Below are positions 1 through 35,034 of a stretch of DNA of 35,034 bases, in pieces. The position numbers were made by a program, and so were the translations under genes. The notes beneath the pieces were generated by a model. The model saw nothing but the letters and a program-made list of their open reading frames with translations. It ran no database searches and was not told the DNA's origin. The stretch's first letter is position 1, and each line of letters starts with the position of its first letter. This DNA comes from Clostridia bacterium (lineage in GTDB: Bacteria; Bacillota; Clostridia; Lachnospirales; Lachnospiraceae): positions 1-35,034 of the forward strand of contig QKDK01000020.1 in assembly GCA_003252135.1 (NCBI GenBank), written 5' to 3'.

Positions 1-92
1 CACTCTCTGATCTTTTCGGGTGAAGCCAGTCCTATCTTAATTGCGTCATAGGAAATATCTTTCACGCTTTCATTTATCATTTCTGCTGGCAT
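1..92 (-). CDS. rpoC: RNA polymerase beta' subunit, N-terminal fragment
   Basis: The first 30 codons of rpoC, reading off the left edge of the window. The ATG at 92 is preceded by GGGAG at a normal distance. The peptide contains IKIGLASPEKIRE, a near-universal N-terminal motif of bacterial beta' subunits, leading into the zinc-ribbon region that lies outside the window. The beta' subunit carries the catalytic magnesium site of RNA polymerase. It follows rpoB after 48 bp with no terminator between them, so the two are co-transcribed. Only the start is visible, so nothing can be said about the rest. Confidence 0.93.
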   Translation of the reverse strand, partial: MPAEMINESVKDISYDAIKIGLASPEKIRE

Positions 93-140
93 TATGGCGC
101 TCCCTTCAATAATAGTTTACAGAATAACATAAAATAATAT

Positions 141-4025
<3,885 letters not shown>

Positions 4026-4065
4026 TGACGTTTCACTCCTTGTTATTTATTTGTTGCATTGCCGT

Positions 4066-4116
4066 AAAAACCACAAGATATCAAGCCGTTACCGAAATAA
4101 CAGAGCATATCTTGTG
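4066..4116 (-). promoter_or_regulatory. Terminator-like hairpin in the rpoB leader
   Basis: In the rpoB 5' leader, a perfect 10-bp inverted repeat CACAAGATAT / ATATCTTGTG (4072-4081 with 4107-4116) encloses 25 nt that can form a further small stem (GTTA/TAAC). On the rpoB strand the 3' arm is followed by G and then TTTTT, the layout of an intrinsic terminator, about 40 nt before the start codon. It could be an attenuator. The structure is seen in the sequence; the function is inferred. Confidence 0.45.
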
Positions 4117-4140
4117 TATATAAATCTTTTTGAAAAACTC

Positions 4141-4169
4141 TTTGCATTTCTCAAATAGTATGTTATAAT
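4141..4169 (+). promoter_or_regulatory. Predicted sigma-A promoter P1, extended -10
   Basis: TTTGCA (4141-4146), a 17-bp spacer and TATAAT (4164-4169) preceded by TG, an extended -10. The start would be near 4176. It points toward the SARP regulator but meets a terminator-like hairpin at 4232-4262, so it may make a short RNA or an attenuated regulator transcript. Confidence 0.55.
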
Positions 4170-4175
4170 TATTAC

Positions 4176-4262
4176 AGATAGGCATATGACACCACAATAG
4201 TGCACATTCCATACTAACACAAATATATCTTGCTGTCAATCATTAATTTGACAGCTTTTTTT
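4176..4262 (+). ncRNA. Candidate ~87-nt small RNA or attenuated leader
   Basis: The interval from the predicted P1 start to a terminator-like hairpin: GCTGTCAA (4232-4239) pairs with TTGACAGC (4248-4255), loop of 8, followed by seven T. No open reading frame of note lies inside. Its first ~29 nt (4176-4204) would be antisense to the start of the predicted rpoB leader. No match to a known RNA family is recognised; this is inferred only from promoter plus terminator. Confidence 0.3.
4211..4239 (-). promoter_or_regulatory. Predicted sigma-A promoter of rpoBC
   Basis: On the minus strand: TTGACA (4239-4234), a 17-bp spacer, then TAGTAT (4216-4211). Transcription would start near 4204, giving an rpoB leader of about 180 nt. 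The -35 box lies inside the 8-bp inverted repeat that also forms the plus-strand terminator at 4232-4262. Confidence 0.6.
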
Positions 4263-4325
4263 AGTTCTCTTTATTTCTTTTTTTACATTCTTGTTGTAAA
4301 TATAGGGAAACATAGTAGGGATTTG

Positions 4326-4354
4326 TTGACGAATCTTATCACAAATGATATAAT
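4326..4354 (+). promoter_or_regulatory. Predicted sigma-A promoter P2 of the SARP-type regulator
   Basis: TTGACG (4326-4331), a 17-bp spacer and a perfect TATAAT (4349-4354). The predicted start near 4361 gives a 36-nt leader with GGGAGG just before the ATG at 4397. It lies downstream of the terminator-like hairpin at 4232-4262 and so escapes it. Confidence 0.65.
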
Positions 4355-4396
4355 ACATACAGTTTTTATGCGGAAACATATAGCGGGAGGCCACCA

Positions 4397-5608
4397 ATGA
4401 GCGACAAAATACAAATCCACATGTTAGGTGAATTTACAATTTCATATCATGGCAGGACCATTTCCGACCAGACCAATCGTTCCAAAAAGGTTTGGACACT
4501 TTTGGAATATCTTGTAGCATTTCATAACAAGGAGATATCGCAATTTGCCTTGATTGATCTGCTTTGGCCGGACGAAGGTAACGAAGACCCGGTAAACTCT
4601 TTAAAAACATTACTTCACAGAACCAGACGGCTGCTGGATGATTTACAATACAATGATCATAAGCTGCTTCTCCACAGGCGCGACACCTATGCCTGGAACA
4701 ACTCCATTCCTTACGAAATCGATGTTGAGACCTTTGAGGATCTTTGTCTGCAGGTATCCAATACATCACTTTCAAAGGAAGAACGGCTTCATCTGTGTTC
4801 CAAGGCATTCTCTTTATATAAGGGTGAATTTCTTCCAAAAAGCACCCATGAATCCTGGGCACTTTCATTAGCGACGCATTATCAGGCTGTTTATACCAAA
4901 CTGATCTACGAGTATGTCGAGCTTTTGATGGAAGACCAGCAGTACGATGAAATTATCGGTATCTGTTCAACTGCATCGGCATTTGACCCATATGATGAAC
5001 AGCTGCATTATCTTCTGATCAATGCACTTTACCTTGCCGGACGCCAAAAACAGGCACTTCACAAGTACGAAAATGTTATGTCACTTTTTTACGACAAATT
5101 CGGTATCACTCCTTCCCAGAACCTGACGGATCTTTACCAGACCATCGTAAAAAAGGAAAATGCAACAGAGACCGACCTCTCCATCATACAAAAAGAATTA
5201 AAGGAACAGGAATCGCCTCATGCTGCTTATCAGTGCGAGTACTCTGTATTCCAGAACCTGTACAGGATCGAAGCGCGTTCCGCTTCCCGGAGCGGTCTTT
5301 CCATTTATCTTTGTCTGATCACCATAGAGGCCGTATCCAGAAGAGACACCTCTGAATTGATCGGAAAAGCAATGATACGTATGTCTGATACCATATCGAA
5401 TTCCTTACGCAGCGGTGATGTATTCGCCAGATATAGTATAAATCAGTTCATCGTAATGCTGCCATCTACTTCTTATGAGAATTGCACCATGATCGGAGAA
5501 CGTATTCTGAAAAGATTCGATAATGAGCGCCCTCGGCTTGGTGTTACCGTTTCTTATTCTCTAAGGAATCTTGAACCGGCGGAATTCGCGAGAACCATAA
5601 ACGGATAA
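4397..5608 (+). CDS. SARP/BTAD-type transcriptional regulator with a C-terminal degenerate GGDEF-like domain
   Basis: A 403-aa cytoplasmic regulator. Residues 1-100 resemble an OmpR/PhoB-type winged helix as found at the front of SARP proteins (IQIHMLGEFTISYHGR near the N-terminus, then a basic segment RTRRLLDDL). Residues about 110-255 resemble the bacterial transcriptional activation domain, with TPR-like helices ending in YDKFGITPSQNLTDLYQ. Residues about 280-400 look like a GGDEF fold: SGDVFARYSINQFIVMLP aligns with the usual D-ARYGGDEF-VLLP stretch, but the GGDEF signature is SINQF. Diguanylate cyclase activity is therefore very unlikely; nucleotide sensing or dimerisation is possible. 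It sits alone between rplL and rpoB on the opposite strand, with its own promoter and a shared terminator. Its target genes are unknown. GGGAGG before the ATG supports the start. Confidence 0.82.
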   Translation: MSDKIQIHMLGEFTISYHGRTISDQTNRSKKVWTLLEYLVAFHNKEISQFALIDLLWPDEGNEDPVNSLKTLLHRTRRLLDDLQYNDHKLLLHRRDTYAWNNSIPYEIDVETFEDLCLQVSNTSLSKEERLHLCSKAFSLYKGEFLPKSTHESWALSLATHYQAVYTKLIYEYVELLMEDQQYDEIIGICSTASAFDPYDEQLHYLLINALYLAGRQKQALHKYENVMSLFYDKFGITPSQNLTDLYQTIVKKENATETDLSIIQKELKEQESPHAAYQCEYSVFQNLYRIEARSASRSGLSIYLCLITIEAVSRRDTSELIGKAMIRMSDTISNSLRSGDVFARYSINQFIVMLPSTSYENCTMIGERILKRFDNERPRLGVTVSYSLRNLEPAEFARTING

Positions 5609-5667
5609 AAACAAACGATAATCGACAAGATTATACGCCCATATTAAATAACAAACAGTTTTGCAAT

Positions 5668-5715
5668 AAAACAGGTGATAAGCGCCGGATGAACTCCGTT
5701 CTTATCACCTGTTTT
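5668..5715. terminator. Bidirectional terminator between the regulator and rplL
   Basis: AAAACAGGTGATAAG (5668-5682) pairs perfectly with its complement at 5701-5715, with an inner CGGA/TCCG stem. A-rich and T-rich flanks make it work for both the plus-strand regulator and the minus-strand rplJL transcript. It separates rplJL from rpoBC transcriptionally. Confidence 0.88.
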
Positions 5716-5771
5716 TATAAGTATACCCGGTATTGATCAACACCGGGTATATGTTTACAATTGAAACAGAA

Positions 5772-6134
5772 TTATTTCAATGTAACTTTAGCGCCTTCAG
5801 CTTCAAGTTTTGCTTTGATGTCATCAGCTTCAGCCTTAGGAGCCTGCTCTTTCACCATCTTAGGTGCTCCGTCAACAAGATCCTTAGCTTCTTTCAGACC
5901 AAGGCCTGTGATTTCACGAACAACTTTGATAACCTTAACTTTGTTAGGACCTACTTCTGTAAGTTCTACGTCAAAGTCTGTTTTTTCTTCAACTGCTTCT
6001 GCAGGGCCAGCTGCTGCAACAACAACACCTGCTGCTGCACTAACGCCGAATTCTTCCTCACAAGCTTTTACTAACTCGTTGAGCTCTAATACTGTCATGC
6101 CCTTAATAGCATCGATAAATTCCTGATTTGTCAT
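5772..6134 (-). CDS. rplL: Ribosomal protein bL12 (L7/L12)
   Basis: Stalk protein of the 50S subunit that recruits translation GTPases. 120 aa, normal length: N-terminal dimerisation helices ([20 protein letters not shown]), an Ala/Val-rich hinge near residues 35-50, and the C-terminal factor-binding domain ([20 protein letters not shown]). A longer reading from 6146 is possible, but the GGAGG needed for initiation overlaps that upstream ATG and is correctly spaced for the ATG at 6134, so 6134 is chosen. It is co-transcribed with rplJ, 66 bp upstream, and ends at the bidirectional terminator. Confidence 0.97.
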
Positions 6135-6200
6135 GATATCCTCCATCCTGCCGCTATGCGGCTACTTCATTGTAGATAGAACAGACACTTTCGTCTGGTC

Positions 6201-6692
6201 TTATGCTGCTGTTGATTTCTCTGCGATCTGCTTGAGAACACGAGCAAAATTGGTAATAGGTGACTGTAAGCTTCCAAGAAGTTTGGAAATAAGAACTTCT
6301 CTTGATGGAATACTTGCAATAACCTGAAGCTTATTAGCATCGTAATAAGTTCCGTCGACAACACCTGCTTTAAACTCAAGCTTTGGTGCGGTCTTAATAA
6401 ATTCTGCAAGTACTCTTGCAGGTGCGGTTGCATCTTCAATTCCGAAAGCAACTGCGCTTGGGCCGTCTAAATCACCAGCCAATGCTTCGTAAGGAGTTCC
6501 CTCAAAAGCACGTTTCATATAAGTATTCTTATAAACCTTATATACAACGCCTGCTTCTCTTAACTTTTTACGAAGTACAGTATCCTGTTCAACAGTCAGT
6601 CCACGATAATCAACGAGAACTGCGGCAGTAGACTTTTCAGCGAAACCTTTGATTTCTTCAACGATCGGCGCCTTTAATTCAACTTTTGCCAT
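6201..6692 (-). CDS. rplJ: Ribosomal protein uL10
   Basis: Base of the 50S stalk, binding 23S rRNA and the L7/L12 dimers. 163 aa, starting MAKVELKAPIVEEIKGFAEK, with VDYRGLTVEQDTVLRKKLRE and the C-terminal helical extension that holds L12. The open frame extends upstream, but GGAGGTG sits directly before the ATG at 6692 and the upstream part lies in the L10 leader, so 6692 is the start. The last residues repeat AEKSTAA, also seen near residue 20, a small internal coincidence. Expression is expected to be autoregulated through the leader. Confidence 0.97.
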   Translation of the reverse strand: MAKVELKAPIVEEIKGFAEKSTAAVLVDYRGLTVEQDTVLRKKLREAGVVYKVYKNTYMKRAFEGTPYEALAGDLDGPSAVAFGIEDATAPARVLAEFIKTAPKLEFKAGVVDGTYYDANKLQVIASIPSREVLISKLLGSLQSPITNFARVLKQIAEKSTAA

Positions 6693-6711
6693 GTGATACA
6701 CCTCCTTCATT

Positions 6712-6744
6712 AAAAAACTGCCTCTTGCGAAGACAAAGAGGCAG
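6712..6744 (-). terminator. Attenuator hairpin in front of rplJ
   Basis: CTGCCTCTT and AAGAGGCAG (6718-6726 with 6736-6744) form a 9-bp stem. On the minus strand it is followed by TTTTTT, just before the rplJ ribosome binding site. It is the terminator half of the L10 leader: L10 (with L12) bound to the leader is expected to favour termination. Confidence 0.8.
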
Positions 6745-6849
6745 TGTAAGTATTCTTTCGATCTCAGATCATACATACTACATCCTCGGCAGGCGTTTAT
6801 CTTCTTACGCCGGAATATGTATTCCAGGCACCTGCTGTCTTCGGCAACA
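6745..6849 (-). promoter_or_regulatory. L10 (rplJ) ribosomal protein leader
   Basis: The rplJ leader RNA carries the landmarks of the L10 leader family: GCCGAAGACAGCAGGTGCC near its 5' end and CTGCCGAGGATG further on, matching the L10-binding kink-turn region known from Firmicutes leaders. It starts at the predicted promoter start (~6849) and runs into the attenuator hairpin. Recognition is by motif; a covariance search against the Rfam L10 leader model would settle it. Confidence 0.85.
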
Positions 6850-6855
6850 TTATTA

Positions 6856-6884
6856 TTTATAACATACTTTTATATATGTGTCAA
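6856..6884 (-). promoter_or_regulatory. Predicted sigma-A promoter of rplJL
   Basis: On the minus strand: TTGACA (6884-6879), 17-bp spacer, TATAAA (6861-6856). The start near 6849 coincides with the 5' end of the L10 leader, so rplJL can be transcribed independently of rplKA. Confidence 0.7.
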
Positions 6885-6908
6885 TCATAAAACAACTATC
6901 TGCAAAAA

Positions 6909-7601
6909 TTAAATGAGCTTAGCAGGATTTAATTTTACACCAGGTCCCATGGTAGGAGCGATAACAACGCTTCTTAAGTACTGACCCTTTGCAGCTGCAG
7001 GTTTTGCTTTATTAATGGCACCTATCAACGCTTGGAAGTTGTCTGCGAGTTGCTCTTCCGTAAAGGAAGCTTTGCCTAACGGTACATGTATAATATTGGT
7101 TTTATCAAGTCTATACTCGATCTTACCAGCTTTGATTTCTTTGACAGCTTTGGAAACATCCATCGTAACAGTTCCGGCTTTTGGGTTTGGCATAAGACCT
7201 TTAGGTCCGAGTACACGGCCAAGACGACCAACAACGCCCATCATGTCAGGTGTAGCAACAACAACATCGAAATCAAACCAGTTATCATTCTGGATTCTAG
7301 GAACCAGTTCATCTCCACCTACGAAATCAGCACCAGCTGCTTCTGCTTCTGCAACCTTGTCACCCTTTGCAAATACAAGAACGCGAACTGTTTTACCTGT
7401 TCCGTGAGGCAGTACAACTGCACCACGAACCTGCTGATCTGCATGACGACCATCAACACCAAGTCTGATGTGAGCTTCTACTGTCTCATCGAACTTAGCT
7501 ACCGCTACTTTTTTTACTAAGCTGACAGCCTGATCTACATCATACTGTGCAGTTTTATCGAAAGATTTCACTGTTTCAGCGTATTTCTTTCCTCTTTTCA
7601 T
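6909..7601 (-). CDS. rplA: Ribosomal protein uL1
   Basis: Component of the mobile L1 stalk of the 50S subunit, involved in release of E-site tRNA, and in many bacteria a translational repressor of its own operon. 230 aa, typical length. It begins [16 protein letters not shown] and contains [20 protein letters not shown]-like and [20 protein letters not shown], the diagnostic L1 motif, near residues 125-145. GGAGG precedes the ATG. It follows rplK in the operon, and the spacer between them holds a hairpin resembling one in front of rplK. Confidence 0.97.
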
Positions 7602-7615
7602 TCTAATTACCTCCT

Positions 7616-7645
7616 GGTGGTAGTATCGGGAGAGATCCCTCCCAC
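7616..7645 (-). promoter_or_regulatory. Leader hairpin before rplA, candidate L1 binding site
   Basis: In the rplK-rplA spacer the mRNA has GGGAG pairing with CTCCC, followed by GATACTACCACC and then the rplA AGGAGG. The same arrangement (GGGAGGA / TCCTTCC, then GATAACACCAC, then AGGAGG) occurs in front of rplK. A G-C stem flanked by GAUA is reminiscent of L1 operators, but this is inference. Confidence 0.4.
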
Positions 7646-7682
7646 ATTATCATTGTATTGGTCAGCGATATAAAACATAGTA

Positions 7683-8111
7683 TTAGTCTTCAACAACTAC
7701 AATACCCATGCTTCTTGCAGTACCGGAAATCATACTGATTGCTGTTTCAAGAGATGCTGCATTTAAGTCAGGCATTTTGAATTCTGCAATCTTCTTAACT
7801 TCGGACTTTTTGATCGTTGCTACTTTTGTCTTGTTAGGAACAGCGGATCCGCTCTTTAAGTTTAATGCTTTCTTTAAGAGTACGGCAGCCGGCGGTGTCT
7901 TTGTAACAAAACTGAAGCTTCTGTCCTGATATACAGTGATAACTACTGGAGTGATGATTCCTTCACCATCAGCAGTTCTGGCATTGAACTCTTTTGTAAA
8001 CTGTACGATGTTTACACCATGCTGACCAAGTGCAGGACCTACCGGAGGAGCCGGAGTAGCCTTGCCAGCTGGAATCTGTAATTTGATATAACCTGTAACT
8101 TTTTTTGCCAT
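7683..8111 (-). CDS. rplK: Ribosomal protein uL11
   Basis: 50S protein of the GTPase-associated centre, binding 23S rRNA next to L10. 142 aa. The N-terminus has the proline-rich [20 protein letters not shown] motif (target of thiopeptides), followed by [14 protein letters not shown]. The C-terminal rRNA-binding domain has [19 protein letters not shown] precedes the ATG at 8111. It lies between nusG and rplA in one operon. Confidence 0.98.
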
Positions 8112-8131
8112 GATAGCATACCTCCTAAAAT

Positions 8132-8196
8132 GTGGTGTTATCGGAAGGAACCGGTGCTACGGTTACCGTTGCAGCATACAGCTGCTATCCTCCCAC
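8132..8196 (-). promoter_or_regulatory. Structured leader before rplK, candidate L1 binding site
   Basis: The nusG-rplK spacer RNA can fold into a closing stem GGGAGGA / TCCTTCC that holds two inner hairpins (GCAGC/GCTGC and AACCG/CGGTT), then GATAACACCAC and the AGGAGG of rplK. It shares its closing stem and 3' flank with the hairpin in front of rplA, suggesting both are bound by the same factor, plausibly L1. Confidence 0.4.
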
Positions 8197-8209
8197 TCGC
8201 CTGTAAAAC

Positions 8210-8728
8210 TTATCTCTCAACCTTTACATCTGTAAAGCTGATTTCTACAGGTGTTTCTCGACCAAACATATCAATGTTAATGGTCACTGACTGCTTACCG
8301 TGATTGATTGCCTTGATTACGCCTTGTGTATTCTCCCAAACACCGGAGATTACGGTAACCAGACTTCCAACCTCAAAACCAATATTCACTTCTTCACTCT
8401 TGATGCCCATGTTCTTCATCTCGGTCTCTGTTAAAGGGACTGGTTTGGATCCGGGACCGACAAATCCGGTTACGCCTCTGGTATTTCTTACGACATACCA
8501 GGTATCGTCATTCATTTCCATGTTCAACAATACATAACCAGGGAACATCTTCTTCGCTACCTTTTTCTTGACACCGTTCTTCAATTCAACGACTTCCTGA
8601 ATCGGTACCGAGACTTCTAAAATCTGATCCTGAAGATTTCTGTTTTCGATTGTCTTTTCGATATTTGCTTTTACTTTGTTCTCATATCCTGAATAAGTAT
8701 GAACAACATACCATTGCGCATCCGCCAT
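8210..8728 (-). CDS. nusG: Transcription termination/antitermination factor NusG
   Basis: RNA polymerase-associated elongation factor, 172 aa. The NGN domain (residues ~4-115) has QWYVVHTYSGYENKVKANIE and MFPGYVLLNMEMNDDTWYVV. The KOW domain (about 120-170) has FEVGSLVTVISGVWENTQG. Length and motifs are ordinary. It lies 28 bp downstream of secE in the conserved secE-nusG-rplK-rplA order. Confidence 0.97.
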   Translation of the reverse strand: MADAQWYVVHTYSGYENKVKANIEKTIENRNLQDQILEVSVPIQEVVELKNGVKKKVAKKMFPGYVLLNMEMNDDTWYVVRNTRGVTGFVGPGSKPVPLTETEMKNMGIKSEEVNIGFEVGSLVTVISGVWENTQGVIKAINHGKQSVTINIDMFGRETPVEISFTDVKVER

Positions 8729-8756
8729 ATTATCACCCTTGTCTTTTGTTGAATTC

Positions 8757-8972
8757 TCAGCCTACCAAACTCAGTATTCCCTGAATACCGTATTTGAACA
8801 TTGCATCAAGTAACGCTATAATCAGCCCCAAAATGACGGAAATAAGAATAACAGCAGCCGATTGCTTTGCCAGGGTTTCTTTATCAGGCCAGATAATCTT
8901 TTTGAATTCTGTCTTTAATCCCTTGAACCAGCTTTTTTTTGTTGCTTTTGCAGCTGTATTGGTATCACCCAT
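8757..8972 (-). CDS. secE: Preprotein translocase subunit SecE
   Basis: Small membrane subunit of the SecYEG channel, 71 aa, the short single-span form usual in Gram-positives. The amphipathic segment WFKGLKTEFKKIIWPDKETL (about residues 15-34) is the conserved SecE signature, followed by one transmembrane helix (SAAVILISVILGLIIALLDA). GGAGG precedes the ATG. It sits 23 bp after rpmG. Confidence 0.95.
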   Translation of the reverse strand: MGDTNTAAKATKKSWFKGLKTEFKKIIWPDKETLAKQSAAVILISVILGLIIALLDAMFKYGIQGILSLVG

Positions 8973-8995
8973 GATATTCCTCCTCGTTTTACTGA

Positions 8996-9145
8996 TTATT
9001 TTGTTTCCTTATGCATCGTGTGAGTCTTGCAGAATCTGCAATACTTCTTTGTTTCCATCCTATCCGGATGGTTTTTCTTTTCTTTGGTCGTGTTGTAATT
9101 ACGCTGCTTGCATTCCGTACACGCTAATGTAATCTTTACTCGCAC
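8996..9145 (-). CDS. rpmG: Ribosomal protein bL33, zinc-binding form
   Basis: A 49-aa 50S protein read from a GTG start at 9145 with GGAGGTG seven bases upstream. Sequence features are [17 protein letters not shown] near the start and [15 protein letters not shown] at the end. The two CxxC pairs mark the zinc-binding (C+) form of L33. It is the first structural gene of the rpmG-secE-nusG-rplKA operon, a common clostridial arrangement. Confidence 0.95.
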
Positions 9146-9184
9146 AACTTCCACCTCCGTTACTTATTTTCTGTGGTGAACAGA

Positions 9185-9211
9185 CTAAATCTGTCCGTTG
9201 TTTTTAGGCAT
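9185..9211 (-). CDS. Possible 8-codon leader peptide upstream of rpmG
   Basis: On the rpmG strand an AGAGG, then ten T, then an ATG opens the frame MPKNNGQI ending in TAG, inside the predicted rpmG leader. The end of this frame overlaps a 7-bp hairpin (GGACAGA / TCTGTTC), so translating it would open the hairpin. No U-tract follows, so it is not a terminator. It could be a chance frame; the spacing of exactly ten T from the AGAGG is acceptable for initiation. Confidence 0.25.
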   Translation of the reverse strand: MPKNNGQI

Positions 9212-9240
9212 AAAAAAAAAACCTCTTCCATAGCCTATCC

Positions 9241-9269
9241 AATGTATCACAATTAAGACGGCTCGTCAA
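9241..9269 (-). promoter_or_regulatory. Predicted sigma-A promoter of the rpmG-secE-nusG-rplKA operon
   Basis: On the minus strand: TTGACG (9269-9264), 17-bp spacer, TACATT (9246-9241). The start near 9234 gives a ~90-nt leader that contains a run of ten T about 13 nt in. Confidence 0.65.
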
Positions 9270-9319
9270 GTGTTTTCTTATGTTTCAGTCCCATTTTACG
9301 CCTTCAGAAGAATCTTCAT

Positions 9320-9348
9320 TTGAATTGATAAAGGGGTTATGATATACT
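9320..9348 (+). promoter_or_regulatory. Predicted promoter reading into the tandem elements and protease
   Basis: TTGAAT (9320-9325), 17-bp spacer, TATACT (9343-9348). The start near 9355 would place both ~115-bp element copies in a ~360-nt leader of the protease gene. It diverges from the rpmG operon promoter. Confidence 0.5.
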
Positions 9349-9386
9349 GTAGCTGTTCAATTCAAAGAATGAAGCCCTGTATATTA

Positions 9387-9510
9387 TTCAGACTTCCTAA
9401 CATGATGCCGTCATTTGGCATCACAAAAAATGAGTAAAGAACAAGATGTTCGAGCCCTCTGCGAGAATATCGTAGTTCTTTCAGGTGTGAAGATGCTTTT
9501 CTTCACACTT
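9387..9510 (+). repeat. Structured dispersed element, copy 1
   Basis: First of three copies of an element with no recognised family. It is bounded by TTCAGACTT (9387-9395) and TTCACACTT (9502-9510). Order inside: hairpin GATGCC/GGCATC with a 7-nt loop; a longer imperfect hairpin from AAGAAC to GTTCTT with an inner stem GATGTTC/GAATATC; and a terminal hairpin GTGTGAAG/CTTCACAC (9485-9492 with 9501-9508). It shares its right boundary with copy 2. The strand given is the one leading to the protease; the transcribed strand is not known. Confidence 0.85.
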
Positions 9511-9626
9511 CATAACATGATGCCGCCTTTTGGCATCACAAATAATGAGTAAAGAACAAGATGTTCGAGCCCTCTGCGAGAATATCGTAGTTCTTTCAGG
9601 TGTGAAGGGGTGTTTCCTTCACACTT
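9502..9626 (+). repeat. Structured dispersed element, copy 2
   Basis: Tandem to copy 1 with a period of about 115 bp, bounded by TTCACACTT at both ends (9502-9510, 9618-9626). Against copy 1 the changes I see fall in loops and linkers: the first loop is GCCTTTT instead of GTCATTT, and the terminal hairpin is GTGTGAAGG/CCTTCACAC with a different loop. The central region from GAACAAGATG to GTAGTTC is identical. Confidence 0.85.
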
Positions 9627-9712
9627 CCTTCTTATTAAGCTCAATAATACATATGTAATTATACACATGATTTAAGATATTTCAAGTCTTGTTTTTATAT
9701 AAGGAGCACCCT

Positions 9713-11947
9713 ATGTTCAAAAGAAATTTTCAAAGAGCTGCCGCCATATTTCTTACTCTTTTCTGCTTGACCAGCTTGCTTTCGCTTAGTTTTTCTTCAA
9801 GATCGCAGAAAGACCCGGAAGAAAATTCATCTTCCTGTGTGTATGATGGTGATGAAATCATTATTCTATGGAAAGATGGCACCTATACAGCAGTGCAGAA
9901 CAATGTTCTTTCTGCTTATGCAGACAGACTTGCTGTTATTGAAAATTTTGACGGCGGAACCTTATGCAGAGTATCGAATCCTGAAGATCTTGTTTCTATA
10001 TCTAATGCACTTTCTTATGAATCCTGTATCGAAGTGGCTGAGCCCAATTATGAGCTTTTGCTTATGACCACATCGCAAGCACCTGCTGTTTCCAATGATT
10101 ATTTTTCCTATTCTCAGTGGTCTCTGCATAATACCGGGAGCTATATACGTATTGCAGGATCTTCGACAGGAATCATGAACTCTGCAGCGGACATCGATAT
10201 CGATGCTCCGGAGGGTTGGACTGCTTATGAAGATAGTGTAACAGCGCCAAAAGAGGTAATTATAGCAGTCATTGACACCGGCATTGATTATCAGCATCCG
10301 GATCTGCAGAACTGTATGTGGATCAATGATGAAGAAATTCCAAATGACGGAATCGATAATGATGGGAATGGTTATATTGATGATGTTTATGGCTGGGATT
10401 ATTTTAACGATGACAATACAATTTGTCATTACGAATACAGCGAACGTCTCAATGCAAATGTTGCTCTGCAGACCGATAATGACAATCACGGCACACATAT
10501 CGCTGGTATCATTGCCGCGACCATCAATAATACTATAGGAATTGCTGGCATTGCTTCAGACATGCCCGTAAAACTTATGTCGCTCAAGATTCATAATGGT
10601 GTTGACGGTAAGGGAACGGTCGAAAACGCAGTAAAAGCTATCAAGTATGCCACCATGATGGGCGCTGATATCTGTAATATGAGCTGGGGAACTTCAATAT
10701 ATAGTGCCGCGCTGGAAACAGCCATGAAAGAATCTGACATGCTTTTTGTTGTAGCCGCAGGAAACGGCGGAACAAATAATGATAAGCTTCCTGTTTATCC
10801 GGCCAGTTTCGGACTTGATAATGTCATCTCTACGACTTTCATCGACGCAAACGGCAGTCTGACACAGGAATCTAATTACGGTGTTTCTTCCGTTGATATT
10901 GCTGCTCCAGGCACTGATATATTCAGCACTGTCGTCGGCTCTTATTCCATGATGAGCGGTTCTTCCATGGCAGTTCCTCACGTAGTCGCTGTGGCTGCTA
11001 TGTTTTATTCAGCTGTAGACGGGCTTTACCCATCCAGTGCAAAAGAAATGATCCTTGCAACTTTAAAACCTCTCGATTCCCTGAATGATTATGTTAAATA
11101 TCCCGGAATTCCAAGTCTGTACAATGCAGTTATGGCAATTGAGCAGCTAAAAACTGATAATGAAGCTCCAAGCCTGAAAATATCCTCTGATTTTAACAGT
11201 GAGTATCTCAGACTCATTATTGAAAGTGATGACACCGGCGGGTCAGGACTTCGAATTATGAAATATGCTTATGGCACAAAAACAATGCGAGCATTCCGTC
11301 ATGGAACAGCCGGCGTCACTATAACCGGTAGTTCCATTGATGTACTGAAAGCAGGAACCTATACTTTTTATGCAAGTGACTATGCAGGCAATGAAACTCT
11401 TGTTGCTTATGTTCTCTCCGACGATACAGTTCCTCCATCGATCACACCATCTTCTATGATCAAATATGACTATGGGCAGTTTTCTCTTCTTTTTCGTTTT
11501 GATGATTTGGAAAGCGGTGTAAAACAGGTCAAACTTTTGCCTGGTGAACACAGTATTGCCGATTTTCTTTCTGCTGATTCTGGTACGGTCATGAAGCCCA
11601 CAGACAACCGGCTGTTTCTCAGGCTTGAAGACCCTGGTACCTATACTTTGTATGCCTCAGATTACCGTGGCAATAAAGCAGTTTATGTTTTTGAGCTGAA
11701 ATTCACTGCTACTGAATCCATTCAGCTATCTAAAAAATCGATAAAACTGCCATCAGGTGCAGGTTATCTTATAGAAGCAGTTACCATACCTGTTTCTGCT
11801 ACCGATACTGCTTCCTTTACAAGTTCTGATGAAACTGTTGCATCCGTAAACCGCTGGGGTTATGTTACAGCCATCAGCAAAGGAACTGCAACCATAACTG
11901 TTAAGCGGGGCAATGTCAGCGCGCTGCTGAAAGTAACTGTACCATAA
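9713..11947 (+). CDS. Secreted subtilisin-like serine protease (S8) with C-terminal Ig-like domain
   Basis: A 744-aa extracellular protease. AGGAG before the ATG at 9713 fixes the start; an upstream in-frame ATG has no such site. Signal peptide: RNFQRAA then a hydrophobic stretch to about residue 25. Residues ~40-110 form a propeptide-like region. The catalytic domain has Asp near residue 188 (AVIDTGIDYQHPDLQ), His near 259 (DNHGTHIAGIIAA), the oxyanion Asn in VVAAGNGG, and Ser near 418 (MSGSSMAVPH). A DGIDNDGNGYIDD insertion is a likely calcium loop. Then come two Ig-like/beta-rich segments (YTFYASDYAGNE and YTLYASDYRGNK) and a C-terminal Big_2-type domain from about residue 668 (TITVKRGNVSALLKVTV). 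No sortase motif is visible, so it is probably released. It heads a three-gene plus-strand operon. Confidence 0.93.
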   Translation: MFKRNFQRAAAIFLTLFCLTSLLSLSFSSRSQKDPEENSSSCVYDGDEIIILWKDGTYTAVQNNVLSAYADRLAVIENFDGGTLCRVSNPEDLVSISNALSYESCIEVAEPNYELLLMTTSQAPAVSNDYFSYSQWSLHNTGSYIRIAGSSTGIMNSAADIDIDAPEGWTAYEDSVTAPKEVIIAVIDTGIDYQHPDLQNCMWINDEEIPNDGIDNDGNGYIDDVYGWDYFNDDNTICHYEYSERLNANVALQTDNDNHGTHIAGIIAATINNTIGIAGIASDMPVKLMSLKIHNGVDGKGTVENAVKAIKYATMMGADICNMSWGTSIYSAALETAMKESDMLFVVAAGNGGTNNDKLPVYPASFGLDNVISTTFIDANGSLTQESNYGVSSVDIAAPGTDIFSTVVGSYSMMSGSSMAVPHVVAVAAMFYSAVDGLYPSSAKEMILATLKPLDSLNDYVKYPGIPSLYNAVMAIEQLKTDNEAPSLKISSDFNSEYLRLIIESDDTGGSGLRIMKYAYGTKTMRAFRHGTAGVTITGSSIDVLKAGTYTFYASDYAGNETLVAYVLSDDTVPPSITPSSMIKYDYGQFSLLFRFDDLESGVKQVKLLPGEHSIADFLSADSGTVMKPTDNRLFLRLEDPGTYTLYASDYRGNKAVYVFELKFTATESIQLSKKSIKLPSGAGYLIEAVTIPVSATDTASFTSSDETVASVNRWGYVTAISKGTATITVKRGNVSALLKVTVP

Positions 11948-11967
11948 TATAAAGAGGGGTCAATTAC

Positions 11968-12336
11968 ATGAAAAAAAATGATCTGCTGCTCATTCTTGGG
12001 TTTTTAGCTGCTGCTTTGCTGCTCTATGGTATTTATCATGTTTTTTTTGCTCAGGACGGCGCAAATGTTATTGTAACAGTTGACGGTACCGAGTATGCAG
12101 TTTTATCACTTACTGACAGCACAGTTCTTAAAATAACAGGCGTTAACGGAGAAAATACTTTGGTCATCGAGAACGGGGCTGCATATATCTCTGATGCAGA
12201 TTGTCCTGATCAATTATGTACTTTTCATAAGCCTATTTCCAAAAATGGTGAATCTATTATCTGTATGCCTAACCGGATTGTTATTAAGGTAGTGAAGGCA
12301 ACATCCGCAGCCGATCTGGATGCAATAGCAAACTAA
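11968..12336 (+). CDS. Membrane-anchored NusG domain II (NusG_II) protein
   Basis: 122 aa. One N-terminal transmembrane segment (LLLILGFLAAALLLYGIYHV), then an extracytoplasmic beta domain ending with CPDQLCTFHKPISKNGESII and CMPNRIVIKV. The CPD-x-C and C-x-PNR-hydrophobic pattern is typical of NusG_II proteins. These are unrelated in role to NusG itself and are commonly found next to Gx transporter genes, as here (20 bp before the next gene). The three cysteines suggest disulfide or cofactor chemistry, but the function is unknown. AGAGGGG precedes the ATG. Confidence 0.85.
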   Translation: MKKNDLLLILGFLAAALLLYGIYHVFFAQDGANVIVTVDGTEYAVLSLTDSTVLKITGVNGENTLVIENGAAYISDADCPDQLCTFHKPISKNGESIICMPNRIVIKVVKATSAADLDAIAN

Positions 12337-12355
12337 GTAAAGGAAGTCAAGAAAC

Positions 12356-12865
12356 ATGATGAAACATAAAAGTAAAAAGGTCGCAGTCTTTGGGATGATG
12401 ATAGCGCTTGCCTTTATACTGTCCTACATTGAATCCCTGCTTCCTCCGCTGATCACTGCACTTCCAGGTATGAAGATCGGACTGGCCAATCTGGTAATCG
12501 TTGTCTGTCTGTATCTGCTTGGTTCGAAGGAAGCATTTATTCTTACTATTTTCAGAGTTCTTCTTGTTGCATTTACCTTTGGTAATTTTACCATGATGCT
12601 TTTTAGTGCTGCCGGAGCTGTGTTAAGTTTTCTGGTTATGTTTCTGTTGAAAATGACCAAAAAGTTCAGCACGATCGGTATCAGCTGCGCCGGCGGAGTC
12701 GCGCACAATATCGGGCAGATGCTTGTGGCATATTTTACCCTTGGAGCCAGCCTGCTGTACTACCTTCCGTTCCTGTTTATCAGCGGCTGTATCAGTGGTA
12801 TTTTGATCGGCATTGCCGGTGCAGTGCTTTTAAAACATCTTCCAAAGAATCTTATAAATCCTTAG
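12356..12865 (+). CDS. Gx transporter family protein (heptaprenyl diphosphate synthase component I-like)
   Basis: 169-aa integral membrane protein with about five or six hydrophobic segments. The N-terminus, VAVFGMMIALAFILSYIESL, followed by LPPLITALPGMKIGLANLVI, is characteristic of this ECF-S-like family. Despite the old family name it lacks prenyl synthase motifs; a substrate-binding membrane component is the likelier role. It pairs with the NusG_II gene upstream, a conserved association, and its transcript ends at the terminator at 12889-12934. The substrate is not known. Confidence 0.85.
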   Translation: MMKHKSKKVAVFGMMIALAFILSYIESLLPPLITALPGMKIGLANLVIVVCLYLLGSKEAFILTIFRVLLVAFTFGNFTMMLFSAAGAVLSFLVMFLLKMTKKFSTIGISCAGGVAHNIGQMLVAYFTLGASLLYYLPFLFISGCISGILIGIAGAVLLKHLPKNLINP

Positions 12866-12888
12866 GAATGTAGCATATGAACGCAAAA

Positions 12889-12934
12889 ATACGATGATAC
12901 CAGACCAGCTTGCGCTTATCCGGGTCATCGTATT
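12889..12934. terminator. Bidirectional terminator between convergent operons
   Basis: AATACGATGA (12889-12898) pairs with TCATCGTATT (12925-12934). T-rich sequence follows on the plus strand and TTTTT on the minus strand, serving both the protease-Gx operon and the ABC operon. Confidence 0.8.
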
Positions 12935-12962
12935 CTTTGCTCTTCTTTCTTCCAGTTTCTAT

Positions 12963-14297
12963 TTACCCTTCCGTTCGCATTGCCTCAATCGCACTGATCT
13001 TGGTCGCTCTGTTTGCAGGGAGATATCCAGATACAATACCTACCAGCATTGCAAATCCCATTGCTACAAAAGGCATCCAGATGTATATTCTTGAAAATCC
13101 TCCTGAACTGTTGCCATACATATAACTGGTTTCCAGCAGGGATTCAAACAGAGGAGCACCATATTTGTTGATCAGCCACGACAGAAGATAGCTCAGCATG
13201 ATTCCTAATGCCCCACCGATCAGTCCTATCAAAGCAGCTTCAAAGAGAAACAGCTTCCTGATGTCTTTCAGCATACAGCCAAGCACCTTCATAATACCTA
13301 TTTCCTTGGTTCTTTCATATATAGACATGATCATTGTGTTTGCAATATTGATCGCAGAAACAAGCATCGCTACACCGCCAATTGCACCAAGTACGATCTG
13401 CAGCATTTTAGCTGTCTGAAGCATCGGTTCAATGTACTGCATATCACTGCTGCTTTCATAACCAAGCTCTTTAATAGCATCCTGAACCGCAGTTACATTT
13501 TCCATGTTATCGACATTGACCTGAATCTGATTGTATTCATTCAATGATGCTATTGCTTTCTTTCTGTCTTCCAGTTTCAGCGTGTTCGCATACTTGGTAT
13601 ACATTTCCTTAAAGTAATTGAGATCCATCCAGACATTATAGTTATACATCCAGTTCTCGCTCTCTTCCATGACTGCATAGCTTTTTATTACCTGTGAAAA
13701 CGCTTTTTTATTTTCATTGACAGTATAATCAGAAAAAGTAAAGGTGATAGTATCACGATCCCAGTCTACTGTCTTCGAATTATTCGTACGGGCCTCCCAG
13801 TTATAGAACTGATCTGTTTTGGCCTGATTTCCGAATACAATGATGTCATTCTTTTCCGGTGTCGGATACTCTCCCTGTATCAGCGCAGGAAATCCAAAGC
13901 TTTCATAGGTTGTACTATCCATCGCATACACCTGCATATACGCTGAATACTTGCCGCAATTAAGCTGCACAGACTTTATGATCATACCGCCTACCGATGC
14001 AACATGCTCAATCCCTTTTATGGAATCAACCAGTTCGGCGTTCAGTGTCTGTGTTCCGGAATCTATATAATTACCTTCATCATCATAATGTACTGCATAA
14101 GTGTCAACGGTTATAACTGTCATGCTCCCGTTTTCCATGACCTGCTCAATAAAGCTGTCGCGCATACCGTAGCCAATAGAAAACATGATGACGATTGATA
14201 TTGTACCAATGACCATACCTATAACAGTCAATGCTGTTCTCGCTTTCCGGCGAAAGAGGTTTCGCAGCCCCATTTTGACCAAGTCACTAAATTTCAT
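12963..14297 (-). CDS. ABC transporter permease, MacB/FtsX type
   Basis: 444 aa from the ATG at 14297. An ATG nine bases upstream is possible, but the AAGGA spacing favours 14297. One N-terminal helix (TALTVIGMVIGTISIVIMFS) follows the basic segment GLRNLFRRKARTAL. A large extracytoplasmic domain (about 50-280) and three C-terminal helices follow, with ANTMIMSIYERTKEIGIMKVLGC, the FtsX/MacB signature loop, broken here only by description length. Such permeases transmit ATP-driven conformational change to an outside domain rather than moving solute through a channel. The start overlaps the stop of the upstream small protein by 11 bp, implying translational coupling. Last gene of the ABC operon. 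Confidence 0.92.
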   Translation of the reverse strand: MKFSDLVKMGLRNLFRRKARTALTVIGMVIGTISIVIMFSIGYGMRDSFIEQVMENGSMTVITVDTYAVHYDDEGNYIDSGTQTLNAELVDSIKGIEHVASVGGMIIKSVQLNCGKYSAYMQVYAMDSTTYESFGFPALIQGEYPTPEKNDIIVFGNQAKTDQFYNWEARTNNSKTVDWDRDTITFTFSDYTVNENKKAFSQVIKSYAVMEESENWMYNYNVWMDLNYFKEMYTKYANTLKLEDRKKAIASLNEYNQIQVNVDNMENVTAVQDAIKELGYESSSDMQYIEPMLQTAKMLQIVLGAIGGVAMLVSAINIANTMIMSIYERTKEIGIMKVLGCMLKDIRKLFLFEAALIGLIGGALGIMLSYLLSWLINKYGAPLFESLLETSYMYGNSSGGFSRIYIWMPFVAMGFAMLVGIVSGYLPANRATKISAIEAMRTEG

Positions 14298-14583
14298 AAA
14301 GATCATATCCTTTTTTTATTCTTTTTTTTGCGAGTAAAATTCCAAGAACGACTGCAACAGCAAGCATAATTGCCGAGATACCGCCAATAAAGAGCCAGGA
14401 TGAAAGCAACGGATCCTTGACACTTGTTTCTACTCCCGTCATGTCATCTACAATTGTACCTTCACTGGTTCCGTCATAGCTGCCCTCTCCTACAAATCCA
14501 TCATCAATCGAAATCATCGTATCTCCTGAATTTACCAATACTTCCGATGTTCCTGCTGCAGCTTTCATAAGTGACATTTCCAT
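14287..14583 (-). CDS. Small single-span membrane protein of the ABC operon
   Basis: 98 aa, no recognised family. The first ~50 residues are acidic and Gly/Ser/Thr-rich and probably lie outside the membrane. One transmembrane helix (LFIGGISAIMLAVAVVLGIL) and a short basic tail (KKRIKKGY) follow. Just before the helix, KDPLLSSWLFIG closely resembles KEPILPVWLFIA before the C-terminal helix of the 843-aa protein encoded upstream, as if the two share an anchor module. It overlaps the permease start. It lacks an obvious signal peptide. It may be an accessory subunit of the transporter. Confidence 0.75.
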   Translation of the reverse strand: MEMSLMKAAAGTSEVLVNSGDTMISIDDGFVGEGSYDGTSEGTIVDDMTGVETSVKDPLLSSWLFIGGISAIMLAVAVVLGILLAKKRIKKGYDLYEI

Positions 14584-14609
14584 AATGTTCTCCTTTCATT
14601 TTCATCGAT

Positions 14610-17141
14610 CTATGCGTCTTTTTCTTCTTTTTCCATTTTCTTGCGCATCTTTGATTTATACACAGTTAGCATAATACCGCGTGCTACAAAAATAAATATA
14701 ACAAAGGCTGCAGCTTCAACAGCTATAAAGAGCCATACCGGAAGAATCGGTTCCTTTGCAGTTACCACTGTTCCCGGATCAATATACCCTCCGTCATCCG
14801 GATATCCGCCATTGCTGCCGTCATCCCAGCTTGTAGCAGGAGAAACATACGTGGTATATTCTGTTGTTTTCGTTACTTCATTTCCATTGCTGTCTTCAAA
14901 GTGGATAACAATATTGCATGCTGCATCTCCTTCAATCGTTGGCATTGCCTCAAGCTCGGCATATTCAGCACTGCCTGCTGCTACCGTTCCGATATAATAC
15001 ATGGTGCCAGTCGTCAGAGAAAAATCTCCTTCTACGGTTGCATATACATTATTCAATGCAGATCTTCCCATGTTATAGAACTCAAAGGTCAGAGCACAGT
15101 TGGAGTTTACGACCGGCGAACCATAGGTATATGCATCATAAACAGATATATTCTGTACGACTGGTCTTGCGTTCTCAACTGCCGTCAGTTTTATACTGTT
15201 ATGCTCTGAAACTCCGCCATTTTCCTGATCACTCTGTGACATGTTATCATATTCATATTCTACAAGAATTGTCAGGTCATATGTTCCGGTTGTTGCATCA
15301 GAACGAACCTTTAAATTCATTGTATTCTCACTCTCTTCGCCTGCTGCAATGCTGCTGATATAAAAGCTGTTCGAGCCCTGGCTTGCAGAGAATACGTTAT
15401 CTGTCTGACTGATGGTCACTTTAATGTTCTTCGCTGCTTTTGTTGTATTGGTATTTTTTATTGTAAAGATAAAGTCAAATGTCGAACCAGCAGTAAGCTG
15501 ATCTTCATTTGTCTTATAATCGCTGATGATCAGCTTTGGTTTTGTGGTATCTACCACTACTGCGTCATTTTGAACATTTAATATATAAATCGATGCTGTC
15601 TCATCATGCGAGTTTCCATCAGCATCTTTATAGGAGTATGCAAGATTCAGGGCATTTAATCCGGTCGGAATGCTTTTACCAACTGTGAAATTCAAGGTTA
15701 CAGCTTTGCTCTCGCCAGCAGCTATTGTTCCGATTACCTGGTAAGGTTCCGAATTGATTGGTTCAAAGCTTGCATTGGATAGTCCGGTTCCGGCAATCTT
15801 AACACCGGTGATGTCTTTATTGCCGTTATTTATCATATTGAAGGATACAGACAATGTATCTCCCGGTTTTGGCATTGATGGTGACTGGCTTACATTCTCA
15901 ATGATCACTTCTGTTTCTGTTTTGTCTTCGTCTGCCTCTTCTTGTTTTGTGATTGTCAGATAAACTGTGATTTCAGCTGTCTTCAGTACCTTGTCGCTGT
16001 CTGTATAGGTCGCCTTCAGAGTGATCTCACGCAATCCGGCAGCGGCATCCTTTGCTATCATAAAAGGAATTGAAACTTCAGTCTTCTCGCCTGCCACAAG
16101 GTCTTTGGCAGATACTTTTTCAGTCTTTGACAAGGGGATAATGCCATTGGCAACACCAACACCTTCTGTTGCCATGACTGATATCTCTTTTGCAGATTTT
16201 AGTCCTGTATTTTTTATACTTATCGATAAATCTACATTTTCACCGGCTACAGCACTGGTATTAAACTCTACTGCCTGCAGAACAAGATTGGCGGCATCTG
16301 ATGCTACATTTTCAGTCGTTCCAACTGTTACATAGACACTTCGTTCAGAAGTCTGGCTGACACCATCGCTGTTTTTGTATGTGAATTTAAACACAATAGT
16401 TTTAAATCCTGCTTCAGCTGTTGGCAGTACAGTTAAAGGAATCGTCAGTGCCTGCGTCTCACCTGATGACAGATCACCGATTTTCACACTGTCACCAGTG
16501 TATGATGCAACAATTGAACCATCGCTTGAAACTGCACTCAGATAAATATTATAAGCTTCGAGTTCTCCTTCATTTTCAACATCAAAATTCAATGTAAAAT
16601 TACCGTCAACAATAACATCGCTCAAATTATATACAACATTTTTCAGGGTAAGCTGTGCAGGTTCTTTTTCCACTAATACTTTTGTATTGATACTCAATGT
16701 CTCTTCAACCGGAGTTGTAACGACTTCACTGTCTACCGTTGTATAATGATTATAATTAAAAGTAATATCAATAGGATATGTACCGATTGATGTTGTTTCT
16801 TTTATTGTCACATCAAATTCAATATATGTAATTTCATCCTTTTTTATCATAGTAATCTCACTAATGCTATTATCCTTTGATAAAGTAACACTGCTGGATG
16901 AAGTGATAAATGCGGAGTCTGATGACACAGATATATCTGGTGTCGTAATATTATAGCTGGCTGCTTCTACAGGGATTTTAAAATGTGTCGTTTCTCCCGG
17001 GATAACAGTATAGTACGCCTGTGTATCTTCACCTAATCTTACATTGGTCGTAACCGCCTTTGATACTGTCGGCGTCTGACCAAATCCTCCTAACAACAAT
17101 GCTGAAATCAGCATAAGCACAACTGCTTTTTTAAATTTCAT
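14610..17141 (-). CDS. Large cell-surface protein with CARDB-like repeats and a C-terminal membrane anchor
   Basis: 843 aa. The signal peptide (KKAVVLMLISALLLGGF) ends near residue 30. An N-terminal beta domain (about 35-150) is followed by about five CARDB/NEW3-type Ig-like units with the recurring pattern DFxxNxG: they begin near LTLKNVVYNLS, LVLQAVEFNTS, VIIENVSQSPS, LIISDYKTNED and PVVQNISVYDA. A Gly/Asp/Pro-rich linker leads to one transmembrane helix (VWLFIAVEAAAFVIFIFVAR) and a Lys/Glu tail. Proteins of this kind (COG1361-like) are known next to MacB/FtsX-type ABC transporters and are thought to be surface partners; that role is inferred here. It starts 3 bp after the ATPase stop. Confidence 0.85.
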   Translation of the reverse strand: MKFKKAVVLMLISALLLGGFGQTPTVSKAVTTNVRLGEDTQAYYTVIPGETTHFKIPVEAASYNITTPDISVSSDSAFITSSSSVTLSKDNSISEITMIKKDEITYIEFDVTIKETTSIGTYPIDITFNYNHYTTVDSEVVTTPVEETLSINTKVLVEKEPAQLTLKNVVYNLSDVIVDGNFTLNFDVENEGELEAYNIYLSAVSSDGSIVASYTGDSVKIGDLSSGETQALTIPLTVLPTAEAGFKTIVFKFTYKNSDGVSQTSERSVYVTVGTTENVASDAANLVLQAVEFNTSAVAGENVDLSISIKNTGLKSAKEISVMATEGVGVANGIIPLSKTEKVSAKDLVAGEKTEVSIPFMIAKDAAAGLREITLKATYTDSDKVLKTAEITVYLTITKQEEADEDKTETEVIIENVSQSPSMPKPGDTLSVSFNMINNGNKDITGVKIAGTGLSNASFEPINSEPYQVIGTIAAGESKAVTLNFTVGKSIPTGLNALNLAYSYKDADGNSHDETASIYILNVQNDAVVVDTTKPKLIISDYKTNEDQLTAGSTFDFIFTIKNTNTTKAAKNIKVTISQTDNVFSASQGSNSFYISSIAAGEESENTMNLKVRSDATTGTYDLTILVEYEYDNMSQSDQENGGVSEHNSIKLTAVENARPVVQNISVYDAYTYGSPVVNSNCALTFEFYNMGRSALNNVYATVEGDFSLTTGTMYYIGTVAAGSAEYAELEAMPTIEGDAACNIVIHFEDSNGNEVTKTTEYTTYVSPATSWDDGSNGGYPDDGGYIDPGTVVTAKEPILPVWLFIAVEAAAFVIFIFVARGIMLTVYKSKMRKKMEKEEKDA

Positions 17142-17144
17142 TCC

Positions 17145-18125
17145 CTAACCCTCTGCTTTCTGTAAATTAATAACGTTATCCCCTGTTTCTTCTTTGTTCT
17201 CCTGGTCTATCTGGATTTTCTGGTCCTTCTGATTTACCTGGCTCTCCTGCCTTTTCTGGTTTTCCTGGATCTCCTGACTTTCCTGGATCTCCTGGTTTTC
17301 CTGGTCTATCTGGATCTCCTGGTCTATCTGGATTTTCTGGTTTTCCTGACTTTCTTCGTTTTCCTGTGAATGATCGATTTCTTCAACGCTAGTAATTTTT
17401 CCGTCAAATACACGAATGATTCGATCAGCATATTCTGCAAGCTTGTTGTCATGAGTTACCATTACTATTGTCTGTTTGTTAGCTTTTGCCATACCACGGA
17501 TCAACTCCATAACTTCTTTGGTTGTCTTGGAATCAAGATTTCCGGTCGGTTCATCTGCGAAAACAATCTCCGGGCTTGCAACAAAGGCTCTTGCAATACC
17601 TACTCTCTGCTGCTGTCCACCGCTCATCTCCTTTGGCTTATGCTTAATACGCTCCTCCAGACCAACCTTTTTCAGCATATCGAACGCCATTTTTCGCCTT
17701 TTCCTTGAGGGAACCCGCTTAAATACAAGCGGAAATTCAACATTTTCAAGAGCTGTCATGGAATTTAAAAGGTTATACGACTGAAACACAAAACCAAGAT
17801 AGCGCTGCCTGAACTTTGCCAGACGATTTTCGCTCATACTGTGTATATTCTTTCCCTTGATCATAATCTGACCGGAAGTCGCTTTCTCAATCCCCGCCAT
17901 AAGGTTCAGTAAAGTCGATTTACCGGAGCCAGAAGTACCGACCAGACAGCAGAACTCTCCTTTGTAAATGTCAAAACTGACATCATCTACTGCACATATC
18001 CTCTCCGCACCCATTCGATAGATCTTCTTCACGCTCTTTAGAACAATGACCTTCTCTCGTTCATTCACCTGAGTCATCTTTTTTTCATTAAGACTCATAT
18101 CTTTCTTTTCCTTTTCATTTTGCAC
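17145..18125 (-). CDS. ABC transporter ATPase with a Q-rich repeat tail
   Basis: 326 aa. Residues ~25-245 are a LolD/MacB-type nucleotide-binding domain with every motif present: Walker [11 protein letters not shown]-loop [10 protein letters not shown], signature MSGGQQQR, Walker [10 protein letters not shown]-loop GNLDS and switch His in VMVTHD. After residue ~250 comes a ~60-residue low-complexity tail of Q-x-x tripeptides ([15 protein letters not shown]), encoded by a 9-bp tandem repeat; ATPases of this family normally stop before it. The frame starts at GTG 18125 with AGGAG 13 nt away; an ATG at 18098 with AAGGA is an alternative. First gene of the four-gene operon. Confidence 0.92.
17199..17369 (-). 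repeat. 9-bp minisatellite inside the ATPase gene
   Basis: Roughly nineteen degenerate 9-bp units, each starting with a glutamine codon (CTG on the plus strand), encode Q-x-x tripeptides. Longer blocks recur nearly identically, for example the stretches around 17200 and 17320 that both read CCTGGTCTATCTGGATTTTC. Units of 9 bp keep the frame if copy number changes. Confidence 0.85.
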
Positions 18126-18430
18126 TCACTCACCAACTCTCCTAATCTATACGAAAAAGAATTTCCAAACCTTTAGACGAAGCATCTTTATCAAAAGTTT
18201 CAACAAAAATCATATTTTGTAAAATAATTTATTTCCTGTTATGTTTTATATTATTCCTGTTTTTCCCATATTATTCTTTCTGTGTTCCTTAACTAACCGT
18301 TTGTGTTGTTCTGATTCGGTCGTTCGACAGCTTCGACATAATTGGAGCAATTTTGAGCCAATTTGACTATAGCAAATCAGGGATTGGAACGGCACACCTA
18401 TCCCCTCGCAGTAATATGTTTTCCTGCTTT
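18126..18430. other. Intergenic region without a clear feature
   Basis: About 300 bp, AT-rich next to the ABC operon. It should contain the minus-strand promoter of the ATPase operon, but I find no well-spaced sigma-A boxes. No RNA gene or repeat is recognised. Confidence 0.5.
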
Positions 18431-18464
18431 AAGAAAGAGCCAGACTAACAAAGCAGCCTGGCTC
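18431..18464 (-). terminator. Terminator of the HPt-kinase operon
   Basis: GAGCCAG (18437-18443) pairs with CTGGCTC (18458-18464); on the minus strand it is followed by TTTCTT. It lies just downstream of the cytidylate-kinase-like gene. Confidence 0.65.
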
Positions 18465-18487
18465 CAACACTCATTTTATTTACCGTT

Positions 18488-19102
18488 TCAGTTACACTTT
18501 TGCACATATTCCTTAATACAAGCTGCTGCATTATCAATACCGACTGCTGCACTGTTTAAGGAAAGATGATAATTCTCTGCCTTTCCCCATTTCTCACATG
18601 CATGATAATTGTAATAATTCGCTCTTCTTTTATCAACCTTTAATACCGTTTCTTCAATCTTTTCTTCAGCCAGGTTATCAATCCTTCTGGCGCGTTCGAT
18701 TCTGAACGGAAGGTCAGCCCAGATAAATACATGAATTACATTATCAAGGTCCTTTAAAATATAATCAGCACATCGTCCTACAATCACGCAGGGTCCCTCT
18801 GCTGCTACCTTGCGGATCACTGCTGCCTGTGCCAGATAGATCCTGTCATCCAGTGATAAATGCGAAAAACCAAGATCCTGATTACCGAATGAATTCATGC
18901 CCATGGCAATGGAATATAACAGACTGTTTGATGCTTTACTTTCAGCTACACGAAATGCTTCTTCAGCAAACCCGCTTTCTTTAGCTGCTCTGGTAATGAG
19001 TTCATTATCATAGAAAGGTATGTTGAGCATCTCTGACAGTTTTCTTCCGATTTCTCTGCCACCGCTTCCGTATTGTCTGCTTATGGTAATTACTTTGTTC
19101 AT
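18488..19102 (-). CDS. Cytidylate kinase-like family protein
   Basis: 204 aa, P-loop nucleotide kinase fold. It begins MNKVITISRQYGSGGREIGR, where the glycine-rich loop is the phosphate-binding P-loop of this family, followed by LNIPFYDNELI. VIVGRCADYIL near residue 100 and RRANYYNYHACEKWG near 165 resemble the core and lid region. It differs from the housekeeping cytidylate kinase (cmk), and its substrate is not established. The open frame begins at 19108, but AGGAGG is better spaced for the ATG at 19102. It is 14 bp after the HPt gene and shares its promoter. Confidence 0.85.
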   Translation of the reverse strand: MNKVITISRQYGSGGREIGRKLSEMLNIPFYDNELITRAAKESGFAEEAFRVAESKASNSLLYSIAMGMNSFGNQDLGFSHLSLDDRIYLAQAAVIRKVAAEGPCVIVGRCADYILKDLDNVIHVFIWADLPFRIERARRIDNLAEEKIEETVLKVDKRRANYYNYHACEKWGKAENYHLSLNSAAVGIDNAAACIKEYVQKCN

Positions 19103-19116
19103 ACACATACACCTCC

Positions 19117-19479
19117 TTAATTGTTCATGCTGTTACTGATTGCTATACAGATGGCCCGGTAGATCAATTGCGACAGTTCAAAAAGCTTTTGTACATCACC
19201 TTCCTGCTGTCCCCTGAAAATACTGACCATCTCTTCCATGTGTCCATATAATTCTGTCATGCCAAGATTACCGCTGACACCTTTTAATGTATGTGCATAC
19301 TGCAGTGCATTTTCATAATCCTTTTTTGAAAGGCATTGCTCCAATTGCACAAAATTTGTATCCTGCAGAAATTTAATAAGAAAACGTTCATAAATAGCTT
19401 CATTTCCTGCAAGTCTTTCCAGGGTATGTTCTGTGTCTACGCCAAGCTTGCTAAGCTCATCAATCATTCGGCTCGCCAT
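19117..19479 (-). CDS. HPt (histidine phosphotransfer) domain protein
   Basis: 120-aa four-helix phosphotransfer protein. The phospho-accepting histidine is in AHTLKGVSGNLGM, near residue 62, the hallmark of HPt domains. The frame is open to 19584, but GGGGAG correctly spaced before the ATG at 19479 and the loss of similarity upstream make 19479 the likely start. HPt proteins relay phosphate between receiver domains. No hybrid kinase or receiver gene is nearby, so its partners are elsewhere. It heads an operon with the cytidylate-kinase-like gene. Confidence 0.87.
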   Translation of the reverse strand: MASRMIDELSKLGVDTEHTLERLAGNEAIYERFLIKFLQDTNFVQLEQCLSKKDYENALQYAHTLKGVSGNLGMTELYGHMEEMVSIFRGQQEGDVQKLFELSQLIYRAICIAISNSMNN

Positions 19480-19531
19480 ATGCTCTCCCCTCTGATCATA
19501 TCGGAATGTAACCTGGTAGCTTCCTGATTTT

Positions 19532-19560
19532 ATTATAACCCATACTCTGACAAACATCAA
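19532..19560 (-). promoter_or_regulatory. Predicted sigma-A promoter of the HPt operon
   Basis: On the minus strand: TTGATG (19560-19555), 17-bp spacer, perfect TATAAT (19537-19532). It supports starting the HPt protein at 19479, downstream of the promoter. Confidence 0.7.
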
Positions 19561-19733
19561 CCAGATTTCAGAAAGGCGAATCAAAAGTTCACTTTATCGC
19601 AATTTTTACTGTTTGCTGAACATATGCAAAGACTATTACCATTGTTTTATCATCAGTCATACATTATCTGCGCTGTTCATGCGTGATGCTTTAAAAAAGG
19701 CAGAATATGACAAGCACTCTTTCGCATGGCAAC

Positions 19734-19774
19734 AAAAAAGACCCGAAACACCTGATTTACAAGGGTTTCGAGCC
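19734..19774 (-). terminator. Terminator of tRNA-Leu
   Basis: A 10-bp stem with two G-U pairs (19740-19749 with 19765-19774), followed on the minus strand by TTTTTT, about 15 bp after the tRNA 3' end. Confidence 0.8.
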
Positions 19775-19789
19775 TTTTCTATAAAGTCC

Positions 19790-19871
19790 TGCGGAGTAAG
19801 AGACTTGAACTCTCACGGCTATTGCCACATGATCCTTAGTCATGCCTGTCTGCCAATTCCAGCAACTCCGC
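19790..19871 (-). tRNA. tRNA-Leu, anticodon AAG
   Basis: An 82-nt class II tRNA. The acceptor stem GCGGAGT / ACTCCGC plus discriminator A, the D arm with TTGGCAGACA, the anticodon stem CATGA / TCATG with loop CTAAGGA (anticodon AAG, reading CUU and CUC), a long variable arm and a T arm GAGAGTTCAAGTCTC are all present. The 3' CCA is not encoded: GGA follows the discriminator. Confidence 0.95.
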
Positions 19872-19899
19872 AAACAACACGTTTCCGTATCGCTTAAAT

Positions 19900-19928
19900 A
19901 TACTACCATCAATTTATTTGATTGTCAA
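19900..19928 (-). promoter_or_regulatory. Predicted promoter of tRNA-Leu
   Basis: On the minus strand: perfect TTGACA (19928-19923), 17-bp spacer, TAGTAT (19905-19900), with a start near 19893, about 22 nt before the mature tRNA. Confidence 0.75.
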
Positions 19929-19977
19929 TTCATTTTTCAAATTTTTCATGCAATAGAAAGAATTATAATGACTGCTT

Positions 19978-21390
19978 CTATTCTTCCGTATATACAAGCA
20001 CATAAGTACCTGCATTAAAGATATCACAGACCAGTGCGTTCCTGTCCGTGTCTGCTTCTGTATTCATCTGCGCAATGATCGACCTCTGATTCGGGGTGTA
20101 GTAAAGGATACAATTCTCTGCACTGTACCCATCAGGTATCTCCAGCGTCATCTCTAACGGAAATTCATCCTCGATCTCTCCCGAAAAGTCGATTTGAAAG
20201 GAAATATAAAGCATTCCTTTTGCGACTCTTCGCATCAGTCTGACCAAAAGATCGGCATCAACAGGATCAACGTAAATCTCGCCTGCATCTGAATAAGCAG
20301 GAACCGCGATTTCTCCGGAGAGATCAATATACCCATCCGATACTTCAAAAGTTGCTGCGTTATCGTAGTCAGCTTCCTTCTCTTCAACGCCTATTACTGT
20401 AATTGTATCGCTCAGCTCCTGATAATACACTGTTTTGCTATGTGTACCCACATAATAGATCTCAGGGTTAGGCAGTGTAAAGCCGGTCACTTTTTCTGTT
20501 GAACCGTCTGCATACTTTGCTGTTACGGTTATATTTTCAAGACGCACATAGCCGCCAACTTCAACTGTCTCTCCATTATATTCAGCCGAAATACTGCTGA
20601 TGGTCTTTTCTATTCCAGTTACCGTGACTGTTGTCTTAACTCCGGAATAGGTAACAGTTATTACATTGTCTCCAACGACCTGTGGCTTACTGATTGATAA
20701 GGTATAATTTGACACAAGCCCGCTTGACCCATCAGAATATACGGCAGTCACATAGATATCTTCCCTGTCGATCTCCAGCCCGACCATTGTTCCGCTCCCG
20801 GTATACGATGCAATCAGCTGGCTGACTTTTTTTGCTGCTAAACCATATACACTGATAGATGTATTTTTACTTCCATAAGTTATCTGCTTCTGGTTCAAGC
20901 CTGCAGATGAAATCACTGGATCAGTAATGGTATACTCTTTTGTTTCCTGTGATGAACCATCTGTATATATCATATAAACATGAAGTTTTCTGGTGTCCAT
21001 ACTATCTCCGACATATATAAAACCGCCTGTATATGTTGCCGTGATATATGATAATTTCTTCCCATTCACATAAAAGCCTGCTGTTTTTCCCAGGTACACA
21101 ACTGTAATCAGATTACTGCCCGTTGAAGTCACGGTATAGCTTGATAATGTATATCCGCTTACCTCGTCAACACTTCCATCCGAATAAACAGCATACACCT
21201 TTAGTGTATCAAGATCAATGTCCTCTCCTGTCAGTACTGTTCCGCCCGAATAGACTGCATAGATATAAGATGGTACTGTTGTTGCTGCTTCTGCTCTGTC
21301 CGCCATAAATGATCCGCTCAGCAGACACATCAGTACGAGCAGAAGTACCAGGGATACTTTTTTCCATTGTTTTGAAAATACTTTAATCAT
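19978..21390 (-). CDS. Secreted protein with four Ig-like repeats
   Basis: 470 aa. The signal peptide is KKVSLVLLLVLMCLLSG with likely cleavage after RAEA near residue 35. Residues ~38-340 hold four tandem ~74-residue bacterial Ig-like (Big_3-type) repeats, each with the pattern Y-x-G, then V-x-A-x-YSDGS, then Y-T-L, and ending in a V-x-G. Residues ~345-470 form a different beta-rich domain (GEIAVPAYSDAGEIYVDPVD onward) ending at TYVLVYTEE. No anchor is visible, so it is probably released or held non-covalently. Such domains usually mediate binding to surfaces or other proteins; the ligand is unknown. AGGAG precedes the ATG. Monocistronic by its own promoter. Confidence 0.85.
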   Translation of the reverse strand: MIKVFSKQWKKVSLVLLLVLMCLLSGSFMADRAEAATTVPSYIYAVYSGGTVLTGEDIDLDTLKVYAVYSDGSVDEVSGYTLSSYTVTSTGSNLITVVYLGKTAGFYVNGKKLSYITATYTGGFIYVGDSMDTRKLHVYMIYTDGSSQETKEYTITDPVISSAGLNQKQITYGSKNTSISVYGLAAKKVSQLIASYTGSGTMVGLEIDREDIYVTAVYSDGSSGLVSNYTLSISKPQVVGDNVITVTYSGVKTTVTVTGIEKTISSISAEYNGETVEVGGYVRLENITVTAKYADGSTEKVTGFTLPNPEIYYVGTHSKTVYYQELSDTITVIGVEEKEADYDNAATFEVSDGYIDLSGEIAVPAYSDAGEIYVDPVDADLLVRLMRRVAKGMLYISFQIDFSGEIEDEFPLEMTLEIPDGYSAENCILYYTPNQRSIIAQMNTEADTDRNALVCDIFNAGTYVLVYTEE

Positions 21391-21438
21391 CCTGCAGACT
21401 CCTTATATTCAGATAAAGACTTATCTAACATATCGGCA

Positions 21439-21479
21439 AGTATAGCATAATAGTTTATAAACAAACAGAATAATCTGTT
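21439..21479 (-). promoter_or_regulatory. Predicted promoter with adjoining palindrome
   Basis: An extended -10, TGCTATACT (TATACT at 21444-21439), with a poor -35. The palindrome AACAGATTATTCTGTT (21464-21479, minus strand) covers the -35 region and could be a regulator site. Confidence 0.45.
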
Positions 21480-21582
21480 ATATCCTGTCATCTGATACGG
21501 TTCTGCGCTTGTATGTTCATCTTGTATGGTCAGCCTTTATGTTCCGTCTGTCTGAAGGATTCTGCTGACTTATCAGAAACAG

Positions 21583-22245
21583 TTAGTTCATGTTCCTTAC
21601 TATATCTGCAGGACTGTCAGCCAGGTACGCAGGCTTAAGCCCTGCAAGACGTTCTTTTTCATTATATCCCCAGGTGACCAGCATGCAATCCATTCCTGCA
21701 TTTTGTGCAGTCTCAAAATCCACTTCAGAATCACCAATAAAAATGGTTTCTTCCCTGTTCCTGTTCAGTTTTCTTAATGCTTCCAGAACCAGATCAGGTG
21801 CTGGTTTTTTAGGCTTGTCTTCGCTGGCCCCGACTGCCACTGCTATATGTCCTCCCAGCAGATTTTCTGAAAGCTCCATTACTGCCTGTGCGTTTTTGTT
21901 CGAGACAATTCCCATGGTAAATCCTGCCTGGCTCAGCTGTTCCAGCATAGCTGGTATTCCCGGGAATGCACATGTCCTGTTTCTGCAGTTCTTTTGATAA
22001 TGAGAGGCAAAATAGTCATAGGCTTCTGCCAGATCGACATTTTTAACACCGCGTCCAAAAGCCCGCTCTAAAAGCTTCATTACACCGTTTCCCACAAATT
22101 TTTTTACTTCATCCTCTGAACGCTCCATATAGCCATAATGGTGAAGCGTTGTATTCACGCTGCCGGTAAGATCCGAAATCGTATCAAGCAGTGTTCCATC
22201 CATGTCAAAAAGTATTGTTGTATACTTGCCCATATATTGCCCCAT
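21583..22245 (-). CDS. HAD-superfamily hydrolase, phosphoglycolate phosphatase-like
   Basis: 220 aa. HAD motif I FDMDGTLLDT (nucleophile Asp14, acid Asp16), motif II near GIVSNKN, the conserved Lys in KPKKPAPDLV, and motif IV IFIGDSEVDFETAQNAG. A helical cap of type C1 lies at about residues 20-85 (FVGNGVMKLLERAFGRG), as in phosphoglycolate phosphatase and pyrophosphatase PpaX. The exact substrate cannot be read from the sequence. The ribosome site is weak for both candidate ATGs (22245 and 22233). It appears monocistronic. Confidence 0.88.
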   Translation of the reverse strand: MGQYMGKYTTILFDMDGTLLDTISDLTGSVNTTLHHYGYMERSEDEVKKFVGNGVMKLLERAFGRGVKNVDLAEAYDYFASHYQKNCRNRTCAFPGIPAMLEQLSQAGFTMGIVSNKNAQAVMELSENLLGGHIAVAVGASEDKPKKPAPDLVLEALRKLNRNREETIFIGDSEVDFETAQNAGMDCMLVTWGYNEKERLAGLKPAYLADSPADIVRNMN

Positions 22246-22335
22246 TCTTGCGCTGTTCTTTGCGCATTGTGAAAGAATTATCCGATTCCATCACAGTTTA
22301 CATTAATCCTTTGCATATCAGCCAGACACTATTTT

Positions 22336-23028
22336 CTACAGCTTTCCACCTATTGTAAATCTTCTTGTGTACGGACAGACCTCAATGCATTTTCCACACA
22401 GGGTAATCTCTTCACCTAATAAATCTCTCGCTGCCTCTCTTGCTTTTGTGCGGCAGGCTACTGCATCAAACAGCTCTTCCCTCTGCATTCCTGGAACCCA
22501 CTTTCGACCTGTGAGTGCTTTAGCCGGACATGCTTCCACACAACTGCTGCAGTTCCTGCATTTGGACTTTGTTGCTGCATTGCCGTAATCGAGCGGTGCA
22601 TCTGTTATGATAGAAGAAAGTCTGACCGCAGCACCGTATTGCTTTGTTATAAACAATGCGCTCTTGCCTATCCAGCCTATTCCTGACTGTACCGCCACTG
22701 TTTTATGCGGAAGCTTTGTTGTGTATGTTTCATCCTCTTTTACAAAATCTGTTGTTTGCGGAATTGCACGATATCCAAAGCTTTTCAGGTAATCTGCGCC
22801 AATCACTGCAAGACGATCCAGCTTATTGTTCAGTTCATGATACGCATCAAAATACTCTCGTGTCGGTCCATTAGCAATGGAACGAACCACTTCTCTTGGC
22901 AGGTTAATTACAACCGATACACCGGAGCGTAAATCGTCATCAACGTACTTTGCCAGATCGGCATATCCGACTATTGATGCACCATTGTCATGTAAGATCT
23001 GTTTTAGCTCTTTGCTGTTCAACTGCAT
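22336..23028 (-). CDS. QueG-like (COG1600) iron-sulfur protein
   Basis: 230 aa. The C-terminal half has two 4Fe-4S motifs: CRNCSSCVEACPAKAL near residue 160 and CGKCIEVCPYTRRF near residue 210. The N-terminal half resembles the cobalamin-binding part of epoxyqueuosine reductase (SGIGWIGKSALFITKQYGAA). It is much shorter than QueG (usually over 300 aa), lacking the C-terminal HEAT-like tRNA-binding region, so it belongs to the short clostridial homologues of unknown reaction. Reduction of a cofactor or a corrinoid protein is possible. AGGAGG precedes the ATG. It is a stand-alone gene. Confidence 0.8.
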   Translation of the reverse strand: MQLNSKELKQILHDNGASIVGYADLAKYVDDDLRSGVSVVINLPREVVRSIANGPTREYFDAYHELNNKLDRLAVIGADYLKSFGYRAIPQTTDFVKEDETYTTKLPHKTVAVQSGIGWIGKSALFITKQYGAAVRLSSIITDAPLDYGNAATKSKCRNCSSCVEACPAKALTGRKWVPGMQREELFDAVACRTKAREAARDLLGEEITLCGKCIEVCPYTRRFTIGGKL

Positions 23029-23354
23029 ACAAAACCTCCTTTATTCCTCCCCCTAACGCCGTTTTCGTGAGGGCTGCTTTTATTCCCATTGTACACCTTT
23101 TTCTTCCTTTCGACTACAGTTTTGCGAAAGTTTTAAGTAAATATTTTTTCTTTCAGCAAATCCAACAAGGATGAAAGACCTATTTTATTCGAAAATTAGG
23201 CACAATCACGAAGATATTTATAAGGTGACTGTCACGGCAAGCTCTGATATTTTGTATCTGAACAGTAGTTTATAACGAAAAAGAGAAATAGTAAATACAA
23301 ATTGTTTAAAAAGCCCAAAATTTTGCATCTACCCGCACAGCAGGTCAGATTACA
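23029..23354. other. Intergenic region, AT-rich, no feature recognised
   Basis: About 325 bp between the QueG-like gene and the flavodoxin terminator. It must hold the QueG-like promoter on the minus strand, where a TACAAT lies near 23090 without a good -35. A small palindrome GTGACTGTCAC occurs near 23225. I see no gene or structured RNA. Confidence 0.45.
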
Positions 23355-23383
23355 GAAAAAAACCGGCAGCCTTCGCTGCCGGT
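23355..23383 (-). terminator. Terminator of the MarR-flavodoxin operon
   Basis: ACCGGCAG and CTGCCGGT form an 8-bp stem; on the minus strand it is followed by a run of T. It lies 4 bp after the flavodoxin stop. Confidence 0.9.
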
Positions 23384-23386
23384 CAA

Positions 23387-23851
23387 TCATAACACGGACA
23401 TCCTTTTTATCAGATCATCTGTCTGCTTCTCCATATCCTTACTTGAAGCATGGATAACGCCTTCTGCGAATACAACCGCTCCCTTATCCGTACAAATCTT
23501 TTTAATCTGTTTTAACGCACGGTTTCCACCCAGCCACGGCTTAGACAGCCCCTGTGTCACAAAGCACCCGACCTTTTTCCCCTGTAAGGTCATGATCTGT
23601 GCAAGATATTGCTTCATTACCGTCGATAATGAAAATGCCCAGACCGGTGCACCAAAAAGTATAATATCAAAGGGCTGTGTATCAGGTGCATCGTTTATTT
23701 TTTTCCCGCCGGGTGAATTTGGATCTGTGCTTTCGGTACCTATTCTTCGAATTTCAATATCTCTGCCTTCTTTTTTCAATGCAAGGCTCAGCTTATTTGC
23801 AGCCGAATAGGTGTTTCCTGTGTAGGATAATACGATAATACCGATTTTCAT
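23387..23851 (-). CDS. Flavodoxin family protein
   Basis: 154-aa FMN-binding redox protein. The phosphate loop SYTGNTYSAA lies at residues 9-18, and FGAPVWAFSLS near residue 70 corresponds to the flavin-ring loop. Length fits short-chain flavodoxins. The partner reaction is unknown; flavodoxins of this type often serve as NAD(P)H:quinone or electron-transfer partners. It is 32 bp downstream of the MarR-GNAT gene and shares its promoter and terminator, so it is probably under control of that regulator. Confidence 0.88.
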   Translation of the reverse strand: MKIGIIVLSYTGNTYSAANKLSLALKKEGRDIEIRRIGTESTDPNSPGGKKINDAPDTQPFDIILFGAPVWAFSLSTVMKQYLAQIMTLQGKKVGCFVTQGLSKPWLGGNRALKQIKKICTDKGAVVFAEGVIHASSKDMEKQTDDLIKRMSVL

Positions 23852-23883
23852 GATTTCCTCCTGTCGTAAATGTTTTATTAAGC

Positions 23884-24819
23884 TTATGATAAGGTTTTTT
23901 CCATTGCTATTCCGGTCAGGGGTTTTCCCCAGTCGTTGATTTCATATGTTCTCTGTATTGTAAATCCGTATTTCTCATAGAGATGGATTGCTGCCTGCTG
24001 CTCATTGCTTGTTTCGAGAAATATCTTACCAAAGCCCATGTTTTCGGCATAGATCAAGGCTTCTCTGATCAGCTTCTGACCAAGACCGGTCTTCCTGTAC
24101 TCAGGAAGTACCAAAAGCCAGCGAAGCTGACAGGTGTTATCACTTCTCGCCACTATGGCTATGGAACCCACTATCCCGCTCTCAGCCTCATCCTCTGCCA
24201 GCCAGAATCTGTCTCTTTCGCTGTTTCCATGTACTAACACATCATAAAATGTTTTACATACATAACCTTCAAAGTTCTGATTGTATCCACATTCTTTTTT
24301 ATAAAGCTCTCCATGCATCATGATCAGTCTCCCGGCATCGCCGGCACGCAGCTCATTTCTGATGGTTATGATCCTTGAATCCTGCTTTTCTTCATGCAGC
24401 AGATATTCATTCAGATTTGTAATGCTTTCATATACTTTCTGCTGTTCTTTCTCCGTCAGGTCTAGAATCATACCGCCGATCTGGGCATCTGATCTTTCGT
24501 CCAGTATGGCAAGATGCTTTCTCCCTCCTTCTGTCAGTTTCAGAACGGATGCTCTTTTATCTTTAACGGAAATGGTCTTGTCCACCATGTTCCGCTTTAT
24601 CAGAGCTGCTATCGTTCTGCTCACAAATCCCGGATCCATGGAAAGTCCCTCTGAAATATCTTTTGCCGTGCAGTCTGTTCTTTCCTTGATTTCAAGCATG
24701 ATCCTGCTTTCAGTGAGCGTATATTCACTGTCCAGAATATGTTTTTCAAGCAGACCTATTCTTGCTGTATAATTCCTGTTGAATCTTCTAATATGTGCTA
24801 TCTGATTTTTTAGATCCAT
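23884..24819 (-). CDS. MarR-type regulator fused to GNAT acetyltransferase
   Basis: 311 aa. Residues ~1-145 are a MarR winged helix: CTAKDISEGLSMDPGFVSRT is the recognition-helix region, and SVKDKRASVLKLTEGG is the wing. Residues ~150-311 are a GNAT N-acetyltransferase with the acetyl-CoA loop in VLPEYRKTGLGQKLIREAL and AIHLYEKYGF. This fusion is a known architecture, thought to couple ligand sensing to acetylation. GGAGG precedes the ATG. It is co-transcribed with the flavodoxin and has a palindrome in its promoter, which points to autoregulation. Confidence 0.92.
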   Translation of the reverse strand: MDLKNQIAHIRRFNRNYTARIGLLEKHILDSEYTLTESRIMLEIKERTDCTAKDISEGLSMDPGFVSRTIAALIKRNMVDKTISVKDKRASVLKLTEGGRKHLAILDERSDAQIGGMILDLTEKEQQKVYESITNLNEYLLHEEKQDSRIITIRNELRAGDAGRLIMMHGELYKKECGYNQNFEGYVCKTFYDVLVHGNSERDRFWLAEDEAESGIVGSIAIVARSDNTCQLRWLLVLPEYRKTGLGQKLIREALIYAENMGFGKIFLETSNEQQAAIHLYEKYGFTIQRTYEINDWGKPLTGIAMEKTLS

Positions 24820-24852
24820 ACCAGAGCCTCCTGACAGTCAGTTTTATTCTTC

Positions 24853-24880
24853 ATTATAGTTTTTTATTTGACTTTGTCAA
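24853..24880 (-). promoter_or_regulatory. Promoter and candidate MarR operator
   Basis: On the minus strand: TTGACA (24880-24875), 16-bp spacer, TATAAT (24858-24853). The perfect palindrome TTGACAAAGTCAA (24880-24868) covers the -35 box, so a bound MarR dimer would block RNA polymerase. Confidence 0.7.
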
Positions 24881-24899
24881 GCAGTTATTTGATTGAATC

Positions 24900-24964
24900 A
24901 TGTATGTTGTAAGATTTTATGTATGTTGTAAGGCTTTATGTATGTTGTAAGGCTTCATGTATGC
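24900..24964. repeat. 19-bp short tandem repeat
   Basis: Three full units of ATGTATGTTGTAAGGCTTT with small differences and a partial fourth. They lie upstream of the MarR-GNAT promoter in a ~200-bp non-coding gap (24881-25078) in which I see nothing else. Confidence 0.9.
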
Positions 24965-25078
24965 CTGACTTTTTCAGTTTATCGCAGCAAAGTCATTATG
25001 AACCACAGGATCAGTGCTACAAGCAAATACAAAAAACCACAAGACAAGTATATGCATGTTTTCTTCTTTCTTGTTTAT

Positions 25079-26680
25079 TTAAAGTTGCTTTTGTATTGAT
25101 CCCACAATTGACTGCTGTTTTTCTTGTTTTTTATCAGAATACATGGCATTATCAGCCATACGGATCAACTGTTCTGTGTCATTACCGGCTTCAGAATACA
25201 GCGCTGCTCCAACAGAGATATTGCAGCTTTGTGTTATTGAATTGACCTTGATCTCATCAGCAAACACCTTTTTTATCTCAAAAATACGCTCTTTTAGGCT
25301 TTCATGGTCTTGTGCTCCCATAATAAGTATTACAAATTCATCTCCTCCCATTCTGGCTATGAAGTCATTATCCTTTTGAATGCTTTCCAGCCTCTTTGCT
25401 GTTATATTCAGTACAATATCGCCTGTACTGTGACCATAGGTATCATTGACCTGTTTGAACCCATCCAGATCGAGATACAAGAGAGCAAAATCATCGCCAG
25501 AAAGATCTGCCTTTTCCTTTTCCGCCGCTAGCTGCCGAAAGAAGCTTTCACGATTTCGCAGTCCTGTAACAGCGTCATAATTTGCGGAATAATACATCTC
25601 CTCAGCTGCCTGAGCATACTTCTGGTTGATCAGGCTTAATTCCTCTTCTTCTTTCACCTTCAGTGTTATATCTTTGAATACAAAGATTTCCCCTGCTGCT
25701 TGCCCTTTTACATTTGTAACAGTCGATCTATTGTACATCAGATATTTTATACTCCCATCATTTAACTCCAGTTTTATGTCAGCACTTTTTTTCTCAGAGC
25801 TAAGCAGCTGTTCATATTCCGGTAATATATCAGGCAGGTATTTTCCTGTCAGTTCATCTGCAAAATAGGAAAATAAACGTTTGACACTTGCATTTATAAG
25901 AACAATATGAAAAGCTTGGTCCGTATATACAATCGGGTCAATGATCGTCTGAAAAATCATCTCAGCAGTTGGTGCATATCTTATATGAAACATATGATAA
26001 TGACGGATGGCAAACCAGAGAAAGGCGGCAAAAATAAAAAGTGACAGATTAGCCGCCGGCGGAACTACAGATACGAATACTGGCAGCAGAAGATCTGTTA
26101 TAAACCCGATCAATAAAACCAGTGAATCAATGGCGATAAATCCAATGGCGATTTTCCTGTCTATGCGGTATCTGCTTTTTTTCTGCCATTGATACAGCAT
26201 AACAAATATAGGAATAAAATAAAGCAGCAGATAGAGCAAAATGACATAATACCAGACTGAGGGTGACCTGTTCTCATATGCCCAGACATGGGTTATATCG
26301 CTTTTTACAAACCTTTCGGCCAAAATCGGGCGGTAAAGATTTCGAATAATCAGCGTGACCGGCAAGATATAACTTAAGATCTTCACCCAGATACTTTTCA
26401 CCAGATGGTCATTCTTTGTAAATCTGACAAAAAAATAAAAGGTAAACAGCGGAAAAAGGAACATGCAGCATGCCGCCGCATGATACCAGCTCATTGCTTC
26501 TTCTCCGCTATCAGCCATATAAACAAACATATTAAAAAAATTCCAGAATCCAAGAACAAGGCAAATCAAAGCCGAGCTGATATTCAGGGTAAGCTGATAT
26601 TTTTTTAAAGACAGGATATAGAAAAAAAGAAACATAAAAATTACAAAATTCGCAAATGCAATCAAAGAAAAAGCAGACAT
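25079..26680 (-). CDS. Membrane diguanylate cyclase, 7TM-PAS-GGDEF
   Basis: 533 aa. About seven transmembrane helices in residues 1-225 (histidine-kinase-type 7TM sensor), a PAS-like domain around 232-345 (DPIVYTDQAFHIVLINASVK), and a GGDEF domain from about 365. The active site is an intact GGDEF near residue 443 (FIARMGGDEFVILI), with LYLDLDGFKQVNDTYGH as the magnesium and substrate segment, so synthesis of cyclic di-GMP is expected. The inhibitory RxxD site reads KDND, so product inhibition may be weak. AAAGGA precedes the ATG. It lies 12 bp after a second cyclase of the same plan, in one operon. The sensed signal is unknown. Confidence 0.9.
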   Translation of the reverse strand: MSAFSLIAFANFVIFMFLFFYILSLKKYQLTLNISSALICLVLGFWNFFNMFVYMADSGEEAMSWYHAAACCMFLFPLFTFYFFVRFTKNDHLVKSIWVKILSYILPVTLIIRNLYRPILAERFVKSDITHVWAYENRSPSVWYYVILLYLLLYFIPIFVMLYQWQKKSRYRIDRKIAIGFIAIDSLVLLIGFITDLLLPVFVSVVPPAANLSLFIFAAFLWFAIRHYHMFHIRYAPTAEMIFQTIIDPIVYTDQAFHIVLINASVKRLFSYFADELTGKYLPDILPEYEQLLSSEKKSADIKLELNDGSIKYLMYNRSTVTNVKGQAAGEIFVFKDITLKVKEEEELSLINQKYAQAAEEMYYSANYDAVTGLRNRESFFRQLAAEKEKADLSGDDFALLYLDLDGFKQVNDTYGHSTGDIVLNITAKRLESIQKDNDFIARMGGDEFVILIMGAQDHESLKERIFEIKKVFADEIKVNSITQSCNISVGAALYSEAGNDTEQLIRMADNAMYSDKKQEKQQSIVGSIQKQL

Positions 26681-26692
26681 AGATTTATCCTT

Positions 26693-28273
26693 TCATTTTT
26701 TTGCTTTTGATTTTAGCTTATCTTCATACATTGCCAGATCGGCCTGACCCATCAGATTATTTGTATCTTCACCCATTTCTGAAAATGTTTTATATCCGAT
26801 TGCAATACCTATGTGTATTTTTGTTCCCTGAATCAGGAATGGCTGATCTATCAGCTCTTTGATACCTTTTATAACACCTGTTATGCCATCAGGCATCTCG
26901 CAGGCTGGATATAATATGACAAATTCATCCCCTCCCATTCTTGCAGCGAAAGCGCCTCTGTCTGCAGTCTCCTTTAATATGATATCCCCTGCTAAATGAC
27001 CATAGGTGTCGTTTGCATCTTTGAAGCCATTTAAATCCATATACAGCACAGTAAAGTCTTCGTGAACCTTCTTGTAAGTTTTGACTCTTTCTTCAAGCAT
27101 TGCAAAAAAGCTTCTTCGATTAGGCAAACCCGTCAGCAGGTCAAAATTAGCCATAACATACTGTTCTGCAATAAGCTCTTTATACCTCTTCGTGCTCTCG
27201 ATCAATTCCTTTTCTCTGGTTATTCTCATCGATATATCACGCAGGCAAAGTATGTAGCCAAGAAAATCACCTCTTGCATCTTCTACAACAGATGCCGAAT
27301 AAACAGCAGGAATCTCCAGTCCGTTTTTTGCGACCAGGATCAGCTCTTTATCGTACAGAAATTTTTGCATAGACAGTGTCTTTGCATTCTCCTGATTATA
27401 TGAATGATTTTTAAGAATATAGGGTAACTGCTTACCTTTCAGATCATCAATCGTATATGAAAGCATGGCAGTCAAAGCTTTTGATATAGAAAAGAACTTA
27501 TACTCTTCGTCAAATAAGATCACCGGATCATCAAGCGTATTCAGTATTGTTGTATATGCAACAAACCCAGGCGGCTTGAAGATATCATACTTTTTCAGGT
27601 TCAGAGCAGTAGTGAGAAAGAGAAAGAACAGAACTACATTGGAAACAGGAGGCAGAAAACTCGAAAAAACAGGTATAAATAAGTCTAAGGAAAACCCGGC
27701 CAACAGGACAAGCGCTGTTAAAAGAAATAAATTCCTGCTCTGAACTTTATGTTCTGTCAGTGAATTCAGATTTCCCCATCTTCTGACGTAGAATATCCCG
27801 ACCGATATACATACTATTACATAAAGGATATACAGATAGTAAAAGGGGCTCTTAACGGATATCGTCATGGCCCATCCAAGACCTGACCCACTTTGTACTA
27901 ATTCATCTCTAAGCAGATTCTGATGAAAAAACAACTCTAAGACTAGCAGGAGGACCGGTGCAGAATAAATGCTCATAAACCGTTTCTCATGCTTTTTACT
28001 CTGAAAAGAGTATGCCAGATGTTTAAAAAAGTGCAGGGAAAGTGCAGGGAAAAAGATCCATCCAATACTGGAAACATCATACCAGAAAAAAGCCTGTTCT
28101 TTTGTTTCAGCTACATTGAAAAAAGCTGATCCCAGGCACCATACTGAAAAACTCAAATAAAGAAGAAGCAGTGGCATTGCTGCTTTTGACTTTCGCACTT
28201 TTTCTGCTACATAAATTGCCATAACAAAGAAAAGAATGGAATTCGCAAAAGAGCAATAAAAAAGTATATGCAT
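26693..28273 (-). CDS. Membrane diguanylate cyclase, 7TM-PAS-GGDEF, paralogue
   Basis: 526 aa from the ATG at 28273, chosen because GAGGA lies 7 nt upstream; the frame itself is open to 28369 but those residues overlap the promoter. 7TM sensor (1-225), PAS (about 235-350, YILCLRDISMRITREKELIE at its end), and GGDEF (about 370-526) with LYMDLNGFKDANDTYGH and FAARMGGDEFVILY. Between GD-hydrophobic and GGDEF it is about seven residues shorter than the neighbouring paralogue, and no RxxD inhibitory site remains. The active-site residues are kept. First gene of the two-gene operon, arisen by duplication or ancient pairing. Confidence 0.88.
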   Translation of the reverse strand: MHILFYCSFANSILFFVMAIYVAEKVRKSKAAMPLLLLYLSFSVWCLGSAFFNVAETKEQAFFWYDVSSIGWIFFPALSLHFFKHLAYSFQSKKHEKRFMSIYSAPVLLLVLELFFHQNLLRDELVQSGSGLGWAMTISVKSPFYYLYILYVIVCISVGIFYVRRWGNLNSLTEHKVQSRNLFLLTALVLLAGFSLDLFIPVFSSFLPPVSNVVLFFLFLTTALNLKKYDIFKPPGFVAYTTILNTLDDPVILFDEEYKFFSISKALTAMLSYTIDDLKGKQLPYILKNHSYNQENAKTLSMQKFLYDKELILVAKNGLEIPAVYSASVVEDARGDFLGYILCLRDISMRITREKELIESTKRYKELIAEQYVMANFDLLTGLPNRRSFFAMLEERVKTYKKVHEDFTVLYMDLNGFKDANDTYGHLAGDIILKETADRGAFAARMGGDEFVILYPACEMPDGITGVIKGIKELIDQPFLIQGTKIHIGIAIGYKTFSEMGEDTNNLMGQADLAMYEDKLKSKAKK

Positions 28274-28306
28274 ACACATTTCCTCAATCTTCTCTGATAT
28301 ACTTTT

Positions 28307-28315
28307 ATTATAGCA
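28307..28315 (-). promoter_or_regulatory. Predicted promoter of the cyclase operon
   Basis: An extended -10, TGCTATAAT on the minus strand (TATAAT at 28312-28307), with a weak -35. The start near 28300 is 27 nt before the ATG at 28273. Confidence 0.5.
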
Positions 28316-28355
28316 TATATTTTGTAAAAGTACACAATATGTAATTGCATAGTAC

Positions 28356-28391
28356 AAAAGGTAAAACATGCTAATACATGTTTTACCTTTT
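28356..28391. terminator. Terminator downstream of the GH-like gene
   Basis: A perfect 15-bp stem, AAAAGGTAAAACATG (28356-28370) with its complement (28377-28391) and a 6-nt loop, A-rich and T-rich on either side. It ends the GH-like gene on the minus strand. Confidence 0.88.
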
Positions 28392-28405
28392 CTGATAAAA
28401 TGAAT

Positions 28406-30343
28406 CTACAGACACAGCTCACAGACTGCTTCCAGTGCATTGGCAGCTGCCCAGAGATTATAACTGAACCAGCTGCTGTATGGCCTGCCGTCACTGTATT
28501 CTTCGACAGTAAGTCCGTCACTCGGGCACCAGCGCTCTGACAATACACCGTATCTTCCATACCCGGTCTTTTCAGGATACAGCTCCAATGTCTGCATCAG
28601 CCAGGCACTGCTGTCATATGCTCTGCTTTCATGGTAGCTGTCACCGGTGACTCCGGCAAGGTATCTTAAATCTGCATCGATAATGACACCCATGGGATGT
28701 ATATGCGGATTGGAGACGGATGTTACAGAACCGCCGCAGGAGTTCCACCCGTCCTGTAAAGGATCATGATCCGGTCTGCTTTTATATGCATACCGCCATA
28801 AATACTCATATTCTGCACCGATCCTGAACATCTCAAGGAATTCCTCATCTTTTGTATCTTCATAGAGAAGTCTGGCACCTCTGACAAAGGCGAGGTTCCC
28901 TTCCTGATCGATGGATTTCCATGTGTCCATCGGCGCTCCATAGCAGTTCAGATCAGCAACAAAGCTTCTGTAATACCTCATTGCTTTTTTAGCAGCATCC
29001 ATATACTTATCCTGCTCTGTGAGCCGGTACATATAAACACAGGCGGGAACAAACCAGCAGCCGGCAAAGCCGCTCCAGTCAGTAACCTTTTTCTCTGTTA
29101 TGCTGTAGGTATATCCAAATGCGCCGTCTTCCCTCTGCAGGCTTATCACGGTCCCTAAGACTTTTGTGCAGCTATCGAGCCATTCTTTATTAATTTCTTT
29201 ATTTTTCCCCTTCAGATAGCAAAGTGTTTTTGTTATATAATGTGCTGCACTTCCCACATTATAAGCACAGTGACAGTCCTTCACCAGTCCAAGATAAGTC
29301 CACCAGCCATTGACTCTGCTGCCGGTCGCCTTATCAGGTACAGTAAGATCATACCAGAGACCGGAGGCTTCATTAAATCCGGCAACGATCCTGTCAATGA
29401 TCTCTTCCCCTGACCTGGCTTTTTCAAATGCTTCATTCGCAAATTCAGGCAGTAAATCTCTGCAAAGAACCATCGGATATGAAAGAATCGCGCCTCCGGT
29501 CCATCCGATCTCTGTTACACTGCGCCATGGTGTAAGTGTAGTTGTCATTGGCGGCTGGCATTTTCTGTTGGTATATTCTTTTTCCTCTTCGCTCCAGTTC
29601 AATGAAACAAATGTATCAAGAAGTGCCTTGGCTGCTTCTTTGAAGGTTTTTCTGAAAACGGCTCTCTCGTGGATTTTATCGTATTCCGCTCTTATTATAC
29701 GATGAATATCAAGGCGTCCATGTCCTGTAAAGGCATAAACTGTACCTTCTGTGACAGCCTTTTTTGCAGTATCTCCTTTTGCTTCTCCCGGAGTTCTCTT
29801 ATTAATCACCGTCACCGGTGCATTGGTATATCCTAATGTGACGCCGAACCTTTCTGGCAGACCCGAGAACAGACCATTATGAATGAACGCGTCACCGCTT
29901 TTAGCATAAGGCTCTATTGAAATTCCCACTGCACCTTTTTCACAGGCCAGTGCAGATATAGGTGTTGCAGCCCTGTCTGCGCGAAACTCCCACATGGGAG
30001 AACAGAACGAATTATCCTGATGTGCGTATGTCAGCAGCGGAAATTCACCTGGCTTTGCTTCATCAGCATGATTATCTCCAAAAATATTGCAGGGAATCAA
30101 ATGGTAGTATGAATTTTCTTCCTGCAGTTCAAGTTCAAGCTTAAGTTTTGTTTCATAAGGTGCATCAAATCCCATCTGATACAAGACCGTATCCTTACCG
30201 CCCTGCAGCCTGCAAAAATATGTGGCGCTATCCTGCTGATACAAAAATCCTTCTTCGGTCAGAAGGTCTTCTGGTATCTCATACCAGTCCTCATTCCTAA
30301 AATAATAAAAATGGCATTTGACTGAGAATCCGTTAATCTCCAT
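28406..30343 (-). CDS. Large predicted (alpha/alpha)6-barrel carbohydrate-active protein, family unassigned
   Basis: 645 aa, no signal peptide, so probably cytoplasmic. The N-terminal ~200 residues are beta-rich. The C-terminal ~400 residues have spaced aromatic-rich helix motifs (RSVTEIGWTGGAILSYPM, VNGWWTYLGLVKDCHCAYN, REDGAFGYTYS, DWSGFAGCWFVPACVYMYR, DGWNSCGGSVTS, PYSSWFSYNLWAAANALEA) typical of six-hairpin glycosidases and lyases. I cannot assign a glycoside hydrolase family or catalytic residues. No transporter or sugar gene is adjacent. The ATG at 30343 has no close ribosome site; see the hairpin at 30351-30382. It ends at the strong terminator at 28356-28391. Confidence 0.7.
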   Translation of the reverse strand: MEINGFSVKCHFYYFRNEDWYEIPEDLLTEEGFLYQQDSATYFCRLQGGKDTVLYQMGFDAPYETKLKLELELQEENSYYHLIPCNIFGDNHADEAKPGEFPLLTYAHQDNSFCSPMWEFRADRAATPISALACEKGAVGISIEPYAKSGDAFIHNGLFSGLPERFGVTLGYTNAPVTVINKRTPGEAKGDTAKKAVTEGTVYAFTGHGRLDIHRIIRAEYDKIHERAVFRKTFKEAAKALLDTFVSLNWSEEEKEYTNRKCQPPMTTTLTPWRSVTEIGWTGGAILSYPMVLCRDLLPEFANEAFEKARSGEEIIDRIVAGFNEASGLWYDLTVPDKATGSRVNGWWTYLGLVKDCHCAYNVGSAAHYITKTLCYLKGKNKEINKEWLDSCTKVLGTVISLQREDGAFGYTYSITEKKVTDWSGFAGCWFVPACVYMYRLTEQDKYMDAAKKAMRYYRSFVADLNCYGAPMDTWKSIDQEGNLAFVRGARLLYEDTKDEEFLEMFRIGAEYEYLWRYAYKSRPDHDPLQDGWNSCGGSVTSVSNPHIHPMGVIIDADLRYLAGVTGDSYHESRAYDSSAWLMQTLELYPEKTGYGRYGVLSERWCPSDGLTVEEYSDGRPYSSWFSYNLWAAANALEAVCELCL

Positions 30344-30350
30344 GTTTTTT

Positions 30351-30382
30351 AAAAAGGTGACAATCCTGCCTTTTTAACTCCT
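30351..30382 (-). promoter_or_regulatory. Ribosome site separated from the start codon by a hairpin
   Basis: AGGAG (30382-30378) lies 34 nt before the ATG at 30343, too far for normal initiation. Between them AAAAAGG and CCTTTTT (30351-30357 with 30369-30375) can pair around an 11-nt loop; folding removes 25 nt and leaves an effective spacing of 9 nt. An alternative is a poorly initiated or misassigned start. Confidence 0.4.
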
Positions 30383-30587
30383 TTCTTTTCTCTGGACTTT
30401 CGTGCCAGTCACTGTATCACTGCAAAAGCAATACAATACCGTCATCAGATAATATAATGCAATAAAATAAATAAATTTACAATATTTATTGGCAACTAAA
30501 TTAATTTAATTGTTGTGTATTGATCAGCTCCGTTTTTACACCGAATATTCACAATCACATAATGTCATGAATTTTGCATGGCAAAGC

Positions 30588-30625
30588 AAAAAAAGAGCCG
30601 TATTCTGCTTACAAATACGAGCTCT
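30588..30625 (-). terminator. Terminator of the CAP-domain gene
   Basis: An 11-bp-class stem between 30594-30604 and 30614-30625 with one bulge, followed on the minus strand by a run of seven or more T. It lies 34 bp after the stop. Confidence 0.85.
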
Positions 30626-30658
30626 TTTATCAATCTGTTGATTACGGATGCACTGATT

Positions 30659-31657
30659 CTAGTCGAACAGATCCATAAAGATCTGTACCCAGTATATTGT
30701 TCCGTTTGCTTCATAACAACCTACACCGACCTGAGTATACTTGGTATTCAGCAGATTCTCCCGATGTCCTTCTGAATTCATCCAGGCTGTCATGACAAGC
30801 TGCGGGGTTCTCTGCCCATACGCAATATTTTCGGCCAGTGATGAATAATTCGTGATGTTATATTCATCGATTATCGTAAAACAGGACTGTCCGTTTGGTC
30901 TGGTATGTGAAAAATACTCACTGATTTCAACGGCTCTGCTCTCAGCTGCAGACCGGAGCGTTTCATTGAATGCAAGCTTTGAAGCGCCGGCTACTGTCCG
31001 CTCCTTATTGATCAGCTCAAATACTGCATCTTCATATTCATGATTAAAGGTATATTCGGAAACTGCAGGTACTGTCGGAGCAGGCGTCGGTGTCACTGTG
31101 ACTGTCACAGTGCTCAGGCCAGGATCTGCAATATCATTTCTTGCCGTATCGCCTTTCAGCATCGCAACAAGTCTTTTAGCGGTTCCCAGCGATATATAGG
31201 AGAGTGCTCCTGCTTTGATGGCGTTTGGATATTCTTCTGTCGGATCTTTGCTTCCTGCGATAAACCCAAGATGCACAGCTTTTGCCAAGTATACTCCTCT
31301 TGCATGGCTCACCAGGCTGATATCTGTGATTCCTTTCATAATTGCTTCTGCTTTTGCGGCAGAAACTTTATTGCCATTCAGATAATAGTCTGCTCTTACA
31401 AGAATAATAGCCGCATCTGTTTTTGTTGTTCTCCAGGTATAGTTCGAAAACGTACTTTCTCTGATCAATCCATAATCAGCCGCCTTCTCTAAGTAATCAC
31501 TGTCTGTGTAAGCGACATTACAGGCAGTTAATACCATTTTCAGGAATGTCTCTCTTGTACATCCTGTGACCGCAGCTGCGTCTGCGGCCGGAACCATGCC
31601 CACGATCAGCACCGTCAACAGAACCAAGGATATAATCTTTCTCATTCTGCACTGCAT
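30659..31657 (-). CDS. Secreted CAP-domain (SCP/PR1) protein with SLH-like N-terminal region
   Basis: 332 aa. The signal peptide is RKIISLVLLTVLIVGMVPA, with cleavage near ADAAA. Residues ~30-170 form two or three helical units resembling S-layer homology domains (TRETFLKMVLTACNVAYTD, then YLAKAVHLGFIAG), though the sequence is divergent. A Thr/Pro/Val linker (VTVTVTPTPAPTVP) follows. The CAP domain is residues ~205-332, with SHTRPNGQS, LAENIAYG and EGHRENLLN, the conserved histidines and glutamates of the family. CAP proteins of bacteria are secreted and of uncertain activity. AGGTG precedes the ATG at 31657; an ATG at 31645 is the alternative. A structured element copy lies directly upstream. 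Confidence 0.87.
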   Translation of the reverse strand: MQCRMRKIISLVLLTVLIVGMVPAADAAAVTGCTRETFLKMVLTACNVAYTDSDYLEKAADYGLIRESTFSNYTWRTTKTDAAIILVRADYYLNGNKVSAAKAEAIMKGITDISLVSHARGVYLAKAVHLGFIAGSKDPTEEYPNAIKAGALSYISLGTAKRLVAMLKGDTARNDIADPGLSTVTVTVTPTPAPTVPAVSEYTFNHEYEDAVFELINKERTVAGASKLAFNETLRSAAESRAVEISEYFSHTRPNGQSCFTIIDEYNITNYSSLAENIAYGQRTPQLVMTAWMNSEGHRENLLNTKYTQVGVGCYEANGTIYWVQIFMDLFD

Positions 31658-31699
31658 TTTTTCACCTTTTCTTCCCCAATATTTTTACCTGTCACTGCT

Positions 31700-31851
31700 T
31701 TCACACTTCATAACATGATGCCGTCATTTGGCATCACAAATAATAAGTAAGAACAAGATGTTCGAGCCCTCTGCGAGAATATCGTAGTTCTTTTACACGA
31801 AGATGGTTACATGCATGATTTACGCATGTTAACTTCGTGTTTTTCACACTT
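31700..31851 (+). repeat. Structured dispersed element, copy 3
   Basis: Third copy, about 22 kb from the tandem pair, bounded by TTCACACTT (31700-31708 and 31843-31851). The part up to GTAGTTC matches copies 1 and 2 except for two changes just after the first hairpin. The terminal hairpin is replaced by a longer unrelated one, ACACGAAG / CTTCGTGT (31795-31802 with 31833-31840) with an inner GTTACATGC stem, followed by TTTT. It lies in the 196-bp gap between the CAP gene and the exporter gene. Confidence 0.85.
31795..31844 (+). terminator. Terminator-like hairpin closing element copy 3
   Basis: An interrupted stem of about 17 bp followed by a T-run on the plus strand, the strand on which no protein gene is read. 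The minus strand has no U-tract after the hairpin. This suggests the element could be a plus-strand transcript. Confidence 0.5.
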
Positions 31852-31853
31852 TT

Positions 31854-32330
31854 TTAGTACCATTTTTTTATCAGGTTGTCCTGTTTTTTTGATTTACCTC
31901 TGTAATTAAAGAACTTTTGAGGAATCAGGAATGCAAGCATGATACCAAATGCTATTGCAAGTCCTATGCCGAGCGTCTCCCGCCCATACTCACTGGCAAG
32001 GCTGATTTTATTCATAAAGACATAATATGCCGTAAAATAGATCCCTGTTCCTGGCACAAGCGGAAATATGCCTGCGATCAGGAATACAATGACTGGTACT
32101 CTTCTGTTCACGGCAAAAATACGGGAAATCAATGTGACAAAGATGGTCCCGATAAGAGTAGCCAGAGGAATAGATTCAATCATCGAATATGTTATCAGAT
32201 AGAACAGCCACCCAGTCATCCCGGTAATCCCGCAGAATAAGAACTCTCTGCGCGGTGTACTGAATAATATTGAAAAAGAAATTGTGGCAACACACGCCAC
32301 CAGTAACTGTATCATCAAATGTACAATCAT
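31854..32330 (-). CDS. Threonine/serine exporter subunit, YjjB/ThrE C-terminal type
   Basis: 158 aa, about five transmembrane helices (LLVACVATISFSILFSTPRR, PVIVFLIAGIFPLVPGTGIY, then two at the end). The IFPLVPGTGIY motif is typical of the ThrE_2 (DUF3815) domain. In Corynebacterium ThrE this and the DUF1212 part are one protein; here they are separate genes, 30 bp apart in the order YjjP-like then YjjB-like, as in other Firmicutes. GGAGC before the ATG supports the start. Export of threonine, serine or related compounds is inferred. Confidence 0.88.
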   Translation of the reverse strand: MIVHLMIQLLVACVATISFSILFSTPRREFLFCGITGMTGWLFYLITYSMIESIPLATLIGTIFVTLISRIFAVNRRVPVIVFLIAGIFPLVPGTGIYFTAYYVFMNKISLASEYGRETLGIGLAIAFGIMLAFLIPQKFFNYRGKSKKQDNLIKKWY

Positions 32331-32360
32331 TTCTATGCTCCATTCTGCGCTTTACGCATA

Positions 32361-33185
32361 TCAGACAACTGCATGCCAGATCAGCATGACCATTCCTACG
32401 CCTACCGCTATACTGATCGATACCAGCAGTGCATTGACCAGACGTACCGTTCCGGACAGGTAATCACTGTTAAAAAAGTTTCGAACAGCGGTGGTAAAGG
32501 ATACTCCCGGCACCAGACAGATAATAGAACCGATCATGATGTTATTGATGTTATCTCCGATTCCCGCAGTGTAGAGTAAAATGGAAACGACTGTTACAAG
32601 GGCGCTGCCAAAGACAATGCTAAGCATTTCCGGTGTCTTGGCTTTCTGCATTATAATCATGACAATGTACAAAACAAAGCCTGCTATAAAAGCAACAAGG
32701 CTGTCGAGCAGCGATCCGCCCAGCAGATAGCAAAAGGATGCGCTGCCGATCCCTGCAAACAATATCCTGAGTTTTTTCGTTTCAAATGGAAGTGCTTCAA
32801 TTCTGTTCAGCTCTTCCATCGCTTCTTCAATAGTGTATCTTCCGCTTACGATCTCTCTGGATACTCTGTTGACCTCCGTTACCCTGCCAAGATGGACAGG
32901 AGACAGAGGAATATGCATGACCTGACCGGTCCGGCTCTCTTTTCCTTCCATCTTCATAGTCGTTATGATGCCATTCGCAAGCACAAAGGTATCCAGACCA
33001 TTCACATGATAATATCCGGCTATTATTTTCATGGTTTCCTCAACCCGAAAGATCTCGGCACCATTTTCAAGCAGTATCTTCCCTGCTAGCATCATAAGAT
33101 CAAATACATCATTCTGGCTGATGTCCCTGTTATAATCCCTCTCTTTATCTCTGTTATCCGGTAAAACACTTTCCTTTTCCGGCAT
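32361..33185 (-). CDS. Threonine/serine exporter subunit, YjjP/ThrE N-terminal type (DUF1212)
   Basis: 274 aa from the ATG at 33185, preceded by AGAGGG 9 nt away; the frame also opens at 33206 with a poorer site. Cytoplasmic part: KILLENGAEIFRVEETMKII and an HVNGLDTFVLANG segment. The C-terminal ~150 residues have about five helices (FAGIGSASFCYLLGGSLLDS, then IICLVPGVSFTTAVRNFFN). It forms the exporter with the downstream YjjB-like subunit. No clear promoter was found in the 188-bp gap before it. Confidence 0.88.
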   Translation of the reverse strand: MPEKESVLPDNRDKERDYNRDISQNDVFDLMMLAGKILLENGAEIFRVEETMKIIAGYYHVNGLDTFVLANGIITTMKMEGKESRTGQVMHIPLSPVHLGRVTEVNRVSREIVSGRYTIEEAMEELNRIEALPFETKKLRILFAGIGSASFCYLLGGSLLDSLVAFIAGFVLYIVMIIMQKAKTPEMLSIVFGSALVTVVSILLYTAGIGDNINNIMIGSIICLVPGVSFTTAVRNFFNSDYLSGTVRLVNALLVSISIAVGVGMVMLIWHAVV

Positions 33186-33394
33186 TCTGGAATACCCTCT
33201 TTCCATCTGACCTGATTTATTGAAAGCAATCTGTGCGTATGGTAATAATCAAATAATTAGCTTTCCATGTTAAATTAATCATAAATACAGGAAAATGTAA
33301 AGCAGTTTTTCAAAACAGGCAGAACAAAAACACGAAGAATAAAGATCTTGTAAATTTTATAGCTTAGAAACCCTGCGCTGTCCTTATAACGTCA

Positions 33395-34669
33395 TTACGG
33401 AAAGATACCCTTGATTTTTTCTGCATACATCAGCCGGCGTATTGCAATGATATAGGCTGCCATCCGGTAAGAGCAGCTGCACTCTTCTGCCACCTTTAGC
33501 AGATCCTTAAATGCTGCCTGGATGATCTCGAACAGTTTTTCCTTGATATGTTCCTTCTCCCAGGTAAGCTCCTGAATGTTCTGTACCCACTCAAAATATG
33601 ATACCACAACACCGCCGCTGTTTGCCAGAATATCCGGAATCACTTTTATACCGCGCTCCTCCAGAATACGGTCAGCCTCATAGGTGGTCGGACCATTGGC
33701 ACCTTCCACGATATACCTGCATTTTAATTTATCTGCATTCCCCTCATGTATCTGATTTTCCAGGGCTGCCGGCACAAGAATCTCACATTCACACTCAAGA
33801 ATCTCTTCATTCGTAATATGCTTCACTCCGGACTTTTCAAAGTCCTTCAGTCGTTTACCGCCTTCGGTGAAAGCAATGACTTCGTTGACATCAAGCCCAT
33901 CCTTACAGTAAATACCGCCGCTGATGTCACTTAATGCAACCACGCAGGCTCCGCGGAAATGTGCTATTCTCGCTGTGTGGGAGCCTACATTTCCAAATCC
34001 CTGCACGGCGATCTTACATCCTGAAAGTTCCCTGCCTTCATGTTCTAAAAGCAGCTGTGCCGCATTAACAACGCCTCGCCCGGTCGCTGATGTCCTTCCC
34101 TTGGAACCGCCGAGCTCTACAGGCTTACCGGTGACTACACCCGGACTTGGTTTTCCTTTCAGCATACTATAGGTATCAAGGATCCATGCCATGATCTGCG
34201 CATTCGTATTCACATCCGGTGCCGGGATATCGGTATCGGCACCAATGATCGGTTCTATCGCATAGGTATAACGTCTTGTCAGTCTGCAGAGCTCCCGTTC
34301 CGACAGCTTCGTTACATCCACTTTGATACCGCCCTTTGCCCCGCCAAAGGGTATGTTGACCATGGCGCATTTTAACGACATCCAAACGGAAAGTGCCTTG
34401 ATCTCCTCAATGTTACAGTCCTGATGATAGCGGATACCACCCTTGAACGGTCCCCGTATATTAGAATGCTGAACACGATATCCTTCAAATACCTCAACAT
34501 GTCCGTCATCCATCTCGACAGGAAGGTAGACCTTTGTTTCCCGCTGCGGATTCTTAAGAATATCAAACATTCTTTTATCGATCTTACCGATTTCTGCTGC
34601 TTCCTCCATGACTGCCACAACATTTTCATATGGATCATATGTCTTGCTCATCTTTTCTGTAGTGCTCAT
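33395..34669 (-). CDS. gdhA: Glutamate dehydrogenase
   Basis: 424 aa, Glu/Leu/Phe/Val dehydrogenase family, interconverting glutamate with 2-oxoglutarate and ammonia. Substrate Lys76 and Lys100, catalytic Lys112 in PFGGAKGGIKV, and Asp152 in PAPDVNT are all present. The Rossmann fold has GFGNVGS (224-230) and a following acidic residue, consistent with NAD specificity. Length fits the hexameric ~420-aa class of clostridia. Overlapping GAGGA precedes the ATG. It is monocistronic, with an own promoter and leader hairpin. In amino-acid-fermenting anaerobes it is catabolic; the direction here is not known. The symbol is by analogy. Confidence 0.95.
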   Translation of the reverse strand: MSTTEKMSKTYDPYENVVAVMEEAAEIGKIDKRMFDILKNPQRETKVYLPVEMDDGHVEVFEGYRVQHSNIRGPFKGGIRYHQDCNIEEIKALSVWMSLKCAMVNIPFGGAKGGIKVDVTKLSERELCRLTRRYTYAIEPIIGADTDIPAPDVNTNAQIMAWILDTYSMLKGKPSPGVVTGKPVELGGSKGRTSATGRGVVNAAQLLLEHEGRELSGCKIAVQGFGNVGSHTARIAHFRGACVVALSDISGGIYCKDGLDVNEVIAFTEGGKRLKDFEKSGVKHITNEEILECECEILVPAALENQIHEGNADKLKCRYIVEGANGPTTYEADRILEERGIKVIPDILANSGGVVVSYFEWVQNIQELTWEKEHIKEKLFEIIQAAFKDLLKVAEECSCSYRMAAYIIAIRRLMYAEKIKGIFP

Positions 34670-34681
34670 CCTCGTATCCTC

Positions 34682-34708
34682 GCTTTCGTGATTTCCTGCA
34701 ACGAAAGC
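34682..34708 (-). promoter_or_regulatory. Leader hairpin of glutamate dehydrogenase
   Basis: A perfect inverted repeat GCTTTCGT (34682-34689) with ACGAAAGC (34701-34708), loop of 11 nt, lies in the predicted leader and touches the GAGG that serves as ribosome site, so it may modulate translation. Confidence 0.5.
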
Positions 34709-34709
34709 T

Positions 34710-34739
34710 ATTCTATGCGAAAGTATATATTCTGGTCAA
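34710..34739 (-). promoter_or_regulatory. Predicted sigma-A promoter of glutamate dehydrogenase
   Basis: On the minus strand: TTGACC (34739-34734), 18-bp spacer, TAGAAT (34715-34710). The start near 34703 places the hairpin at the very 5' end of the transcript. Confidence 0.6.
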
Positions 34740-34780
34740 GAGCGTTTGTAATTACGATATTTACCTGCATATTTACAGTG

Positions 34781-34831
34781 TTTTACTTGAATTACTTATG
34801 GAATCAGCTGGTTTTACTTGAATTATTCAAG
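34781..34831. promoter_or_regulatory. Direct repeat and palindrome upstream of glutamate dehydrogenase
   Basis: TTTTACTTGAATTA occurs twice, 31 bp apart (34781 and 34812), and the second overlaps the perfect palindrome CTTGAATTATTCAAG (34817-34831). A spacing of three helical turns fits a dimeric regulator, perhaps the AraC-type protein encoded next door. Confidence 0.4.
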
Positions 34832-34910
34832 TTTATTATAAGATACAAGCAGAAACCTGATGCACATTCATCACGACTTCTCCTGCGCTGATCAGCATGA
34901 ACCTTCCTTG

Positions 34911-35034
34911 CTACAGCCCAAAAATATGTCTCGTGTTTTCATCCTCAAAAGAGGTCACTTCATTCTGGCTGATGATGGCTGTACATTCCTTCTTCCATTC
35001 CGATGGTGACATGTGCATGCACTGCTGAAACTGG
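34911..35034 (-). CDS. AraC-family regulator, C-terminal fragment
   Basis: The last 40 codons of a protein continuing beyond the right edge. FQQCMHMSPSEWKKE corresponds to the end of the second helix-turn-helix of AraC-type DNA-binding domains (pattern F, then SPSEYR). About 25 further residues follow to a TAG at 34911. The class is recognisable, but the sensing domain is outside the window. The 240 bp to glutamate dehydrogenase hold the gdh promoter and the direct repeats. Confidence 0.6.
   Translation of the reverse strand, partial: QFQQCMHMSPSEWKKECTAIISQNEVTSFEDENTRHIFGL

Follow-up and report, generated by a model that had tools for sequence, protein, structure and literature searches.

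REP/BIME elements, with their RAYT (Y1) transposases, are palindromic, intergenic repeats that form mosaics and occur in operons. Rickettsia palindromic elements are located inside coding frames and are tolerated as the host gene stays expressed. Correia/NEMIS, ERIC and RUP elements are short, non-autonomous and structured and can alter the expression of operon neighbours, and MITEs have terminal inverted repeats and target duplications (PMC3049150, PMC10969869); the Rickettsia elements are also named in the review (PMC10969869). The BOX elements of S. pneumoniae and S. suis, which are the closest known system to the repeats described here, are characterised as small interspersed repeats built from the hairpin modules boxA, boxB and boxC, whose number in tandem varies; they have terminal inverted repeats, and an IS partner has been proposed for them. 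They occur in clusters, some have ORFs, and the authors judged them likely parasitic (PMC3049150).

We describe two related repeats, ABC and E-D. Like REP/BIME, they are palindromic, intergenic, mosaic and found in operons, but their units are larger, E-D carries a Shine-Dalgarno (SD) sequence, and no Y1 gene was found in the draft genome of origin (hereafter the source genome). They would resemble the Rickettsia elements as palindromic repeats whose host gene stays expressed, although they lie between an SD and a start codon or past a stop codon rather than inside a coding frame. ABC and E-D share with Correia/NEMIS, ERIC and RUP that they are short, non-autonomous and structured; they also meet several criteria for MITEs (short, high copy number, base-paired, element-free sites in a congener), but no terminal inverted repeats were detected and target duplication is seen only weakly. 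With BOX they share a modular build of hairpins, a variable tandem number and an inferred parasitism, a likeness noted without any sequence comparison. In contrast to BOX, the ends of ABC are direct and not inverted repeats, inverted repeats were detected in neither ABC nor E-D, and E-D supplies an SD and ranges over many genera; the description of BOX consulted mentions neither a supplied SD nor a position between SD and start codon (PMC3049150).

The window, that is, the whole stretch of 35,034 nucleotides under analysis, carries ABC on the minus strand. The first-pass annotation, made from the letters alone, had proposed a three-copy structured element, with a tandem pair at 9387-9626 and a third copy at 31700-31851. 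This repeat is real: the two units at 9387-9626 form a 115-nt tandem repeat with 91% identity between them, and a covariance model (R1), built in part from the window's own copies, has exactly three matches in the window, at 111-122 bits. Three is thus the right number for the window but not a total, since the genome has many more. In minus-strand order, a copy consists of AAGTGTGAA, a variable hairpin C, a compound (two-layer) hairpin B, a linker, hairpin A and again AAGTGTGAA. Unit 1 (9387..9501, minus strand) comprises the boundary TTCAGACTT, hairpin A (9402..9423; GATGCC/GGCATC), compound hairpin B (9437..9481; outer stem AAGAAC/GTTCTT, inner stem GATGTTC/GAATATC) and hairpin C2 (9483..9510; GTGTGAAG/CTTCACAC), no strand being assigned to the single hairpins. 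Unit 2 (9502..9626, minus strand) lies in tandem to it, with TTCACACTT boundaries at 9502-9510 and 9618-9626 and a hairpin C2 at 9598..9626 (no strand assigned) that is terminator-like on the plus strand. The single copy at 31700..31851 (minus strand) has hairpin C1 (ACACGAAG/CTTCGTGT); its matched part starts 5 nt past the ThrE_2 gene and stops 42 nt before the CAP-domain gene.

The stems named by the first-pass annotation are present and fold as claimed. All ABC copies in the window fold better than shuffled sequences on both strands, the plus strand more strongly (z-scores of -6.4, -5.9 and -4.9 on the plus strand and of -2.9, -4.2 and -3.3 on the minus strand). The terminal hairpin had been taken for a single hairpin with variable letters; it is instead one of two different hairpins that substitute for each other, GTGTGAAG/CTTCACAC in copies 1 and 2 and ACACGAAG/CTTCGTGT in copy 3. 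A boundary sequence common to the copies does exist: the window contains four occurrences of TTCACACTT, all at element boundaries (0.57 expected; four also reached in 1 of 100 shuffles), and the fifth boundary reads TTCAGACTT. Each tandem copy also contains a promoter-like TTCACA-16-TATTCT (9/12) on the minus strand, at 9464-9491 and 9579-9606, and the plus strand of the tandem region has four terminator-like hairpins versus 0.2 in shuffles. The product of the minus-strand gene at this pair resembles ribosomal protein L33.

Beyond these claims, the first-pass annotation had left two possibilities, a structured RNA and a non-autonomous mobile element of no known family, to be followed up by a search for further copies, a covariance model, a covariation check and a comparison with Rfam. 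The search returned many dispersed copies in the source genome, a draft of 3.57 Mb in 399 contigs and 80% complete: at least 37 blastn matches to the window pair (40 of 50 candidates scored) and at least 46 to the C1-B-A consensus (40 of 52 candidates scored). These copies lie between genes and are spread over dozens of contigs. By blastn, the same consensus has five matches in the congener G001 and none in G002 or G003, and an exact 27-mer of B has no match in named genomes. The R1 covariance model, run on genomes of the family, found ABC in only 2 of 299, the source genome included (14 candidates scored per genome). The second, G027, belongs to another genus and its match is weak (E 3.7e-4); this homologue keeps the ABC plan (a C hairpin, outer B stem GAAGAAC/CTTCTTC, A stem GATGTC/GACATC and the tail GGAAGTGTGAA) and is divergent, with an inner B stem of different sequence. 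No Rfam family was matched at gathering scores by the window repeats or by 14 loci; at weak E-values the window repeats reached only Clostridiales-2, whose 13.8 bits fall far below its gathering score of 58.6, and four loci searched down to weak E-values gave no match. The sole Rfam match in the window is a ribosomal protein L10 leader (RF00557, 71.7 bits) at 6703-6862 on the minus strand. Literature searches without access to most subscription journals listed no paper on the ABC/E-D repeat family.

Inspection of the flanks identified what the first-pass annotation had missed, namely that ABC makes up only half of a mosaic, whose position is tied to stop codons, start codons and ribosome-binding sites. 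On the minus strand, a palindrome E (GTGAAAGAATT..AATTCTTTCAC) and an element D frequently come after ABC. D consists of a compound hairpin D1 (CAAGTTTG/CAAACTTG), a small hairpin D2 (TGCGC/GCGCA) and GGAATGAGG, behind which stands the ATG of a gene. E-D is a second repeat on the same plan as ABC, ending in an SD. The modules follow the order C-B-E-D in one direction, with parts missing or tandemly repeated. In the source genome, D has at least 44 blastn matches (40 of 70 candidates scored), and the D end AGCGCAGGAATGRGG, with at most one mismatch, occurs 72 times versus 0 for a reversed control pattern. The window itself holds an E-D2 leader of a HAD hydrolase gene (22231..22319, minus strand; model match E 4.5e-5), in which hairpin E is decayed and D1 lost, D2 reads TGCGC/GCGCA, and the SD-like GAATGGGG precedes an ATG at 22233-22231. 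A possible minimal D2 hairpin with SD (TGCGTAAAGCGCAGAATGGAG; 32331..32360, minus strand; weak, E 0.13) lies past an in-line TGA and ahead of the ThrE_2 ATG.

E-D is found well beyond the source genome. A D2-plus-SD pattern matched at least 111 stretches in named genomes, and the labels among the matches listed are mostly Lachnospiraceae, Roseburia, Lachnoclostridium, Acetatifactor and Eubacterium, with few others, e.g., Clostridiaceae and one Bacillus sp. MAG. Within the family, BLAST detected E-D in 10 of 299 genomes (3 candidates scored per genome) and the model in 42 of the 299 sampled, the source genome included, from 41 genera (12 candidates scored per genome). In a sample of 391 genomes of the class, with 9 candidates scored in each, E-D reached E 1e-5 only in the source genome, and at this stricter threshold E-D was seen in no sampled genome outside the family; as the class sample includes at least 15 others of the same family, the test is strict and not exhaustive. 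Several single loci depart from the standard build. At L126/L134 (G129:C3, about 679,860-680,144) there are four tandem E-D1 units with a 94-nt period and a variant tail CCGGCCTACTAAGAG.., and at L174, L187, L207 and L210 (JAJQDE) an unrelated hairpin AGAACCAAC..GTTGGTTCT stands in place of hairpin E, with part of it repeated three times at L187; L139 (G198) appears to be the same site as L210. From this replacement of hairpin E, hairpin cassettes seem to be exchangeable. By eye, L178 and L214 have added hairpins within hairpin E and between D1 and D2, and L193, L197 and L221 inside D1.

The position of E-D relative to genes was examined at 81 sites from 80 of the at least 111 listed stretches; 61 of the 81 sites satisfied a filter that asked for D1 and an unbroken sequence. 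Since the search pattern fixed only D2 and the SD, the presence of D1 and E at these sites is independent evidence. In these other genomes the ATG lies 2-9 nt downstream of the E-D end at 79 of the 81 sites, and exactly 6 nt downstream at 51. Pooling all loci, 147 copies were reduced to 73 with D1, to 60 with the E hairpin and to 48 that also have a start-like codon and an ATG nearby. An SD-like motif precedes hairpin E in 38 of these 48 (letter-shuffled mean 19.8, maximum 31), and in 34 of 41 when the two congeners are excluded; in the source genome, five of nine such copies come after another copy whose tail ends in an AATGAGG-like sequence, and this sequence then acts as the SD-like motif. 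In another genome, the identity among eight copies runs from 4 nt before the GTG, directly past the SD-like motif, as far as the second SD. Taken together, the SD-like motif ahead, the ATG behind and the limits of identity place E-D between an SD and a start codon.

The direction of the clusters follows that of the genes. In the source genome, 27 of 28 D-bearing clusters are co-directional with the called downstream gene (six more have no called gene), and ABC clusters without D are co-directional with the upstream gene in 16 of 20 cases and run against it in four. Of these four, three oppose both neighbours, and one of the three is the window pair; the gene caller used is crude and missed the minus-strand L33-like gene at 9387-9626, next to which the pair runs in the same direction. 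Clusters that begin with C start at most 26 nt from a same-strand stop codon in 14 of 19 cases. In addition, the frame that opens at the GTG/TTG of hairpin E stays open for at least 20 codons in 42 of 44 copies, versus 29% of shuffles (four of the 48 copies, without a start motif, were left out of this count). The upstream peptide and its reading frame vary between genomes, some frames run beyond the ATG, and in several genomes the frame stops 7-9 nt ahead of it. A conserved upstream peptide as the product of E-D was rejected because the frames vary by genome; translation of the upstream frame remains possible, with an unconserved product.

The covariation check succeeded for the companion E-D, and was uninformative for ABC itself, whose copies are too alike (two-sided changes at 1 of 18 pairs among the source genome's copies). 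For E-D, 65 sequences gave 82 cells with two-sided changes against 28.5 in shuffles, a value reached by none of 500 shuffles, and slid controls gave at most 41 cells. By pair count the signal is weaker, with two-sided changes at 10 of 27 pairs, as reached by 41 of 500 shuffles. Most of the covariation lies in hairpin E (7 of 11 pairs), and the lack of variation in D2 is in part an effect of the query, in which D2 was fixed. On the gene strand, G.U outnumbers A.C by 62 to 24 in E and D1 (0 versus 3 in D2), which favours gene-strand RNA as the selected form and hints at selection on RNA rather than pure parasitism. ABC gave no clear strand signal (32 G.U versus 27 A.C, 17 of the 27 from one pair).

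Evidence on mobility came from a comparison with the congener G001, of which about 1.6 Mb was read, with orthologues accepted at 55% identity or more. Fifteen of the 54 clusters of the source genome have a downstream orthologue in the G001 DNA read, and only one of these 15 has a BLAST-detectable element within 300 nt upstream; where both neighbours are syntenic, one of ten junctions has the element and nine have no detectable one. Three compact element-free junctions in G001 have gaps of 21, 13 and 18 nt (from the end of the upstream protein match to the ATG), against 216, 151 and 103 nt of element in the source genome. In the 103-nt case, G001 reads TAATAAATGGAGGAGCT-ATG and the source genome TAAATTTGGAA-element-TTAAAT-ATG. 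One "element-free" junction of G001 (C275) retains a bare CGCAGGAATGAGG tail, and the remaining syntenic gaps are longer and could not be aligned by eye. A separate comparison found two genes with D in both congeners, one of them outside the 54 clusters; adding it makes the count 2 of 16. The element-free sites were found between two species of one genus and not within a species, and they could in principle be precise losses instead of the pre-insertion state. An empty site for the third window copy was sought and rejected, as the CAP-domain relative in G001 (48% identity) sits in another neighbourhood. With dispersed copies, no Rfam family and element-free junctions in a congener, the initial description as a structured RNA or mobile non-autonomous element of unknown family is supported.

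Copies are also more alike within genomes (mean identity 0.895) than between them (0.719). After genomes with fewer than three copies were dropped (16 of 94 copies), a tree was made of the remaining 78 copies, which come from 11 genomes; it requires 17 changes of genome label versus a mean of 52.3 and a minimum of 46 when labels are shuffled; the copies group by genome and are homogenised within each genome. Evidence for target duplication is weak: the per-locus spacer match was 108 versus 94.5 shuffled (p 0.016), with genomes not controlled for. The ABC ends share a 9-nt direct repeat, and terminal inverted repeats were not found in the four copies tested, where the longest inverted match between the 25-nt ends was 5 nt in each; this was also reached by 82-164 of 500 shuffles and is thus no longer than chance. 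The analysis identified no mobilising enzyme and observed no insertion event.

Several of these results would also suit a cis-regulatory leader (riboswitch- or attenuator-like) of a regulon, whose hairpins would respond to a signal and regulate translation from the second SD: the covariation in E and D1, the G.U excess on the gene strand, the fixed distance to the ATG, the range of E-D over 41 genera, the long open frames behind hairpin E and the two leaders common to orthologues of both congeners. Compared with the structured RNAs of Rfam 15, the covarying stems of E-D beside an SD resemble the expression platforms of translational riboswitches, without a family match. Covarying structure, as required of a cis-regulatory RNA, is met by E-D; conservation on orthologous or related genes is not, with two exceptions. 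The 102 downstream proteins include no cross-genome pair at 40% identity over 60 residues (a few genes of the source genome being counted repeatedly, and the two congener-shared pairs lying outside the stricter set), and sampled products are as varied as OMP decarboxylase, WhiA, an ABC transporter, glycerate kinase and an epimerase. As leaders are mostly not kept on orthologues (1 of 15), copies group by genome and the peptide frame shifts between genomes, we regard this reading as unlikely. Translational coupling draws on the same upstream frames: translation would begin at the GTG/TTG behind the first SD, run along a short upstream ORF across the hairpins and stop near or over the second SD, where ribosomes re-initiate on the gene. 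The SD-like motif and GTG/TTG ahead of hairpin E, the open frames and the stops 7-9 nt before the ATG in several genomes agree with it, but the frame, stop position and peptide vary by genome, some frames overrun the ATG and some sites retain only D2 and the SD, so that we consider coupling improbable as the explanation. The upstream ORF may be no more than a side effect of an insertion downstream of an SD, and coupling is compatible with the best explanation given below.

Movement by a Y1 (RAYT or IS200/IS605) transposase, as for REP/BIME-type elements, would account for the hairpins, the absence of inverted terminal repeats, the direct repeats at the ABC ends and the mosaic arrangement. The Y1_Tnp domain (PF01797), however, has no match in the source genome draft (80% complete), and it is present in 6 and missing in 7 of 13 chosen element-rich genomes (four of these 7 drafts being 97-99% complete) versus present in 9 of 14 comparison genomes; in the comparison set, G017 has one E-D match, and G002, G019 and G153, with 6-9 E-D matches, were not among the 27 genomes. 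Without association across the 27 genomes, a Y1/RAYT mobiliser was rejected, and there is little chance that this explanation is right. A simple local duplication of ordinary intergenic sequence would explain why copies 1 and 2 are in tandem, but it is refuted by the copies on dozens of contigs and the related elements in other genera, and we give it practically no credence.

The few leaders shared by orthologues, the grouping of copies within genomes and the unrelated downstream proteins point to a spreading repeat more than to a regulon. We therefore conclude, with reasonable confidence, that ABC copies are small non-autonomous hairpin-rich mobile repeats which, with E-D, make up a mosaic family occupying the spaces from one gene to its neighbour. 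The homogenised dispersed copies, the element-free congener junctions, the gene-strand orientation of E-D, its SD and start-codon boundaries and its stem covariation are observed. How the family spreads is inferred: copies would move as DNA or RNA via an unidentified enzyme, and E-D would insert immediately downstream of a gene's native SD, after which its 3' end (AATGAGG plus about 6 nt) would turn into the working SD and the gene would stay translated. Lacking an SD, ABC would settle in the stretch from a stop codon to the SD that follows it, or in wider gaps. Once transcribed, the hairpins probably tune the stability or translation of the operon mRNA, an inferred RNA function for which no regulatory signal was seen.

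A more specific form of this proposal can be put forward only tentatively, and it may well prove wrong: E-D as a mobile ribosome-binding site, a selfish element aimed just 3' of an SD, which gives the gene a new SD while the old one starts the upstream frame, ABC being a relative that uses stop codons. Targeting would possibly occur by recognition of mRNA or of an SD-like sequence, and the spread would be within one bacterial family, Lachnospiraceae by the named records. With an E-D that brings its own ribosome-binding site, a genome could tolerate many insertions and its genes would not be silenced. If the explanation as mobile repeats is right, a spreading repeat has taken over the translation start signals of dozens of genes in some genomes of a major gut family, which would be a natural experiment on the tolerance of insertions in operons, a source of expression differences between strains and a handle on the unknown mobilising enzyme.

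The repeats also matter for gene callers, since AATGAGG contains an ATG that, at the most frequent spacing, shares its reading frame with the more probable start. In the window, the start of the HAD gene in the list of open reading frames is the ATG inside GAATGGGG (22245); the likelier ATG, at 22233, lies 12 nt further downstream in the same frame, and the same start-call trap recurs wherever the spacing is 6 nt.
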